Shown here: one piece after another, positions 1 through 64,000 of the stretch | Layout: the number at the start of each line of letters is the position of its first letter | How positions within the stretch are numbered: position 1 is the first letter of the stretch | Notes under the pieces: generated by a model | Databases searched by the model: none | The model's input: the letters and a program-made list of their open reading frames with translations, nothing else | What the model was told of the DNA's origin: nothing | Source: Polaromonas sp. AER18D-145 | GTDB taxonomy: Bacteria > Pseudomonadota > Gammaproteobacteria > Burkholderiales > Burkholderiaceae_C | Reading direction: 5' to 3' | Assembly: GCF_002379095.1 (NCBI RefSeq) | Contig: NZ_NBZV01000017.1 | Span: 1-64,000 of the forward strand | DNA length: 64,000 nucleotides | Program-made: the position numbers and the translations under genes

Positions 1-159
1 AAGGGTTACACCATCGTGCTGGTCGAGCAGAACTTCCGCTTCGCCGCGCCACTGGCCGACCGCTTTTACGTGATGGAGCACGGCACCATCGTGAAACAGT
101 TTGCCCAGAACGAGCTGACCCAGAACATGGGCATGCTGCAGGAATACCTGGGCGTGTAA
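1..159 (+). CDS. livF: Branched-chain amino acid-type ABC transporter ATP-binding protein, 3' end only
   Basis: The first 53 codons visible are the C-terminal end of a Liv/HAAT-family ATPase; the gene starts outside the window. The segment IVLVEQN is the conserved H-loop region of LivF-type proteins (normally VEQN after the D-loop), followed by the typical end with MEHGTIV and a terminal EYLGV. It would power import with the two permeases at 298-2196. Family assignment is firm from the motif. The substrate cannot be read, because Liv-type systems carry amino acids, amides, urea or aromatic and aliphatic acids. Confidence 0.85.
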   Translation, partial: KGYTIVLVEQNFRFAAPLADRFYVMEHGTIVKQFAQNELTQNMGMLQEYLGV

Positions 160-220
160 CACCCGCTCGGCGCCAGACAAACCATTTTCGCTTTTTGCCC
201 CCAACTCACCAGGAAACCCC

Positions 221-283
221 ATGAAACTCAAAACCCTCGTAGCCGCTCTGGCCAAGTCCAAATGCTCGCTACTCAAGAATTAA
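221..283 (+). pseudogene. Remnant of a periplasmic binding-protein gene (signal-peptide start only)
   Basis: An ATG preceded by AGGAAA opens a 20-codon frame, MKLKTLVAAL and ten more residues, ending in TAA. The first residues look like the start of a Sec signal peptide of a Liv-type substrate-binding protein. The frame then runs straight into a stop, 14 bases before the livH start. Liv operons usually carry a binding protein of about 380-400 residues, so I infer a deletion that kept only the start. The second half (AAATGCTCGCTACTCAAG) resembles short interspersed repeats I recall from Comamonadaceae genomes, which could mark the junction. A real short peptide is possible but less likely. Confidence 0.5.
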
Positions 284-297
284 GCTGACGGGTTTTC

Positions 298-1182
298 ATG
301 GAAATTTTCGGTATTCCCCATCAAGCGTTTCTGGGCCAGTTGCTGCTGGGCCTGGTCAATGGCGCGTTCTACGCCATGCTCAGCCTCGGGCTGGCGGTCA
401 TCTTCGGCCTGCTGGGCATTGTCAATTTTGCGCACGGCGCACTTTATATGCTGGGCGCATTCGCCGCCTGGATCATGCTGGACAAGTTCGGCATCAATTA
501 CTGGTTTGCGCTGGTGCTGGCCCCGCTGACGGTGGGTCTGCTCGGTGTCGTGATCGAGCGGCTGTTCCTCAAACACCTGTACAAGCTCGACCCGCTGTAC
601 GGCATGCTGCTGACCTTTGGCCTGGTGCTGATTGCCGAGGGCATTTTCCGCGAGCTGTACGGTGTCTCGGGGCAAAATTACAACGTGCCGGAACTGCTGT
701 CCGGCGCCACCAATCTGGGTTTCATGGTGCTGCCGAACTACCGCGCCTGGGTGGTGCTGGTGTCGCTGGTGGTCTGCCTGGGCACCTGGTTCCTGATTGA
801 ACGCACCCGGCTCGGCGCCTACCTGCGCGCCGGCACCGAAAACGCCGCGCTGGTGCAGGCCTTCGGCATCAACGTGCCGATGATGGTGATGCTGACCTAT
901 GGCGCCGGCGCCGCCCTGGCCGCGCTGGCCGGTGTGCTGGCCGCACCCATCATCCAGGTCAACCCGCTGATGGGCTCGAACCTGATCATCGTGGTATTTG
1001 CGGTGGTCGTGATTGGCGGCATGGGCTCCATCATGGGCTCGATCCTGACCGGTCTTGGCCTCGGCGTGGTGGAAGGGCTGACGCGGGTCTTTTATCCGGA
1101 AGCCTCCAACATTGTGGTGTTTGTCATCATGGTAATCGTGCTGATGGTCCGGCCTGCGGGCCTGTTCGGCAAGGAGGCCTGA
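298..1182 (+). CDS. livH: Branched-chain amino acid-type ABC transporter permease LivH
   Basis: This 294-residue inner-membrane protein has the eight or so hydrophobic segments of LivH permeases. It carries the family hallmark NGAFYAMLSLGLAVIFGLLG near residue 20 followed by VNFAHG, and the EAA-like stretch GGMGSIMGSILTGLGLGVVE near residue 240. It forms the translocation pore with the LivM-type protein, whose gene starts 3 bases after this stop. The length is normal. The start ATG at 298 has little Shine-Dalgarno sequence, which fits either coupling to the lost upstream gene or re-use of its leader. The substrate is unknown. Confidence 0.93.
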   Translation: MEIFGIPHQAFLGQLLLGLVNGAFYAMLSLGLAVIFGLLGIVNFAHGALYMLGAFAAWIMLDKFGINYWFALVLAPLTVGLLGVVIERLFLKHLYKLDPLYGMLLTFGLVLIAEGIFRELYGVSGQNYNVPELLSGATNLGFMVLPNYRAWVVLVSLVVCLGTWFLIERTRLGAYLRAGTENAALVQAFGINVPMMVMLTYGAGAALAALAGVLAAPIIQVNPLMGSNLIIVVFAVVVIGGMGSIMGSILTGLGLGVVEGLTRVFYPEASNIVVFVIMVIVLMVRPAGLFGKEA

Positions 1183-1185
1183 GCC

Positions 1186-2196
1186 ATGAGCAACGCCACG
1201 ACCGCGGTTACCCCCCAGACCCCCAAAGCCCTGATGACCAAAGCTGCCCAACTTATTCGAATCACCTACATCGCGCTGCTGATCCTGGCGCTGGTGGCGC
1301 CCCTGCTCGGGCTCTACCCGGTGTTTTTGATGAAGCTGTTGTGCTTCGCCATTTTTGCCGCGGCTTTCAACCTGCTGCTGGGTTTTACCGGCCTGCTGTC
1401 GTTCGGCCACGCGGCGTTTTTCGGCTCAGCCGCTTACGTCACAGGCTGGTTCATCAAGGCCCAGAATTTCACGCCAGAGCTGGGGATCCTGGCCGGTGTC
1501 ATTGCCGCCGGTCTGATCGGCCTGGTGGTCGGCATGGTGGCCATCCGGCGTCAGGGCATTTATTTCGCCATGATCACGATGGCCCTGGCGCAGATCGTTT
1601 ATTTTGTTGGCCTGCAAGCACCTTTTACCGGGGGTGAAGATGGCCTGCAAGGTGTGCCGCGCGGCGCGCTGCTGGGCCTGCTGCCGCTGACGTCGGACAC
1701 CACCATGTACTACCTGGTGGTTGCGGTGTTTGTCGCCTGTTTCCTGACCATCTCACGCATCGTGCATTCACCGTTCGGCCAGGTGCTCAAGATGATCCGA
1801 GAAAACGAGCCGCGCGCGATTTCCCTGGGCTATCAGGTGGACCGCTACAAGCTGCTGGCTTTCGTGTTGTCGGCCGCGCTGACCGGCCTGGCCGGCGCGC
1901 TTAAAACCGTGGTGATGGGCTTTGCCACGCTGTCCGACGTGCACTGGTCGATGTCGGGTGAAGTGATCCTGATGACGCTGCTGGGCGGCGTCGGCACCTT
2001 CTTCGGCCCGGTGCTTGGCGCCGGCATTGTGATCTCGCTGCAAAATCTGCTGGCCGACAAAGTCGGCTCCTGGGTGACTGTGATCATCGGCGTGATTTTT
2101 GTGCTGTGCGTGCTGACCTTCCGCAAGGGGATAGTCGGTGAACTGCAGGCGTATCTGGAGCGGCGCCGGCGCACTGCGGCAGCGCCTGACGCTTAA
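1186..2196 (+). CDS. livM: Branched-chain amino acid-type ABC transporter permease LivM
   Basis: This 336-residue permease has the LivM signature NLLLGFTGLLSFGHAAFFG (about residues 64-82) and the cytoplasmic loop with IRENEPRAISLGY (about 204-216), which contacts the ATPase. Roughly ten hydrophobic segments are visible, with an Arg-rich C-terminal tail. AGGAGGCCTGAGCC precedes the ATG and the gene is coupled to livH. It is the last intact gene of the first transporter cluster. A transposase relic follows immediately after its stop. Confidence 0.93.
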   Translation: MSNATTAVTPQTPKALMTKAAQLIRITYIALLILALVAPLLGLYPVFLMKLLCFAIFAAAFNLLLGFTGLLSFGHAAFFGSAAYVTGWFIKAQNFTPELGILAGVIAAGLIGLVVGMVAIRRQGIYFAMITMALAQIVYFVGLQAPFTGGEDGLQGVPRGALLGLLPLTSDTTMYYLVVAVFVACFLTISRIVHSPFGQVLKMIRENEPRAISLGYQVDRYKLLAFVLSAALTGLAGALKTVVMGFATLSDVHWSMSGEVILMTLLGGVGTFFGPVLGAGIVISLQNLLADKVGSWVTVIIGVIFVLCVLTFRKGIVGELQAYLERRRRTAAAPDA

Positions 2197-2197
2197 C

Positions 2198-2305
2198 CTT
2201 AAACAACACCTGGGCTGGTACGGCTTCCACCATCATGCCAGCTTGAGCATTGCCGCGTACGGCGTCTTGCGGGCCCAACGGCTGCACCATCCGGATGATG
2301 GTTAG
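2198..2305 (+). mobile_element. C-terminal relic of an IS701/IS4-type transposase
   Basis: Directly after the livM stop, one frame reads LGWYGFHHHASLSIAAYGVL followed by RAQRLHH and a TAG at 2303. The Trp-x-Gly-Phe-His-His-His-Ala and CIAAYG-like pattern is the C-terminal end I associate with IS701-family (IS4-like) transposases. No upstream part of a transposase and no start codon are present, so this is a residual tail. The rest of the gap to 2427 holds no recognisable gene or hairpin. The family assignment rests on recall of the motif. Confidence 0.5.
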
Positions 2306-2427
2306 TAGAAAAAAACATCACCTAACGCTAGGCGCCTGTCCTACCCACACATTACAGACCTCGGGACAGTCCAGCGGTCGCACCGTCTCGTGCCATCCCG
2401 GGGCCCGCGCGCCGGCAACGCAGCGGC

Positions 2428-3366
2428 CTATAGAGCCGCCACCAGTTCCGGCACCGCGACGAACAAATCGCCCACCAGGCCATAGTCGGCCACCTGGAAG
2501 ATCGGTGCTTCGGCGTCCTTGTTGATCGCAACGATCACCTTGCTGTCCTTCATGCCGGCCAGGTGCTGGATGGCGCCCGAGATGCCGACCGCCACGTACA
2601 ACTGCGGCGCCACGATCTTGCCGGTCTGGCCGACCTGGTAGTCATTGGGCGCGTAGCCGGCATCGACGGCGGCGCGCGAGGCGCCGATCGCCGCGCCGAG
2701 CTTGTCGGCCAGCGGCTCCAGCACGGCGTGAAATTTGTCGGCCGCGCCCAGGCCACGCCCACCGGACACGATGACCGATGCGGCGGTGAGTTCCGGCCGT
2801 TCCAGCTTCACGACCTCACGTCCGACCAATGTGGTCAACCCGAGATCGCCAGCCGCGGCCAGCGTCTCGACCGCCGCCGTGCCGCCCGCACCGACCGGGT
2901 CGAAGGCGGTGGTGCGAATGCTCAGCACCTTGATGGCATCCTTCGATTGCACGCGGGCCAGCGCGTTGCCGGCATAGAACGGGCGCTGGAAGGTGTCGGG
3001 CGATTCGATGGCGATCACGTCCGACACCTGGGAGGCGTCCAGCAATGCCGACACACGCGGCAGCACGTTTTTGCCAAAGGCCGTCGCCGGCGCCAGCACA
3101 TGGGTGTAGCCAGCATCGGCGCGCACGCGTGACTGCACCAGCGCGGCCAGGTTCTCGGCCAGATGGGCTTCGTAGTACGCCGCGTCAGCGTGCAGCACCT
3201 TGGCGACACCCGCGACCGCCGCCGCGGCCTGGGCAACGGCCGCGCAGTTGCGGCCAGCCACCAGCACATGAATATCACCGCCGATGCGCGTGGCCGCAGC
3301 AATCGTGTTCAGCGTTGCCGCTTTGAGTACGGTGTTGTCGTGTTCCGCAATGATCAGGGTTGTCAT
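2428..3366 (-). CDS. etfA: Electron transfer flavoprotein alpha subunit
   Basis: The 312-residue EtfA (FixB family) has an N-terminal domain ([10 protein letters not shown], adenine-nucleotide-hydrolase fold) and the C-terminal FAD domain. FAD-domain motifs are SGGRGLG (about 201-207), AAVDAGY (about 231), QVGQTGK (about 245-251) and [14 protein letters not shown] (about 259-272). It carries electrons from acyl-CoA dehydrogenases to ETF:ubiquinone oxidoreductase, which is not in this window. The start shares one base with the etfB stop (TGATG), so the two are translationally coupled. With eight dehydrogenase genes nearby, this is the obvious common acceptor. Confidence 0.96.
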
Positions 3367-4115
3367 CAGATCACCTTCGCTTCTTCTTTGAGTCGTTTGA
3401 CGAGTTCGGCCGTGTCGGCTACCTTGATGCCGGCCTTGCGCGCCGCCGGCTCGCTGACGTGCAGTGTCACGGTGCGCGGCGCGATGTCGATGCCGAGCTC
3501 GGCCGCCTTGATCACCTCCAGCGGCTTTTTCTTGGCCTTCATGATGTTGGGCAGCGTGATGAAGCGCGGCTCATTCAGGCGGAGGTCGGTCGTGATCACG
3601 GCCGGCAGCTTCATGGCCAGGGTTTCCAGGCCACCGTCGATCTCGCGCGTGATGGTGGCGGTGTCGCCGCTGATCTGCACCTTGGAGGCGAAGCTGGCCT
3701 GGGCCCAGCCCATTAGCGCGCCAAACATCTGGCCAGTCTGGCCAGCGTCGTCATCGATCGCCTGCTTGCCGAAGATGGCGAACTGCACGCCTTCTTTGGT
3801 GGCCACGTGCTGCATCAGTTTGGCCACCGCCAGCGGTTCGAGCCCGGCGTCGGTTTCAATCAGCACGCCGCGATCGGCGCCGATGGCCATCGCGCTGCGC
3901 AGCGTCTCCTGGCAAACGGTCGGGCCGCAGGACACGACGATCACTTCAGAAGCGACACCGGCCTCCCTGAGGCGCACCGCCTCTTCGCAGGCAATCTCGT
4001 CGAACGGGTTCATGGACAATTTCTGGTTCGCGAGATCGACTCCCGAACCGTCGGACTTGACGCGGGCCTTGACGTTGTAGTCCAGCACCCGCTTGACGGC
4101 GACCAATATCTTCAC
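3366..4115 (-). CDS. etfB: Electron transfer flavoprotein beta subunit
   Basis: This 249-residue EtfB starts [14 protein letters not shown] and has normal length for the family. The ETF-beta signature is clear: [20 protein letters not shown] at about residues 183-202, which includes the recognition loop that docks on partner dehydrogenases. It precedes and overlaps etfA on the same strand. It binds AMP and pairs with EtfA in a heterodimer. No promoter was identified with confidence; the gene lies just downstream of the tetR terminator, so it probably has its own promoter at about 4116-4150. Confidence 0.96.
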
Positions 4116-4129
4116 TTTATCTCCATGTG

Positions 4130-4184
4130 ATTAAAAAAACAAACAATTCAAAAACGGCAGGAACGGGGCCGAATCCTGCCCGTT
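4130..4184 (-). terminator. Rho-independent-type terminator after tetR
   Basis: Read on the minus strand, AACGGGCAGGA (4184-4174) pairs with TCCTGCCGTT (4162-4153) with one bulged G. A T-rich tract with seven consecutive T near 4133-4139 follows. The stem begins at the TetR stop codon. It would separate tetR transcription from etfBA. Confidence 0.6.
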
Positions 4185-4789
4185 CAATCACGGTTCACTC
4201 CCGATGCGGCCACACGAGGAAACAGCATCGTGTACATGCGCTGCGCCAACGCATCGACGTCCAGTCGCCCGCCAGGCCGGTACCACTGCGCCGTCCAATT
4301 GAGGGCACCGAGCACCGTCTGGCGCACCAGCACGACATCGGCGTCGACCAGGCCCAGAGTCGCGGCCTCGTTGATCGGCTCCATCCACAAGGCCTCGTAG
4401 GCGTCGCGTGATGCCATCACCCGGGTCTGCGCGTCCGGCGACAGGCTGCGCCACTCGTAGAGCAGCACGGTCATGGCGTCGAGCCGCGGACCGAGCAAGG
4501 CCTTCAGGTGGCTGCGCACCATCGACAGCAGCCGCTCGGGCAGCCGGCTCTCTCCAGCCAGCCCGTGGCGCACCGACGCCATGATGTCGCGAACACCCTC
4601 CTCCATGATCGCCACCAGCAACTCCTCCTTGGTGGCGAAGTGATAGAAGAGCGAGCCCGAAGTCATGCCCATGGCTTGGGCAATCTCGCGCACCGAGGTG
4701 CGCTCGAAGCCCTGGCGCCGGAACCGGCTCGCCGCGGTCGCCAGGATCGCGTCCCTGCGCGGGAGTGGGTTGTTTCGCTCCTTTGTCAT
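4184..4789 (-). CDS. TetR/AcrR-family transcriptional regulator
   Basis: With the ATG at 4789 the product has 201 residues (MTKERNNPLPRRDAI...). A classic TetR DNA-binding domain covers residues 11-57: AILATAASRFRRQGFERTSV, then REIAQAMGMTSGSLFYHFAT as the helix-turn-helix. A longer in-frame start at 4891 exists but would run through the putative operator, so I prefer 4789. The gene diverges from the acyl-CoA dehydrogenase at 4935, the usual layout for a repressor of an acyl-CoA catabolic operon whose ligand is a pathway acyl-CoA. The effector is not readable from sequence. Confidence 0.9.
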   Translation of the reverse strand: MTKERNNPLPRRDAILATAASRFRRQGFERTSVREIAQAMGMTSGSLFYHFATKEELLVAIMEEGVRDIMASVRHGLAGESRLPERLLSMVRSHLKALLGPRLDAMTVLLYEWRSLSPDAQTRVMASRDAYEALWMEPINEAATLGLVDADVVLVRQTVLGALNWTAQWYRPGGRLDVDALAQRMYTMLFPRVAASGVNRD

Positions 4790-4796
4790 GCCGTAT

Positions 4797-4825
4797 ACTA
4801 TAGCATCTAACAAGCGTTTGGTTGA
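4797..4825 (-). promoter_or_regulatory. tetR promoter and putative TetR operator in the divergent region
   Basis: An imperfect palindrome, TAACAAGCGTTTGGTT (4808-4823; 10 of 16 positions symmetric), lies between tetR and the acyl-CoA dehydrogenase gene. It resembles PsrA/FadR-like TetR sites (CAAAC...GTTTG type, from memory). On the minus strand TATAGT (4802-4797) could be a -10 element. It would put the start of transcription at or next to the tetR ATG (leaderless), with only a weak -35 near 4825-4820. The operator would then sit in the spacer, giving autoregulation. Confidence 0.4.
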
Positions 4826-4934
4826 TGATTTTATCCATCGCGTGTTGGGAGCTTCCGGCGCCTTTCCGCGTGGACGATCCACTCTTCGCAAGAGTCGGCC
4901 ATGCCAGCGTCAATCTGATTTCAAGGACAGACCC

Positions 4935-6071
4935 ATGCTCAATCGCACCATCTTCGGTGAAGAACACGAACTCTTCCGGGACCAGGCTCGCCGCTTTCTG
5001 GAAGAAGAAGTCATCCCCCATCACGCCGGCTGGGAAACCGATGGCATCGTGCCGCGCGCCGTCTGGCGCAAGGCCGGCGCCGCGGGCCTGCTGTGTCCCG
5101 CCATACCCGAGCAATACGGCGGCGGTGGCGGCACGCGCCTGCACAGTGCCGTGCTGATTGAAGAAGTAGCGCGCGCCGGCACGAGCGGAATCGGCTTCGG
5201 CCTGCACTCCGACATCGTGGCACCCTACATCCTGGCCTACGGCACCGAGGAGCAAAAGCGCAGCTGGCTGCCGAAAATGGCCACCGGCGAGGTCATTGGC
5301 GCCATCGCCATGACCGAGCCGGGCGCGGGCAGCGACCTGCAAAACGTACGCACCAGCGCCGTGCGCGACGGCGACGAACTGGTCATCAACGGCCAGAAGA
5401 CTTTCATCACCAACGGCCAGAACGCCAACCTGGTGATCGTCGTCGTCAAGACCGATCCGACGCTGGGCGCCAAGGGTACCTCGCTGGTGCTGGTCGAGAC
5501 CGATCGGCCCGGTTTCACGCGCGGGCGCAACCTTGAGAAGATCGGCATGAAGGCGCAGGACACCTCGGAACTCTTCTTCGACGGCGTGCGCGTGCCGGCC
5601 GGCAACATCCTCGGCGGCGAGGGCAAGGGCTTTTTCCTGCTGATGCAGGAACTGGCCTGGGAGCGCATGCAAATCGCCATCGGCGCGGTGGCAGGCGCCG
5701 AGGCCGCGCTCGAATGGACGCTGGCCTATACCAAGGATCGCAAGGCCTTCGGCCAGCGCGTGATCGACTTCCAGCACAACCGCTTCAAGCTCGCCGAAAT
5801 GAAGACCGAGGTGCAGATCGCACAGGTCTTTGTCGACCGCCTGCTCGGCCTGCTGATGGACGGTCAGCTTGATGCGGCCACCGCCGCGATGGCCAAGTAC
5901 TGGACCACCGACCTGCATTGCAAGGTGATCGACCAATGCCTGCAGATGTTCGGCGGCTTCGGCTACATGTGGGAGTACCCGATTGCCCGCGCCTATGCAG
6001 ATGCGCGCGTTGCACGCATCTACGGTGGCGCCAACGAAATCATGAAGGAAATCATCAGCCGAACGCTGTAG
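4935..6071 (+). CDS. Acyl-CoA dehydrogenase (long-chain/isovaleryl-like)
   Basis: The 378-residue FAD enzyme makes a trans-2 double bond in an acyl-CoA and passes electrons to ETF. It starts [20 protein letters not shown] after AAGGAC. Motifs are [13 protein letters not shown] (about 117-129, substrate/FAD binding) and ITNGQ (flavin contact). [20 protein letters not shown] (about 337-356) is the dehydrogenase signature near the C-terminus. The site where MCAD has its catalytic Glu reads YGGANEIM, with Gly instead. As in IVD and LCAD, the base should therefore come from the helix around residues 240-260. First gene of the long plus-strand cluster; upstream in-frame starts are rejected because they overlap the regulatory gap. 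Confidence 0.93.
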
Positions 6072-6141
6072 CATCCGCCGCCAGCCGCTTTCCGCCATCT
6101 TGCCTATCGCTTCCATAGATTCAAAAAGAAGGAAACCCACC

Positions 6142-7350
6142 ATGACCGACGCATTCATTTACGACGCCGTGCGCACGCCGCGCGGCAAGGGCCGCAGCTC
6201 GGGTGCGCTGCACGGCACCACGCCCATCAGTTTGGCCATCACCGCGCTGCAGGCACTGCGCGACCGCAACACCCTGGACACCGCCTTCGTGGACGACATC
6301 ATCCTCGGCTGCGTCGAACCCGCCGGTGAGCAAGGCGCCGACATCGCGCGCGTTGCGGCCATCGCCGCCGGGTACCACGAGAGCGTTGCCGGCGTGCAGG
6401 TCAATCGCTTTTGCGCCTCGGGGCTCGAGGCCTGCAACATGGCCGCCGCCAAGGTCATGTCGGGCCAGTCGCCGCTGGTCATCGGCGGCGGCGTGGAGAG
6501 CATGAGCCGCGTGCCCATGGGCACCAGCGGCGGCGCCTGGGCGATTGACCCAGCAGTGGCGATTCCGACCTATTTCGTGCCGCAGGGCATTTCGGCCGAC
6601 CTGATTGCCACCCTTTACGGCCACAGCCGCAGCGACGTCGACAGCTACGCGGTCGAAAGCCAGCGCCGCGCTGCGCTCGCCTGGGCCGAGGGCCGCTTCG
6701 CCAAGTCGATCGTTCCAGTCAAGGACGTGAACGGTTGCATCGTACTTGAGCGCGACGAACACATGCGCGCCGAAACCACACTAGAGTCGCTCGCCAAGCT
6801 GGAGCCGGCCTTCAAGGTGCAGGGCGAAAAATACGGTTTCGACGCGGTGGCCGTGCAGCGCTATCCGGAGATCGAGCGCATGGTGCACGTGCACCACGCC
6901 GGCAACTCGTCGGGCATCGTCGATGGCGCGGCCGCGGTGCTGATCGGCAACGCCGAGGTCGGTAAACAGCTCGGCCTGAAAGCCCGTGCCCGCATCCGCT
7001 CGTTCGCGTCCATCGGCAGCGAGCCCACCATCATGCTGACCGGCCCTTCCTACTCTGCGGAAAAGGCGCTCAAGCTCGCCGGCATGAAGGCCAGCGACAT
7101 CGACCTCTATGAATTGAACGAAGCCTTCGCCTCGGTCGTGCTGCGTTTCATGGAAGTGATGAAGGTCTCGCACGACAAGATGAACGTCAACGGCGGGGCC
7201 ATCGCGATGGGGCACCCCCTGGGCGCGACCGGCGCCATGATTCTGGGCACCCTGCTCGACGAACTCGAGCGGCGCAAGCTCTCCACCGGCCTGATCACGC
7301 TGTGCGTGGGCGCCGGCATGGGCACCGCCACCATCATCGAGCGCGTCTGA
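6142..7350 (+). CDS. Thiolase (acetyl-CoA C-acyltransferase, FadA-like)
   Basis: The 402-residue thiolase starts [20 protein letters not shown] after AAGGAAAC. All catalytic elements are present: nucleophilic Cys91 in [16 protein letters not shown] (about 325), His358 in [15 protein letters not shown], and Cys388 in CVGAGMGTA. It cleaves 3-ketoacyl-CoA to acetyl- or propionyl-CoA plus a shortened acyl-CoA. It sits 70 bases after the dehydrogenase and 45 bases before the FadB-type gene. An acetoacetyl-CoA thiolase is the alternative; the neighbours favour 3-ketoacyl-CoA thiolase. Confidence 0.94.
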
Positions 7351-7395
7351 AGCCCCGGCACGACGCGAACCTCATCACAGACCTGGACCACCACC

Positions 7396-9528
7396 ATGAC
7401 GATTGACTACAAGCTTGATGCCGACGGCATCGCCACCATCACCTGGGCCATGCAGGACGTGCCCATGAACGTCCTCAACCAACAATCGATTCCTGCCTTC
7501 GCCGACGCCGTGAAGCGTGCCCAGGCGGATTCCGCCGTCAAGGGCGTGATCGTCACCTCGGCGAAGGCGGACTTCATTGCCGGCGCTGACCTCAACATGG
7601 TGCTGGCGCTCAAAGATGCCGCTGGCATGCTGGATTTTGTGTCGTCGTTACACAGTCTGCTGCGCGGCATCGAGACGGGCGGCAAGCCATACGTGGCGGC
7701 CATGAATGGCACCGCGCTGGGCGGCGGCTATGAAATTGCGCTGGCCTGCCATCGGCGCATCGCCGCCGACAACCCCAAAGCACTCATCGGGCTGCCCGAA
7801 GTCACGCTCGGCTTGCTACCAGGCGGGGGTGGCACGCAAAGGCTGCCACGCGTGATCGGCGTGCGCAACGCCCTGCCCTTCCTGCTGGAAGGTAAGAAAC
7901 TCGCACCCAAAAAGGCACTGGAAGCCGGCCTGGTTGACGAGGTCGTTCCGGCCGATGAATTGCTCTCTCGTGCCAAGGAGTGGTTACTCGCCGACGGTGC
8001 CAAGAACGCCACCAGGCCATGGGACCAGAAGGGCTTCAAGCTGCCCGGAGGCGCTGTGCAAAGCCCCGCCGGCTACGAAACCTTCACCGCAGGCAACGCC
8101 ATGCTGCGCGCCAAAACCTTTGGCAACTATCCCGCACCTGAGGCGATCTTGAACTGCGTCTACAACGGCTGCCAGGTCGACATCGACACCGGCTGCAAAG
8201 TCGAAATGCGCGAATTCGCGAAGCTGGCGACGGGGGTCGAATCCAAGAACATGATCCGCTCGCTGTTCTTCGGCATAGCCTCCGCCAGCAAGCTGGCCTC
8301 GCGGCCTAAGGGCGTGCCCAAGGCCAGCTACCGCAAGGTCGGCATTCTGGGGGCCGGCATGATGGGCGCGGGCATTGCCTTCGCCGCCGCGGAGGGCGGC
8401 ATGGACGTGGTGCTGCTCGACAGCAGCACCGACGGCGCGGCCAGGGGCAAGGCCTACAGCGAAGGCCTGTGGAACAAACGCGTTGGGGCCAAGCGCCTGA
8501 CCGAGGCCGAGCGTGATGCCAAGCTCGCGCTGATCAAACCGACCACCGACTTTGCCGACCTGGCAGGCTGTGACATCGTGGTCGAAGCGGTGTTTGAAGA
8601 CCGTGCCATCAAGGCCGACGTGACGCGCAAGGCCGAGGCGGTGATCGCCAGTAGCGCGATCCTTGCCTCCAACACCAGCACCCTGCCAATCAGCGGGCTG
8701 GCTGAAGCATCGACGCGTCCAGCCAACTTCATCGGCTTGCATTTCTTCTCGCCAGTCGACAAGATGCCGCTGGTGGAGATCATTCGCGGCCAAGCCACCA
8801 GCGACGATTGCCTGGCCCGTGCCATGGATTTCGTCAAGGCGATCCGCAAGACGCCCATTGTCGTCAACGACAGCCGCGGCTTCTACACCAGCCGCGTGTT
8901 CTCCACCTACGTCGGCGAGGGCCTGGCGCTGCTGGCCGAAGGCGTGAAGCCGGCCCTGATCGACAACGCCGGGCGCATGGCCGGCATGCCGGTGGGGCCA
9001 CTGGCGCTGGCCGACGAAGTCTCGCTCGAATTGATGGCGCGCATCCGAAAACAGACCGCCGCCGACCTCGGCAAGGCCTACCAGCGCAGCGCCATCGACG
9101 ACGTCTGCGACCGCATGGTGGACAAGTTGGGGCGACTGGGTAAAAAGACCGGCAAGGGCTTCTACGACTACCCGCAAGATGGCCAGAAGCAACTGTGGGC
9201 AGGCCTGGCGCAGGAGTTCCCGCTGGCGGCCACGCAACCCACGGTCGAAGAGGTCAAGCAGCGCCTGATGTTCATCCAGTCGGTCGAAACCGCACGCTGC
9301 CTCGAAGAGAAAGTGCTGCTCGCACCCATCGATGCCGATGTCGGCGCGATCCTGGGCTGGGGCTTCCCAGCCTACTTGGGTGGCCCGATCGGCCAGATCC
9401 ACAGCCTGGGGGTGTCCGCCTTTGTCAAAGCCTGCGAGAGCCTGGCCGAGCGGCACGGTGCGCGCTTCGCGCCGCCGCAACTGCTGCGCCGCATGGCCGA
9501 CCATGGTGAGCGTTTTTACGACCTGTAA
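7396..9528 (+). CDS. Fused enoyl-CoA hydratase / 3-hydroxyacyl-CoA dehydrogenase (FadB/FadJ type)
   Basis: The 710-residue bifunctional protein has an N-terminal crotonase domain (about 1-190) with both catalytic glutamates: Glu113 in GGGYEIALA and Glu135 in GLPEVTLGLLPGGGGTQRLP. The NAD-binding domain begins near residue 314 (VGILGAGMMGAGIAFAAA). The dehydrogenase signature continues with SNTSTLPI and FIGLHFFSPVDKMPLVEII. The C-terminal repeat ends with ILGWGFPAYLGGP. It performs the middle two steps of beta-oxidation and would form a complex with the adjacent thiolase. The length is normal for FadB/FadJ. Confidence 0.95.
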   Translation: MTIDYKLDADGIATITWAMQDVPMNVLNQQSIPAFADAVKRAQADSAVKGVIVTSAKADFIAGADLNMVLALKDAAGMLDFVSSLHSLLRGIETGGKPYVAAMNGTALGGGYEIALACHRRIAADNPKALIGLPEVTLGLLPGGGGTQRLPRVIGVRNALPFLLEGKKLAPKKALEAGLVDEVVPADELLSRAKEWLLADGAKNATRPWDQKGFKLPGGAVQSPAGYETFTAGNAMLRAKTFGNYPAPEAILNCVYNGCQVDIDTGCKVEMREFAKLATGVESKNMIRSLFFGIASASKLASRPKGVPKASYRKVGILGAGMMGAGIAFAAAEGGMDVVLLDSSTDGAARGKAYSEGLWNKRVGAKRLTEAERDAKLALIKPTTDFADLAGCDIVVEAVFEDRAIKADVTRKAEAVIASSAILASNTSTLPISGLAEASTRPANFIGLHFFSPVDKMPLVEIIRGQATSDDCLARAMDFVKAIRKTPIVVNDSRGFYTSRVFSTYVGEGLALLAEGVKPALIDNAGRMAGMPVGPLALADEVSLELMARIRKQTAADLGKAYQRSAIDDVCDRMVDKLGRLGKKTGKGFYDYPQDGQKQLWAGLAQEFPLAATQPTVEEVKQRLMFIQSVETARCLEEKVLLAPIDADVGAILGWGFPAYLGGPIGQIHSLGVSAFVKACESLAERHGARFAPPQLLRRMADHGERFYDL

Positions 9529-9579
9529 GCAGGCCTGTTACCACATTCGTTCACTGCGACCTTTCAGCGAGAACCGCCC

Positions 9580-11199
9580 ATGCCCGCCATTCAAAGTCAA
9601 GTCGACCCGCAGTCAGAGAGCTTCCAGCGCGAGCGCGCACAGATGCTCGCGCTGATCGACAGTTTCCGCACGCTCGAAGACCGTGTGCGCAACACGTCGA
9701 ACAGCCAAGAAGCCAAGTTCCGCGCCCGCAAACAGCTGCTGCCGCGCGAGCGCATCGCGCTGCTGCTCGACCGCGGCTCGTCGTGGCTGGAGTTCTCGAC
9801 CCTCGCCGGTTTCAGGATGCACGACGACGACGGCGAGAAGAACGTGCTGGGGGGCGGGATCATCTGCGGCATCGGGGTGGTGTCGGGCATCCGCTGCGTG
9901 GTGATCGCCTCCGACAGCGCGATCAAGGGCGGCACCATCACGCCGATGGGCCTGCGCAAGAGCCTGCGCGCCGAAGCCATCGCACTGGAGAACAAACTGC
10001 CGGTGGTGCGACTGGTCGAATCGGGCGGCGCCAACCTGATGCATGTGGGCGAGGTGTTCATTGACGGCGGCCGCGGCTTCGCCAACCAGGCGCGGCTGTC
10101 AGCCAGGGGCATTCCGCAGGTCTGCGTGATGCACGGCCACTCGACCGCCGGCGGCGCCTACCTGCCCGGCATGTCCGACTATGTGATCATGGTGCGCGGC
10201 CGCGCCAAGGCCTTCCTGGCCGGCCCGCCCTTGCTCAAGGCCGCCACCGGGGAGGTTGCCACCGACGAGGAACTGGGCGGTGCCGAGATGCATTGTTCCA
10301 TGTCGGGCGTGGCCGAGTATCTGGCCGAGGACGATACTGACGGCATCCGCATCGCGCGCGACATCCTGGCGCGTCTGCCCTGGAACGAGTGTTTGCCGAT
10401 GCGAGCGGTGAAGACTTGGAAAGAGCCGCGTTATCCGGTCGAGCAACTGGCCGGCGTCGTGCCCACCGACTTCCGCCAGCCCTATGACATGCGCGAACTG
10501 CTGGCACGGTTGATCGACGACTCCGACTTCCTTGAATTCAAATCGCTGTACGGCTCCAACACCGTGTGCGGCCACGGCGCCATCGAGGGACACCCGTGCG
10601 GCTTCATCGGCAACAACGGGCCCATCGACCCGCAAGGCGCCACCAAGGCGACCCAGTTCATCCAGCTGTGCTGCCAGTCGGGCACCCCCATCGTCTACCT
10701 GCAGAACACCACCGGTTTCATGGTCGGCAAGGAGGTCGAGCAAGTCGGCATGATCAAGCACGGCGCCAAGATGATCCAGGCCGTGGCCAATGCCACCGTG
10801 CCGCAGATCACCATCATGACCGGCGCCTCCTTCGGCGCCGGCAACTACGGCATGTGCGGCCGCGCCTACGACCCGCGCTTCATGTTCGCCTGGCCCAACG
10901 CGCGAGTGGCGGTGATGGGCGGCGAGCAGGCCGCCACCGTGATGCGCATCGTCACCGAGGAAAAATTAGCCCGGACCGGCCAGGAGCCACCGGCTGCCGC
11001 AATGGAAGCCATGAAGAAGGAAATCCTGGCACGCTTTGACATCGAATCGCATTCGCTGTTTGCCACCGCGCGCCTGTGGGACGACGGCATCATCGACCCG
11101 CGCGACACCCGCCGCGCGCTCGCCACTACCCTGGCGGTGTGTCGCGAGGCCGGGTTGCGGCCTCTGAACTCGAACACCTTTGGCGTGGCACGGATGTGA
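9580..11199 (+). CDS. Acyl-CoA carboxylase, carboxyltransferase (beta) subunit, MCC/GCC type
   Basis: The 539-residue protein has the two crotonase-like halves of methylcrotonyl-/geranyl-CoA carboxylase beta subunits. Motifs are LLPRERIALLLDRGS (about 48-62), STAGGAYLPGMSDYVIM (about 188-204), FLAGPPLLKAATGEVATDEE (about 212-231) and IMTGASFGAGNYGMCGRAYD (about 412-431). It moves CO2 from carboxybiotin onto an alpha,beta-unsaturated acyl-CoA, at the gamma carbon in MCC/GCC. The alpha subunit gene follows 8 bases later. MCC versus GCC cannot be settled by eye. No HMG-CoA lyase or methylglutaconyl-CoA hydratase of the leucine route is seen nearby, and an AtuA-like gene lies in the same cluster. 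Confidence 0.9.
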   Translation: MPAIQSQVDPQSESFQRERAQMLALIDSFRTLEDRVRNTSNSQEAKFRARKQLLPRERIALLLDRGSSWLEFSTLAGFRMHDDDGEKNVLGGGIICGIGVVSGIRCVVIASDSAIKGGTITPMGLRKSLRAEAIALENKLPVVRLVESGGANLMHVGEVFIDGGRGFANQARLSARGIPQVCVMHGHSTAGGAYLPGMSDYVIMVRGRAKAFLAGPPLLKAATGEVATDEELGGAEMHCSMSGVAEYLAEDDTDGIRIARDILARLPWNECLPMRAVKTWKEPRYPVEQLAGVVPTDFRQPYDMRELLARLIDDSDFLEFKSLYGSNTVCGHGAIEGHPCGFIGNNGPIDPQGATKATQFIQLCCQSGTPIVYLQNTTGFMVGKEVEQVGMIKHGAKMIQAVANATVPQITIMTGASFGAGNYGMCGRAYDPRFMFAWPNARVAVMGGEQAATVMRIVTEEKLARTGQEPPAAAMEAMKKEILARFDIESHSLFATARLWDDGIIDPRDTRRALATTLAVCREAGLRPLNSNTFGVARM

Positions 11200-11207
11200 G
11201 AACCCTG

Positions 11208-13169
11208 ATGAACTTCACCAAAATTCTGATCGCCAACCGCGGAGAAATCGCCTGTCGGGTTATCCGCACAGCCAAAGCACTGGGCTACCGCACGGTGGCT
11301 GTCTACAGCGAAGCCGATGCCCAAGCGCTGCATGTTGCCATGGCCAACGAGGCCGTGTGCATCGGCCCGGCGCCGGTCCGTGAGAGCTACCTCAATGTCG
11401 CGGCGCTGCTGGCTGCGGCGCACAGCACGGGCGCTGATGCGGTACACCCCGGCTACGGATTCCTGTCAGAGAACGACGGCTTTGCGCAGGCTTGCCTGGA
11501 CGCCGGGCTGGTATTCATCGGCCCGGACCCGCAGGCCATCCTGAAAATGGGCAACAAGGCCGGCGCCAAGCGTCTAATGCTGGCGGCGGGCGTGCCCTGC
11601 GTGCCGGGCTACCAGGGAGTGGACCAGTCCGATGCCACATTGCTCGCACAGGCACGCGAGATCGGTTTCCCGATCATGGTCAAAGCGGCGGCGGGCGGTG
11701 GCGGACGCGGCATGCGGCTGGTCGAACACCCGCAGGACCTGGCGGTCGCACTGGTCAGTGCCCGTTCGGAAGCGGGTAATGCCTTCGGCAGTGAAGAACT
11801 GATTCTCGAACGCGCGGTGATCGAACCGCGCCACGTCGAAATCCAGGTCTTCGGCGACCGGCACGGCCACATCATCCACCTCGGCGAGCGCGATTGCTCG
11901 ATCCAGCGTCGGCACCAGAAGGTGTTCGAGGAAGCGCCCTCCCCGGCGGTCACGCCCGAGCTGCGCGCGCAAATGGGCGCGGCGGCGGTGGCGGCTGCGC
12001 GCACCGTGAACTACGTCGGCGCCGGCACGGTCGAGTTTCTGCTGGATCGCGAAGGGCATTTCTACTTTCTGGAGATGAACACACGGCTGCAGGTCGAACA
12101 CCCGGTGACCGAGTGCATCACCGGTCTGGACCTGGTGGCGTGGCAGATCGCCGTGGCCCGTGGCGAGCCCTTGCCGCTGACGCAGGAGCAAGTGCAATTG
12201 AACGGGCACGCCATTGAAGTGCGCCTGTATGCCGAAGACCCGTACGCGGGCTTCCTGCCGCAAAGTGGCGATGTTGCGCTCTGGAGCCCGCCCACGGGCG
12301 AGGGCGTGCGCGTTGATCATGGACTGACATCAGGTCAGACCGTCAGCCCGCACTACGACCCCATGATCGCCAAGATCATTGCGCACGGCGCGACCCGCGA
12401 CGAGGCCCGACGACGCCTGATCGGTGCGCTGCAACGCACCCGCCTGCTCGGCCTACCCCACAACCGTGCCTTCCTCGAAGCCGTGGCCGGCCACCCGGCC
12501 TTCGCCGCTGGCGAAACGACCACTGCCTTCATCGCCCAGCACTTCGACAGTGCGGCGCTGGTGCGGCCCCAACCCGACTCGTTGGCGTTGGCGCTGGCCA
12601 GCACGCTGTGGTTCGAAGCCAGCGCCACGCCGGTCGCAGCCGCGCCCTGGCGCTCCAGCGGACCGGCACGCTGGCCGATGCTGATCGGCGAGGGAGAACA
12701 CCGCCATGCCGTGCACATCACGGTCACAGGAACCCACAGCTACACGCTCGAAGTGGGCGCGGCGCTGCACCACATCACCCTCAGCGGGCGCGAAGGCGAG
12801 TGCCTGCGCCTGATCGCCGATGGCGTGCAGCAACACGCGGCGGCGGTGTTTGCCGGCGACGTGTTGCACCTGGAACTGGGCGACCTGAGCGCCAGCTTTG
12901 AAGACCTGACCTATGCCCCACCGGCCGCGGCTTCAGGAAGCGCGGAGTCACGGGTTCTCGCACCCATGAATGGACGGGTGCTGGCAGTTGACGTCCAAAG
13001 TGGCGACATGGTCACCAAGGGGCAACGCCTGGCGGTGCTCGAAGCCATGAAGATGGAGCATCAACTGCTGGCCCGTCGCGATGGCGTGGTGGACCAGGTT
13101 GCGGTGCGCGCTGGCGACCAGGTTGCCACGCGCGCATTGTTGGTGTCACTGATCGAGCAGCCTGATTGA
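11208..13169 (+). CDS. Acyl-CoA carboxylase, biotin carboxylase/carrier (alpha) subunit
   Basis: With the ATG at 11208 (8 bases after the beta subunit stop) the product is 653 residues: MNFTKILIANRGEIACRVIR. The order is biotin carboxylase N-domain, ATP-grasp (KAAAGGGGRGMR, about 156-167; EMNTRLQVEHPVTE, about 290-303) and C-domain. A C-terminal biotinyl domain carries EAMKMEH, with biotinylated Lys615. It makes carboxybiotin from bicarbonate and ATP for its partner. The length matches MCC/GCC alpha subunits. A longer in-frame start at 11076 lies inside the beta gene and is rejected. Confidence 0.95.
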   Translation: MNFTKILIANRGEIACRVIRTAKALGYRTVAVYSEADAQALHVAMANEAVCIGPAPVRESYLNVAALLAAAHSTGADAVHPGYGFLSENDGFAQACLDAGLVFIGPDPQAILKMGNKAGAKRLMLAAGVPCVPGYQGVDQSDATLLAQAREIGFPIMVKAAAGGGGRGMRLVEHPQDLAVALVSARSEAGNAFGSEELILERAVIEPRHVEIQVFGDRHGHIIHLGERDCSIQRRHQKVFEEAPSPAVTPELRAQMGAAAVAAARTVNYVGAGTVEFLLDREGHFYFLEMNTRLQVEHPVTECITGLDLVAWQIAVARGEPLPLTQEQVQLNGHAIEVRLYAEDPYAGFLPQSGDVALWSPPTGEGVRVDHGLTSGQTVSPHYDPMIAKIIAHGATRDEARRRLIGALQRTRLLGLPHNRAFLEAVAGHPAFAAGETTTAFIAQHFDSAALVRPQPDSLALALASTLWFEASATPVAAAPWRSSGPARWPMLIGEGEHRHAVHITVTGTHSYTLEVGAALHHITLSGREGECLRLIADGVQQHAAAVFAGDVLHLELGDLSASFEDLTYAPPAAASGSAESRVLAPMNGRVLAVDVQSGDMVTKGQRLAVLEAMKMEHQLLARRDGVVDQVAVRAGDQVATRALLVSLIEQPD

Positions 13170-13224
13170 GGCGCGCACCGCTCTGCACGCACGACACACG
13201 CCACACCCACGAGGAGTAAAACCC

Positions 13225-14388
13225 ATGCCTGCCGAAACCCTGCCTGCCAAGAGCCCCTTCTATACGCCCGAGCACCTGGCGTTCCGTGACGCGATGCGCC
13301 GCTTCGTCGCCAGGGAAATCAGCCCGCATGTGGACGCCTGGGACGAAGCCGAGTCCTTTCCTGTCGAGTTGTACCGCAAGGCGGCCGAAATCGGCCTGTT
13401 GGGCCTGGGTTTTCCCGAGCGCCATGGCGGCAACGACGGCGACCTGTTCATGACCATCATCGCCGCGCAGGAACTTGCGCGTTGCGGTGCTGGCGGTGTC
13501 CTGGCGAGTCTGCTGTCGCACACCATCGGCTGTCCACCCATCGTCAACGTGGGAAGCGAAGCGCTCAAGCAGCGCGTATTGCCGCCGGTACTGCGGGGCG
13601 AGAAGATCAGCGCGCTCGGCATCACCGAACCCTCCGGCGGTTCGGACGTGGCCAACCTCAAGACCACGGCGCGCAAGGATGGCGACCACTACGTCGTCAA
13701 CGGCTCGAAGATATTCATCACCTCCGGCATGCGCGCCGACTTCTACACCGTGGCGGTGCGCACTGGCGGGCCGGGGCCAGGCGGCGTGTCACTGTTGCTG
13801 ATCGAGAAAGGCACGCCCGGCTTCGCGCAAACGCCTTTGAGAAAAATGGGCTGGTGGTGCTCCGACACTGCTGCCCTGTATTTCGATAACTGCCGTGTGC
13901 CGGTGGAGAACCTGGTCGGGCAGGAGAACCAGGGCTTCAAAGCCATCATGAAAAACTTCAACCGCGAGCGCATCTTCCTCGCCGCCGGTGCCAACGGTTT
14001 TGCCCATGTCTGCCTGGACGAAGCGCTGGCCTGGTCGCGTGAGCGCGAGATGTTCGGCGGCAAGCTGATCGACCAGCAGGTCACCCGCCACAAACTCGCC
14101 GACATGGCCATGCGCGTCGAGGCGACGCAGGCCATGCTGGAATTGCTGGCCTGGCGCGTCGAACAGGGCGACACACCGGTAGGCGAAATCTGCCTGCTGA
14201 AGAACCAGGCCACTCAAACCATGGCCTATTGCGCCAGCGAGGCGGTGCAACTGCACGGCGGCGCCGGCTTCATGCGCGGTGTCAAGGTGGAGCGCATTTA
14301 CCGCGAAGTCAAGGTCAACGCCATCGGTGGCGGCGCCGAAGAGGTGATGCGCGACCTGGCGGCACGCCAGCTCGGCTTTTACGCCTAG
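13225..14388 (+). CDS. Acyl-CoA dehydrogenase (AtuD/AcdA-like)
   Basis: The 387-residue acyl-CoA dehydrogenase follows a GAGGAG ribosome site. Motifs are LGITEPSGGSDVANL (about 131-145), FITSGMRADFY (about 165) and the C-terminal signature LHGGAGFMRGVKVERIYREV (about 345-364). The C-terminal position of the MCAD base reads GGGAEEVM, so the catalytic Glu must lie elsewhere, as in the IVD type. It is the second dehydrogenase of the cluster and the one next to the carboxylase genes. It could make the unsaturated acyl-CoA that the carboxylase uses; this is inferred from position. Confidence 0.92.
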   Translation: MPAETLPAKSPFYTPEHLAFRDAMRRFVAREISPHVDAWDEAESFPVELYRKAAEIGLLGLGFPERHGGNDGDLFMTIIAAQELARCGAGGVLASLLSHTIGCPPIVNVGSEALKQRVLPPVLRGEKISALGITEPSGGSDVANLKTTARKDGDHYVVNGSKIFITSGMRADFYTVAVRTGGPGPGGVSLLLIEKGTPGFAQTPLRKMGWWCSDTAALYFDNCRVPVENLVGQENQGFKAIMKNFNRERIFLAAGANGFAHVCLDEALAWSREREMFGGKLIDQQVTRHKLADMAMRVEATQAMLELLAWRVEQGDTPVGEICLLKNQATQTMAYCASEAVQLHGGAGFMRGVKVERIYREVKVNAIGGGAEEVMRDLAARQLGFYA

Positions 14389-14401
14389 CCTGCACTTGCA
14401 A

Positions 14402-15562
14402 ATGAACCGCTCCGAGTCCCCGGCGCAAACCCTGCCAGACCCGGCACGGCCCGAGGCCATGCGCCGTGCCCTTGCCGACGCGCCAGCGCCTGACTGCGCG
14501 CACGGCTTCCCTCGTGCCTGGTGGCGTCACCTCGGCGCCAGCGGCCTGCTCGGTGTGGGCTTTGACCGCGATGGCGAGCCGTCCGTCGCAGACGCCCCGC
14601 AGGTCAGCGCGCTGGCCGGCATCGTCGCCCGGGAATCCGCCAGCCTGGGCCTCGGCATGGCGTGGATGATGCAGCAGATGCTGGGGCGCTTCGTGCTGGC
14701 GCCGAATCTGCGTAGCGACCGGCATCGTGCCCTTTTGGCATCCATGACGCGGGGCGACGCGCTGCTGGCACTCGCGATCTCCGAGCCCGGCGCAGGCGCG
14801 CACCCCAAACACCTGAGCTGCCGGGCGGTTCAGTACGGCAGCGACTGGATTCTTGACGGCCACAAGGCCTTCGTCAGCAACGGCCCGGCCGCCGATGCCA
14901 TCATCGTGCTGGCCGTCAGCGGCGAACACGAGGGGCGCAAGCGCTTCGATGCTTTCGTCGTTGAGGCCAACACACCGGGCCTGGCCCGCGAACTGGACGA
15001 CAAAGTGCGCGGACTGGCACCGCTCGGCCATTGCGGCCTGCGCCTTGTCGGCTGCCGGGTGCCGGACAGCCAGCGCCTGGGCGAGCCGGGACAGGCGTTC
15101 GACACCATCGCGCGGCCGCTGCGCGCGATCGAAGACGCGCTGCTGCTGGGGGCTATGCTCGGCGCCATGCAAGCCGAGCTGGATGCCCTGGCACGCTGGT
15201 TCCGCAATGCAGCCCGCACGCCGGCTTTGACCCGGGACCTGGGTGGCTTGCAACTCGAACTCGACGCCCTGTCACCCGTGGCCCGTCATGCTGCCCAGCA
15301 CCTGGACCAGCACGGGCCGGACGAGGCGCTGGCGGCGTTCAATCTGGGCGCGCGCCGCCTGTTTGATCGCTGGCAAGGCGCCTGTGAATCCTTTGCCGCG
15401 GCCCTGGACGACCATGAACCGGCCCTGCTCACCCTGGCGCGTGATCTGCGCCTGGTGCTGGGCATAGCCCGCGGCATCGCCGAATCCCGACAACTTCAAG
15501 CCGGCGAAAAAATGCTGCGCCCCAAGGAAACCCATGAAAACACTTTACCAACCCCACTTTGA
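14402..15562 (+). CDS. Divergent acyl-CoA dehydrogenase-like protein
   Basis: This protein of 386 residues (ATG at 14402; a TTG two codons earlier is possible) keeps the middle of the dehydrogenase fold. LALAISEPGAGAHPKHLSCR (about 121-140) and the flavin-contact segment DGHKAFVSNGPAADAIIVLA (about 152-171) are clear. The C-terminal half has lost the usual HGGxGY signature and any recognisable catalytic Glu. It may be a partner or regulatory subunit of the preceding dehydrogenase (stop only 13 bases upstream) or an enzyme of altered function. Its 3' end overlaps the MoxR gene by 29 bases, so the two are co-expressed. Confidence 0.75.
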   Translation: MNRSESPAQTLPDPARPEAMRRALADAPAPDCAHGFPRAWWRHLGASGLLGVGFDRDGEPSVADAPQVSALAGIVARESASLGLGMAWMMQQMLGRFVLAPNLRSDRHRALLASMTRGDALLALAISEPGAGAHPKHLSCRAVQYGSDWILDGHKAFVSNGPAADAIIVLAVSGEHEGRKRFDAFVVEANTPGLARELDDKVRGLAPLGHCGLRLVGCRVPDSQRLGEPGQAFDTIARPLRAIEDALLLGAMLGAMQAELDALARWFRNAARTPALTRDLGGLQLELDALSPVARHAAQHLDQHGPDEALAAFNLGARRLFDRWQGACESFAAALDDHEPALLTLARDLRLVLGIARGIAESRQLQAGEKMLRPKETHENTLPTPL

Positions 15563-16502
15563 TTCCATCGATGGCCTGGCGCAGCGCCTGGCTGCGGTCG
15601 ACTACATTGCGAGCCGCGAAATCGCCACCACCGTCTATCTGGGCTTCAACCTGGAAAAGCCGATCCTGGTCGAAGGCCCGGCCGGCGTCGGCAAGACCGA
15701 ACTGGCCAAGGGCATGGCCGAGATTCTCGACGTGCCCCTGATCCGCATGCAGTGTTACGAAGGCCTGGACGAATCCAAGGCCTTGTACGAGTGGAAATAC
15801 GGCAAGCAGTTGCTGTACACGCAACTGCTCAAGGACAAGCTGGGCGAGATGATGCAAGGCGCGGTGGGACTGGCGGCGTCCATGGACCGGCTGCATGCGC
15901 ACGACGACCTGTTTTTCAGCAAACATTTTCTGGAGCCCCGCCCGCTGTACCAGGCCCTGCACCAGGAGCGCGGCTGCGTGCTGCTGATCGACGAGGTCGA
16001 CAAGTCCGACCCCGAGTTCGAGGCTTTCCTGCTCGAAGTGCTGTCGGACTTCCAGATCTCGGTGCCCGAACTCGGCACCATCAAGGCCAAGGTCAAGCCC
16101 ATCGTCTTCCTCACCAGCAACAACACGCGCGAGATGAGCGACGCGCTCAAGCGTCGCTGCCTGCATTTGCACATTCCATTCCCCGAGGCGAAGCTGGAGC
16201 GGCGCATTCTGGAGCGCCGCGTGCCCGGCTTGTCGGCAACCCTGAACCGCGAGCTGGTCGCCTTCATTCAGGCGGTGCGCCAGATGGACCTGAAAAAGCA
16301 GCCCTCGGTCAGCGAGACCATCGACTGGGCCAAAACGCTGCTGCTGCTGCACGCCGAACACTTGAGCCTGGACATGGTAAAGGGCACGCTCAACGTCTTC
16401 CTCAAGTTTGAGCAGGACATTGCCTCGGCCAGTGAGCAACTGCCGGCCCTGCTGCAGCAAGCGCGCAAGGATGCGGAGAGTCCCCGTGCAAGCCACGCTT
16501 GA
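15534..16502 (+). CDS. MoxR-family AAA+ ATPase
   Basis: The 322-residue AAA+ ATPase has Walker A GPAGVGKTE (48-56), Walker B CVLLIDEVDK (Asp153-Glu154) and sensor 1 PIVFLTSNNTREMSDALKRR (about 183-202). MoxR proteins act as chaperones that mature or insert cofactors into enzyme complexes, nearly always with a VWA-domain partner. That partner is encoded directly downstream with a 17-base overlap. No CO dehydrogenase or methanol dehydrogenase genes are nearby, so the client is probably an enzyme of this acyl-CoA cluster (inference). It overlaps the preceding gene by 29 bases. Confidence 0.92.
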   Translation: MKTLYQPHFDSIDGLAQRLAAVDYIASREIATTVYLGFNLEKPILVEGPAGVGKTELAKGMAEILDVPLIRMQCYEGLDESKALYEWKYGKQLLYTQLLKDKLGEMMQGAVGLAASMDRLHAHDDLFFSKHFLEPRPLYQALHQERGCVLLIDEVDKSDPEFEAFLLEVLSDFQISVPELGTIKAKVKPIVFLTSNNTREMSDALKRRCLHLHIPFPEAKLERRILERRVPGLSATLNRELVAFIQAVRQMDLKKQPSVSETIDWAKTLLLLHAEHLSLDMVKGTLNVFLKFEQDIASASEQLPALLQQARKDAESPRASHA

Positions 16503-17862
16503 AGACTTTTTCAAGGCGCTGCGCGGCAGCGACCTCGAGATCAGCCTGAACGCCCAGATCGATGCGGCGCGCGCCGTGGAGCTGGTGGGCTGGAGCGACC
16601 GCACCCTGCTCAAAAGCGCGCTGGGCACGACACTGGCGAAAACCACCACGGATCGAGCCCTTTACGACGAGGCCTTTGATCGCTTCTTCCGTTTCAGTTC
16701 CTTCGAAAACATGGCTGCGCAAGACCTGCCGGGCCCAGCCCGCGATGACCAGGCCGCAAGCGGTTCCGGCGGGCCGGGCGGCTGCCAGGGCAGCGGCGGC
16801 CAGACCTTGTCGCAGTTGCTGCTGTCGGGTGACTCGGCGGCACTGGCCAAGCGCATGCAGGAAGCCGCGCGCGAGGTGGGCCTGACCGACATCTGGTTCT
16901 TCACCCAAAAAGGCTACTACACCCAGAAGATCCAGCAGGCCATGGGACTGGAACTGCTGGACCGCGAAATCTCTGACGCCAAACGCCAGACGCTGGCGCC
17001 CGAGCGCGCCATAGAACTCGAACTGGCGCGCAAACGGTTGTTTGTAGAGGTGCGCAATTTTGTCGAGCGCAAGCTCGCGCTCTTCGGCACGGCACCCACG
17101 CGCCAGTTGCACGACGACTTCCTGCAATCGCAAAAGCTCTCCAACATCGAAAAACGCGATTTCGCGCGCATGCACGTCATTGTCAGCAAGATCGCCAAGC
17201 GGCTGGCCGATCGCCACTCGCGGCGCAAGAAAAAGCGGGTGCGCGGCCAGCTCGACTTCCGCAAGACCCTGCGCAAGAACGCCGCCTACGACGGCGTGAT
17301 GTTCGAGACCTTCTGGCGCTCCAAAGTGGTGGACCGGCCGCGCGTGGTGGCCATCTGCGACGTCAGCGGCTCGGTACGCCAGTACGCGCGCTTTTTGCTG
17401 CTGTTCCTGCACAGTCTGGGCGAGCAGGTGAGCGACCTGCGCAGCTTCGCTTTCACCAACCACCTGGTCGAGGTGAGCGACACCTTCGAGTCGCTGCCGG
17501 TCGAACAGGCGGTCGACAAAGTGATGCAGGCGGTGGGCGGCAGTGGCACCGACTACGGGCAGACGCTGCTCGACATCAAGGCGCAGTTGCTCGATGACAT
17601 CGATCGCCGCACCACCGTGCTGATTCTCGGCGACGCGCGCAACAACCGCGGCCAAGCCCAGGCGCAAGTCATGCAACTGCTCTACCAGCGCGCGCGCCGG
17701 GTCATCTGGCTCAACCCCGAGCCGGTCTCGTTCTGGGGCCTGGGCGATTCGGAGATGAAGCGCTACGCCCCCTATTGCCACATCGCGCGCGAATGCAATT
17801 CCCTCGCACACCTGGAAAGCACGCTCGACGCCTTGCTGCGCACCCACTCGGCCAGCGCCTGA
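16486..17862 (+). CDS. CoxE-like VWA-domain protein, partner of MoxR
   Basis: I choose the GTG at 16486, which has GGAGAG six bases upstream; the product is 458 residues. An ATG at 16471 is the alternative. The N-terminal helical part holds a Gly-rich linker (SGSGGPGGCQGSGGQ, about 91-105). The C-terminal von Willebrand A domain has the MIDAS motif D-V-S-G-S (Asp292, Ser294, Ser296) and later GTDYGQTLLDI. CoxE-type proteins work with MoxR ATPases in metal-centre assembly or chaperoning. The reading frame overlaps the MoxR gene by 17 bases, so a shared role is near certain. Confidence 0.88.
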   Translation: MQATLEDFFKALRGSDLEISLNAQIDAARAVELVGWSDRTLLKSALGTTLAKTTTDRALYDEAFDRFFRFSSFENMAAQDLPGPARDDQAASGSGGPGGCQGSGGQTLSQLLLSGDSAALAKRMQEAAREVGLTDIWFFTQKGYYTQKIQQAMGLELLDREISDAKRQTLAPERAIELELARKRLFVEVRNFVERKLALFGTAPTRQLHDDFLQSQKLSNIEKRDFARMHVIVSKIAKRLADRHSRRKKKRVRGQLDFRKTLRKNAAYDGVMFETFWRSKVVDRPRVVAICDVSGSVRQYARFLLLFLHSLGEQVSDLRSFAFTNHLVEVSDTFESLPVEQAVDKVMQAVGGSGTDYGQTLLDIKAQLLDDIDRRTTVLILGDARNNRGQAQAQVMQLLYQRARRVIWLNPEPVSFWGLGDSEMKRYAPYCHIARECNSLAHLESTLDALLRTHSASA

Positions 17863-17896
17863 AGCCCATCCCACCCACGCTCAACGGACACTGCCC

Positions 17897-19537
17897 ATGG
17901 CCCGCCCCACATTGCAACTCCACCCCCGCAAAGAGCCGGTCACCGCGCACCCGGCCGCCACCCTGCTGCTGCTGCGGGACGGTGCGCTTGGCGTCGAAGT
18001 GTTGATGACCCGGCGCTCGCCGACAGCCAGCTTCCTGCCCGGCGCCTATGTGTTTCCCGGCGGGCGCGTGGACCCCGACGACCACCAGGCGCACACGCTC
18101 GCGCGTACGCCCGGCACAGGCGGACGCTACCGCACGGCGGCGCTGGCGGCGCTGCGGGAAACCTTCGAGGAACTCGGCATACTGCTGGCGGTGCAGGCCG
18201 ATGGCAAGCCCATCACCCGCACCCACCTTCAAGCGCTGGACCGCCGCCAGGCGCTGTACCCGCAACTGCAAGCCAAGGGCTGGTCACTGACGCTTGATCA
18301 GGCGCGCATGCTGGCCTGCTGGACCACCGACCGCAGCGTGCCCAAGCGTTTCGACACCGCCTTCTTCGCCGCGCTCATGCCGGACCAGCAAGACCCGGTG
18401 GCCGACGAAATGGAACAGTTCGAGCCCGTCTGGGTCAGGCCCGAGGATGCTCTGACGCAGCACCAGGCCGGCAACTTTTTCATGATCTTTCCCACCATCC
18501 GTACCTTGCACTGGCTGGAGGATTTCGCGCAGGCCGAGCAGGCCCTGGCGGCTTGCACTGAGGACGATCCGCTGTGGAATTCCTGTCCGCGCGGCGGGCT
18601 GGTCGGTGGTCAGCCAACGCGTTTCATGGAGCACGAAGCGCCGTACGGCGAACTCGCGCTGGTCTGCCCGGACGGGCAGCTCGCGCACCCGCTGGACTGG
18701 CAACACGAGCGGCCGGTGCCCCTGTTGCGGCACCTGCATCGCCTCACCGCCCCCAACGCCAGCGTCATGACCGGCCCCGGCACCAACAGCTACATCGTCG
18801 GCAATGCGGCCAGTGGCTACATCGTCATTGATCCGGGCCCCTTGCTGGAGGACCACATTGACCGCCTGCTGGCCTTCACTGCGGGCAAGGTCACCGCCAT
18901 CATCTGCACCCACTCACACCCTGACCACTCCCCCGCGGCACGCCCCCTGGCCCAGGCCTGCGCCCTGGTGACGGGCCGGACACCGCCCGTGCTGGGCCTG
19001 GCCTCCGCCGCCACCGCCCGCTCTACGGCAGCATTCACCCCCGACCGCGCCCTGGCTGACAGCGAGCGCCTGACGCTGCATGATGGTGAACACGCCATCA
19101 CCCTGCGCGTAGTGCATACGCCGGGGCACGCCGCCAACCACCTCTGTCTCATCCTCGAAGAAGATGGCTTGCTGTTCTCCGGAGACCACATCCTCAGTGG
19201 CAGCACCACCATCATCGACCCGCCGGACGGCGACATGAGCGCCTACCTCGATTCGCTGGACCGCCTGGCCCTGGCCTGCAAGCAAGATCGCATCGAATTC
19301 ATCCTGCCGGCGCACGGCCATGTCATCGGCGAGGCCGCACAGGCCATCGCGCAGCTCAAGGCACACCGTCTGCGGCGCGAGGCCAAGGTACTGGCCGCCA
19401 TGCGCTGCGCACCGCGAGCCGGCCTGGACGCGTGGCTACCTCTCGCCTATGACGACACCCCCAATGCGCTTTGGCCGCTGGCCAAGCGATCGCTGACGGC
19501 CCATGTGCAACGCATCGAGCAACTGGCGATGCTTTGA
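17897..19537 (+). CDS. Nudix hydrolase - metallo-beta-lactamase-fold fusion protein
   Basis: This 546-residue protein joins two hydrolase domains. The N-terminal Nudix domain (about 15-260) has FPGGRVDPDD and AALRETFEELGILL, an expanded Nudix box like CoA-diphosphatase/NUDT19 types. The C-terminal MBL domain (about 270-470) has the full metal site: H339-S-H341-P-D343-H344, HTPGHAANHL and LFSGDHI, then a LACTB2-like winged-helix tail. Likely roles are CoA or acyl-CoA housekeeping and thioester or ester hydrolysis; no substrate is shown. A shorter paralogue lies at 35239-36360. The gene starts 34 bases after coxE. Confidence 0.85.
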   Translation: MARPTLQLHPRKEPVTAHPAATLLLLRDGALGVEVLMTRRSPTASFLPGAYVFPGGRVDPDDHQAHTLARTPGTGGRYRTAALAALRETFEELGILLAVQADGKPITRTHLQALDRRQALYPQLQAKGWSLTLDQARMLACWTTDRSVPKRFDTAFFAALMPDQQDPVADEMEQFEPVWVRPEDALTQHQAGNFFMIFPTIRTLHWLEDFAQAEQALAACTEDDPLWNSCPRGGLVGGQPTRFMEHEAPYGELALVCPDGQLAHPLDWQHERPVPLLRHLHRLTAPNASVMTGPGTNSYIVGNAASGYIVIDPGPLLEDHIDRLLAFTAGKVTAIICTHSHPDHSPAARPLAQACALVTGRTPPVLGLASAATARSTAAFTPDRALADSERLTLHDGEHAITLRVVHTPGHAANHLCLILEEDGLLFSGDHILSGSTTIIDPPDGDMSAYLDSLDRLALACKQDRIEFILPAHGHVIGEAAQAIAQLKAHRLRREAKVLAAMRCAPRAGLDAWLPLAYDDTPNALWPLAKRSLTAHVQRIEQLAML

Positions 19538-19575
19538 ATCCCATACGCTTTTTAGACAACCCACAGGAGCCCAAT

Positions 19576-20067
19576 TTGAATACCAACGCCCCCCACCTTG
19601 ACCGCATCGCCGCCTGCAAGCGAAGCTGGAACGATAGCCCCTTTCTGAAGGCGCAAGGGCTGGAAGTTGAAGAAACAGCCGTAGGCCGGGCTATTGTGCG
19701 ACTGCCTAAAGCCCTCCCCACCCAACGCGGCGGCGGTGGTTCGGACACCGTGCTCAATGGCGGCGTCATCTCTTATATGTTTGACGGCGCGCTTGGCTGG
19801 GCCATCATCTCCTCGCTGCTGGCCATGCCCGAGGCGGCCGACATTGACCCCTTCGAGCTGCGCCAGTTCACGATCAACCTCGACATCACCTTCCTCAACG
19901 CCGCCATGGGCGATAGCTTCGAGGCGCGCGGCAATGTTGTGCGCATCAGCCGCACCACGGCATTTGCCGAAGGGGAGTTCCTGGATGCCAATGGCACAGT
20001 CTGCGCCACCGCCAAGGGCATCTGGCGCGTGTTCTGGCCGCGCAGTATTGCCACCACCCCGCGCTGA
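19576..20067 (+). CDS. Hotdog-fold (PaaI-type) thioesterase
   Basis: Taking the TTG at 19576, preceded by CAGGAGC, gives 163 residues. No in-frame ATG lies between the upstream stop and the conserved region. The hotdog core is visible: VLNGGVISYMFDGALGWAI (about 57-75) is the PaaI-type helix with the Asn-Gly-Gly and acidic residue used for thioester hydrolysis. The strand NLDITFLNAAMGDSFEARG (about 102-120) follows. It would release CoA from dead-end or product acyl-CoAs. The start is uncertain because it is non-ATG. Confidence 0.8.
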   Translation: MNTNAPHLDRIAACKRSWNDSPFLKAQGLEVEETAVGRAIVRLPKALPTQRGGGGSDTVLNGGVISYMFDGALGWAIISSLLAMPEAADIDPFELRQFTINLDITFLNAAMGDSFEARGNVVRISRTTAFAEGEFLDANGTVCATAKGIWRVFWPRSIATTPR

Positions 20068-20098
20068 CCCCGCTCCCCCAAAAAAACCGGAAATATTC

Positions 20099-21880
20099 AT
20101 GAAACAAACCACCCTTCGCATCGGCAGCGCCTCGGGCTTTTGGGGCGACAGCGAGTTCGCCGCCGCCCAACTGGTGCAGCGCGGCAACATCGACGTCCTG
20201 GTGTTCGACTACCTGGCCGAAATCACCATGTCGCTGCTCAGCCGCGCCAAGGCCAAGGATCCGGCACTGGGCTATGCACCGGATTTCGTGGCCACCCTCC
20301 AGCCCCTGATGAAGGAGCTGAAGTCGCGCGGCATCAAGGTCATTGCCAACGCCGGTGGCGTCAACCCGTCCGCCTGCCGCGCCGCGCTGGTGGCGGCGGC
20401 GCAGGCCGAAGGCGTTGACCTGAAAATCGCCGCCGTGCTGGGTGACGACCTGATGCCCCAGGTCGAGGCACTGCGGGCGGCCGGTACCCAGGAGATGTTC
20501 GCAGGCAGCCCGTTCCCGCAAAAGGTGATGAGCGCCAACGCCTATCTCGGCGCCTTCCCGATTGCGGCCGCGCTGGCGGCCGGCGCCGACATCGTGGTCA
20601 CTGGCCGCTGTGTCGACAGCGCGGTCACGCTGGCGCCGCTGATCCATGCCTTTGGCTGGACCGCCGCCGACCACGACCTGCTCGCGCAGGGCAGCCTGGC
20701 CGGCCATCTGATCGAATGCGGCACGCAGGCCACCGGCGGCAACTACACCGACTGGGACACGGTACCGGGCTGGGACGACATGGGCTTTCCCATCGCCGAG
20801 TGCCGCGCTGACGGCAGCTTCGTCATCACCAAGCCCGAAGGCACGGGCGGGCTGATCTGCCCGTCCACGGTGGGCGAGCAGATGCTCTATGAAATCGGCG
20901 ACCCGCGCGCCTACATCCTGCCCGACGTGGTGTGCGACTTCACCGGTGTGACACTCACACAAATCGGCCCCAACCGTGTCGAGGTCAAGGGCGCGCGCGG
21001 CCTGCCTCCCACCGACCAGGCCAAGGCCAGCATCACCTACGCCGACGGCTTTCGCGCCATGAGCCTGTTCATGATCGGCGGCATCGATGCCGGGCCTAAG
21101 GCGCAGCGCGTGGGCGCGGCCATGCTGGCGCGCATGCGGCGCCACTATGCCCAGCGCGGCTGGCCCGACTTCACCGAAACCAGCATTGAAGCCATCGGTG
21201 CCGAAGACACCTACGGCCCCCATGCGCGGCCCGATGCGCGCGAGGTGATGCTCAAGATCGGCGTGCGCCACCCGGTCAAGGACGCGCTCGAACTGTTTTC
21301 GCGCGAAGTGGCGCCCATGGCCCTGATGTCGGCCCCGGCCATCACCGGCTTCACCGGCGGGCGGCCCAAGGTGCAGCCGGTGGTACGGCTATTTTCCTGC
21401 CTGGTACCCAAAACACAGGTGGTGGCGAGCATCGACATGGGCGAGCAGACCGTGGCAGCACCGCCATGGCTCGGAAAACCGTTTGATCCGGCGACCCTGC
21501 CCCAGGTCGACGGCCCGCTGCCCGCTGCCGATGCCTTTGCGCGCGGCACGCGCACGGTGCCGCTGGTGCGACTGGCGTGGGGACGCAGCGGCGACAAGGG
21601 CGATGCCGCCAATATCGGCATCCTGGCGCGCCAACCCCATTACCTGCCCTTCATCCGCGCCGCCCTGACCGAGCAGGTGGTGGCAGCCTGGTTCGCCCAC
21701 CTCGTCAAGGGCAGCGTGCAGCGCTTTGACCTGCCCGGCACGCACGCGCTGAACTTTCTGATGCACGAAGCCCTGGGCGGCGGCGGCATCGCTTCGGTTC
21801 GCATGGACTCGCAGGGCAAAGCCTTCGCGCAGATGCTGCTCGACTTCCCGGTGCCGATTCCGGCTGACATGGCACTTTGA
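20099..21880 (+). CDS. AtuA-like protein (DUF1446), acyclic terpene utilisation family
   Basis: The 593-residue protein has the DUF1446 N-terminal domain: RIGSASGFWGDSEFAAAQLV (about 7-26), IKVIANAGGVNP (about 79-90), ADIVVTGRCVDSAVTLAPLI (about 162-181). A C-terminal AtuA-like extension begins near VRLAWGRSGDKGD (about 490). Pseudomonas AtuA is required for growth on citronellol and geranylate, but its biochemical role is not established. Its presence with a carboxylase of MCC/GCC type and several acyl-CoA dehydrogenases supports a branched or isoprenoid acid pathway. The ATG at 20099 is chosen over longer in-frame starts that overlap the thioesterase gene. Confidence 0.88.
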   Translation: MKQTTLRIGSASGFWGDSEFAAAQLVQRGNIDVLVFDYLAEITMSLLSRAKAKDPALGYAPDFVATLQPLMKELKSRGIKVIANAGGVNPSACRAALVAAAQAEGVDLKIAAVLGDDLMPQVEALRAAGTQEMFAGSPFPQKVMSANAYLGAFPIAAALAAGADIVVTGRCVDSAVTLAPLIHAFGWTAADHDLLAQGSLAGHLIECGTQATGGNYTDWDTVPGWDDMGFPIAECRADGSFVITKPEGTGGLICPSTVGEQMLYEIGDPRAYILPDVVCDFTGVTLTQIGPNRVEVKGARGLPPTDQAKASITYADGFRAMSLFMIGGIDAGPKAQRVGAAMLARMRRHYAQRGWPDFTETSIEAIGAEDTYGPHARPDAREVMLKIGVRHPVKDALELFSREVAPMALMSAPAITGFTGGRPKVQPVVRLFSCLVPKTQVVASIDMGEQTVAAPPWLGKPFDPATLPQVDGPLPAADAFARGTRTVPLVRLAWGRSGDKGDAANIGILARQPHYLPFIRAALTEQVVAAWFAHLVKGSVQRFDLPGTHALNFLMHEALGGGGIASVRMDSQGKAFAQMLLDFPVPIPADMAL

Positions 21881-21925
21881 CAACTTTCGCCCCCAGCCCC
21901 CCAACCCAAGACGGAGACACACACC

Positions 21926-23122
21926 ATGAACACCCCGGCCACCACCGCCATTGGCAACACGGCTTCTGCAAGCCTGCGCGAGCGCATTCGTGACGTGCAG
22001 GAGGCCGCCCGCGGCGTCACCACCCTGTACCCGCGCAGCTACATTCTCCAGTGCATCAAGGAAGATCGCTTCCCCGACGAGCTGTGGCAAAAGCTCGGCG
22101 AGTTCGGCCTGCTCGGCCTGTCCGTCCCGGAAGAGTACGGCGGCTCCGGCGGCGGCGTGCTGGAGATCACCGCGCTCAACGAGGCGCTGGCGCTGGCCGG
22201 CGTGCCCACCCTGTTCCTGGTCGTCACCGGGCTGGGCCGGGTGCCGATCATGCGCCACGGCACACCCGAGCAAATCAAGAAATACGTCACACCGACCTGT
22301 ACCGGCGAGAAGAAGCTGTGCTTTGCGATCACCGAACCCAATGCCGGCACCAACAGCTTCGCCATGACCACGCTGGCCACGCCCAACGCCGACGGCGGCT
22401 GGACGCTCAACGGCCAAAAGGTCTTCATCTCCGGCGCGCGCGATGCCGACTACATGCTGGTGATCGCACGCACCACCAAGGCAGGCGAGGTGAAGCACCG
22501 CACCGACGGCATCTCGCTTTTCGTGCTGGACATGAAGACGCCCGGCATCCAACTGACACAACTCAACATCCAGGTCGAAACCGCCGAGCGCCAGTACATG
22601 GTGTTCTTTGACAACGTCAGGCTGCCCGCCGACGCGCTGATCGGCGAAGCCGGCAGGGGCGCCAAGCTGATGTTCGAAGGCCTGAACTCGGAGCGCCTGC
22701 TGGCCGCTGGCGCCGCCATCGGCCTGGGCGACTATGCACTGGCCAAGGCGGTGGCCTACTCAAAAGATCGCAAGCCCTTCGGCAAGCCGATCGGCTCGTA
22801 CCAGGCGCTGCAGCACCGCATGGCGCAGGCCAAGGCGCAGATCGAGGCGGCGCGGCTGATGACCTACAACGCGGCCGAGCGCTTCGACGCCGGCGAAGAC
22901 GCCGGTGCGCACGCCAACATGGCCAAGCTGCTGGGCTCGCAGGCGGCGGTGGCCGCCGTCGAGGCCGCGCTGCAAACCCACGGCGGCTACGGGTTTGATC
23001 GCGACTACGACATCATCACGCTGTGGCCCATGATCCGCTTGCTGGAAATCGCACCGATCAACAATGAGATGCTGCTCAACTACATCGGCGAACATGTGCT
23101 GGGATTGCCCAAGTCATACTGA
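21926..23122 (+). CDS. Acyl-CoA dehydrogenase
   Basis: The 398-residue dehydrogenase follows an ACGGAGAC ribosome site. Motifs are LCFAITEPNAGTNSFAMTTL (about 131-150), FISGARDADYMLVI (about 168), and the signature THGGYGFDRDYDIITLWPMI (about 352-371). The MCAD-base position reads APINNEMLLNYIGEHVLGLP, an end shared with the dehydrogenase at 56660 and unlike the GEGTNE ends. It closes the plus-strand cluster; a TetR gene follows 47 bases later on the same strand. Substrate unknown; a short or branched acyl-CoA is likely from context. Confidence 0.92.
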   Translation: MNTPATTAIGNTASASLRERIRDVQEAARGVTTLYPRSYILQCIKEDRFPDELWQKLGEFGLLGLSVPEEYGGSGGGVLEITALNEALALAGVPTLFLVVTGLGRVPIMRHGTPEQIKKYVTPTCTGEKKLCFAITEPNAGTNSFAMTTLATPNADGGWTLNGQKVFISGARDADYMLVIARTTKAGEVKHRTDGISLFVLDMKTPGIQLTQLNIQVETAERQYMVFFDNVRLPADALIGEAGRGAKLMFEGLNSERLLAAGAAIGLGDYALAKAVAYSKDRKPFGKPIGSYQALQHRMAQAKAQIEAARLMTYNAAERFDAGEDAGAHANMAKLLGSQAAVAAVEAALQTHGGYGFDRDYDIITLWPMIRLLEIAPINNEMLLNYIGEHVLGLPKSY

Positions 23123-23169
23123 GCCGATGGCCGCCGTGCCCACCTTGCGTCTTGATTCGTTTGCTGAAA

Positions 23170-23820
23170 ATGTGCGCCACACGCTCCCGATCTGACCACT
23201 CAGCGGTCAAGCGGCCGAGAGGCCGCCCACGCAAGACGCTGGAAGAGCGGAATGAGGGCCTCGGCCGCCAAGCCATCATCAAGGCCGCGGCCAAACTGTT
23301 TCGATGCCACGGCTTCAACGGCACGAGCACGCGCGACATCGCCTGCGCCGTCGGCATGCATTCCGGATCGCTGTTTTATCACTTCAAAAGCAAGGATGCG
23401 CTGTTGTACGAAGTGATGCAGGAAGGCTTGCGCAGCGCGGTGGCGCGCCAGATGATCGTGCTGCTTGCCGAACATGACGCTGCGACCACGCTGCGGCAAT
23501 TGATCCGATCGCATTTCGACACGCTGCTGGGACCAAACAGCGACTTCATGCAGGCGGTGCTCTACGAGTCCCGCTCCCTCAACACTCGGCAGCGCAACGT
23601 CATCGCGAAACTGCAAGGTGATTACGAGGCCGCATGGACGCCGGTGCTCCAGGAACTGTCGTTGACCGGCTGCCTGCAAGCCGAGGTGCCCCTGGCGCGT
23701 CATTTGCTCTTTGGTGCACTGAACTGGTCAGTACAGTGGTTCGACGCAAAAAATGGGGCTTCGCTTGATGACCTGACTGATGCAGTGATGGCGCTGATGA
23801 TACGTAAGAAGTCGCGATAG
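23170..23820 (+). CDS. TetR/AcrR-family transcriptional regulator
   Basis: Starting at the ATG at 23170 gives 216 residues (a TTG at 23152 is in frame). After a basic N-terminal tail (KRPRGRPRKT) the TetR domain reads AIIKAAAKLFRCHGFNGTST and RDIACAVGMHSGSLFYHFKS, closely resembling the TetR at 4184-4789. The ligand domain includes a segment near the C-terminus (NWSVQWFDAKNG) also found in the other regulator as NWTAQWYRPGG. A broken copy of its 3' end lies at 35026-35137. It probably controls the upstream acyl-CoA cluster, in which it is the last gene. Confidence 0.88.
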   Translation: MCATRSRSDHSAVKRPRGRPRKTLEERNEGLGRQAIIKAAAKLFRCHGFNGTSTRDIACAVGMHSGSLFYHFKSKDALLYEVMQEGLRSAVARQMIVLLAEHDAATTLRQLIRSHFDTLLGPNSDFMQAVLYESRSLNTRQRNVIAKLQGDYEAAWTPVLQELSLTGCLQAEVPLARHLLFGALNWSVQWFDAKNGASLDDLTDAVMALMIRKKSR

Positions 23821-23972
23821 CGCATGGCTCATGATCGGTCTTCACACCAAGCCTTCGGCTGCCAAGTGGTCGTGAGCCACCAAGCGCACGAAAATCCCGA
23901 CAGACTCCCCAAGGAGACATTACGACTGGGCGCCGTCAACACGAAGTAAGTAATGTCGAAGTAAGTACAGTA

Positions 23973-24001
23973 TTGACAAGCCATTTTTGGCAACTCATAA
24001 T
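23973..24001 (+). promoter_or_regulatory. Sigma-70-type promoter for the 24-34 kb operon
   Basis: TTGACA (23973-23978) and CATAAT (23996-24001) are separated by 17 bases, a nearly consensus promoter. It lies 47 bases before the MaoC-type gene in a 227-base gap that otherwise shows no gene. A 16-base perfect palindrome overlaps the -10 element and the expected transcription start. Confidence 0.75.
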
Positions 24002-24013
24002 GTCCGGACATTA
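23998..24013. promoter_or_regulatory. Perfect 16-bp palindrome, putative GntR operator
   Basis: TAATGTCCGGACATTA is fully self-complementary and covers the last four bases of the -10 box plus the expected +1. Its GTCCGGAC core has the shape of HutC-subfamily GntR sites (GTC-type inverted half-sites, from memory). A HutC-type GntR/UTRA regulator is encoded in the same operon at 31281, so autorepression is the simplest model. Confidence 0.6.
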
Positions 24014-24047
24014 GGATGTTCATCACAAAAGAATTCCAGAAAACAAC

Positions 24048-24551
24048 ATGATCAAAACGACCGCCCCCACCCGCCACCGCGCCAGCCTTGGGCGCTACTT
24101 CGAAGACTTCGTCGTCGGCGACGTCTACGAGCACTTCCCCGGCCGGACCATCACGGAGACGGACAACATCCAGTTTTCCCTTCTCACCATGAACAACCAC
24201 CCGATGCACTGCGACCACGCCTTCGCCGCCAAGAGCGAGTTCGGAAAGCCGCTCGTGAACAGCGGCCTCACGCTCGCGATCGTCCTCGGCATGACTGTCG
24301 CGGACGTCAGCGGCAAGGCCATCGCGAACCTGGGCTGGACCGATATCCAGCTCATCGCCCCCGTGCATCCCGGCGACACCATTTACGCCGAATCAGAGAT
24401 GCTCGAGAAACGCGAGTCGAAGTCGCGCCCGACACAGGGCATCGTCACCGTGCGGACCATCGGCAAGAAGGCCGATGGCGTCGTGTTCATGTCCTTCGTG
24501 CGCTCCGTTCTCATTCCCAAGCGCGGCCACGGGGTACAGGACATCGTCTGA
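24048..24551 (+). CDS. MaoC-family acyl-CoA hydratase, itaconyl/mesaconyl-CoA hydratase-like
   Basis: The 167-residue single-hotdog MaoC protein has RYFEDFVVGDVYEH at the start and FSLLTMNNHPMHCDHAFAAK (about 44-63). In this subfamily the usual Asp of the Asp-x4-His dyad is Asn and the His is kept. It hydrates enoyl-CoAs. Itaconyl-CoA hydratase (Ich) and mesaconyl-CoA hydratases belong here. First gene of an operon with a TRAP transporter, MmgE/PrpD, dehydrogenase, CaiB and CitE, which matches the itaconate route: transferase, hydratase, lyase. A paralogue is at 55014-55472. Substrate inferred from context only. Confidence 0.85.
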   Translation: MIKTTAPTRHRASLGRYFEDFVVGDVYEHFPGRTITETDNIQFSLLTMNNHPMHCDHAFAAKSEFGKPLVNSGLTLAIVLGMTVADVSGKAIANLGWTDIQLIAPVHPGDTIYAESEMLEKRESKSRPTQGIVTVRTIGKKADGVVFMSFVRSVLIPKRGHGVQDIV

Positions 24552-24631
24552 GCCGTTCCACCCCGGGGACGGACGAGCGAGCGATACCCAGCTGCGATCA
24601 CGCAGCACCAACCATAACCAAAGGAGACAAC

Positions 24632-25639
24632 ATGATGAAGCGTTTTGTTTTGAGGGCGGCCACCGCCACCATCGCCACTGTCCTCGCACTGGCCGGCCCG
24701 GCGCTGCAGGCCACCGAAATGGTCCTGCCCAGCGAGGTCGCCGCCACGCACTGGAAGACCAATTACATGAACGAATTCGCCGAGACGGTGAAAAAACGCA
24801 CCGACGGCGCGCTCGTGGTCAAGGTCTTCCCGGCGAGCCAGCTCTACAACGACCAGGACGCGATGGCCGCCCTGGGCACGGGGGCGGTGCACATGGTGTG
24901 GCCGGTGTCGGTGCGCCTCGAGACCATTGACCCGCGCACCGGCATCATCAACCTGCCCTTCGCGATCACCGACGAGCAGATGATGAACCGCTGCTTCGCC
25001 GACGGGCTGACCAAATTCATGAGTGCCTACGTCGAGCCGAGGAAGCTGCAGGTGCTCGGTTTCCTGCGTACCTCGGACCTGATGTTTCTCTTTCGCGACC
25101 GCGACGTCCAGAAGCTTGAGGACATAAAGGGAACCAAGGTGCGTGTAACCGGCGGAAAGGTGTTCCTGGACACCATGCGATCCCTCAACACCAGCCCGGT
25201 GTCGATGGCCGCGTCCGAAATGAGCACGGCGCTGGCGCAAGGTGCCATTGACGGCATCTTCACATCGCCGGCCGGCTGGGCCGAGATGGTCGGCATGACC
25301 GCCAAGTACGCCTGGTACGTGCCCGGCATGTCGGTCGCCACCTATGCGGTGGTGGTGGACAAGGTCTGGCTCGACGCCCTGCCCGCCGCGCACCGCAAGG
25401 CAGTGACGGATTCGATCGATGATATCTCCCGGCGCCAATGGGCCGAGGCCATCGAAATCGACAAGAAGCTGATCAAGAAGATGACCGACCAGGGTGCCGT
25501 GTTCCGCACCGCGTCGGCAGTCGAGGCCAAGCGCTGGAGGGAACGGGCCGTGCCGGGCAACAAGACCTTCACCGACAAGTACCCGGACGCGGCGCAGAAG
25601 CTCGCAACGCTCGACAGGTCGTGCTCCGGTGGCAAATAA
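24632..25639 (+). CDS. dctP: TRAP transporter solute-binding protein DctP
   Basis: The 335-residue periplasmic protein follows AAGGAGAC. A Sec signal peptide (MMKRFVLRAATATIATVLAL, cleavage after about residue 27, ALQA) precedes the DctP domain. LEDIKGTKVRVTGGKVFLDT (about 160-179) contains the Arg that usually clamps the substrate carboxylate. GAIDGIFTSPAGW (about 207-219) is the typical hinge strand. It delivers an organic acid to the DctQM membrane pair encoded next. Pairing with an ich/ict/ccl-like gene set suggests a C5 dicarboxylate; this is inference. Confidence 0.92.
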   Translation: MMKRFVLRAATATIATVLALAGPALQATEMVLPSEVAATHWKTNYMNEFAETVKKRTDGALVVKVFPASQLYNDQDAMAALGTGAVHMVWPVSVRLETIDPRTGIINLPFAITDEQMMNRCFADGLTKFMSAYVEPRKLQVLGFLRTSDLMFLFRDRDVQKLEDIKGTKVRVTGGKVFLDTMRSLNTSPVSMAASEMSTALAQGAIDGIFTSPAGWAEMVGMTAKYAWYVPGMSVATYAVVVDKVWLDALPAAHRKAVTDSIDDISRRQWAEAIEIDKKLIKKMTDQGAVFRTASAVEAKRWRERAVPGNKTFTDKYPDAAQKLATLDRSCSGGK

Positions 25640-26162
25640 TAGCCACCCCGCGAGCGGGTGGGACCGGTTCGAATCCGGACCGGTCCTCAGCCTCGCCGCG
25701 TTCCTGTTCCTGGCCGCTACCGTTGTGATGCTGTCGGAGGGGCTCAACCGGTCCCTGCGCGACGTGAGCTTTTTCTGGGCCGAGGAGTCGGTGCGCTTCC
25801 TCATGATCTGGGCTTTCTTCCTCACGCTCGGCGTGGCCGGCCGGCGCGGCCACCACATCCGCACCGAGATGCTGGTCGACGCGATGCCGCCGCGCATCCG
25901 CCGTGCCATGCATTTCGCATCGGTGATCGCGGGCCTGACCTTCAGCGCGGCTCTCTTTGCCGCGTCCGTGCCGCAGCTGGTGCGCTACTACACGATGGGC
26001 ATGATGTCGGAGTCGAATCTTGACATCCCGCAATGGGTGGTGTTTCTCGCGATGCCGCTCGGGGCATTGTTGCTCGGGGGCTACTACGCGAGCTCGCTGG
26101 TGACGGTGCTGCGCGGCCGAGACCCGTTCGCCACCAGTGGGCCCACGGGCTCCGAACTCTGA
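25629..26162 (+). CDS. dctQ: TRAP transporter small permease DctQ
   Basis: The GTG at 25629, overlapping the dctP end by 11 bases, gives 177 residues (VANNSHPASGWDRF). Four hydrophobic segments are visible. The family features ESVRFLMIWAFFLTLGVAGR (about 49-68) and the following GHHIRTEMLVDAMPP are clear. It forms the membrane complex with DctM. Upstream in-frame starts lie inside dctP and are rejected. Its stop overlaps the dctM start (TGATG-type), so the three TRAP genes are coupled. Confidence 0.9.
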   Translation: MANNSHPASGWDRFESGPVLSLAAFLFLAATVVMLSEGLNRSLRDVSFFWAEESVRFLMIWAFFLTLGVAGRRGHHIRTEMLVDAMPPRIRRAMHFASVIAGLTFSAALFAASVPQLVRYYTMGMMSESNLDIPQWVVFLAMPLGALLLGGYYASSLVTVLRGRDPFATSGPTGSEL

Positions 26163-27442
26163 TGGAGTCCAACATGCTGATGCTTTTCGCCGTAGCGCTG
26201 ATGCTCGCGCTCCTCGCCATTGGTTCGCACGTGACGGTGGCGCTGGGCCTGGTCGCGACCGGGCTGATTCTCATGATCGACGGCGTACCCCTGACCGTCG
26301 TCGCCCAGACCGCTTTCAAATCCGTCAACAGCTATCCGCTGATGGCGGTGCCGATGTTCATCCTGGCGGGCAACCTCATGATGCGCGGCAACATCGCCGG
26401 CCTCATCATCGACCTGGTCGGCAGCGTCGTGCGCGCCGTCCAGGGCGGACTCGCACTCACCGTGATGGTCACCTGCGTCTTCTTCGCGGCCATCTCGGGC
26501 TCGAGCGTGGGGTCGGCGGCGGCCATCGGCGCGGCCACCATCGAGGGCCTGAAGCGCGAGGAATACCCGGCGCGTTTCTCGGCCGCCATCGTCGCGGTCG
26601 GCGGCACGCTCGGGCTCATGATACCGCCCTCGCTGGGCTTCATCCTCATCGGCTCCATCGTGGGTCTGCCGGTGGACAAGCTCTTCATCGCCGGGGTCAT
26701 GCCGGGCCTCATGGAGGCCGCGTTCCTCCTCGGTGCGGTGGCTTGGATGTCGCGGCGCTATGGCTACGGCATCACGACAACCCGTGCCGACTGGGGCGGT
26801 TTCGCGAAGCGCCTGCCGAAAGCGGGCGCCGCAGTGCTCATGCCCGTGCTCGTCATCGGCTCCATCTATACCGGCTACCTCACGCCCACCGAGGTCTCGG
26901 CCTTCGCCGCCATCTACGCGGCGATCCTGTGCCTTCTCGTCTACCGCAGCGTCACCGTGGGCGGTGTCTGGACAGTGGTGAGGGATTCGGTGCTGCAGAC
27001 CACGATGATCTTTGCGGTCGTGATGGGCGGAAGCCTCGTGGGCTTCGTGCTTGCGCGCATGGGCGTCTCGGCCGGCGTGGTGGAGTACATCACCGGCATC
27101 AACATGAGCGCCTGGCAGTTCCTGCTCGTGGCGAACCTGATCCTGCTGGTGCTCGGCATGTTCCTGGACGGCGTGGCGATGATCGTGCTGACCTCTCCGC
27201 TGCTCTTCCCCATCGCCACGGCGCTCGGCATCAACCCGATCCACTTCGCCGTGATCATGGTGGCCAACGTGGAAATCGCCACGCTCACCCCGCCCATCGG
27301 CCTGAACCTTTTCGTGATGAGCGGCATCGCGAAGCTCCCTGTCCACGAGGTGGTGCGCGGCGTACTGCCGTTCTACGCCGTGCGTCTCACGGGGCTCATG
27401 CTGATCACCTATATCCCCGCAATTTCCCTGATGCTTCTGTAG
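26162..27442 (+). CDS. dctM: TRAP transporter large permease DctM
   Basis: The 426-residue membrane protein has about twelve hydrophobic segments and hallmark DctM motifs: FKSVNSYPLMAVPMFILAGN (about 55-74), FFAAISGSSVGSAAAIGAAT (about 109-128), GLMIPPSLGFILIG (about 153-166), TPPIGLNLFVMSGIAK (about 378-393). It is the sodium-coupled transport subunit. The start at 26162 shares its first base with the dctQ stop. The length is typical. Confidence 0.95.
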   Translation: MESNMLMLFAVALMLALLAIGSHVTVALGLVATGLILMIDGVPLTVVAQTAFKSVNSYPLMAVPMFILAGNLMMRGNIAGLIIDLVGSVVRAVQGGLALTVMVTCVFFAAISGSSVGSAAAIGAATIEGLKREEYPARFSAAIVAVGGTLGLMIPPSLGFILIGSIVGLPVDKLFIAGVMPGLMEAAFLLGAVAWMSRRYGYGITTTRADWGGFAKRLPKAGAAVLMPVLVIGSIYTGYLTPTEVSAFAAIYAAILCLLVYRSVTVGGVWTVVRDSVLQTTMIFAVVMGGSLVGFVLARMGVSAGVVEYITGINMSAWQFLLVANLILLVLGMFLDGVAMIVLTSPLLFPIATALGINPIHFAVIMVANVEIATLTPPIGLNLFVMSGIAKLPVHEVVRGVLPFYAVRLTGLMLITYIPAISLMLL

Positions 27443-27461
27443 CACGCCTGAAAGGAATCCC

Positions 27462-28901
27462 ATGTCAGATCTATCCATTCCCGCAGACAAGTTGCGCGAA
27501 ACGGCCGCGCAAGGCCCCACCATCGCCACGACGCTCGCCGCCTTCGCCGAGAGCCTGCGTCCTGAGGCGATTCCCCCCGCCGTCCTCGAGCGCGCGAAGT
27601 ATCTTATCCTCGACGCCGTCGGCATCGCGCATGCCTCCACCCGCTACGAGTTCGCGCACCGCTCGCTCTCGGCGGCCACCGAGCTATCCGCAGGGATGGG
27701 CGACACGCCGGTGATCGGCCTGTCCGCGCGGCTGCAGTTGCGCGACGCGATGCTCATGAACGGCATCCTCGTGCACGGCCTCGACTACGACGACACGCAC
27801 GTGCAGGGCGTCATCCACTCGACCGCCGCCTGCTTCCCCGCCGCGCTCGGCGTGGCGGCCCACGCAGGGCTCAGCGGCGGAGACCTCCTCACGGCCTACG
27901 TGGTGGGCATGGAGGCGGGCACGCGCCTGGGCTCGGTCGCCAGGGGCGGCTTCCACCAGATCGGCTTCCACCCCACTGGACTCGTGGGCGCCTTCTCCGC
28001 CACGCTCGTCGCGGGTCGCCTGTTCGGCCTCAACGCCCAGCAGCTCGCCATGGCGCAGGGCATCGCGCTGAGCACCGGCTCGGGCAGCCTCGAGTTTCTC
28101 AACGACGGCGCATGGACCAAGCGCATGCACCCCGGATGGGCCGCGGGCGCCGGCCTCACCGCCGCCTCGCTGGCGCGCCACGGTTTCGTCGGTCCGAAGC
28201 AGGTCTACGAGGGCCGCTTCGGCCTCTTCGCGAGCCACCTCGGGCAGTACGCCAAGGACATTGACCTGTCGCTCGCCACCGCCGGGTTGGGCGAGGTCTG
28301 GGAGACCGCCAAGGTTGCAGTGAAGCCCATTCCCGCCTGCCACTTCACGCACGCCTGCGCCGACGCGGCCGTCATCCTTCGCGACAGGCATGGCCTTGAG
28401 CCCGCCGACATCCGCTCGGTGCGCGCGCTCGTGCCGCAGGAAGTCGTGAAGACGGTGTGCGAGCCGGTGGCCACCAAGAAGCGCCCGCAGAACAGCTACG
28501 ACGCCCAGTTCAGCATTCCCTACATCGTCGCCACGGCGCTCGCCCGCGGCAGCTTCGGCCTCGCGCACCTCGAGAGCGCGGCGCTCGCCGACACGGAAGT
28601 GCTGGCCCTCGCGCAGCGGGTGGAGTACGAGGTGGACCCGGCGTCCCCCTTCCCGAAGTACTACTCGGGCGAGGTCATCGTCACGACCCACGACGGGCGC
28701 GAACTGCGCCACCGCGAGGAGATCAACCGCGGTGCCGCCGACCGCCCGATCTCCGGCCCCGACATCGAGAAGAAATTCATGGACAACATGCTGCTCGCCG
28801 TGTCCAAGAGCCGCGCCGAGCAGGTGCGCGACCTCGTGCTCAGCATGGACCGGGGCCTGCAAGCCCGTGACCTCGCCGAAGGCCTCGCCGCCCGCGGCTG
28901 A
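27462..28901 (+). CDS. MmgE/PrpD-family protein
   Basis: The 479-residue MmgE/PrpD-family protein has the helical N-terminal domain with GLDYDDTHVQGVIHSTAACF (about 106-125). FHQIGFHPTGLVGAFSATLV (about 163-182) and MHPGWAAGAGLTAASLARHG (about 222-241) are also family-typical. Members include 2-methylcitrate dehydratase and cis-aconitate decarboxylase; many act on dicarboxylates or their CoA esters. It starts after AAAGGAA, 20 bases past dctM. In the Pseudomonas itaconate cluster, as I recall, a member of this family is also present with no settled role. Confidence 0.88.
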   Translation: MSDLSIPADKLRETAAQGPTIATTLAAFAESLRPEAIPPAVLERAKYLILDAVGIAHASTRYEFAHRSLSAATELSAGMGDTPVIGLSARLQLRDAMLMNGILVHGLDYDDTHVQGVIHSTAACFPAALGVAAHAGLSGGDLLTAYVVGMEAGTRLGSVARGGFHQIGFHPTGLVGAFSATLVAGRLFGLNAQQLAMAQGIALSTGSGSLEFLNDGAWTKRMHPGWAAGAGLTAASLARHGFVGPKQVYEGRFGLFASHLGQYAKDIDLSLATAGLGEVWETAKVAVKPIPACHFTHACADAAVILRDRHGLEPADIRSVRALVPQEVVKTVCEPVATKKRPQNSYDAQFSIPYIVATALARGSFGLAHLESAALADTEVLALAQRVEYEVDPASPFPKYYSGEVIVTTHDGRELRHREEINRGAADRPISGPDIEKKFMDNMLLAVSKSRAEQVRDLVLSMDRGLQARDLAEGLAARG

Positions 28902-28915
28902 ATGCCACCTCTCAC

Positions 28916-30091
28916 ATGACGCAAAAAGGAACGCCCGTGACACCGGAACAACAGCAAAACGAACAAATGATCCTCGACTCGGTCGACAGATTCCTCGAGG
29001 CCGAGGTGCGCCCGCACGCCCACCGGCTTGAGGCGGCAGACGAGTACCCGCAGGCCATCGTGGACAGGATGAAGGAGCTGGGCCTGTTCGGCTGCATCAT
29101 CGACCCCGAGTACGGCGGTTTCGGCCTGTCCACCACGACTTACGCGAAGATCATCGAGCGCATGTCGGTGGTGTGGATGAGCGTTTCCGGCATCCTCAAC
29201 TCGCACCTCATCATGGCCGCAGCCGTGCAGCGTAGCGGGACGGAAGCGCAAAAGCGCCACTACCTGCCGAAATTCGCCACCGGCGAGTTGCGCGGCGGTG
29301 TCGGCCTGACCGAACCCGACTGCGGCACCGATCTACAGGCCATCCGTACCGTGGCCGTGCGCGACGGCGACCACTACGTCGTGAATGGCGCTAAAACCTG
29401 GATCACCAACAGCCTGTATGGCAACACCCTCGCGCTGCTGGTAAAGACCGACCCGCAGGCGCAGCCGCGCCACAAGGGCATGAGCCTGTTCATCGCCGAG
29501 AAGGGGCCGGGCTTCAAGGTCGAGAGGAAGCTGGAGAAGCTCGGCTACCGCGGCATCGACACCTGCGAGCTGGTGTTCGAGGACTACCGCATCCCGGCCG
29601 ACCGCCTGATCGGCGGTGTCGAGGGCAAAGGCCTGCAGCAGGTGCTCAGCGGCCTGGAGCTCGGGCGTATCAACGTGGCCGCGCGCGGGGTGGGCGTGGC
29701 GCGCGCGGCGCTGCAGGACGCTGTCGCCTATGCGCAGACCCGCAAGACCTTCGGCAAGCCCATCTGCGAGCACCAGGCTATCCAGCTCAAGCTCGGCGAG
29801 ATGGCCACGCGCGTGGAGGCATCGCGGCTGCTGGTGGAGTCGGCGGCCAGTGCCTATGACCGCGGTGATCGTTGCGACATGGAGGCCGGCATGGCCAAGT
29901 ACTTCGCCACCGAATCGGCGATGGAAAACGCGCTTGAGTGCATGCGCATCCACGGCGGCTACGGCTACTCGAAGGAGTACAACGTCGAGCGCTACTTCCG
30001 CGACGCGCCGCTGCTGCTCATCGGCGAGGGCACCAACGAGATGCAGCGCATCATCATCGCCAAGCAACTGATCGAACGGAACCCCGCATGA
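28916..30091 (+). CDS. Acyl-CoA dehydrogenase (short-chain type)
   Basis: The 391-residue dehydrogenase has GVGLTEPDCGTDLQAI (about 126-141), TWITNSLYGN (about 161-170), the signature IHGGYGYSKEYNVERYFRDA (about 345-364) and a complete catalytic site GEGTNEMQ with Glu371, as in butyryl-CoA dehydrogenase. Among the dehydrogenases in this window it is the one with the clear MCAD-position base. In an itaconate-like cluster it might handle methylsuccinyl-CoA or a similar C5 acid; this is a guess from context. Its stop overlaps the CoA-transferase start (ATGA). Confidence 0.92.
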   Translation: MTQKGTPVTPEQQQNEQMILDSVDRFLEAEVRPHAHRLEAADEYPQAIVDRMKELGLFGCIIDPEYGGFGLSTTTYAKIIERMSVVWMSVSGILNSHLIMAAAVQRSGTEAQKRHYLPKFATGELRGGVGLTEPDCGTDLQAIRTVAVRDGDHYVVNGAKTWITNSLYGNTLALLVKTDPQAQPRHKGMSLFIAEKGPGFKVERKLEKLGYRGIDTCELVFEDYRIPADRLIGGVEGKGLQQVLSGLELGRINVAARGVGVARAALQDAVAYAQTRKTFGKPICEHQAIQLKLGEMATRVEASRLLVESAASAYDRGDRCDMEAGMAKYFATESAMENALECMRIHGGYGYSKEYNVERYFRDAPLLLIGEGTNEMQRIIIAKQLIERNPA

Positions 30092-31278
30092 GTTTGCCTC
30101 TTACCGGCGTTCGCATCATTGCCGTCGAGCAGTACGGCGCGGGGCCCTTCGGCACGCAACAGCTGGCCGACATGGGCGCGGAAATCATCAAGATCGAGAA
30201 CCCGGTCGAGGGTGGGGACGTCGGCCGACTGGTCGGTCCGCACTACTTCGGGCCGGGTGACAGTCACTTCTTCGAGGCCTTTAACCGCAACAAGAAGAGC
30301 CTGACGCTCAACCTCAAGCACCCCGAGAGCCAGGCCGTGTTCGCCGATCTGGTGAAAAGCGCTGACGCAACTTTCGACAACCTGCGCGGCGACTTGGCGA
30401 GCAAGCTCGGTCTCACCTACGCGGACCTCGGGGTGCACAACCCGCGCATCGTCTGCGGACACCTGTCGGCCTACGGGCGCACCGGCCCGCGCGCCGCGTG
30501 GCCGGGCTACGACTACCTCATGCAGGCCGAGGCCGGCTACCTTTCCCTCACCGGCGAACCCGACGGCCCGCCCGCGCGCTTCGGGTTGTCGATCGTCGAC
30601 ATGATGACCGGCGTCACTGCGATGACGGGGCTGCTGGCAGGCATCATCGACGCGCGCGCCAATGGCAAGGGGCGCGACATCGACGTGAGCCTGTTCGACG
30701 TGGCGCTCACCAACCTGAACTACGTGGCCGCGTGGTACCTGAACGAAGGCGTTGTGGTGCGACGCGAGCCGCGTTCTGCGCACCCCTCGCTCACGCCCAG
30801 CCAGCTCTACCGCACGAAGGATGGCTGGCTCTTTGTGATGTGCAACAAGGAGAAGTTCTGGCCCCTGTTCGCGCAGGCGATCGGCAAGCCGGAGTGGGCG
30901 GCACACCCCGATTATGCGAACTACAAGGCGCGCCTGGCCAACCGCGACCAGCTCACCCGCGAGCTCGACGCGGTGCTGGGCACGGCAACCACTGCCGAGT
31001 GGCTGGAGCGGCTTTCCGGCACCGTGCCGGTGGCCCCGGTGTACGACGTGGCCCAGGCCTTGGACAGCCCATTCGTGCGCGAGCAGGGCTGCATCATGGA
31101 GGCCCCGCACCCAGCGCGCGGAACGATCCGAACGCTCGCCTCTCCCATCCGTTGCCCCGGCGAGACGGAGAAGGTTGGCATCGCGCCGGCGATGGGCGAA
31201 CACACGAGGGAACTTCTGCACGGGCTCGGTTACGATGAAGATCGTATCGACCACCTGTCCAAATCCGGAGCCATCTGA
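30088..31278 (+). CDS. CaiB/BaiF family III CoA-transferase
   Basis: The 396-residue protein starts MSLPLTGVRIIAVEQYGAGP, four bases into the overlap with the dehydrogenase stop. Family III motifs are QLADMGAEIIKIENP (about 25-39), NRNKKSLTLNLKHPE (about 68-82) and GLSIVDMMTGVTAM, whose Asp171 is the expected catalytic aspartate. It transfers CoA between carboxylates. In an ict-like setting the acceptor would be itaconate or a relative with succinyl-CoA as donor. Longer in-frame starts lie inside the upstream gene. Confidence 0.9.
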   Translation: MSLPLTGVRIIAVEQYGAGPFGTQQLADMGAEIIKIENPVEGGDVGRLVGPHYFGPGDSHFFEAFNRNKKSLTLNLKHPESQAVFADLVKSADATFDNLRGDLASKLGLTYADLGVHNPRIVCGHLSAYGRTGPRAAWPGYDYLMQAEAGYLSLTGEPDGPPARFGLSIVDMMTGVTAMTGLLAGIIDARANGKGRDIDVSLFDVALTNLNYVAAWYLNEGVVVRREPRSAHPSLTPSQLYRTKDGWLFVMCNKEKFWPLFAQAIGKPEWAAHPDYANYKARLANRDQLTRELDAVLGTATTAEWLERLSGTVPVAPVYDVAQALDSPFVREQGCIMEAPHPARGTIRTLASPIRCPGETEKVGIAPAMGEHTRELLHGLGYDEDRIDHLSKSGAI

Positions 31279-31280
31279 AC

Positions 31281-32045
31281 GTGCAATCTTCTTCCCCCCT
31301 GCTCGCGCGTCAACCCCAGTATGCCCTCGTCGCGCAACGCCTCATCGAGGACATCACCAGCGGCCGTTATCCCGTGGGGAGCCTCATGCCCACCGAGTTT
31401 GACCTGTGCACTCAGTTCGGCGTGAGCCGCCATACGGTGCGTGAGGCGATCCGCCGATTGCTGGAGCGCGGACTGGTCACGCGCCAGCGGGGGATTGGCA
31501 CGACCGTGAAGGCGAACCGGGTGGCGAGCCGCTATGTCCAGACCACCGCGACGATCGCGGACCTGCCGCGCTACGTCGAAGACACACTGCTCGTTACCAC
31601 GCAGGCCGAGGACGTGATCGCAGACGAGGCGCTCGCCGATCTCCTCAAGTGCCCGCCCGGGCAACGCTGGGTGAAGGTGACGGGCTTTCGCCATGCCGAC
31701 AAGGACAAGCTCCCGATGGCGCTCACCGACATCTACATCAATGCAGCCTACGGGGGCATCCGCAAACTCATCGGCACGCTGAAGGTACCAGTCTACACAC
31801 TGATCGAGAAGCAGTACGGCCTGACCATCGTTGAGGTGCAGCAGGAGATCAGCGCCACCATCATTGGCACGGCCGACGCCAGGCGCCTGAGCGTCAAGCC
31901 GGGCTCAGCGGGCCTCGTCGTCACGCGCCGCTACCTGACTGACAATGACCGCACCATTGAGGTGGCCATTAACCTGCACCCGGCCGACCGCTTCTCCTAC
32001 TCAATGTCGATGCGCCTGCAGATACCGGCCGATGCGGATGCGTAG
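31281..32045 (+). CDS. GntR-family (HutC/UTRA) transcriptional regulator
   Basis: The 254-residue regulator uses GTG at 31281, just after the CoA-transferase stop. The N-terminal winged helix contains ALVAQRLIEDITSGRYPVGS and MPTEFDLCTQFGVSRHTVRE (about 15-55), then the wing GLVTRQRGIGTTVKA. The C-terminal UTRA ligand domain (about 90-245) ends VVTRRYLTDNDRTIEVAINL. HutC-type members bind small acids and release GTC-type palindromes. Its likely site is the perfect palindrome at 23998-24013 at the operon promoter, which would make the operon self-regulated. Confidence 0.92.
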   Translation: MQSSSPLLARQPQYALVAQRLIEDITSGRYPVGSLMPTEFDLCTQFGVSRHTVREAIRRLLERGLVTRQRGIGTTVKANRVASRYVQTTATIADLPRYVEDTLLVTTQAEDVIADEALADLLKCPPGQRWVKVTGFRHADKDKLPMALTDIYINAAYGGIRKLIGTLKVPVYTLIEKQYGLTIVEVQQEISATIIGTADARRLSVKPGSAGLVVTRRYLTDNDRTIEVAINLHPADRFSYSMSMRLQIPADADA

Positions 32046-33261
32046 CACGCTGTTTCCGCTGGCCGCGACGCTCGCGGTGCAAGTTTTTGTGTCGATGGCG
32101 GTGGTAACGGTGCCTGTGCTTGCCCCGGCCGTGGCGGCCGAAACCGGCGTTTCAGCCAGTTACGTCGGTATTTTCATTGCGATGGTGTACGGCGCCAGCA
32201 TGGCCGCGAGCCTCGTGTCCGGCCCGCTGGTGCAGCGTTTCGGCGCCATCCGCCTGAGCCAGGCCTGCCTGATGGCCTGCGCGGTCGGGCTGGCCTGCGT
32301 GGCCACGGGGACACCCGCCTTGTTCGTCGTTGGCGCCATCTTCCTTGGCGCGGGCTATGGCCCGGTCACCCCGGCCAGTTCGCATATCCTCGCCAGGAGC
32401 ACGCCGCCGGAGAGGCTGTCACTCGTTTTTTCGCTCAAGCAGACCGGCGTGCCGCTCGGCGGTGCGTTGGCCGGTGCCGTGGTGCCGACGCTGGTGCTGT
32501 GGGGTGGCTGGCGCGCGGCTGCACTCGCGGTGGCCGGCGCCTGTCTAGCTACCCTCGCCCTCGCCCAACCCCTGCGCGAGGTGCTCGATGCCGACCGCGA
32601 CCCCGCGCGGCGGCTGGCGGCATCCAGCCTCGCGAAGCCGCTGCACTACACGCTGGGCGACTCGCTGCTGCGCCGCCTGGCCTTCTGCTCGTTCTTCTTC
32701 GCGGCGCTCCAGCTGTGTCTGATCACCTTCCTCGTCACGCACCTCACGCTGAACGTCGGCATCTCGCTGGTCGAGGCAGGACTCATGCTCGCTGCCGCGC
32801 AAGTCGGCGGCGTGGTCGCGCGCGTCGGCTGGGGCGTGATCGCGGACCGCTGGGGCCGGCCCATGCGTCTGCTCGGCCTCCTGGCCATTGCCATGGGGGC
32901 GGCCGCAGTTGCGACGGGGCGTTTCACGCCGCAGTGGCCGCTTGCCTCCGTCGCCCTGGCGTGTGCTGCCTTCGGCGCCACGGCGATCGGCTGGAACGGT
33001 GTCTACCTAGCGCAGGTGGCGCGCCTCGCCCCGCCGGGCAAGGCCGGGGACGCCACAGGCGGATCCCTGGTATTTACCTACGCTGGCGTCCTATTCGGCC
33101 CGCCGGCGTTCACTTTTCTCGTCGGATGGGGTGTGAGCTATGCGTCAGCTTTCGTAGTGCTCGCCGTGCCGGCTGTTGCCTGTGGGCTGTGGCTGATTTG
33201 GCGGGACGGGAGTCGAAACGAGCCCGGGCGCGGCGCGCCCGGCAAACTGGAGAACGGATGA
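32032..33261 (+). CDS. MFS transporter
   Basis: From the ATG at 32032 (another at 32038) the product is 409 residues with about twelve hydrophobic helices. MFS features include GPLVQRFGAIRLSQ (about 62-75, loop 2-3) and GVIADRWGRPMR (about 268-279, the equivalent loop in the second half). The conserved VFSLKQTGVPLGGALAGAVV (about 131-150) is also seen. It overlaps the GntR gene by 14 bases and the next gene by 4. It may import or export the acid used by the operon, in addition to the TRAP system. Confidence 0.9.
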   Translation: MRMRSTLFPLAATLAVQVFVSMAVVTVPVLAPAVAAETGVSASYVGIFIAMVYGASMAASLVSGPLVQRFGAIRLSQACLMACAVGLACVATGTPALFVVGAIFLGAGYGPVTPASSHILARSTPPERLSLVFSLKQTGVPLGGALAGAVVPTLVLWGGWRAAALAVAGACLATLALAQPLREVLDADRDPARRLAASSLAKPLHYTLGDSLLRRLAFCSFFFAALQLCLITFLVTHLTLNVGISLVEAGLMLAAAQVGGVVARVGWGVIADRWGRPMRLLGLLAIAMGAAAVATGRFTPQWPLASVALACAAFGATAIGWNGVYLAQVARLAPPGKAGDATGGSLVFTYAGVLFGPPAFTFLVGWGVSYASAFVVLAVPAVACGLWLIWRDGSRNEPGRGAPGKLENG

Positions 33262-34074
33262 TGGATCGGTCTTATCTGTTCGTGCCCGGCAACCGGCCGG
33301 AGCGATTCGACAAGGCGTATGCTGCGGGAGCGCACGCGGTGATCGTGGACCTGGAGGATGCGGTGGCCCCGGCCGACAAGGCGGCCGCGCGGAAGGCGGC
33401 GCGTGCCTGGCTCACGGCGGAGAAACCCGTGTGGCTGCGCATCAACGGCCCCGAAAGCGAATGGTTTTCCAGCGATCTCGACCTGGTGGCCCTCGCCGGC
33501 GTGAAGGGCGTGATGCTTCCAAAGGCTGAGGACACTGTGGCCATCGCCGAAATCCGCGGCCGGGTGCGCGCGGGCGCACGCATCATTCCGCTCATCGAGT
33601 CAGCGCTGGGCCTGTGGCGGGCCGAGGCCATCGCCTGCGCGGAAGGCGTCGAGCGCCTCGCCTTTGGCTCCGTCGACTTCCAACTGGACACCGGAATTGC
33701 CGGTGAGCGCGAGGAACTGCTCTTCGCTCGCTCGCAGCTCGTGCTCGTCTCGCGGGTCGCGGGCCGCGGGCCGTCTCGCACCGGTGGACGGCGTGACGGT
33801 CGCTCTAGACGACGAGGCCGTGCTGCGCGAGGACGTGGAGCGCGCGCGGCGCCTCGGTTTCGGGGGCAAGCTCTGCATTCACCCGAAGCAGGTGGCGGGC
33901 GTGAACGCGGGCTTTCGCGCCCCCGACGCGGACCTCGCGTGGGCGCGTCGCGTTCTCGAGGCGGCAGATGCCGCTGCCAATAACGCAGTTCGCCTCGACG
34001 GCAAGCTCATCGACCGACCGATCATAGACCGGGCGCGCGCAATCCTCGCCGTCGTGGAGGGGCCGCGATCATGA
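33258..34074 (+). pseudogene. CitE-type (HpcH/HpaI) acyl-CoA lyase, interrupted by a frameshift
   Basis: The first part (MMDRSYLFVPGNRPERFDKA to REELLFARSQLVLVSRVAG) and the last part (PVDGVTVALDDEAVLREDVE to the stop at 34074) belong to one CitE-like protein but lie in different frames. The change of frame falls in three tandem 7-base units at 33751-33771. Removing one unit restores a continuous reading frame of 269 residues, the usual CitE/Ccl length. Motifs kept are VDLEDAV (about 31-37), LPKAEDTVAIAEI and IPLIESALGL. Citramalyl-CoA lyase would be the matching step in an itaconate-like route. As sequenced the protein is truncated after the repeat. Confidence 0.88.
33751..33771. repeat. Three tandem 7-bp units inside citE
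   Basis: Units CGCGGGT, CGCGGGC and CGCGGGC follow one another without gaps. Seven is not a multiple of three, so the number of units sets the reading frame of the CitE gene. Two units give VSRVAGRLAPVDG in frame; three units, as here, do not. Confidence 0.85.
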
Positions 34075-34769
34075 TCACGGTGCCGAAGGAAGTCATCGTC
34101 GACGAGATCGAGCTATTGCGACGGCTGGTGCCGCTTGCCGGTGCGCGCGTGGTGGAGCTCGGATGCGGCAGGGCGGACGTCGCACGGCGTATGCTGGAAC
34201 GACAGCTTGTGGCCTCGGTGACGGCGTTTGAAGTCGACGAGGTGCAGCACGCGCGCAACTTGGCCGATCCGCATCCGGCAGGCCTTCACTTCCTGGCGGG
34301 CAGCGCCGAAGATATTCCCTTGCCAGACGCCTCTTGCGATGTCGTGATCATGCTGAAGTCGCTGCATCACGTCCCCATACCCCGGCTCGACCGGGCGTTT
34401 GCGGAAATTCGGCGCGTGCTGGTTCCTGGCGGCTATCTCTATGTCTCGGAGCCCGTGTACTCGGGGGACTTCAACGAGATCGTGCGGCTCTTCCACGATG
34501 AAGGCAGCGTGCGCGCGGCAGCTTACGACGCGCTGCAACGCGCCGCCGCAGGATTGCTCACCCATGTCGAGGAGACGGTCTTCAGTACGCCACTCACGTT
34601 CCGTGACTTCGACGATTTTATTGACAGGATCGTTCGCGCGACGCACTCCACTCTCATTCTCGAGGGTGAAACACTTGCCGAGGTCCGCCGCCGCTTCAAT
34701 CGCTTCGTAACTCCGGAAGGCGCTCGTTTCGTGCGAGAGATGCGCGTCAATGTGTTGCGGCGGCCGTAG
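34071..34769 (+). CDS. Class I SAM-dependent methyltransferase
   Basis: The 232-residue protein has methyltransferase motif I VVELGCGRADVARRM (about 24-38), motif III-like DASCDVVIMLKSLHHVPIPR (about 85-104) and the following RRVLVPGGYLYVSEP (about 114-128), as in UbiE-like Methyltransf_11 enzymes. It overlaps the citE 3' end by four bases, so it belongs to the operon. The substrate is unknown. A methyl ester-forming role (as in trans-aconitate methyltransferase) would fit a dicarboxylate cluster but is speculative. After it the operon ends in a region of relics. Confidence 0.85.
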   Translation: MITVPKEVIVDEIELLRRLVPLAGARVVELGCGRADVARRMLERQLVASVTAFEVDEVQHARNLADPHPAGLHFLAGSAEDIPLPDASCDVVIMLKSLHHVPIPRLDRAFAEIRRVLVPGGYLYVSEPVYSGDFNEIVRLFHDEGSVRAAAYDALQRAAAGLLTHVEETVFSTPLTFRDFDDFIDRIVRATHSTLILEGETLAEVRRRFNRFVTPEGARFVREMRVNVLRRP

Positions 34770-34884
34770 CGACCGGCCGAGCTAGACCTTACCGGGCACC
34801 TCGATGGCTTCACGCTGAAGCAGGCGCCCCCGATGTCGTTTGCCGCCGTCTGGCGTATCCGTGGGCGAGTTGCCTCACCGGATG

Positions 34885-35026
34885 CTGGCTGTGTCTCGGA
34901 AATACGTTGACATCGCCTGCGGCCTGACTGACTGCTCGGATGTCGCAGCGCTGACCATTGACGAGACTTCATGCGCCATGCGCCACAGTTATGCCACCCG
35001 GGGCACTGACGCCGATGCCAGGCGCA
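34885..35026 (+). mobile_element. Relic of an ISL3-family transposase
   Basis: One frame reads VSRKYVDIACGLTDCSDVAA, LTIDETSCAMRHSYA and TRGTDADARR. The Ile-Asp-Glu-Thr-Ser block followed by a His-x-Tyr-x-Thr strand and a DADARR segment is the start of the catalytic core of ISL3-family transposases (first Asp of the DDE site). Neither the N-terminal zinc-binding part nor the rest of the core is present. The frame runs straight into the TetR relic at 35026. The bases 34770-34884 before it hold nothing I recognise. Confidence 0.6.
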
Positions 35027-35137
35027 TTTCGGCACACTAAATTGGTCGATACAGTGGTTCGACGCAAAGCAGGGAACCCGCTTGATGACCTGACCGATGC
35101 AGCGATGGCGCTGTTCATAGGCAAGAAGTCGCGATAG
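35026..35137 (+). pseudogene. 3' fragment of a tetR gene, paralogous to the one at 23170-23820
   Basis: The sequence matches the last 110 bases or so of the TetR gene at 23170-23820, including CAGTGGTTCGACGCAAA and the terminal AAGAAGTCGCGATAG. It encodes NWSIQWFDAK in one frame and, after a one-base deletion, LDDLTDAAMALFIGKKSR in another. The N-terminal DNA-binding part is absent, replaced by the ISL3-like relic. The bases from 35138 to 35196 carry nothing else I can name. Confidence 0.85.
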
Positions 35138-35196
35138 TCAGCATCCGTCCGGATTACGTTGGGACTCGACGCTTAGGCTTTGTTAATAAATAAGAA

Positions 35197-35226
35197 TTGA
35201 CTTTTTTGATCACATACAAGTATTAT
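35197..35226 (+). promoter_or_regulatory. Promoter of the Nudix gene, implying a leaderless mRNA
   Basis: TTGACT (35197-35202) and TATTAT (35221-35226) are separated by 18 bases in an AT-rich patch. The start codon at 35239 is only 12 bases after the -10 element, so transcription should begin about 6 bases upstream of the ATG. No Shine-Dalgarno sequence precedes the ATG, which agrees with leaderless translation. Confidence 0.65.
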
Positions 35227-35238
35227 TTGTCCACTATC

Positions 35239-36360
35239 ATGGACAAAATCACACCCCGCAATGCAGCCACGGTCGCTGTGGCTCGCGACGGCCCCGCCGG
35301 CCTCGAAACGCTGCTGCTGCAGCGCGCCGAGCGCGGCGACCATAACAGCGGCGCCTGGGTGTTCCCCGGCGGGCTGGTCGATGCAGCGGACGCCGATGTA
35401 CCTGTTAGCGGCCTGTCGGACGAACAGGCAAACGCCACTCTCGCTGTGGAACAAGGCGGGCTCGCGTTCTACGTGGCCGCGATCCGCGAATGCCTGGAGG
35501 AAGCGGGTCTGCTCTTCGCCACAGACGGCATAGGCCAAGGCGTTCACCTGAGGAGTGACGCCGGGGCGCGCCTACTCGATCTGCGTCCAGCGCTTCAATC
35601 CGGCACCGCCTCGATGGCAGAAGCCTGCCGCGAGCTGCAGCTGCGCCTCGCTGCGGACCAGCTTTTTTATGTCGCGCACTGGCTAACCCCGGTGGGGCGC
35701 ACGAAGCGCTTCGACACCCGCTTCTTCGTGGCCATCGTGCCGCAGGGACAGGAGAGCGCACACGACCAGGTGGAAACGCTGGACCACATCTGGATCCGTC
35801 CTTCGGCTGCCCTCGCACCTGAAAACACCCGGCGCCTGATGACACCGACGCGCGCCGTGCTGGAACTGCTTACGCGTTTCGCGGACACGGCAGCCCTCGT
35901 CGAATGGGGGGGGTCATCACGCGAAGTTATGCGCGTGCTGCCGCGCCTTGCCACTGGGGAGTCCGGCCAGCGTCCCGTCCTGCCGCATGAGGCGCCTTGG
36001 GAGGAAATCGGTCTGATCGATCCCGAGGGCAAAGGCACCGCCTGGTGCGAGCCGCGCGCCAACGTTCCGGTCCGGCTTTCGTCGACGCTGTGGCGCGTGA
36101 TGGCCACGAACGGCGCGAACACCTATATCGTCGGCACCGAAGAGTGCGTGGTCGTCGCGCCGGCAAGCGCAGCCCGGGCCCACCTCGACGCCGTCATCGC
36201 CGCACTGGCAGGACGCCTGACCACCGTCATTTGCGATGATGAGGATCAAATTGCAGCCGCTGAACAGCTGCAGCGACTCACCGGCGCCGCGCTAGTCATC
36301 GCACCGCGGCGCGGCTTCCTGCGGCTCCTCACCGCTTCCTCCCCAGGAAACAAGCCATGA
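35239..36360 (+). CDS. Nudix hydrolase with a truncated MBL-like C-terminus
   Basis: From the ATG at 35239 the product is 373 residues. The Nudix part has WVFPGGLVDAAD (about 40-51) and AAIRECLEEAGLLF (about 82-95), with the catalytic REC-LEE box complete. It aligns along its length with the Nudix-MBL fusion at 17897-19537, including the linker segment LPHEAPWEEIGLIDPEGK. It stops within the MBL half: where the longer protein has ICTHSHPDH this one has ICDDEDQ and ends about 40 residues later. The metal site is absent. Its stop overlaps the next gene (ATGA). A role in CoA metabolism is a guess. Confidence 0.85.
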   Translation: MDKITPRNAATVAVARDGPAGLETLLLQRAERGDHNSGAWVFPGGLVDAADADVPVSGLSDEQANATLAVEQGGLAFYVAAIRECLEEAGLLFATDGIGQGVHLRSDAGARLLDLRPALQSGTASMAEACRELQLRLAADQLFYVAHWLTPVGRTKRFDTRFFVAIVPQGQESAHDQVETLDHIWIRPSAALAPENTRRLMTPTRAVLELLTRFADTAALVEWGGSSREVMRVLPRLATGESGQRPVLPHEAPWEEIGLIDPEGKGTAWCEPRANVPVRLSSTLWRVMATNGANTYIVGTEECVVVAPASAARAHLDAVIAALAGRLTTVICDDEDQIAAAEQLQRLTGAALVIAPRRGFLRLLTASSPGNKP

Positions 36361-37469
36361 AAAACCGCCTCTGCGAGATGTTCGGCATCGAAGTACCGAT
36401 CTTCGCATTTTCCCACTGTCGCGACGTTGTGGTCGAAGTGTCCCGTGCCGGTGGCCTGGGTGTCCTCGGCATGGCGCGCATGAGTGCCGAGCGTGTTCAT
36501 GAGGAGCTGACATGGATCGACGAGCACATCGGCGGCAAACCCTACGGCGTCGACATCCTGAACCCTGCAAGCTACGAGGACTTCGGTGACCGCAAGTTCG
36601 ATCCCGAGCGCCTGTTTCCGCAGGAACACCGCGATTTCGTGCGCAAAATGCTCGACGAAGCCGGAATCCCGCCTCTGCCGCCCGCCGATGCCGACCGCAT
36701 CATGAAGGCGATGGTAGGCGAGTTCACATTCACGCCCGCCGAGAGCGCGAAGATGCTCGACGTCGCTTTCCGGCACCCGATTAAGCTAATCGTCAACGCG
36801 CTTGGCTCGCCCTCGAAGGAGCTTGTCGAGCGGGCCCACGCGAAGGGCGTGAAGATCGCGGCGATGGCTGGCGCCCCCAAGCACGCGCTGCGCCACAAGG
36901 AAGCGGGCTGCGATTTCGTTATCGCCGTCGGCACCGAGGCCGGCGGGCATACAGGCAGCACCACCTCGATGGTGCTGTGGCCGCGAGTTGTCGATGCGGT
37001 GGCGCCGATGCCCGTGCTCGGTGCTGGCGGCGTCGGCCGGGGCCGTCAGATGGCGGCCGCACTGGCGCTCGGCTGCGAGGGCGTGTGGTGCGGCTCGGTC
37101 TGGCTCAAGACGCGCGAGAGCGAAGTGACGCCCGAGATCAAGCAAAAGATGTTCGAAGCTGGATCCGAGGATGCTGTTCTCACCCGCACCGTCACTGGCA
37201 AACCCTGCCGCACCCTGCGCAGCAGCTTCACTGACGCGTGGGAACAGCCCGGCGCGCCCAAAACGCTGCCAGCGCCTCTGCAGGCCCTGCTGTGGTGGGG
37301 CCAGGGCCGCACGCGCGTCGAGCGTGTGCGAGCAAAGGAATTCCTCACCTATCCTGTCGGCCAGATCGTAGGCGACATGACCGAAGAAACGTCCGTGCGC
37401 AATGTCATCCACGACATGCTGCTCGAATTGTCCGAATCCAAGGAGCGGCTGGATGGCCTGCTCGATTGA
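36357..37469 (+). CDS. Nitronate monooxygenase family protein (NPD/NMO, FMN-dependent)
   Basis: The 370-residue TIM-barrel flavoprotein starts MKNRLCEMFGIEVPIFAF. It has the NMO core: SRAGGLGVLGMARMS (about 27-41), VKIAAMAGAPKHALRHKEAG (about 163-182), the phosphate-binding VGTEAGGHTG (about 190-199) and PVLGAGGVGRGRQMAAALAL (about 219-238). Family members oxidise nitronates or act as enoyl reductase-like oxidoreductases. Its place between a Nudix gene and a citE/CoA-transferase pair hints at CoA-thioester or toxic nitroacid metabolism, but no substrate can be claimed. Confidence 0.88.
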   Translation: MKNRLCEMFGIEVPIFAFSHCRDVVVEVSRAGGLGVLGMARMSAERVHEELTWIDEHIGGKPYGVDILNPASYEDFGDRKFDPERLFPQEHRDFVRKMLDEAGIPPLPPADADRIMKAMVGEFTFTPAESAKMLDVAFRHPIKLIVNALGSPSKELVERAHAKGVKIAAMAGAPKHALRHKEAGCDFVIAVGTEAGGHTGSTTSMVLWPRVVDAVAPMPVLGAGGVGRGRQMAAALALGCEGVWCGSVWLKTRESEVTPEIKQKMFEAGSEDAVLTRTVTGKPCRTLRSSFTDAWEQPGAPKTLPAPLQALLWWGQGRTRVERVRAKEFLTYPVGQIVGDMTEETSVRNVIHDMLLELSESKERLDGLLD

Positions 37470-37482
37470 AAGTCGAAAACAC

Positions 37483-38367
37483 ATGATGATGATCCGAAGC
37501 CTCTTCTTCGCACCCGCCAACCGGGCCGACCTCGTTGCCAAGTTTCCGCGCTTCCCGGCCGACTGCTACGTCGTGGATCTGGAAGACGGCACGCCGCTGG
37601 CCGAGAAGGAACCCGCGCGCGCCGGGCTGGCCGCACTGGTGGCGGCAGCGCGCAAGCAGCCGGTGGACGGGTTACTGACCGTGCGGGTGAACGAGCCCGA
37701 ATCGGACCAGTACCTCGAGGACCTGGACGCCGCCCTGCGCGCCGACATCGATGGGATCGTCATTCCCAAACTGGAAAAGGTCGAGCAGCTCTATCCGGCG
37801 CTGCATCTCATGCGTCGCCTCGACCGTGACGCGCCGCGCGCGGCGCCGCGCTTCATCGTGGGTGGCATCGAGTCGATCACCGGCGTGACCAATTCGGCGG
37901 CGCTGTGCGCCGCGCATCCGGCCATCGCCGCCGTCTACTTCGGCGCGGAAGACCTGGCGAGCGACCTTGGCGCCCGCCGCACCGCCGATTCGGCGGAAGT
38001 GGCCTACGCACGCTCGCGCGTGCTGCTGCACGCGAAGGCAGCCCGCATCTTGGCGCTCGACCAGGCCGTGCTGGAAATCCGCGACGACAACCATTTCGAG
38101 CGCGACGCCACCACGGGCCGCGACATGGGCTACGACGGCAAGATCTGCCTGCTGCCGCGCCAGCTCGAGGTGGCCAACCGGGTGTTCCGCCCCAGCGACG
38201 CCGAACTCGATCACGCGCGCCGCCTCATCGCACGCTACGAGGAAGCGATGGCCCGCGGCATCGGCACCATCGATTTCGAGGGCAAGATGGTCGACGGCCC
38301 GCTCCTGAAGCGCGCACAGCGCATGGTCGGGTTCGCCAACGCGCTGGCCGCGCGGGGAACGAAATGA
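37483..38367 (+). CDS. CitE-type (HpcH/HpaI) acyl-CoA lyase
   Basis: The 294-residue intact CitE-like protein starts MMMIRSLFFAPANRADLVAK (three ATGs in a row). Motifs are YVVDLEDGTPLAEKE (about 28-42), DGIVIPKLEKVEQL (about 88-101), GGIESITGVTNSAA (about 127-140), FGAEDLASDLGARR (about 153-166) and the C-terminal YDGKICLLPRQLEVAN. These give the metal-binding Glu/Asp and substrate Arg set of malyl-/citramalyl-CoA lyase-like enzymes. It overlaps the following CoA-transferase gene by four bases. It is a different paralogue from the broken citE at 33258 and could cover for it. Confidence 0.9.
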   Translation: MMMIRSLFFAPANRADLVAKFPRFPADCYVVDLEDGTPLAEKEPARAGLAALVAAARKQPVDGLLTVRVNEPESDQYLEDLDAALRADIDGIVIPKLEKVEQLYPALHLMRRLDRDAPRAAPRFIVGGIESITGVTNSAALCAAHPAIAAVYFGAEDLASDLGARRTADSAEVAYARSRVLLHAKAARILALDQAVLEIRDDNHFERDATTGRDMGYDGKICLLPRQLEVANRVFRPSDAELDHARRLIARYEEAMARGIGTIDFEGKMVDGPLLKRAQRMVGFANALAARGTK

Positions 38368-39632
38368 TCCGCATCGACCCCTCCAGCCTCGACCTGCGCG
38401 AATGGATCCGCAAGGGCGACCACATCCTCGTTGCGCAAGGAACGGCCGAGCCGCAGACGCTGACCGAAAAGCTCGTCGAACAACGCGCCGAACTCGGTGG
38501 CGTGAACACCTTCCTTTGCGCGATGTTCTCGGACACCTTCCAGCCCGGTGCGGTGGACGGCCTCGGCCTACGCGGCATCGGCGGTGTCGGCACCAATCGC
38601 CGCCTGATCAAGGCCGGGCGGATGCGCGTCGTACCGGCGCATGTCTCACAGATCCCTGCGTTCATCGAAAGCGGCGCCATCGGCTGCGACGTGGCGTTCG
38701 TGCAAGTCAGCCCGCCTGACGAAAGCGGCCGGTACAGCCTCGGCCTGGCGGCGGACTACACGCGCATCGCCGTGGACAAGGCCAGGATCGTCATCGTCGA
38801 AATGAACCAGCAGGTGCCGCAGTCGCTCTGCGACGGCGCCCTGACCGAAGCCGACATCGACGTGCTGGTCGAAACGGACCGCCCGCTCCTGGAGCTGCCG
38901 TCAGCCGCCGTTGGCGACCTCGAGCGGCAGATCGCCGCGCACGTGGACCGGTTCATCCCGGACCGGGCGACGCTGCAGGTGGGCATCGGTGCGATCCCCG
39001 AGGCCATCATCGCGATGCTGTCCAGCCGCAAGGACCTGGGCATCCATTCCGGCATGGTGGGCGACTCGGTCGTGGACCTGATGGAGTCCGGCGTCGTGAC
39101 CAACGCGTACAAGGAGATAGACCCCGGCGTCACGGTGAGTGGCGTCCTCTTCGGCACGCGCGACAAGCTCTATCGCTTCGCGCACCGCAACCCGGCGCTC
39201 CGGCTCAAGCCCATTCCCTACACGCACGGCACGTCCGTGCTGTCGCAGCTCTCGCGCTTCATCTCCGTCAACTCCGCCATCGAGGTTGACCTGACGGGTC
39301 AGGTCAACGCCGAACTGGCTGGCGGCGACTATGTGGGTGCGGTCGGCGGGCAGGTCGACTACGTGCGGGCCGCGGGCCAGTCACCGGGCGGCGCGTCGAT
39401 CATCGCCTTCCCGAGCGCGGCCAAGGGCGGCACGGTGCCGCGCATTGTCGCCAGGCTGGGCGGCCCGGTCACGACGGCGCGCGCCGATGTGGACATCATC
39501 GCCACCGAGAACGGCGCCGTGCGGCTGCGCGGCCTGGACCTGCAGCAGCGGGTGCGCGCGATGATCGACCTGGCTGCGCCCGACCACCGGGAAGCGCTGG
39601 CTCGCCAGGCGCGCGAGATGTACGGCACCTGA
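38364..39632 (+). CDS. Acetyl-CoA hydrolase/transferase-family (family I) CoA-transferase
   Basis: The 422-residue protein has the Cat1/4-hydroxybutyrate CoA-transferase pattern. Visible blocks are GDHILVAQGTAEPQTLTEKL (about 18-37), VQVSPPDESGRYSLG (about 113-127), LQVGIGAIPEAIIAML (about 197-212) and IHSGMVGDSVVDLMESGVVT (about 220-239). The C-terminal block is GGQVDYVRAAGQSPGGASII (about 330-349). It moves CoA onto a short carboxylic acid or hydrolyses acyl-CoA. Coupled to citE by ATGA overlap, it would activate the acid that the lyase later cleaves. It ends the plus-strand run; the strand changes after it. Confidence 0.9.
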   Translation: MIRIDPSSLDLREWIRKGDHILVAQGTAEPQTLTEKLVEQRAELGGVNTFLCAMFSDTFQPGAVDGLGLRGIGGVGTNRRLIKAGRMRVVPAHVSQIPAFIESGAIGCDVAFVQVSPPDESGRYSLGLAADYTRIAVDKARIVIVEMNQQVPQSLCDGALTEADIDVLVETDRPLLELPSAAVGDLERQIAAHVDRFIPDRATLQVGIGAIPEAIIAMLSSRKDLGIHSGMVGDSVVDLMESGVVTNAYKEIDPGVTVSGVLFGTRDKLYRFAHRNPALRLKPIPYTHGTSVLSQLSRFISVNSAIEVDLTGQVNAELAGGDYVGAVGGQVDYVRAAGQSPGGASIIAFPSAAKGGTVPRIVARLGGPVTTARADVDIIATENGAVRLRGLDLQQRVRAMIDLAAPDHREALARQAREMYGT

Positions 39633-39689
39633 AGGCCCGACCAGATACTGGCGACAGTCCCTAGGTTAAGTTCTCCAAAAATATCTTCC

Positions 39690-40215
39690 GCACAACTGCG
39701 GTAAACACGATCGAACAGATGTCCCGCCGCGCGCTGAGCGGCTCGGCGGTCAAGAGCAGTTCCATCAAGGCGCGTTACTGCACCATGTTCACAAGCCGCG
39801 CTGCCCGCGGCATGCCGCGGTCGACCCGAGCCTCGGTGAGGCCAAAGGTGGCGTGCTCGGCGGCCAGGCACAGGTCATCTGGGCGAACAGCCAGCCGCAG
39901 GCATTAGGCCACACCATTCACCGCCGCGATGGTCGGCTTGGTCACCGTCAGGCTGTCGCCAATGATCGGAAGGAACCACCGCGGCGGGACGCCGAGCGCA
40001 TTCTGCGCCGCTTCCATGAGGTCCATGCCGGCACAGAACGCGTTCCCGCCGGACCCGGTGAGGATCGCGGCGCACGCGCTCTCGTCTGCCTCGAATCGTT
40101 CGAATGCCTCGTACAGCCTTTTGCGCACGCCTTCGTTGATGGCGTTCAGTTGCGCCGACCGATCGATCGTGATCTGCACAATCGCACCTTGCTGCTCGTA
40201 GCGGACTTCGCTCAT
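39690..40215 (-). pseudogene. Degraded enoyl-CoA hydratase gene, paralogue of 54226-55017
   Basis: Starting at the ATG at 40215 the frame reads MSEVRYEQQGAIVQITIDR and continues to PIIGDSLTVTKPTIAAVNGV, then hits TAA (39906-39904). The next part still matches the intact crotonase at 54226-55017 (HATFGLTEARVDRGMPRAA, MELLLTAEP) but needs small indels and passes a second TAA near 39775. An internal deletion then joins to HLFDRVYRS near 39719. It cannot make a functional protein. The bases 39633-39689 show nothing else. Confidence 0.88.
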
Positions 40216-40286
40216 GCCGTGGCCTTTCGTCTCATCATCGCCGTGCGGCGACACACCACGACGACGCCGACCGCACCCGGCTTGTC
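40212..40286 (-). pseudogene. 3' fragment of a MaoC hydratase gene, paralogue of 55014-55472
   Basis: The frame ends GVVVVCRRTAMMRRKATA and stops at TGA, overlapping the ATG of the crotonase relic as ATGA. The intact MaoC at 55014-55472 ends GEIVAVCRRTAMMRRKVVTA with the same overlap to its crotonase. Only about the last 25 codons remain. Confidence 0.85.
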
Positions 40287-40310
40287 GGCGAGCCGGCAAT
40301 ACAGCACGTA

Positions 40311-40376
40311 GCCCTGCGCGAACCGGCGCGCAGTCTGTTGAAACTCGCGCTGCTGCGCGCTGAGCTGGAAGTCCGT
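40311..40376 (-). pseudogene. 5' fragment of an acyl-CoA dehydrogenase gene
   Basis: Just after the SDR stop, the sequence ACG GAC TTC starts a frame reading TDFQLSAQQREFQQTARRFA. This is the N-terminal helix typical of acyl-CoA dehydrogenases (compare MNFELSEQQESIREAIARI of the gene at 56660), with the start ATG changed to ACG. After about 22 codons it fuses to sequence leading into the MaoC relic. Confidence 0.7.
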
Positions 40377-40380
40377 GGTT

Positions 40381-41154
40381 TCAGGTGACGAGGAAGCCGC
40401 CGTCCACTGGCAACAACACGCCGGTAATCGCCGAGGCATCATCGGAGCACAAGAACAGGCCGGCGCGCGCGATCTCCTCAGGTTGCATCATGCGACCCAT
40501 CGGCACCTTGACCAGGAAGGCCTTTTCCAGGTCGGCGGGCGAGATCACTTCCGGATTGCGGCCGACGAACGACGGCCACAGCGGCGTTTGTACCGGCCCC
40601 GGGCAGATGGCATTGGCGCGAATGTTGTACCGACCGTTGGCCAGCGCGATGCACTGCGCGAGGATCTGCAGGCCGGCCTTGGCGATCGAGTAGCTCGGCG
40701 AGGCCGGCGAGGCCTTGACGCCCGAGGCCGAGCTGGTGAAGAGGATCACGCCGCCGCCGCCCTTGCGCATCACAGGCAGCACGTGCTTGGCGCCGAAGAA
40801 GCCGCCTTTGACGTGGATTGCGATCTGGCGGTCGAACTCTTCCTCGGTAGTCTGCTCGATCGAGCCCGGCCCAGCGATGCCGGCGTTGTGCCAGAAGATG
40901 TCGACGCGGGCGTATGCCTTGACGGCCTCGTCTACCATCCGCTTCAGGTCGGCTTCCTTGCCGGTGTCGACCCGCACGAAGATCGCATCGCCCCCGCCCT
41001 TCTTGATCTCGTCGACTACGGCCTGGCCGTTCGCCTCGTGGATATCGACGACGACCAGCTTCGCGCCCTCGCTCGCGAACAGTAGGGCCGCGGCCCTTCC
41101 CATGCCTGAGCCCGAGCCGGTGATGACGGCCACCTTGCCTTGCACACGTCCCAT
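40381..41154 (-). CDS. Short-chain dehydrogenase/reductase (SDR)
   Basis: The 257-residue classical SDR starts MGRVQGKVAVITGSGSGMGR with the NAD(P)-binding TGxxxGxG (12-19). HNAGIAG (about 89-95, NNAG-type), catalytic Ser in FTSSASG and Tyr-x-x-x-Lys in YSIAKAG (about 154-160) are present. VVDIHE after the second strand gives an Asp that favours NAD. It probably oxidises a hydroxyl (alcohol or 3-hydroxyacyl) group. It lies 51 bases after the liv operon on the same strand. The SDR at 45861 and the aldehyde dehydrogenase at 46646 belong to the same unit. Confidence 0.9.
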   Translation of the reverse strand: MGRVQGKVAVITGSGSGMGRAAALLFASEGAKLVVVDIHEANGQAVVDEIKKGGGDAIFVRVDTGKEADLKRMVDEAVKAYARVDIFWHNAGIAGPGSIEQTTEEEFDRQIAIHVKGGFFGAKHVLPVMRKGGGGVILFTSSASGVKASPASPSYSIAKAGLQILAQCIALANGRYNIRANAICPGPVQTPLWPSFVGRNPEVISPADLEKAFLVKVPMGRMMQPEEIARAGLFLCSDDASAITGVLLPVDGGFLVT

Positions 41155-41205
41155 GGATTGTCTCCTTTCAGTGATTCTTCAGTGTTTCCATCGCGCCGAG
41201 CCATC

Positions 41206-41949
41206 TCACAAAGAGCTGTTCTCGGCAAAGTTTTCAGCGCCGAGATAGGCACTGCGAACCGCCGCGTTATTGACCAACTCGCTGGCGGCACCTTCCAATA
41301 CCACCTTGCCACGAGCCAGTACATAGGCAAAGCTGGCCACCTCAAGGGACAGGCCGACATTTTGTTCCACCAGCAAAATGGCGATGCCTCGCGCCCGCAA
41401 TCCATTGAGCGTGGCAAATATCTCGCCAACGATGCGCGGCGACAGTCCGGTGGAAGGCTCGTCCAGAATCAACAGCTGCGGCCGGGTCATGAGCGCACGG
41501 GCAATGGCTACCATTTGCTGCTCGCCACCCGAGAGACTACCGACCAGTTGCCGCGATCTTTCCTTTAGTCTGGGAAACATCTCAAAGCATTCGGCTAAGC
41601 CTTCTTTTCGGCCTGCCTTTGCACCGCCGAAAGTTCCGCCGGCCAGCAAGTTTTCTTCCACAGTCATTTCAGGGAATAGTCTTCTGCCTTCGGCAACAGT
41701 GGCAATGCCAATCCGCGTTCTGACGTAGGCTGCATGCTTGCCGATGTCCTCGCCATCGAATCTGACCGTTCCGCTGGTGATCGGCAACAAGCCATTGATA
41801 GCCTTGACGAGCGTCGTTTTACCGGCACCGTTTGAACCAATCAATGCGATGATCGAGCCCCTTCGTACTTCGAGGCTTACATCATTGAGCACAGACAGCC
41901 TACCGTAACCCGCGCTCAGGTGTTTGATGTCCAGCGCAACGTCATGCAT
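41206..41949 (-). CDS. livF: Branched-chain amino acid-type ABC transporter ATP-binding protein LivF
   Basis: The 247-residue ATPase has Walker A GSNGAGKTT (about 38-46), Q-loop region, ABC signature LSGGEQQM (about 142-149), Walker B LLILDEPSTGLSP (about 160-172) and the LivF-type H-loop region ILLVEQNVGL. It overlaps livG by eight bases. It completes a five-gene transporter with livK, livH, livM and livG just upstream. It contains the same LVEQN block as the fragment at 1-159. Confidence 0.95.
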   Translation of the reverse strand: MHDVALDIKHLSAGYGRLSVLNDVSLEVRRGSIIALIGSNGAGKTTLVKAINGLLPITSGTVRFDGEDIGKHAAYVRTRIGIATVAEGRRLFPEMTVEENLLAGGTFGGAKAGRKEGLAECFEMFPRLKERSRQLVGSLSGGEQQMVAIARALMTRPQLLILDEPSTGLSPRIVGEIFATLNGLRARGIAILLVEQNVGLSLEVASFAYVLARGKVVLEGAASELVNNAAVRSAYLGAENFAENSSL

Positions 41950-42661
41950 GTTTGTTTCCTAGGTAAGCTTCCTGTACACGGGCATCGGCCAGCACCTCGC
42001 TTGCCGTGCCGACAGCGAGAACCTCGCCAAAATTGAGGACGACGACCTGGTCGCACAAGGCCGTCACGGTCGGAACGGAATGTTCGATCACCAAAAGACC
42101 GAGGCCCTCATCACGCAGACGCATGAAACGCTCGTGCATCTGCGCGGCTTCAACGGGCGTGAGCCCGGCCAGCATTTCATCCAGCAGCAACAGTTTGGGT
42201 TCCGTGGCCAAGGCACGGGCCACCTCCATCGCACGCAGGTCTGCCACACTCAAACCATCAGCATCCCGGTCGCCCAGATGGCTAATGCCGACGCGCTGCA
42301 GTACTTCGCTGGCCTTGTCCCGCGCCTTGGCGGTCCCTGGGTGCCGCACCATCGCGCCGACCATGACGTTTTCCAGAACGGTCATGCCTTCAAACGGTCG
42401 CACAATCTGGAAGGTACGGCCCATGCCCAGCCTACAGATGCTATGCGGCGGCAACGTCTCGGTGCGCACCCCAGCCAGAGTCACCGTTCCTGAATCGCAA
42501 CGATGGAATCCAGAAATGCAGCCAAACAAGGTGGTCTTGCCGGCACCGTTGGGACCAATGACGCCGACAATTTGCCCGGCCGCCACCTTTAGCGAGACGT
42601 TTTGCAAAGCCTTCAATCCACCAAATGCCTTGCTTACGCCTTGAACATTCAGCAGCATCAT
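41942..42661 (-). CDS. livG: Branched-chain amino acid-type ABC transporter ATP-binding protein LivG
   Basis: Starting at the ATG at 42661 (MMLLNVQGVSKAFGGLKALQ) the product is 239 residues. Walker A is GPNGAGKTT (about 37-45), the signature region is LSVADLRAME (a LivG-type variant, about 142-151), Walker B is LLLLDEMLAGLTP (about 162-174) and the end is VQEAYLG. A much longer in-frame opening to 42925 lies inside livM and is rejected. The gene overlaps livM by four bases. Confidence 0.94.
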   Translation of the reverse strand: MMLLNVQGVSKAFGGLKALQNVSLKVAAGQIVGVIGPNGAGKTTLFGCISGFHRCDSGTVTLAGVRTETLPPHSICRLGMGRTFQIVRPFEGMTVLENVMVGAMVRHPGTAKARDKASEVLQRVGISHLGDRDADGLSVADLRAMEVARALATEPKLLLLDEMLAGLTPVEAAQMHERFMRLRDEGLGLLVIEHSVPTVTALCDQVVVLNFGEVLAVGTASEVLADARVQEAYLGNKHA

Positions 42662-43668
42662 AACGGGCTCCCCCCGAGTCCGGGTGCAACGGGCAATGCC
42701 GGGTCGGCAGTGTCGGTTGTGCGCTTTTCCGTCCGAAAAATTCTCAAGGAGGCCAGACCTTGTGGCAATGCCAGCGCCACGACGATCAACAACAGCGCAT
42801 AAACGACCGACGGCGCTCCAGGAAGCGAAGTACCGAGCACCGTGCGGATGGCCTCGCCCAGCGGCAACAAGAGCGCCGCGCCCAGGATCGGCCCCCACAA
42901 GGTTCGCATGCCACCGATGATGCAAAACACCAGTATCTGTATCGACAGGTCAACGCTCAGCACCGAGCGCGGATCGACGAATGAAATGTATTGGGCATAG
43001 AATGCGCCACCCAGCGCGGTCAGCATCGCCGAGATGACAATCGCCAGCAGCTTGTAGCGAAACGCCGGAATACCGAGCGCTTCTGCCGCTTCCTCGTTGT
43101 CACGCAACGCTCGCCAGTAGTAGCCCACCCGCATCGTCAGCAGCAGCCGTCCGATGACGAGAACGGCAATCAACAGGATGGCGGCGATGACGGCATACGG
43201 CCATTTCTCGCGAAACTGCAAATAGCCCCATCCCCAATGCGCAAAGTCCAGCGACAGTCCGTCGGAGCGTCCCAAAGGACGCGATGCACCGGCCGACAGG
43301 TAAGCAATCTCGGCGCAAGCCAGGGTCAGCAGACCAAAATAGTGGCCCTTCACTCTGAAACGAAAGCATAGCGCGCCAATGACCAGCGCCATCACAGCCG
43401 CCAGGGCTACGCCAACCAACGCGCTGATCCACGGTGACATGCCATGGGCTGAATACATGTAGGCTACCGTGTAGGCCCCGGTTCCGGCAAACAGCGCATG
43501 TCCGAGCGACATGAGCCCGGTATAGCCAGCCGCCAGGTTCCACGACACCCCCCAGTAGCCATAGAGCATGATCAAAATGAGGACGTTCATGATGGCGCGA
43601 TCACCCATCCCCACATAGAAAGCAATGGCGGCAAGCAGCACTGCCGCCCCGATCAGAACAGGCTTCAT
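42658..43668 (-). CDS. livM: Branched-chain amino acid-type ABC transporter permease LivM
   Basis: The 336-residue permease starts MKPVLIGAAVLLAAIAFYVG at 43668. LivM motifs are NLAAGYTGLMSLGHALFAGT (about 44-63) and the cytoplasmic ALRDNEEAAEALGIPAFRYK (about 194-213). About ten hydrophobic segments are visible. It follows livH after two bases and overlaps livG by four. Substrate unknown; the linked aldehyde dehydrogenase and SDRs argue for something other than plain amino acids. Confidence 0.93.
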   Translation of the reverse strand: MKPVLIGAAVLLAAIAFYVGMGDRAIMNVLILIMLYGYWGVSWNLAAGYTGLMSLGHALFAGTGAYTVAYMYSAHGMSPWISALVGVALAAVMALVIGALCFRFRVKGHYFGLLTLACAEIAYLSAGASRPLGRSDGLSLDFAHWGWGYLQFREKWPYAVIAAILLIAVLVIGRLLLTMRVGYYWRALRDNEEAAEALGIPAFRYKLLAIVISAMLTALGGAFYAQYISFVDPRSVLSVDLSIQILVFCIIGGMRTLWGPILGAALLLPLGEAIRTVLGTSLPGAPSVVYALLLIVVALALPQGLASLRIFRTEKRTTDTADPALPVAPGLGGSPL

Positions 43669-43670
43669 AG

Positions 43671-44543
43671 TTATTTCCTTGGCACCAGAAGACCTTGCGG
43701 CCGCCAGAGCATGACGACGACCAGCAGGCCAAACGGAATGGCAGCGCCGAGCGATGCGGGCAACCAAACGCCAGCCAGGCGTTCGGAGACTCCAACCAGT
43801 AGTCCGGCGACGATAGCGCCAAAAAAATTGCCGAGGCCACCGGCGATGACAATCACAAACGCGATGAGGGTAAATTGCGTACCGACGGTAGGATTCACGT
43901 AAAGCATCGGAGTGAGCAAAGGCCCGGCGACGCCCAGCGTTCCGATGCCGATGATGGTCGCCCACAACGAGACACGATGCAGGTTAATGCCGCTAAGAGC
44001 AGCGCCTTCGGGGGACTGCGACACCGCACGCATCATCAGGCCGAGGTCGGTAAATCTTAGCAAGCCATACAAGACCGCAATCAGGACGATGGATGCAGCC
44101 GCAGCAACCGCATGCGGCAGTTGCAAGGAAACGAAGCCCATCGAGATCGCCCGGTTGGCCCACTCTGTATTGACCACGAGGTTGTCGGCCTTGAACCCCA
44201 TCAGTGCCAGGTTCTGGATCAACAACGCGACGCCGATGGTGACGGCGATGGAGCTAATTTCCGATTTCCCCATGATGCGTTTGACGACCAGTTGGTACAG
44301 CAGCGCACCCACGAGGCCCATCAACGGCACCATCCAGACGATGGATGCCACTGGATCGACCCCAAACAAGGACCATGCAAAAAAGGTCCCGTACATGGCG
44401 AGCATCAGGAAGTCGCCATGCGCGAAATTGACCACGCGCATGACCCCGAACATCAGCGTCAGCCCCACGGCGATGAGGGCGTACAGCCCGCCCGAAAGCA
44501 AGCCGCTTACGATGGCCTGCAACACGACATCCATTGAATTCAT
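43671..44543 (-). CDS. livH: Branched-chain amino acid-type ABC transporter permease LivH
   Basis: The 290-residue permease has SGLLSGGLYALIAVGLTLMF (about 13-32), VVNFAHGDFLML (about 37-48) and GGLGNFFGAIVAGLLVGVSE (about 235-254), all LivH hallmarks. About eight hydrophobic segments are visible. It follows the binding-protein gene by 55 bases and is coupled to livM. Confidence 0.94.
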   Translation of the reverse strand: MNSMDVVLQAIVSGLLSGGLYALIAVGLTLMFGVMRVVNFAHGDFLMLAMYGTFFAWSLFGVDPVASIVWMVPLMGLVGALLYQLVVKRIMGKSEISSIAVTIGVALLIQNLALMGFKADNLVVNTEWANRAISMGFVSLQLPHAVAAAASIVLIAVLYGLLRFTDLGLMMRAVSQSPEGAALSGINLHRVSLWATIIGIGTLGVAGPLLTPMLYVNPTVGTQFTLIAFVIVIAGGLGNFFGAIVAGLLVGVSERLAGVWLPASLGAAIPFGLLVVVMLWRPQGLLVPRK

Positions 44544-44598
44544 AGTTCACGCCTTTAGGCTGTTGTTGGGTTCAGAGCGGAGCGGATCCGGCCTACGC

Positions 44599-45807
44599 TT
44601 ACTTGTATGGAACGATCGCGCCAGCGGCCACCTCGGGGGGCCAGACGGTCACAAATTTGCCGTCTATGACTTGGGCGACCACACTGCCAACCAAATGCTG
44701 ACCCGCAATATCAAAGCCAAACAACTGCCTGCTGGGCAGCAGCGTGAGCGGTCCAGTCGCGGATTTCAGAGTTGCCAGCGCATCCCGAACGGCTTGTGGC
44801 TTGGTCGACTTGGCTTGCTCGATCGCCTCAATGATCGCCCAAGTGGAGACGTAAGCCTGAGCCGACGTAGGCGGAGGCATGGCTTTGTATTTGGCTTCAA
44901 ATGCCGCCACGAATTTCTTGACCGATTCTTTGTTGACGTCGGGCATCCATTCGACCACTCCGAAGCTACCTTCAACGGCCTTGCCGCTTTGCAGAAGCGC
45001 AGGCTGCACCTGCCCCTGTCCGTAGCCGAGAACCAAAGGCTTGAAGTTCTGCGAAGCCATCGTACGGAACAGCACGATGGAGTCGTTCACATAGGCGGCC
45101 ATGACCACGAGGTCGGCGCCAGCGGCGCGCATCTTGGTGACCTGTGTGGAGAGATCGGAAACGCCGGTCCTGAAGCTGTCATCAGCTACCACGGCGATAT
45201 TTTTGGCGGCAAACAGCGCCTTGTAGTTGTCGGCAACCGATTGGCCATAAGGCCCGTCTTCATAAATGACGGCGACCTTGCTCACGGCGGTCCCACGCGT
45301 TTTCATATAGTCCAGAAAGCGGCCGGCATCTTCGACCGCCCATTTCGCTTTGGGACTAACGCGGAAGACATACTTCATGCCCTTTTCGGTGAGGTTGTCG
45401 GCAACCGCGCTGGTAATCACAAAAGGAACGGCATTGCGCTCGGCGACTTGCGCCACCACGACAGTGACGGCCGAACTCCAGGCGCCGGTAAGCGCACTCA
45501 CCTTCTCGCGTTCGATCAGACGCTCGGCTTCACCGCGTCCCGCCTCCGGTTTGGACTGGGTGTCTGCGACGACGAGTTGCACCTTGGCGCCATTCAGCGA
45601 GCGAATGCCGCCGCGCGCATTGATCTCCTCCACAGCCAGCTCGTGGCCTTTCATGAGCCAGCCGCCATCCGACGCGGTAACGCCGGTGAGCGGCGCCAGC
45701 ACGCCGATCTTGACCGTCTCCTGTGCCAAGGCGGTGCTGGTCAGGGCGCCCAGCGCCAAGCCTAGGCACAATGAATGAATAGTCTGTTTTTTGAAAAATT
45801 TGAACAT
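44599..45807 (-). CDS. Liv-type ABC transporter substrate-binding protein
   Basis: The 402-residue periplasmic protein has a Sec signal peptide (KKQTIHSLCLGLALGALTST, cleavage after ALA near residue 28). The Peripla_BP_6 fold follows: VKIGVLAPLTGVTASDGGWL (about 32-51), INARGGI (about 62-68), AVIYEDGPYGQSVADNYKAL (about 174-193). It precedes livHMGF on one strand with an AGGAGAC ribosome site. Its ligand is unknown; relatives of this class bind aromatic or aliphatic acids as well as amino acids. Confidence 0.92.
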   Translation of the reverse strand: MFKFFKKQTIHSLCLGLALGALTSTALAQETVKIGVLAPLTGVTASDGGWLMKGHELAVEEINARGGIRSLNGAKVQLVVADTQSKPEAGRGEAERLIEREKVSALTGAWSSAVTVVVAQVAERNAVPFVITSAVADNLTEKGMKYVFRVSPKAKWAVEDAGRFLDYMKTRGTAVSKVAVIYEDGPYGQSVADNYKALFAAKNIAVVADDSFRTGVSDLSTQVTKMRAAGADLVVMAAYVNDSIVLFRTMASQNFKPLVLGYGQGQVQPALLQSGKAVEGSFGVVEWMPDVNKESVKKFVAAFEAKYKAMPPPTSAQAYVSTWAIIEAIEQAKSTKPQAVRDALATLKSATGPLTLLPSRQLFGFDIAGQHLVGSVVAQVIDGKFVTVWPPEVAAGAIVPYK

Positions 45808-45860
45808 GTTGTCTCCTTTTAGTTTAGAAAATACCCGCTTTCTGTGGCAGCGGGCTTGTG

Positions 45861-46631
45861 TTACCGACTGGTAAATCCACCATCGATGGGTAGCGCCACC
45901 CCGGTAACGTACGAGGCGTCGTCAGACACCAGCCAAAGCGCCGCTTTGGCCACCTCTTCAGGCTGGGCCACACGCCCGAGAGGAATGCTGGCAACGAATT
46001 TGGCCTTGTTCTGCTCCGCGAGGGCGGCGTCACCGCCACGCGAAAGAAAACCCGGCAGCATCGGCGTATCGACCAGTCCCGGGCAGACGACATTGACGCG
46101 AATGCCTTCCGGACCCATGGAAAGTGCCAGCGACTTCGCCAGACCCACAATGCCGAACTTGGCCAACGAGTAGATCGGGCTGAACTGCGAACCGACGAGA
46201 CCGGAGATCGATGCCGTAAACAGAACGGAACCGCCCTGACGTTGCCGCATATACGGCAGCACTTCTCCGACCGAGACGACGGCAGACCGCACGTTCAAAT
46301 CCATCGCATGCTGGTAGGCATTCATGTCGAGACCCTCGAAGCCGCCCGGCCCTGGCTCGCCGGCATGGGCCCAGAGGATATCGATGCCACCCATGTGCTT
46401 CGCACTATCGTGGATGATCCGACGGCATTCGGTTTCGGACATCAGGTCGGCAATGACGGCGTGCGCCTGGCCACCGGCCGACTTGATCTGAGCGACCGTG
46501 GCCTGCGCATTTTTCTCACTGTAGTCGACGACGCAGACCGTGGCACCTTCACGTGCAAACAGTAGCGCGGCGGCTTTTCCCATACCCGACCCTGCGGCGG
46601 TGATGACTGCAAGTTTTCCTTTTAAACGCAT
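45861..46631 (-). CDS. Short-chain dehydrogenase/reductase (SDR)
   Basis: The 256-residue classical SDR starts MRLKGKLAVITAAGSGMGKA. The glycine motif has Ala for the first Gly (TAAGSGMG). WAHAGEPG replaces NNAG near residue 88, catalytic Ser lies in FTASISG and Tyr-x-x-x-Lys in YSLAKFG (about 154-160). VVDYSE favours NAD. It lies between the aldehyde dehydrogenase and the binding-protein gene on the same strand and is paralogous to the SDR at 40381. An alcohol-to-aldehyde/ketone step ahead of the aldehyde dehydrogenase is plausible. Confidence 0.88.
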   Translation of the reverse strand: MRLKGKLAVITAAGSGMGKAAALLFAREGATVCVVDYSEKNAQATVAQIKSAGGQAHAVIADLMSETECRRIIHDSAKHMGGIDILWAHAGEPGPGGFEGLDMNAYQHAMDLNVRSAVVSVGEVLPYMRQRQGGSVLFTASISGLVGSQFSPIYSLAKFGIVGLAKSLALSMGPEGIRVNVVCPGLVDTPMLPGFLSRGGDAALAEQNKAKFVASIPLGRVAQPEEVAKAALWLVSDDASYVTGVALPIDGGFTSR

Positions 46632-46645
46632 GATTGGCTCCTTAG

Positions 46646-48127
46646 TTAGTTGGCGTACATATCGGGATAATTACCCGTCAAATTCACAACGGTTGAACGG
46701 GTCTGGAGATAGGCATCAACCGCTTCCATGCCGTTTTCACGGCCTAATCCACTCATCTTGAATCCGCCATACGGGATGGCCCAACGGATATACCGATAGG
46801 TGTTGATCCAGACCGTGCCGGCCTGGATGCGTGAAGCCACGCGATGCGCGCGTCCGATGTTTTGCGACCAGAGACCGGCCGTGAGGCCATAGTCGGTATC
46901 GTTGGCGATCGCAATCGCTTCCTCTTCGTCATCAAAAGGAATCACCGAGACCACCGGGCCGAAGATCTCTTCCCGGGCCACGCGCATCTTGTTGTCAACA
47001 TTGGCGAACACCGTGGGCGCGACAAAATAGCCTGCGCCAAGATCGCCCTCGGAAATGCGAGCCCCTCCGGCCAACAACGTTGCGCCTTCACCTTTTGCGA
47101 TATCGATGTAGCGCAGCGTCTTGCTGAGCTGCTCGGCATGCGCCTGCGGCCCCATCTGCGCGGCAGCATCTTTGGGCATGCCGACCCGGATCCGCCCGGC
47201 CCGGCGAGCCAGTTCCTCTGCGACCTGTGTGTACACGCTGCGCTGAACCAACAGCCGCGACCCCAAAGCGCAGCTCTGGCCGCACACCGCGAACGAACTA
47301 TGCGTGGCCGCATTGATCGCATGCGCCAGATCGGCATCATCGAAGATGATGTGAGGCGACTTGCCACCGCACTCGAACGAGTAACGTTTGAGATTGACCG
47401 CACCGGTTCGCATGATCTCCTGCGCCGTTCTATGCTCACCTGTAAATGATATCTTGCTTACACCAGGATGCGCGACTAACCGAGCGCCCACGGTCGGTCC
47501 GATACCGCTCACGATATTGATGACGCCCGGGGGTACGTCGCAGGTTTCCAGCAGACGCGCAAACTCATACGCGGATACCGGCGTTTGCTCAGCAGTTTTG
47601 ACAACAACCGTGCACCCCGCCGCAAGCGCTGGAGCGAGTTTCCATGTCATGGTTAAGAGAGGCACGTTCCACGGCACAATCGCACCGACGACACCGACCG
47701 GAACGCGTGTCGTATAAGCCAGCATGCCATCCTCGATCGGGATCGTGCGGCCTTCAAGTTTGTCCGCCATGCCCGCAAAATAATAGTAGTACTGGGCCTG
47801 CACACGAATGTTGGCCAGCGCATCGCGCAACAACATCCCGTTGTCTCGAGACTCAAGTTCGGCGAGGCGCTCCGCATGCGCTTCAAAGAGTGCGCCAATG
47901 CGCCGCAACAATGCCGCACGCTGCGCCGGACTCCAACGCGACCAAGGCCCCGCCAGCGCTTCCTGCGCAGCAGAGACAGCACTGTCAATATCGCGAACGC
48001 CGGCGAATGCAACACGAGCCCAAACCTTACCGGTTGAAGGGTCTATAGATTCATTCTGCTCGCCGTCAATCGGAGCCACCCACTGCCCTCTGATATAGAG
48101 TTTGTCTTGTGTATATATCTCCGTCAC
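46646..48127 (-). CDS. NAD(P)-dependent aldehyde dehydrogenase
   Basis: The GTG at 48127 is chosen because AAGGAGACTGGC stands right before it; the product is 493 residues. Motifs are VGAIVPWNVPLLTMTWKLAP (about 146-165), catalytic Glu in FECGGKSPHI (about 250-260), catalytic Cys in CGQSCALGSRL (about 285-295), and EIFGPVVSVIPFDDEEEAI (about 385-403). It oxidises an aldehyde to the acid. First gene of the minus-strand unit with two SDRs and the ABC transporter. The 214-base gap upstream (48128-48341) shows no gene and no promoter I trust. Confidence 0.93.
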   Translation of the reverse strand: MTEIYTQDKLYIRGQWVAPIDGEQNESIDPSTGKVWARVAFAGVRDIDSAVSAAQEALAGPWSRWSPAQRAALLRRIGALFEAHAERLAELESRDNGMLLRDALANIRVQAQYYYYFAGMADKLEGRTIPIEDGMLAYTTRVPVGVVGAIVPWNVPLLTMTWKLAPALAAGCTVVVKTAEQTPVSAYEFARLLETCDVPPGVINIVSGIGPTVGARLVAHPGVSKISFTGEHRTAQEIMRTGAVNLKRYSFECGGKSPHIIFDDADLAHAINAATHSSFAVCGQSCALGSRLLVQRSVYTQVAEELARRAGRIRVGMPKDAAAQMGPQAHAEQLSKTLRYIDIAKGEGATLLAGGARISEGDLGAGYFVAPTVFANVDNKMRVAREEIFGPVVSVIPFDDEEEAIAIANDTDYGLTAGLWSQNIGRAHRVASRIQAGTVWINTYRYIRWAIPYGGFKMSGLGRENGMEAVDAYLQTRSTVVNLTGNYPDMYAN

Positions 48128-48341
48128 GCCAGTCTCCTTCGTCTGATTAAATTCCAATTTTTCTTCTCAAGCACACCAACGCTTCAGAAGGCTTCTCGCG
48201 ATTCAATGTGGGCTCCAGTCAATTTACAGTCCTGCCGGCGTCCTCAACCTGTACCTGCGATATCGATACTCACGGGCATACCAATACGCTCCTCCAACTG
48301 ATTCCCCAACCCAGGGTCGCCATCGTTGGCGCAGCCCGGAC

Positions 48342-49136
48342 CTAAAAGTCGTCGCCGAAGACCGGCTTGCGCTTTTCGACGAAAGCGTTCACGGCCTCGA
48401 CGTGCTGCGGGGTCTTGTGCGCCAGCGCCTGGAAGCCCGCCGACATCTCCAGCAGGCTTTCCAGCCGCATGTGCTGGCCCTCGCGCAGCAACCGCTTGCT
48501 CAGGCGCAGCGCGCCGCCCGGGTTCGCGGCGATGCGGCTGGCGAGCGAGCGCGCCTCGTCCATCAGGCGGTCCGCCGGAACGACGCGCGACACCAGCCCG
48601 CATGCGAGCGCTTCCGCCGCGGTGACCGAATCGCCGGTGAAGGACATCTCCGCTGCTTTCGACATCCCGACGACACGCGGCAGCAGCCATGCACCGCCGT
48701 CGCCCGGGATGAGGCCCACCTTCACGAAACTTTCCGCGAATGAAGCCGCCTCGGACGCGATGCGGATGTCGCACATGCAGGTGAGGTCGCAGCCGGCGCC
48801 GATCGCCGGGCCGTTCACGGCGGCGATGGTCGGCACTTCGAGGTTGTAGAGGGCCGTGGCCACGCGCTGGATGCCTTCGCGGTACCACGTTCTCAACGCC
48901 GCGGGCGACGCGTCGAACAGCTCCCGCATGTGCTTGAGGTTGCCGCCCGACGAGAACACCGTGCCGGCGGCCGTGAGGATGACGGCGCGCACCGAAGCAT
49001 CCTTGGTGATTCGTTCGCAGGCCTGCACGAACTCCTGGGGAGCCATGTTGCCGGTGAGCGCGTTGCGCGTTTCCGGCGAGTTCATCGTCAACGTGACGAC
49101 CGGGCCGGATTGTCCGTAAAGAAGGAAGGGGGTCAC
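48342..49136 (-). CDS. Enoyl-CoA hydratase/isomerase-family protein (crotonase fold)
   Basis: From the GTG at 49136, coupled to the upstream dehydrogenase stop, the product is 264 residues. Crotonase features are GNMAPQEFVQACER (about 29-42), VFSSGGNLKHM (about 66-76), NGPAIGAGCDLTCMCDIRIA (about 102-121) and VGLIPGDGGAWLLPR (about 133-147). The two classical hydratase glutamates are replaced (Asp at the first, none clear at the second), so isomerase or another crotonase chemistry is likely. The C-terminus resembles PaaG-like proteins. It is the last gene of the operon running from 59049. Confidence 0.88.
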   Translation of the reverse strand: MTPFLLYGQSGPVVTLTMNSPETRNALTGNMAPQEFVQACERITKDASVRAVILTAAGTVFSSGGNLKHMRELFDASPAALRTWYREGIQRVATALYNLEVPTIAAVNGPAIGAGCDLTCMCDIRIASEAASFAESFVKVGLIPGDGGAWLLPRVVGMSKAAEMSFTGDSVTAAEALACGLVSRVVPADRLMDEARSLASRIAANPGGALRLSKRLLREGQHMRLESLLEMSAGFQALAHKTPQHVEAVNAFVEKRKPVFGDDF

Positions 49137-50149
49137 GCGGAGATCTCCTCGTTGGTGGGAATGAGGCTGGCGCGCATGAATTCCAGCGCGCCACGGCCGT
49201 CGGCGATGAAGGCACGCCCGAGTTCGCGGTTCCAGTGCTGCTCCGAGCCGAAGTCGGCGCGCCATTCGTGGAGGCGCCGGGTGAAGAGTTGTAGGTCGAG
49301 TTCGGCGGTGACGCCGATGGCGCCATGGATCGCATGCGCCAGTGGCGCCGCAAGCGACGCGGCTTCGCTCGCGCGGGCCTTCCCTGCCGCGGCGCGCAGG
49401 GGCTCGGGCAGGCAGCCCGCAGCCGTGCAGCCGATCTGTGCCGCCATTCGGGTTGCCGCGACATTCTCGGCCACGACGGCGAGCTGGTGCTGGATCGCCT
49501 GGAACTTGCCGATCGGCTTGCCGAACTGGACCCGGTCGTTAGCGAACGCCACCGTCATCGCCAGCACTCGTTCCATCGCGCCCGCGAGCTGCGCCGCCGT
49601 GATGGCCGCCCCGGCCGCCATCCAGTCGACGCGGGTGCCGGCGCGGATGGTTTCGGCGGGCAGTGTGTCCCAGTGGAAATCCGCGCGCAGGCTGCCATGG
49701 ATGCCGCTCGGCTCGCGCCGGGCCGCAGCCACGGGTAACAACAGCCAGCCATCGCCCTGCGACAGCGCAACCCACTGCGCCGTCATGCCGCAGGGCACTT
49801 GGTGGCCACGCACACCGCCTTGGGGAAGGGTTTCAACACGCGCCGCGATCGCGATAGGCCCCCCAGGCGCGCTGGCGCCCTCCTGCGCGAGTAAGGCCCG
49901 CACGAGAAGCGTCGCAGCCACGGGCACAGGCAGCACAGAGGCGCCCGCCAACACGAACAGTTCGAAGGCCTGGGCCAGAGAGAGTCCCGCGCCGCCCGCC
50001 TCTTCAGGCACCATGGCATCGAGGAAGCCGGACTCCTCGAGCCTCTCCCACAACGCGTCCGCCTTCCCGCCTGCCTCGATGGCGCGCACGGCCGACAAGG
50101 GGAATGCATCGGCGAGGAGACGCTCGAAATGCGCTGCCAGATCGTTCAT
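49133..50149 (-). CDS. Acyl-CoA dehydrogenase, small partner subunit
   Basis: At 338 residues this is shorter than usual and has lost most substrate-loop motifs of the middle domain. It keeps the N-terminal MVPEEAGGAGLSLAQAFELF (about 50-69) and the C-terminal helices (AQLAGAMERVLAMTVAFAND, about 187-206; FGKPIGKFQAIQHQLAVV, about 210-227). Such proteins pair with a full-length dehydrogenase in heteromers like PimC/PimD or the FadE pairs of steroid degradation. The partner is encoded directly upstream with a four-base overlap. Confidence 0.85.
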   Translation of the reverse strand: MNDLAAHFERLLADAFPLSAVRAIEAGGKADALWERLEESGFLDAMVPEEAGGAGLSLAQAFELFVLAGASVLPVPVAATLLVRALLAQEGASAPGGPIAIAARVETLPQGGVRGHQVPCGMTAQWVALSQGDGWLLLPVAAARREPSGIHGSLRADFHWDTLPAETIRAGTRVDWMAAGAAITAAQLAGAMERVLAMTVAFANDRVQFGKPIGKFQAIQHQLAVVAENVAATRMAAQIGCTAAGCLPEPLRAAAGKARASEAASLAAPLAHAIHGAIGVTAELDLQLFTRRLHEWRADFGSEQHWNRELGRAFIADGRGALEFMRASLIPTNEEISA

Positions 50150-51297
50150 CGCAACCCCAGACCGCGGGCGATCAGCCCACGCAATACTTCGCGCGTGCCG
50201 CCGCGCAGTGAAAAAGTCGGCGCGAACTGCGTCACGTAGGCAAGCGTGCGCATCAGCGCCGGCGAGGCCACGTGGCGCGTGTCGCTCGCGATTGCGTCGG
50301 CAATCGCAATCGGGATGTACTGTTCGAGCTCGGTGCCCAGGTCCTTGACCAACGAGGCCTCGGTCATCGGGCTGCCGCCCGCACCGACCCGCGCGGTCAC
50401 GGCCACGGACATGGAGCGCAGCGCCGCCAGGTGGCCGACGATGCGCCCGGCCAGCGCCAGTGCCTGCTCGTCCGGCGCCCGCACATCGCGCAGGTGATCG
50501 ATCCAGGTGTCAAGCAGCACCATGCTGGAATAGAGCCGCTCCGGGCCGCTGCGCTCGAACGCGAGTTCCGCGTTGACCTGCTTCCAGCCGGAGCCTTCCT
50601 CGCCGATCAGGGCGTCGTGCGGGAGTTCCACGTCATCGAAGAACACCTCGCTGAAGTGGCGGTCGCCGGTCAGGTCCTCGATCGGGCGCACGGTGACACC
50701 GGTCGCCTTCATGTCGATCAGCAGTTGCGACAGGCCCACTTGCCGGTCCTCGGGCGTGCCCGAGGTGCGCACCAGCGCGATCATCCAGTGCGAGTGGTCG
50801 GCGTTGGTCGTCCATATCTTCTGGCCCTTCAGGCGCCAGCCGTCCGGCGTGGGCGTCGCCCTCGTGCGCACGCTGGCCAGGTCCGATCCGGACTGCGGCT
50901 CGCTCATGCCGATGCAGAAGAAGAGCTCGCCCTTGCAGACGCGCGGCACGAAAAAGCGCCTCTGCGCCTCGGTGCCGAAGCGCAGGACCATCGGCGCGCT
51001 CTGGCGCTCCGCGATCCAGTGGGCGGAAACGGGTGCACCGCGCGCCAGCAGTTCCTCGACGAGCACGAAGCGGGCGAACGCATCGCGCCCGCCGCCGCCG
51101 TATTCCTGTGGCAAGGCCATGCCGATCCAGCCGCGCTCGCCCAGGGCGCGGCTGAAGTCCGCGTCGAAGCCGAGCCAGGAGCGCGCCCGCCGGTCGGGCG
51201 GCACGCCGCGCAGCTTCTCGTCGAGGAAGCTGCGGACTTCGGCACGGAGGGCTTCCGCCTGCAGCGGCAAGGGCTGCAGGGACAAGGTCTCGATCAC
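50146..51297 (-). CDS. Acyl-CoA dehydrogenase, large partner subunit
   Basis: The 383-residue dehydrogenase has MALPQEYGGGGRDAFARFVL (about 57-76), IGMSEPQSGSDLASVRTRAT (about 128-147) and KGQKIWTTNADHSHWMIALV (about 154-173). The end is TFSLRGGTREVLRGLIARGL (about 360-379), the layout of the larger chain in heteromeric dehydrogenases. It binds FAD and likely forms an alpha-beta complex with the next gene's product. Linked AMACR and crotonase genes suggest a branched or ring-bearing acyl-CoA. Confidence 0.88.
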   Translation of the reverse strand: MIETLSLQPLPLQAEALRAEVRSFLDEKLRGVPPDRRARSWLGFDADFSRALGERGWIGMALPQEYGGGGRDAFARFVLVEELLARGAPVSAHWIAERQSAPMVLRFGTEAQRRFFVPRVCKGELFFCIGMSEPQSGSDLASVRTRATPTPDGWRLKGQKIWTTNADHSHWMIALVRTSGTPEDRQVGLSQLLIDMKATGVTVRPIEDLTGDRHFSEVFFDDVELPHDALIGEEGSGWKQVNAELAFERSGPERLYSSMVLLDTWIDHLRDVRAPDEQALALAGRIVGHLAALRSMSVAVTARVGAGGSPMTEASLVKDLGTELEQYIPIAIADAIASDTRHVASPALMRTLAYVTQFAPTFSLRGGTREVLRGLIARGLGLR

Positions 51298-51300
51298 GCC

Positions 51301-52323
51301 TTACTTCAGGCCGGCGCGGAAGGCGTTGAGGATCTCGGTGCCAGGCTTGCCGCGCTTGTCGAGCGTGTCGGCCCAGTCCTTGGCGACTTCCTGCGAGAGC
51401 GCAGCCAGCGTCGCCTTGTCGGCGGCGGGCAGCGGCGTGAGCTTCACGCCGGCTGCCTTCACCTTCTCGATGTCGCCCGCTTCGTCCTTTTCCACCTGCA
51501 GGCAGACGCTCTTGGTGAACTGTTCGCCCATCGTGGTGAGTTCCTGCTGGACGGCCGGCGGCAGCGACTGGAAGCGCTTCTCGCTGATGACCCAGTTGGC
51601 CACGAAGGTTCCGAAGTTCTCGCCGATGGTGCCGGCCTTCGACAGCTTGTGGATGTCATAGGGCGGCAGGCTGTTGAACGGAAACAGGACGCCGTCGATG
51701 GTACCGCGCGAGAGCGACTCATACACCTCGGGCGTGGGCATCAGCACCGGCACGGCCTTCATCTTCTTGAGCAGCAGCTCCTTGGCGGAGCCCGAAGCGC
51801 GGATCTTCATGCCCTCCACTTCCTTGAGCGTCGTAAACGGCTTGCGCGTGACGACCTGATAGGGTGGCAGCACGATGGTGAACAGCAGGCGCACGCCGTT
51901 CGGCTCGAACTCCTTCTTGGACAGCGTGCCGCCCGGCTTGGCCAGGTTCCAGTACGCCATGGTCGCCATGCACGAACCGGTGAACTGCAGCGGCAGCTCG
52001 GCGACGACGGACAGGGGCATCTTGTCCGACACGAAGCCCGGGGCGACATAGGCGATGTCGACCACGCCCGCCTGCGTCAGCGCCAGCAGGTCCTTGGCCT
52101 TGCCCAGCTGTTCGGCCGGGTAGTACTCGAACTCGTAGCCCTTGGCGGCCGGGTTGGCCTTCAGCCGCTCGATCATCGGGAGCGTAAAGTACTTGGGCAG
52201 GTAGTGGCCGACCGGGAACGAGTCGGCGATCTTGATCTTGACGGTTTGGGCGTGCGCCCCACCGGCGGCAAGGAGCGCCGCGGCGGCGATGGCCAGGGGC
52301 GCCTTGTGAATGAGCTTGGACAT
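51301..52323 (-). CDS. dctP: TRAP transporter solute-binding protein DctP
   Basis: The 340-residue protein has a signal peptide MSKLIHKAPLAIAAAALLAA with AHA cleavage near residue 25. The DctP domain includes YYPAEQLGKAKDLLALTQAG (about 67-86), LKEVEGMKIRASGSAKELLL (about 165-184, the Arg of KIR as carboxylate clamp) and GTIDGVLFPFNSLPP. In this second TRAP set the genes read DctQ, DctM, DctP along the minus strand. It sits between the crotonase/MaoC genes and the dehydrogenase pair. Confidence 0.92.
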   Translation of the reverse strand: MSKLIHKAPLAIAAAALLAAGGAHAQTVKIKIADSFPVGHYLPKYFTLPMIERLKANPAAKGYEFEYYPAEQLGKAKDLLALTQAGVVDIAYVAPGFVSDKMPLSVVAELPLQFTGSCMATMAYWNLAKPGGTLSKKEFEPNGVRLLFTIVLPPYQVVTRKPFTTLKEVEGMKIRASGSAKELLLKKMKAVPVLMPTPEVYESLSRGTIDGVLFPFNSLPPYDIHKLSKAGTIGENFGTFVANWVISEKRFQSLPPAVQQELTTMGEQFTKSVCLQVEKDEAGDIEKVKAAGVKLTPLPAADKATLAALSQEVAKDWADTLDKRGKPGTEILNAFRAGLK

Positions 52324-52366
52324 AATGTAACCTTTCGTTATGGTGAGGAAGAAAGCGGATCCGGCT

Positions 52367-53656
52367 TCAGGGCGCCATCTGTTTGGGCAGCCACAGGATG
52401 ATGGAAGGGAATGCGACCAGCACCGCCAGCAGCATCAGGTGGCTGATGACGTGCGGCCAGACCCCCGCGAAGATTTCCTGCAGGGGGCGCTTCGCGTAGC
52501 GCGCGACGACGAAGACGTTGAGCCCCACCGGTGGCGTCACGAGGCCGACCTCGGCGACGACGATGACGATGACGCCGAACCACACCGGATCGAACCCCAA
52601 CGCCTTGATCAGGGGCAGCACGACCGGCACCGTGAGGATCAGGATGGCGACCTGGTCCATCAGGCAGCCCAGGACGAGGTAGCCGAACAGGATGATCACC
52701 AGCACCATCCAGGGCGACACGCCGAGCGAGCCGACCCAGTCCACGATCATCTGCGTGCTCTGGGTCAGGGTCAGAAAGTAGCCGAAGATCTTGGCGCAGA
52801 CGATGATCATGATGATCATGCAGCTCGCATGCGCCGCGTGCGTGAGCGCCTTGGCTAGGCTCTTGCGGTTGACCGTTCCCTCCTTGATCGCCAGAAGGAA
52901 GGCCCCGAAGGCGCCGATGCCCGAGGCCTCGGTCGGCGTGGCGATGCCGCTGTAGATGACGCCGGTGACGGCCATGAAGAGCACCAGCATCGGGCCGACG
53001 ACCTTCAGCGAGCGGATCTTCTCCATCATCGTGTAGGCCTGCCCGCGGGGCGCCGAGGACGGGTCGATGAGGACCAGCGCCCAGACCGTGGCCATGATCG
53101 TGAGGGTCACGAGGATGCCGGGAATCACGCCCCCAATGAGGAGCTGGCCGATGTTGACGTCGGCAATGATGCCGTACAGCACCAGGGCGATGCTGGGGGG
53201 AATCAGCATCGCCAGCGTCCCGGAGATGGCGACCACGCCACCTGCGAGCTTGGGGTCGTAGCCTTGCTTGAGCATGGCCGGCATCGTGGTCGACGAGAGG
53301 GTTGCCGCGGAGGCGGTGCTCGAGCCGGAAATCGCGCCGAAGCCGGCCCCGGCGAGCGCGGTGGCCATGCCCAGCCCGCCCGGTACGCGGCCCACCCAGG
53401 TCTTGGCGGCGTGGAAGAGGCCGTCCGCCACCCCGCTCAGGATGACGAACTCCGCCATCAGGATGAACATGGGAACAGAGATCAGTTCGTAGCTGCCCGC
53501 GGTGGACAAGGGGGTCGTCGTGATGACGCCCGCCAGCACGTCGAGCCCGCCGATCATGAACAGGCCCAGGCTGCCCGCGATCGCCAGCGAGAATGCGACC
53601 GGCGTCCCGAGCGCCAGCAGAGCAAACAGCAGGAGGGTAATACCGGCAGCGATCAT
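52367..53656 (-). CDS. dctM: TRAP transporter large permease DctM
   Basis: The 429-residue membrane protein has DctM motifs: TAGSYELISVPMFILMAEFV (about 52-71), GAGFGAISGSSTASAATLSS (about 107-126), GTLAMLIPPSIALVLYGIIA (about 150-169) and TPPVGLNVFVVARYAKRPLQ (about 376-395). About twelve hydrophobic segments are visible. It overlaps dctQ by four bases and precedes the binding-protein gene by 43 bases. Confidence 0.94.
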   Translation of the reverse strand: MIAAGITLLLFALLALGTPVAFSLAIAGSLGLFMIGGLDVLAGVITTTPLSTAGSYELISVPMFILMAEFVILSGVADGLFHAAKTWVGRVPGGLGMATALAGAGFGAISGSSTASAATLSSTTMPAMLKQGYDPKLAGGVVAISGTLAMLIPPSIALVLYGIIADVNIGQLLIGGVIPGILVTLTIMATVWALVLIDPSSAPRGQAYTMMEKIRSLKVVGPMLVLFMAVTGVIYSGIATPTEASGIGAFGAFLLAIKEGTVNRKSLAKALTHAAHASCMIIMIIVCAKIFGYFLTLTQSTQMIVDWVGSLGVSPWMVLVIILFGYLVLGCLMDQVAILILTVPVVLPLIKALGFDPVWFGVIVIVVAEVGLVTPPVGLNVFVVARYAKRPLQEIFAGVWPHVISHLMLLAVLVAFPSIILWLPKQMAP

Positions 53657-54216
53657 TGCGCCGTCTCCTCGGTGCCGGCGATGGGTGGCAGCGCCAGCAG
53701 CTCGCGACCGCTCGCGAGCGTGCCCAGGTAGCCGATGGCGTTGAGGATCAAGCGGATCGTGAGCAGGCCGAACCCGATCGGCAGCATGATGCTGATCGTC
53801 CAGGTCGGGACCGCCAGACCGCTTGTCGATTCGGCCGCTGTCGCGAGGTCGGCCATCGTGTTGCGCGCCGAGACCCAGGTGCAGATGGCGAACGCGGGGA
53901 TCGAGACCAGCGTGGCGACCGCCTCGAAGACATACCGCGCACGGGGGCTGATGTAGTTGTGGACGATGTCGACAGACACGTGGGCGTGGGCCTTGAGGGT
54001 GTGCGACACCGCGAAGAAGAAGAGCCCCGGCATCAGGTAGCTGGAGACCACTTCATAGGCCCACTGGATGGGCGCGTTGAAGAGGTAGCGCAGGGACACG
54101 TCCGCCACGACGATGAACATCAGCGCGAAAAGCATTGCGCAGCCGACGAACATCACGACGTTGTCGATTGCATCGACGCCACCGCGGATCGTTTGGTAAG
54201 CAATTGGTTTTGTCAT
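53653..54216 (-). CDS. dctQ: TRAP transporter small permease DctQ
   Basis: The 187-residue membrane protein has four hydrophobic segments. DctQ features VVADVSLRYLFNAPIQWAYE (about 37-56) and FFAVSHTLKAHAHVSVDIVH (about 72-91) are clear. It follows the crotonase gene after 9 bases on the same strand and overlaps dctM, so the transporter is embedded in the catabolic operon. Confidence 0.9.
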   Translation of the reverse strand: MTKPIAYQTIRGGVDAIDNVVMFVGCAMLFALMFIVVADVSLRYLFNAPIQWAYEVVSSYLMPGLFFFAVSHTLKAHAHVSVDIVHNYISPRARYVFEAVATLVSIPAFAICTWVSARNTMADLATAAESTSGLAVPTWTISIMLPIGFGLLTIRLILNAIGYLGTLASGRELLALPPIAGTEETAQ

Positions 54217-54225
54217 CCGTTTTCC

Positions 54226-55017
54226 TCAACGCCCTTTCCAGGCGGGTGTTCTTTTTTCTCGGAATGCGCGAGGACCCTCCTGGGCGTCCTCGCTCAGGTA
54301 AACCTTCTCGAAAAGGTGCGTCGCCGCACGCTGCGCGGCGGAGCGCCCCATCTCGTTAGACAGGTAGACGAGTTCGCGGGCGGCCCGCACCGTCAGCGGC
54401 GCGTTGGCGGCGATTCTTGCGGCCATCGCCATGGCGCGCGGCAGGACTTGTAGCCCCGGCACCACGTGATTCACGAACCCGATCTCGTACGCACGCTGCG
54501 CAGTAATCGGCTCGGCCGTCAGCAGCAATTCCATCACGGCCCGCTGCTGCACCATGCTCATGAGCGGCGCTGCCCAGGGCATGCCGCGTCCCACCCGCGC
54601 CTCGGTGATGCCGAAAGTCGCGTGGTCGGCGGCGATGCACAGGTCGCACATCTGGGCCAGCAGCCAGCCGCCCGCGAAGGCCAGCCCGTTCACGGCGGCG
54701 ATGGTGGGCTTGGTCACCCGGATGCTGTCACCTATGATCGGCAGGAAACCCGGCGGCGGCACCGCCAGACCCGATTCGGCGGCCTCCTTCAAGTCCATGC
54801 CGGCGCAAAAGGCCTGGTCCCCGGTTGCGGTGAGGATGGCGACCAGCGCCGAGTCGTCCTGCTCGAAGCGCTCGAATGCAGTGAAGAGGCCGGAGCGCAC
54901 TTCGCCGCTGATCGCGTTGCGCTGGTCGGGCCGGTTGATCCGGATCACGACCACGGACCCGTGCTGCTCGTAAAGCAGGCTCGGATTGATCGCTTCTATG
55001 CTTCCGGGCGCGTTCAT
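54226..55017 (-). CDS. Enoyl-CoA hydratase/isomerase-family protein (crotonase fold)
   Basis: From the ATG at 55017 (MNAPGSIEAINPSLLYEQHG) the product is 263 residues. Crotonase motifs are INRPDQRNAISGEVRSGLFT (about 27-46), FCAGMDLKEAAESG (about 69-82), VNGLAFAGGWLLAQMCDLCI (about 104-123) and FGITEARVGRGMPWAAPL (about 129-146). The first hydratase Glu is missing and one acidic residue (TEARVG) is kept. It overlaps the MaoC stop as ATGA. A broken paralogue is at 39690-40215. The longer in-frame opening up to 55317 lies inside the MaoC gene. Confidence 0.9.
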   Translation of the reverse strand: MNAPGSIEAINPSLLYEQHGSVVVIRINRPDQRNAISGEVRSGLFTAFERFEQDDSALVAILTATGDQAFCAGMDLKEAAESGLAVPPPGFLPIIGDSIRVTKPTIAAVNGLAFAGGWLLAQMCDLCIAADHATFGITEARVGRGMPWAAPLMSMVQQRAVMELLLTAEPITAQRAYEIGFVNHVVPGLQVLPRAMAMAARIAANAPLTVRAARELVYLSNEMGRSAAQRAATHLFEKVYLSEDAQEGPRAFREKRTPAWKGR

Positions 55018-55472
55018 GCAGTCACTACCTTGCGCCGCATCATGGCCGTGCGCCGGCAGACAGCCACGATCTCGCCGCGCTGGTTCAGACCCGTGTGCTC
55101 GAACTCGACCAGACCGGTGTCGGGGCGCGACTTGCTGGCACGCACCGACACCACGCGGGTGCGGGCCTTGAGCGTATCGCCATGGAACACGGGCTTGGGA
55201 AAACGCACGTCGGTCATGCCCAGGTTGGCTACCGTCGTGCCCATGGTCGTGTCGTTCACCGTCATGCCAACCAGGATACCCAATGTGTACAGGCTGTTGA
55301 AAAGGCGCTGGCCCCATTCGGTGCCGGCGGAAAAATGGGCGTCCAGGTGCAGCGGCTGCGGATTCATCGTCAGGAGGCTGAACAGCGTGTTGTCCATTTC
55401 CGTGACGGTGCGCGACCAGTCGTGCATGAATTCTTGGCCCTCAAAAAATTCCTCGAAATGCAATCCTGCCAT
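55014..55472 (-). CDS. MaoC-family acyl-CoA hydratase
   Basis: The 152-residue single-hotdog protein starts MAGLHFEEFFEGQEFMHDWS. It has TLFSLLTMNPQPLHLDAHFS (about 29-48), with Asn in place of the usual catalytic Asp and His kept, as in the MaoC at 24048, and VANLGMTDVRFPKPVFHGDT (about 77-96). The end CRRTAMMRRKVV also appears in the relic at 40212. It hydrates or dehydrates an acyl-CoA. It overlaps the crotonase gene by four bases. Confidence 0.9.
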   Translation of the reverse strand: MAGLHFEEFFEGQEFMHDWSRTVTEMDNTLFSLLTMNPQPLHLDAHFSAGTEWGQRLFNSLYTLGILVGMTVNDTTMGTTVANLGMTDVRFPKPVFHGDTLKARTRVVSVRASKSRPDTGLVEFEHTGLNQRGEIVAVCRRTAMMRRKVVTA

Positions 55473-55482
55473 GTTGTCCCTC

Positions 55483-56655
55483 CTATGTCTTCAGGTCATA
55501 CCCGCAGCCCGTAAGTTCGCCCCGCGGGACGCCCCAGGCCGCTGCCCATTCCTCACCACCGTCTTGCCCAGGCGGCTCGGGCAGGTCGGGGACGGTGGCG
55601 CTGAAACGTGGTGCCGGCGCCGGCTGGACGACGCCCGCGATCTCGATGAAATTGCGGCGCGCGGCGCTGTGCGGATGTCGTGGCGCTTCGGTCGGCGAGA
55701 GCACGGGCGCGAAGCAGCTGTCGCTGCCTTCGAGAATTTCGCACCACTGCGCGCGGGTTCGTGTTTCGAAGATCGCCGTCAGGCGCCCACGCAAGTGCGG
55801 CCAGTTCGCCCGATCGTCGAAAGCGGTCAGGTCCAGCGCGTCGATGCCGGCCTCAGCGAGCTTTTTTCGAAACACCTGCTGGAACTTCGCCTCGATCGGC
55901 GCCAGGCTGACGTACTCACCGTCGGCGCAGCGATATACATCGTAAAAGGGCGCGCCAGAGTCCAGCAGATTGGTGCCGCGCGGGCCCTTTTGAAGCCCGG
56001 CGGCGATGAGCCCGTGCAACGGCGTCATCAGCGCACCCACACCATCAACCATCGCCGCGTCGACTACCTGCCCTTGCCCAGTGGCGCGGGCATGGAGCAC
56101 CGCGCTCACCATGCCGAAGGCCAGCATCAGGCCGCCACCCCCGTAGTCGGCGACCAGATTCAACGGCGGCGTCGGCGGGCCGCCTTCACGGCCGATCGCA
56201 TGCAGCGCGCCGGTGAGCGCCAGGTAGTTGAGATCGTGGCCCGCGGCGTGCGCGAGCGGGCCTTCTTGGCCGAAGCCGGTCATGCGGCCGTAGATGAGTT
56301 TCGGATTGTCGGCCAGGCACACATCAGGGCCGAGGCCGAGGCGCTCCATCGTCCGGGGACGGAATCCTTCAATGAGCGCATCCGCCCGCGCCACAATGCT
56401 GCGAGCCAGAGCCAGGCCAGCCCCGCCCTTCAAGTCGACGCGCATGGACCGCTTGCCGCGTTGCAGCAGGTCGAACTGCGGAGGGCGCGGAATACCCAGG
56501 CTGCTGGGCTCGGTGCGGTCCAGGCGCAGCACCTGCGCCCCCAGGTCGGCCAGCAGCATGCCGCAGAACGGCGCCGGGCCGATGCCCGCGAACTCGACGA
56601 CGCGCAGCCCTGCCAAGGGGCCGCTTCGCGCAAGGTCGTGCGTGCCGGCTGCCAT
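55483..56655 (-). CDS. Alpha-methylacyl-CoA racemase (AMACR), CaiB superfamily
   Basis: The 390-residue protein matches AMACR/MCR rather than a general CoA-transferase. GRMTGFGQEGPLAHAAGHDL (about 123-142) holds His140 and NLVADYGGGGLMLAFG holds Asp170, the acid/base pair of the racemase, followed by GQGQVVDAAMVDGVG. The N-terminal GLRVVEFAGIGPAPFCGMLL is also typical. It interconverts (R)- and (S)-2-methylacyl-CoA so that S-specific dehydrogenases can act. This is the strongest hint that the operon degrades alpha-methyl-branched acids. Confidence 0.88.
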   Translation of the reverse strand: MAAGTHDLARSGPLAGLRVVEFAGIGPAPFCGMLLADLGAQVLRLDRTEPSSLGIPRPPQFDLLQRGKRSMRVDLKGGAGLALARSIVARADALIEGFRPRTMERLGLGPDVCLADNPKLIYGRMTGFGQEGPLAHAAGHDLNYLALTGALHAIGREGGPPTPPLNLVADYGGGGLMLAFGMVSAVLHARATGQGQVVDAAMVDGVGALMTPLHGLIAAGLQKGPRGTNLLDSGAPFYDVYRCADGEYVSLAPIEAKFQQVFRKKLAEAGIDALDLTAFDDRANWPHLRGRLTAIFETRTRAQWCEILEGSDSCFAPVLSPTEAPRHPHSAARRNFIEIAGVVQPAPAPRFSATVPDLPEPPGQDGGEEWAAAWGVPRGELTGCGYDLKT

Positions 56656-56659
56656 GGGG

Positions 56660-57826
56660 TCAGTACGACTTCGGCAAGCCGAGCACCCGCTCGGCGATGT
56701 AACAAAGCACCAGCTGCGGGCTGATCGGCGCGATACGCGGGATCAGCGATTCGCGCAGGTAGCGCTCGACGTGGTATTCCTTCGCATAGCCGAAGCCACC
56801 GTGCGTCATCACTGCCTGCTGGCAGGCATTGAAGCCCGCCTCGCCCGCCAGGAACTTCGCCGCATTGGCGCTCGCGCCGCAGTCCTTGCCGCTGTCGTAC
56901 TCCCACGCCGCCCTCATCACCATGAGGTTGGCCGCCTCCAGTTCCATCCAGTTCTGCGCGAGCGGGTGCTGGATGCCCTGGTTCATGCCAATGGGGCGGT
57001 TGAAGACGTTGCGATCCTTGGCGTAGGCCGTGGCGCGCTGCAGAGCCACACGGCCCAGCCCCACGGCCTCGGCCGCGATCAGCACGCGCTCCGGGTTCAT
57101 GCCATGCAGGATGTATTCGAACCCACGACCTTCCTCGCCGATCAGGTTCTCCGCAGGGATTTCGAAGTCCTCGAAGAAAAGTTCGTTGGAATCGACGCAC
57201 TTGCGTCCCATCTTCTCGATCTCGTGCACCGTGACCCGGCTGCGGTCGAACGGCGTGTAGAAGAGGCTCAGGCCGTGCGTGGGCTTCTTGACCTCTTCCA
57301 GCGGCGTGGTGCGTGCCAGCAGCAGAATGTTGTCGGCCACCTTGGCGGTCGAGATCCAGACCTTCTGACCGTTGACGACATAGCGGTCGCCCTTCTTGAC
57401 CGCGCGCAGTTTCAGTTGCGTCGTGTTCAGGCCCGTGTTCGGCTCGGTCACGCCGAAGCAACTCTTGGCCTCGCCCCGCGCCACCGGCGGCAGCATGCGG
57501 CGCCGCTGTTCCTCGTTGCCGAAGACGGCCACCGGGTTCAGACCGAACAGGTTGATGTGCACGGACGACGCGGCCGACATGCCGCCGCCCGACTGGGTGA
57601 TGGCTTGCATCATGATGGCCGCCTCGGTCACGCCCAGCCCGGCCCCGCCGTATTCCTCACCGATGCACATGCCCAGCCAGCCATCGTCGGCCAGCGCCCG
57701 GTAGAGCTCTTCGGGGAAGCGCCCGTCATGGTCGCGGTCAAACCAGTACTGGTCATCGAATTGCGCGCAGATGCGCGCGATGGCCTCACGGATGCTTTCC
57801 TGTTGTTCGCTCAGTTCGAAATTCAC
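56660..57826 (-). CDS. Acyl-CoA dehydrogenase
   Basis: The 388-residue dehydrogenase has CFGVTEPNTGLNTTQLKLRA (about 119-138), VNGQKVWISTAKVADNIL (about 145-162) and MTHGGFGYAKEYHVERYLRE (about 340-359). The end PRIAPISPQLVLCYIAERVL resembles that of the gene at 21926 and is unlike the GEGTNE type. It follows the AMACR gene order and its stop is 4 bases before the AMACR start. Its 5' end matches the acyl-CoA dehydrogenase relic at 40311, though not closely. Confidence 0.92.
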   Translation of the reverse strand: MNFELSEQQESIREAIARICAQFDDQYWFDRDHDGRFPEELYRALADDGWLGMCIGEEYGGAGLGVTEAAIMMQAITQSGGGMSAASSVHINLFGLNPVAVFGNEEQRRRMLPPVARGEAKSCFGVTEPNTGLNTTQLKLRAVKKGDRYVVNGQKVWISTAKVADNILLLARTTPLEEVKKPTHGLSLFYTPFDRSRVTVHEIEKMGRKCVDSNELFFEDFEIPAENLIGEEGRGFEYILHGMNPERVLIAAEAVGLGRVALQRATAYAKDRNVFNRPIGMNQGIQHPLAQNWMELEAANLMVMRAAWEYDSGKDCGASANAAKFLAGEAGFNACQQAVMTHGGFGYAKEYHVERYLRESLIPRIAPISPQLVLCYIAERVLGLPKSY

Positions 57827-59049
57827 GCTGTGTTTTCCTTGGAAGAGGGAGCCGGCGGGGCCTGCACGGCGCCGCTGGCGAGAAACGAATCAATTTCCTC
57901 GGCGCTGTAGCCGGCCTGGCGCAGAATCTCCACGCTGTGCTCACCCTGGCTGGGCGCATGCTTGATGGGGCCGGTCGGCGTGCCGAAGAAGCTGACAGGG
58001 GCGCGCATCGAGCGGATGGTGCCCTCGGTGGGGTGCTCCACCGTAGTAAAAAACCGGGTGGCGGTGAGGTGCGGATCCTCGAGCACGCTCTCGAAGTCGT
58101 GCATCGGCATCATCGGGATGTCGGCCTCTTCCAGCACGCGCATCCATTCGGCCGTCGTGCGCTCCCCGAAGATGTCCGAGAGCCGCTCGTAGACGAAGTC
58201 GATGTTGCGCGAACGGTTCGCGAACGTGGCAAAGCGCGCGTCTTCCTTTTGCAGGGACTCGCGGCCGATGGCGCGCAGAAAACCTTCCCACTGTTTGTCG
58301 TTGTAGACAAGGGCGCAGATGTAGCCGTCCTTCGTACGGTAAGGACGCCGGTACGGCGAAAGCTGCCGCGCGTAGCCACCACCGTCGAGCGGAGGCTCGT
58401 ACGTCAGGCCGCCGAGGTGGTCGCCGAGCACGAAGCCCACCATGGTCTCGAACATCGGGATGTCCACGCGCTGTCCACGGCCGGTGCGGCCCCGCGCGAT
58501 CAGGCTGGCAAGGATGCCGCCCACCGCCGTGATGCCAACGATGCGATCCGCCATCGCCGTGGGCACATAGCGGGGCGTGCCGTCGCTGGCGCGGGCAATC
58601 AGGTACGAGAGCGTGGACGCACCCTGTATCAGGTCGTCGTAGGCGGGCCGCGCGGCATAGGGGCCATCCTGGCCGAAGCCGAAGAGGCCGGCGTAGACGA
58701 TGCGCGGATTGATCTTTTCCACGGCCTCGTAATCCAGGCCGAGACGCGCCATCGCTTGCGGGCGCACGTTGTAGACCAGCACGTCCGCTTCGGCGATGAG
58801 TCGATGAAGCACCGCGATGCCTTCGGGACGCTTCAGGTCCAGCGAGAGCGATCGCTTGTTGCGGTTGGTGTTAAGGAAGATGGGCCCCATGTCGTCATGG
58901 CGAGCAGGCCCGATCTGGCGCACGACGTCCCCTTGTGGCGCCTCGACCTTGATCACGTCGGCGCCCATGTCGCCGAGCGCCTGCGTGGCGAACGGGCCCA
59001 TGAGGACCGACGTCATGTCGATGATGCGAATGCCGTGCAAGGGTCCCAT
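57823..59049 (-). CDS. CaiB/BaiF family III CoA-transferase
   Basis: I place the start at 59049 (MGPLHGIRIIDMTSVLMGPF, 408 residues), because a promoter at 59129-59101 would begin transcription near 59094 and exclude in-frame starts at 59109-59148. Motifs are QALGDMGADVIKVEAPQGDV (about 23-42), NTNRNKRSLSLDLKRPEG (about 60-77) and PTAMADRIVGITAVGG, with the expected catalytic Asp in MADRIVG. It would activate the imported acid by CoA transfer. First gene of the minus-strand operon, overlapping the dehydrogenase by four bases. Confidence 0.87.
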   Translation of the reverse strand: MGPLHGIRIIDMTSVLMGPFATQALGDMGADVIKVEAPQGDVVRQIGPARHDDMGPIFLNTNRNKRSLSLDLKRPEGIAVLHRLIAEADVLVYNVRPQAMARLGLDYEAVEKINPRIVYAGLFGFGQDGPYAARPAYDDLIQGASTLSYLIARASDGTPRYVPTAMADRIVGITAVGGILASLIARGRTGRGQRVDIPMFETMVGFVLGDHLGGLTYEPPLDGGGYARQLSPYRRPYRTKDGYICALVYNDKQWEGFLRAIGRESLQKEDARFATFANRSRNIDFVYERLSDIFGERTTAEWMRVLEEADIPMMPMHDFESVLEDPHLTATRFFTTVEHPTEGTIRSMRAPVSFFGTPTGPIKHAPSQGEHSVEILRQAGYSAEEIDSFLASGAVQAPPAPSSKENTA

Positions 59050-59100
59050 CGGGGCGTATTCTCGTGGTTGAGGGAAGGTTAAATTCAACAGGCTGACATC

Positions 59101-59129
59101 ATTGTTCATACCAGTGGACATTTTGTCAA
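59101..59129 (-). promoter_or_regulatory. Promoter of the 48-59 kb operon
   Basis: On the minus strand TTGACA (59129-59124) and AACAAT (59106-59101) are separated by 17 bases: a perfect -35 with a 4-of-6 -10. A short inverted repeat GACA-AAA-TGTC overlaps the -35 box. Transcription would start near 59094, about 45 bases upstream of the chosen CoA-transferase start. Confidence 0.55.
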
Positions 59130-59224
59130 TAGGGTATTCACCGATCAATGGTGGAATTCTCTAGTGAAAGTGGCCTGAGATAGCGAGCATACATCGCCAT
59201 GGCTAGAATTCATATTCATATACC

Positions 59225-59246
59225 TGTACATTACATTTCATGTACA
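59225..59246. promoter_or_regulatory. Inverted repeat TGTACA-N10-TGTACA at the MFS start codon
   Basis: Two identical, self-complementary TGTACA hexamers are spaced 10 bases apart (start to start 16). The second covers part of the ATG of the MFS gene. The AT-rich interval 59205-59240 lies between two divergent operons, so a regulator, possibly the IclR encoded at 60519, could bind here. This is inferred from symmetry and position only. Confidence 0.4.
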
Positions 59247-60511
59247 AGAATGCAGTCAATCCTGCTGCAAGCGCCCGCTTGCCGGCCCTGGTGCTGGGGC
59301 TCTGCTTCCTTTTCAATTTCCTGGCCCGCGGCATAGGCGACACGTTCATGGTGTTCCTGCTGCCGCTGCAGGCCGAATTCGGCTGGCAGCGGTCGCAGAT
59401 GACGGGCGTCTATTCAACTCTGATGGTCATCAGCGGCTTGAGTTCGCCGCTGGCTGGGCTACTGATCGAGCGCTGGGGGCCGCGCAAGCTGTATTCGGTG
59501 GGCATCGCCGTGTTGGCGTGCGGCTACTTCCTCGCGGCATTCGCAACGAAAATCTGGCACTTCTACTTGTACGTGGGATTACTCGGCGGCCTGGGCGCGG
59601 GCGCGATCGGCATGGTGCCCGCCACCGCCCTGCTGAGCCGGTGGTTCTCGCACCGGTTCGGCGCGGCCACCGGCATTGCTTACGCGGGATTCGGTTGCGG
59701 CTCGCTCGTGATGGTGCCCCTCACGCAGGCGTTGATCGATGCCTCGGGCTGGCGCGCCACCTACCGGTGGGCTGGCGAAGCCTTGCTGGTCGTGCTGGTC
59801 CTCTCGCAGTTCATCCCCTGGCGGGCCATCCTCGTGGGGCGCGCCGATCCGCTGTCGCCCAGACTGGCTCGCGGCGCGGCCGACGCGAAGAGCGCGTCCG
59901 CGGGGTTGCGCTCGGCATTGGGGCAGCGGCGCTTCTGGCTGATGGTGCAAATCATGTTCTTCACCGCCGTGGGCATGTACCTCGTGATCGTCCAATCGGT
60001 TGCCTATCTCGTCGACGTGGGCTTCCCGCCACTGAAGGCGGCGAGCGCCTTCGGGGCCGCGGGCATGCTATCCGTGGTCGGCGTGTCCAGCGCCGGCTGG
60101 ATCGCCGACCGCTTCGGCTACAAGCTGTCCGCCACCGCGAGTTTCATCGGCACGGCCTCGGGAGTCGCCATGCTTTACAGCCTCTCGTTCGGGCCCAGCA
60201 CCGTGCTCCTCGCGTGCTACGTTCTGTTGTTTGGACTCTTCCAGGGCGTCCGGGGGCCACTCATCGCCAGCCTGAGCTCGCGGCTCTTCGCGGGCCCCGG
60301 CCAAGCGGCGATTTACGGCGTGATCTACGCGTGCATGGCGATCGGCTCCGGCATCGGCGCCCTGCTCTCCGGGGTGCTGTACGACGCAACAGGCAGCTAT
60401 AGCCTGGCGTTCATGCTGTCACTCGGGTGCCTGGCCATTGCGGCCGCGCCGTTCTGGACGTCCGACCTGCTGCGGCATAATCGGGCCGCCGATCAATCCA
60501 CCCTTCGATAG
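59240..60511 (+). CDS. MFS transporter (monocarboxylate/oxalate-formate type)
   Basis: The 423-residue protein has about twelve hydrophobic helices. MFS features are GLLIERWGPRKLYSVGIAVL (about 73-92), ATALLSRWFSHRFGAATGIA (about 128-147) and the repeat loop GWIADRFGYKLSATAS (about 286-301). The RWF...RG/HRFGAATG pattern is typical of the OFA/MCT-like subgroup that moves carboxylates. It diverges from the catabolic operon at 59049 and is followed after 7 bases by an IclR gene, so it probably moves the same acid. Confidence 0.88.
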   Translation: MYKNAVNPAASARLPALVLGLCFLFNFLARGIGDTFMVFLLPLQAEFGWQRSQMTGVYSTLMVISGLSSPLAGLLIERWGPRKLYSVGIAVLACGYFLAAFATKIWHFYLYVGLLGGLGAGAIGMVPATALLSRWFSHRFGAATGIAYAGFGCGSLVMVPLTQALIDASGWRATYRWAGEALLVVLVLSQFIPWRAILVGRADPLSPRLARGAADAKSASAGLRSALGQRRFWLMVQIMFFTAVGMYLVIVQSVAYLVDVGFPPLKAASAFGAAGMLSVVGVSSAGWIADRFGYKLSATASFIGTASGVAMLYSLSFGPSTVLLACYVLLFGLFQGVRGPLIASLSSRLFAGPGQAAIYGVIYACMAIGSGIGALLSGVLYDATGSYSLAFMLSLGCLAIAAAPFWTSDLLRHNRAADQSTLR

Positions 60512-60518
60512 ATAACCT

Positions 60519-61256
60519 GTGAACGTCAAACAAGCTGCGAACGTGCTCGATCTGCTCGAGTTCTTTGCCAAGCACCGCCAGCCGGCCACGCTTGCGGAGG
60601 TGTCGAAGCTGCTCGAGTGGCCGCGCTCAAGCACCTTCAACCTGTTGGGTACGCTGGCGGCGCGCGGGTTCCTCTATGAGCCGCGCGCCCGCGGTGGCTA
60701 CTATCCCTCGCCGCTCTGGTTCTCGCTTCTGCAGCAGATCGAAAGCGCGGAGCCGATCCCCGAGCAACTGCGAGAACTGCTTCACGCCCTTGTCCAGCGC
60801 ACCGGCGAGACGGCGGTGCTGGCCGCCTCGAGTAGCGCATACGCCGTGTTCCTGGATGTAGTGGAATCGCCCCATGCCATCCGCTATACCGCTTCGCCAG
60901 GCAAGCTGGTCCCACTTCATGTGACGGCCACCGGCCGCGTCCTGTTGTCGCAAATGACGACCGCTGAACGCTCGGCCGTGCTGCGGCGGGCGAACTTCGA
61001 GCGCTATACGCCCTCCACACTCATGAGTGTGGCCGCGGTCGAAAAGGAAATCCAGCGCTCGCTGGAGCGCGGCTGGTTCGAGGGCAACGCCGAGTTCACG
61101 CCGGACTTGGGCGGCGTAGCGCTGCCTCTGAAGATGCCGCACCGCCAGTTCGCCCTGCTGTTGGCCGGGCCGATGTTCCGCGTGGGCGAGCGCACCAAGG
61201 AACTGGTGGAAGCGATCAAGGGCGAGATCGAGCGGCACTTGGGAAATCCCACATGA
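60519..61256 (+). CDS. IclR-family transcriptional regulator
   Basis: From the GTG at 60519 the product is 245 residues. The N-terminal winged helix contains NVKQAANVLDLLEFFAKHRQ, LAEVSKLLEWPRSSTFNLLG and TLAARGFLYEP (about 2-59). The C-terminal IclR effector domain includes VTATGRVLLSQMT (about 135-147) and GNAEFTPDLGGVALPLKMPH (about 189-208). It is co-transcribed with the MFS gene. The location argues that it controls the divergent operon and the transporter, sensing the substrate or an early metabolite. Confidence 0.92.
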   Translation: MNVKQAANVLDLLEFFAKHRQPATLAEVSKLLEWPRSSTFNLLGTLAARGFLYEPRARGGYYPSPLWFSLLQQIESAEPIPEQLRELLHALVQRTGETAVLAASSSAYAVFLDVVESPHAIRYTASPGKLVPLHVTATGRVLLSQMTTAERSAVLRRANFERYTPSTLMSVAAVEKEIQRSLERGWFEGNAEFTPDLGGVALPLKMPHRQFALLLAGPMFRVGERTKELVEAIKGEIERHLGNPT

Positions 61257-61542
61257 CAGCGCCGGCTCCGCCCGGCATTCATTACAGATGAGCTTCACGG
61301 CAGATTGCCGCGGGACGGTTTGGAGCATCGCCAGACTTTGATCGTGAATCGTCCACCGCACCTAAGCCCGGACGCCGCGATCCCCCCAAAAGAGCCGACT
61401 CGACACTGACGACAAGCGCATGTCATAGCAAGCTAGGTATCTGGCGCTCCCGAGTTCGACACTTTGCGCCACCAAATCACCTCTCTTCCCAATAGAAACA
61501 AGGACTTAGCAGCGTAATTCAAATTATCTGTGGTGGCACGTT
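61257..61542. other. Intergenic stretch without recognisable gene
   Basis: I see no convincing coding frame, RNA gene, hairpin terminator or repeat in this interval between the IclR gene and the IS3-type element. Its composition drifts to lower GC towards the element. Confidence 0.5.
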
Positions 61543-61596
61543 TGAAGTTGACCCCATTTCGCGGACACCTTATTGTTCTCAAAGAAGGAGTCCAAA

Positions 61597-61917
61597 ATGC
61601 CTATTACCAAACCGCCGTATCCGGCGCAATTTCGCCAGCAAATGGTCGAACTGGTGCAAGCTGGGCGCAAGTCCGGTGACCTGGTCAAAGAATTCGGCTG
61701 TCACATCACCAGCATCTTGAGTTGGGTACGCAAGGCGCAGCCGACCTCAGCCGCGTCGCCAACCGATTCTGGCCCACTGAGCGCGGTTGAACGACAGGAA
61801 CTCATGGAATTGCGTCGCAAGTACCACCAAGTCCAGATGGAACGCGATATCCTGGCAAAGGCTACGGCCTGGTTTGCCAACAACGGCGACAAGACGTTCA
61901 CGTCGTCTACGCGCTGA
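61597..61917 (+). CDS. IS3-family transposase OrfA
   Basis: The ATG at 61597 follows AAGGAG; the product is 106 residues (MPITKPPYPAQFRQQMVELV). It has the helix-turn-helix segment GDLVKEFGCHITSILSWVRK (about 28-47) and a leucine-zipper-like region ELMELRRKYHQVQMERDILA (about 69-88), standard for OrfA. OrfB begins in another frame over its end, as expected for programmed frameshifting. An in-frame ATG at 61573 is less likely. Confidence 0.85.
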   Translation: MPITKPPYPAQFRQQMVELVQAGRKSGDLVKEFGCHITSILSWVRKAQPTSAASPTDSGPLSAVERQELMELRRKYHQVQMERDILAKATAWFANNGDKTFTSSTR

Positions 61918-62489
61918 TTGAAGCAAATCAGGCCGAACTCCCCGTGCGGACCATGTGCAAAACACTCAGAGTCTCCGCCAGCGGCTATTACGGCTGGCAG
62001 GGACGTCCAGTCTGCAAGCGCCAGCAGGCCAATACCACTTTGGCTGCAAAAATTCGTGAGGCATTTGTCGCCAGTGACGAGACCTACGGTATGCCTCGCA
62101 TCCGCGCTGAGTTGTTGGATGCCGGGGTGGTGGCCAGCCGCAAGCGCATCGCCCGCTTGATGCGCCAAGGCCACATGCGGGTGTCAGCCGCCGACGCAGC
62201 TACGTGGTAACCACCCAGCGTGATGTGCGCCAGCGCCCGGCACCAGACCTGGTGAATCGGGAATTTGTGACCACGGACATCAACCAGTTGTGGGTGGCCG
62301 ACATGACCTACATCCCGACGTGGACCGGCTTTCTGTACCTGGCCATGGTTATCGATGTCTTCAGCCGAAAGGTGGTGGGTTGGGCCTTTGGCGAGCGCAT
62401 GACAGCCGACTTGGTGATTCTGGCGCTCAACATGGCACTGATGACCAGGAAGCCAGATTCTGTGATTCATCATTCAGATCAAGGCAGCC
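61902..62489 (+). pseudogene. IS3-family transposase OrfB, frameshifted and truncated
   Basis: One frame gives VVYALIEANQAELPVRTMCK to RIARLMRQGHMR, then a missing base near 62178 throws it into a stop at 62208. The next frame gives SYVVTTQRDVRQRPAPDLVN, TDINQLWVADMTYIPTWTGF (with the first catalytic Asp of the DDE site) and VIHHSDQGSQ (second Asp). The last catalytic Glu region is missing because other DNA begins at about 62490. It cannot encode an active transposase. Confidence 0.82.
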
Positions 62490-62694
62490 AGCGCCTGGCC
62501 ACGCTGTCGGTCTCGCACCTGTACAACCTGCGCAAGAGCACCGACTACCAGGCCCAGCGGGTGCGCTTCACCAAGACCCGAGCGGTGTGCAACCCCATTG
62601 GCGTGCGCAAGGCCCCACGGCCCAACGGGCGCGCTGGCTGGGTGCGCATCGACACCGTGCACCAGGGCGACCTTGATGGCGTCAAGGGGGTGTA
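62490..62694 (+). mobile_element. Fragment of a second, unrelated integrase-type transposase fused to the IS3 relic
   Basis: In frame with the IS3 OrfB end, the sequence continues as RLATLSVSHLYNLRKSTDYQ, RVRFTKTRAVCNPIGVRKAP and GWVRIDTVHQGDLDGVKGVY. This matches my recollection of the start of an integrase-core transposase found in many Burkholderiales (IDTVHQGD with the first catalytic Asp). It breaks off after VKGVY; the last residues to the stop at 62737 look unrelated. Bases 62738-62892 hold no gene I can support. Confidence 0.6.
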
Positions 62695-62892
62695 CTTACA
62701 GCGCCGAGCGCTGACTGTGCGGCTTCTCCTTGCATGACCGCACTTAAAACACATTCCTAAAATATAGTCAACTCTCTTATTTTGACGCGAGTCCTTAGCG
62801 TGCTTTGTTCTCCGTTTTCTGAAGCGACCCCATCTGTATCTCCACCGGTCAAGTCGAGCTTCCTCCACGATGCGTTGCCAGGAAACCCCCGA

Positions 62893-62921
62893 TTGACGGT
62901 TTTGCATCCTAACGTTATTCT
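62893..62921 (+). promoter_or_regulatory. Promoter of the downstream iclR gene
   Basis: TTGACG (62893-62898) and TATTCT (62916-62921) are separated by 17 bases. They lie about 50 bases upstream of the iclR start, with a palindrome between promoter and gene. Confidence 0.55.
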
Positions 62922-62936
62922 CATATTTGAACAAGT

Positions 62937-62952
62937 ATTCTGATATCAGAAT
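62937..62952. promoter_or_regulatory. Perfect 16-bp palindrome upstream of iclR
   Basis: ATTCTGATATCAGAAT is fully self-complementary. It lies just downstream of the expected transcription start and 20 bases before the iclR ATG, a fitting site for autorepression by the IclR protein. Confidence 0.55.
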
Positions 62953-62972
62953 CAACAGGAAGCATTGATCCA

Positions 62973-63857
62973 ATGAGCACTCCAAAAGCCGCCCGGCGGA
63001 AACGAACGGGGGTTGCACACCGGGTAGACGGGGTGCCGATGTCGCTGACACGTGTGCTGCGACTGCTGCAGCTGCTGGCCGACCAGCCCTTGGGCATGGC
63101 CCTTGCGTCGCTGTGCGTGTCGATGAATGCACCGAAAACCAGCGTGCTCTCGCTGTTGCGAGGCCTCACTGCGCATGGCTACCTGCAACGCAGCGACGCG
63201 GTGTATCGATTGGGCCCCGAATCGTTCTCTCTTGGGGCTTCGCTGGTTTCAGCCAGCTCGCTCGACGTCGTGGCCATGCCGTTCCTGAGCGAAGCGGTGG
63301 CGAGATCCGGCGAGACAGCATTGATCGCCAAGATAAACCGCGCAGCGGGTCAACTCATCTACAGCCCAATCATCGAGAGCACGAAAAGGATTCGATACGC
63401 TGTACCGGCCGGAACGACACGACCGCTGTTTGCCTCGTCCGCCGGGCGCGTGCTACTCGCGTTCCAGGACGACGCATGGCGCGACGAATATCTGCAAAGC
63501 ACCGATCTTCGTGCAATGACGCCGCGCTCCGTCACCGACCGAAAGCAACTGGCGCGCATCATCGAGCAGGTTCGAAAAACCGGCGTGGCCGTCACGATCG
63601 GGGAAGTCACACCGGATGTGGCCGGTTTTTCGGCCCCGATCTTCGAGCCCGGCGGCCGTGTGAATGCGGCGCTGATCATTGCCGCGCCTATCGAGCGCGG
63701 TCGCGTTGCGGCTGCTGACCTGCAGCGCCTGGTGATGGAACTCGCCGCAAACATTTCGCGTGCGCTCGGCTACCGTCCGGAACCGGACCCGCGTGAATTG
63801 GCGGCACGCGACCACAAAGAACCGAACAACAACTTGACCAGGAGATTGAGCCCATGA
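62973..63857 (+). CDS. IclR-family transcriptional regulator
   Basis: The 294-residue regulator has a basic N-terminal tail and a winged helix with TRVLRLLQLLADQPLGMALA, LCVSMNAPKTSVLSLLRGLT and AHGYLQRSDAVYRLGPESFS (about 23-90). The effector domain includes PLFASSAGRVLLAFQDDAWR (about 151-170) and VTIGEVTPDVAGFSAPIFEP (about 207-226). Its stop overlaps the ATG of the following crotonase gene, an uncommon coupling of an IclR gene to a catabolic gene. It therefore probably regulates its own operon through the palindrome at 62937. Confidence 0.92.
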   Translation: MSTPKAARRKRTGVAHRVDGVPMSLTRVLRLLQLLADQPLGMALASLCVSMNAPKTSVLSLLRGLTAHGYLQRSDAVYRLGPESFSLGASLVSASSLDVVAMPFLSEAVARSGETALIAKINRAAGQLIYSPIIESTKRIRYAVPAGTTRPLFASSAGRVLLAFQDDAWRDEYLQSTDLRAMTPRSVTDRKQLARIIEQVRKTGVAVTIGEVTPDVAGFSAPIFEPGGRVNAALIIAAPIERGRVAAADLQRLVMELAANISRALGYRPEPDPRELAARDHKEPNNNLTRRLSP

Positions 63858-64000
63858 CCAACGAACTTCTCTACGAGGTCAGCGACGGCATCGCCGTCAT
63901 TACCATCAACCGCCCCAAACGCCGCAATGCGCTGAACCGCGCCGTGCGCGAAGGATTTTTCGAGGTCTGGCGCCGCTTCGAAGCCGACGGGCAGGCCCAG
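63854..64000 (+). CDS. Enoyl-CoA hydratase/isomerase-family protein, 5' end only
   Basis: Forty-nine codons are visible: MTNELLYEVSDGIAVITINR, PKRRNALNRAVREGFFEVWR and RFEADGQAQ. The ITINRPKRRNALN segment is the classical N-terminal crotonase motif. The start overlaps the IclR stop as ATGA. The gene continues beyond the window, so its catalytic residues cannot be judged. Confidence 0.85.
   Translation, partial: MTNELLYEVSDGIAVITINRPKRRNALNRAVREGFFEVWRRFEADGQAQ

Follow-up and report, generated by a model that had tools for sequence, protein, structure and literature searches.

Within one operon of Polaromonas sp. AER18D-145, the gene for a CitE-type acyl-CoA lyase is divided between two reading frames at a short tandem repeat. 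Does this repeat switch the enzyme off and on, does it mark a recent inactivating duplication, or does it exist only in the assembly? We addressed these three readings, all offered by a first-pass annotation of the DNA, in the window, i.e., the whole stretch of 64,000 nucleotides analyzed here.

The heptamer repeat and the frame change in citE

As read from the sequence, positions 33751 to 33771 consist of CGCGGGT, CGCGGGC and CGCGGGC and lie inside the lyase gene (Table 1). TRF described the array as a repeat of period 7 with 3.3 copies and 93% matches. The first-pass annotation had located the frame split exactly at three tandem 7-base units, and this placement was confirmed by the sequence, by the frames of the open reading frames (ORFs), by the phase of GC by codon position, which shifts across the repeat site, and by an excess of 7 bases over relatives. 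Three units do stand in tandem; however, the first of them carries a one-base mismatch, and the exact units thus number only two. A 4-base repeat near 33723 was also considered as a cause of the frameshift and was ruled out, since the frame agrees with that of relatives past this point and up to the heptamer.

Table 1. Features of the citE locus, with positions in the window
Feature	Position	Strand	Evidence or remark
MmgE/PrpD family protein	27462..28901	+	PF03972, PF19305
Acyl-CoA dehydrogenase	28916..30091	+	PF00441, PF02771, PF02770; intact, also in C. humi (L005)
CaiB-type (family III) CoA-transferase	30088..31278	+	PF02515, 371.2 bits; also in L005
GntR-family regulator with UTRA domain	31281..32045	+	PF00392, PF07702; also in L005
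MFS transporter, start not fixed	32044..33261	+	PF07690, 172.4 bits; also in L005
citE before the break, HpcH/HpaI aldolase/citrate lyase domain	33261..33749	+	PF03328, 97.3 bits (cut-off 25); ATG also at 33258
Three tandem heptamer units, 7 bases more than relatives	33751..33771	+	Sequence, TRF, C. humi L005 DNA alignment, gap-free protein relatives
Heptamer unit 1, CGCGGGT	33751..33757		T replaces C at last position
Heptamer unit 2, CGCGGGC	33758..33764		
Heptamer unit 3, CGCGGGC	33765..33771		Followed by CG; identical to 33758..33764
citE after the break, one frame over	33772..34074	+	98/100 residues identical to P0002; PF15617, 27.1 bits, below cut-off 28.4
Out-of-frame tail of the 5' frame	33772..33983	+	TAA at 33981..33983; yields 241-residue P0001
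Methyltransferase	34071..34769	+	Methyltransf_11, 71.1 bits; ATG 34071..34073 overlaps citE stop TGA 34072..34074 as ATGA

The frame open from 33261 encodes a normal CitE N-terminal part until the repeat and then runs into an out-of-frame tail, and the C-terminal half lies one frame over, in an ORF whose listed start, at 33664, is upstream of the break. Both halves look coding, as indicated by the change in the phase of GC by codon position. The PF03328 domain of the first part scored well above its cut-off, and the C-terminal part of the fold was found one frame over only. The gene of the window is a broken member of the HpcH/HpaI aldolase/CitE-type lyase family. Since the conserved PVDGV and GFGGKLCIHPKQV segments lie downstream of the break and are lost from the product of the 5' frame, this product has probably lost its lyase activity, to judge from sequence conservation. 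The listed 241-residue protein P0001 should be annotated with caution, since it ends in the out-of-frame tail.

Intact relatives and the age of the break

The genome collection held 454 relatives, of which the best 80 were kept, and Candidimonas humi DSM 25336 (locus L005) ranked first; it showed 80% protein identity to the first part of citE, and the next relative showed 65%. Its gene order is the same as in the window, leading from the end of an MmgE/PrpD gene (recognized by eye) through the acyl-CoA dehydrogenase, the CaiB-type CoA-transferase, the GntR regulator and the MFS transporter to citE. The BLASTN alignment of window positions 30002 to 34041 with C. humi spanned 4,057 columns, with an identity of 79.8%. 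Unlike the gene of the window, citE of C. humi is a single frame of 268 residues; it is 7 bases shorter at the repeat site and has the SRVAGR residues in common with the window, although it lacks the heptamer repeat. Thus, the repeat is absent from the sole DNA orthologue found, and conservation in related loci was judged on this one relative.

At the protein level, we used the best 120 homologues listed from a search limited to 8,000 candidates, a set that included P0001 of the window and therefore 119 others. P0002 to P0005, the closest among the matches listed (95, 94, 91 and 90% identical to the first part of citE), are members of the same family with an unbroken frame: all four are full length, with 266 to 269 residues, and gap-free across the repeat site. 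The solved structures nearest to the intact P0002 were acyl-CoA lyase beta chains (8khl, E 1.6e-49). A length of at least 255 residues was found in 117 of the 119 homologues listed, and 115 have the R[STAQ] and P[VIL]DG motifs at the same distance of 13 residues. The four exceptions were P0070, which is cut short close to the site, and P0093, P0100 and P0108, without a match to the motif pattern used.

Comparison of the same locus in relatives, which the first-pass annotation had proposed, thus supported an extra copy of the adjoining unit in the window. Three units offset by a compensating indel were ruled out in the relatives, which run gap-free through the site. Taken together, the C. humi DNA and the protein sequences of the 90 to 95% identical relatives suggest a two-unit ancestor. 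As a separate observation, P0070 is a metagenomic CitE homologue of 176 residues (62% identical) on a 1,214-base contig; it ends in SRVAGRLAPSTA, at almost the same point as the break in the window. This truncation is possibly due to chance and possibly to an error-prone spot.

A working enzyme could also be obtained from the split gene, either by ribosomal frameshifting or as two separate polypeptides, and both halves indeed retain coding composition and sequence. We find this scarcely credible, since the 115 homologues mentioned above are unbroken with the same motif spacing, the start listed for the second frame precedes the break, and no slippery signal was recognized by eye at the site.

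The distribution of citE is patchy. When 60 other genomes of the genus were sampled, seven gave a match at E<=1e-70, with identities of up to 55%, and no close same-genus orthologue was found in these 60 genomes, none of the listed matches exceeding that value. In an order-wide draw of 300 genomes, 12 (counting this genome) reached E<=1e-75, and the best match from another genome had 54% identity. In a family-wide DNA search of 150 genomes, 25 had a match at E<=1e-20; the CoA-transferase part reached up to 78%, and no long stretch of the citE part exceeded 68%. Among plasmid records, 93 were matched, and none covered more than 80% of the query. The GyrB protein of the host was 97% identical to its best match, a protein named Polaromonas sp.; within the best 120 matches listed, the others that bore a genus name belonged to Polaromonas or Rhodoferax, at about 87 to 89%, which suggests a host close to Polaromonas.

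We then considered the age of the break. Identity to P0002 was 155 of 163 residues before the break and 98 of 100 after it. Compared with C. humi, Ka/Ks was 0.177 before and 0.213 after the break in citE, and it was 0.236 in the MFS gene, 0.094 in the GntR gene, 0.067 in the CoA-transferase gene and 0.057 in the dehydrogenase gene. Since citE shows no decay after the break, the break either arose recently, or has not become fixed, or does not really exist. As a dating test, Ka/Ks was set aside as weak: it dates the break only loosely, because most of the divergence from C. humi is older than the break. Cells with two units, or an allele that flips, would account for the undecayed sequence equally well.

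The first of these two possibilities corresponds to an error of assembly or consensus, in which the cells would carry two units and the third would exist only in the draft or represent a minority variant. Such an artefact would suit a draft assembly of 135 contigs, a GC-rich repeat stretch and a citE remainder without decay. However, the array of 23 bases is shorter than an ordinary short read, assemblers lose repeat units more readily than they add them, and the neighboring genes shared with C. humi are open. We regard an artefact as unlikely, although it is the main rival to an ordinary slippage frameshift.

Chance, probable slippage and a proposed switch

Three-unit arrays of period 7 with at most one mismatch were observed once in the 64 kb, versus means of 0.03, 0.05 and 0.02 under first-order, second-order and codon-shuffled null models (100 sequences each). 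Exact two-unit arrays of this period were observed 7 times (8 if the two arrays at this site are left unmerged), whereas the models gave 6.0 and 5.95 on average (60 sequences each) and 4.3 (100 sequences). Genome-wide (4,822,403 bases, 135 contigs), CGCGGGN in triplicate occurred once, at this site, and the reversed control gave 0 matches; the two-unit form gave 3 matches (two at this site and one in contig C63), versus 3 for the reversed control. Apart from N runs, no other period-7 triple was found in 20 further genome stretches (148,356 bases), 13 of which begin with N and 4 kb of which overlap the window. Thirteen contigs of less than 2 kb (C4 to C13 and C15 to C17) start with N. The two-unit heptamer is thus unremarkable, being as common as chance predicts, and the three-unit form is rare by chance. 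The third unit would require an event, the simplest being slipped-strand duplication of the adjoining identical unit.

Of the three readings offered by the first-pass annotation, the recent inactivating duplication is best supported, since citE is intact in the relatives and has 7 bases fewer in C. humi, and its half downstream of the break is undecayed in the window. We estimate a probability of about 70% that the locus carries a recent loss-of-function frameshift, produced by slippage in an ordinary catabolic gene, with no purpose-built switch. Synonymous drift in the patchily distributed citE could have generated a two-unit heptamer repeat by chance, and slipped-strand mispairing would then have added one more unit. 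With the additional 7 bases, translation would leave the original frame after about residue 168, and an unrelated tail would take the place of the C-terminal part and the last portion of the TIM barrel. The frame would be restored by loss of one unit, at the ordinary slippage rate and without a dedicated switch. The locus would then be a further case of slippage frameshift, in a catabolic gene that is probably dispensable.

The reversible switch offered by the first-pass annotation is physically possible and gained no positive evidence. Phase variation would mean frequent, reversible changes in unit number, under selection for toggling the lyase and perhaps the overlapping methyltransferase. 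A unit of 7 bases, not a multiple of three, would allow such toggling, and low-copy precedents have been described. In one report, mutL of Salmonella LT7 and of Escherichia coli has alleles of three versus two 6-base tandem units, formed by slipped-strand mispairing, and in Salmonella the two forms interconvert in culture (PMC2955026). Low copy number thus does not forbid reversibility. The two systems resemble each other in that low-copy tandem units lie within a coding gene, as three versus two copies, with slippage toggling function. In mutL, however, the three-unit form is the functional one, the units preserve the reading frame and cultures yielded both alleles, whereas three-unit citE is broken, its units shift the frame, and it is known here from one assembly sequence.

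Similarly, a Haemophilus influenzae survey regards as potentially phase-variable a heptamer tract of 1 to 7 copies together with a pentamer tract that has three units in one strain (PMC2651432). The heptanucleotide repeats of hmw1a and hmw2a share the seven-base unit with citE, and one tract, of 14 copies, is located within a frameshifted ORF; however, these tracts have 13 to 38 copies and are mostly in promoters (PMC2651432). The same text counts heptamers as simple sequence repeats from at least three uninterrupted units, and the citE array, with two exact units and one mismatched, falls short of this threshold. Moreover, the triple of the motif is the only one in the genome, the two-unit form is no commoner than its reversed control, C. 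humi lacks the repeat, P0002 to P0005 are all full length, and the gene is catabolic. We consequently consider a phase-variable switch improbable. If the unit number does vary in cells, metabolism would be switched by a repeat far shorter than the usual phase-variable ones. Two exact units with one imperfect copy, a repeat not kept in C. humi and a catabolic gene argue instead for an ordinary slippage frameshift.

Operon and surrounding genes

The view of the first-pass annotation that citE encodes the last enzyme of the operon is not quite accurate, since a methyltransferase gene overlaps its stop codon (Table 1). In MAG locus L006, the MFS transporter, CitE and a similar methyltransferase follow in that order, and C. 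humi has a LysR-like gene downstream of citE instead (both by eye). Because the shifted frame terminates 91 bases earlier, the frameshift may uncouple translation of the methyltransferase, whose start forms the ATGA overlap at 34071 to 34074. One might imagine the low-copy heptamer as a rare, population-level on/off switch of the lyase and, via ATGA, of the methyltransferase, with a few cells using or skipping the pathway; we give this idea very little credence and retain the simple slippage frameshift.

Other CitE-like genes with open frames were found in the same genome, in contig C45 (47802 to 48593; 52% identical to the C. humi protein), in contig C119 (3406 to 4212; 47%) and in the window itself (37492 to 38340; 33%), so partial redundancy is possible. 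In the region from 30085 to 32021, the CoA-transferase (together with the GntR gene in one genome) is closely matched at the DNA level, at up to 78%, in other genera of the family. Since these matches to the CoA-transferase were found without the citE part, the operon appears to be a composite of parts that moved independently. Finally, an exact two-unit heptamer, GCGGGCC twice, was observed at 39365 to 39378, in an ORF (37905 to 39632) after the second CitE-like gene of the window; this unit is a rotation of CGCGGGC.
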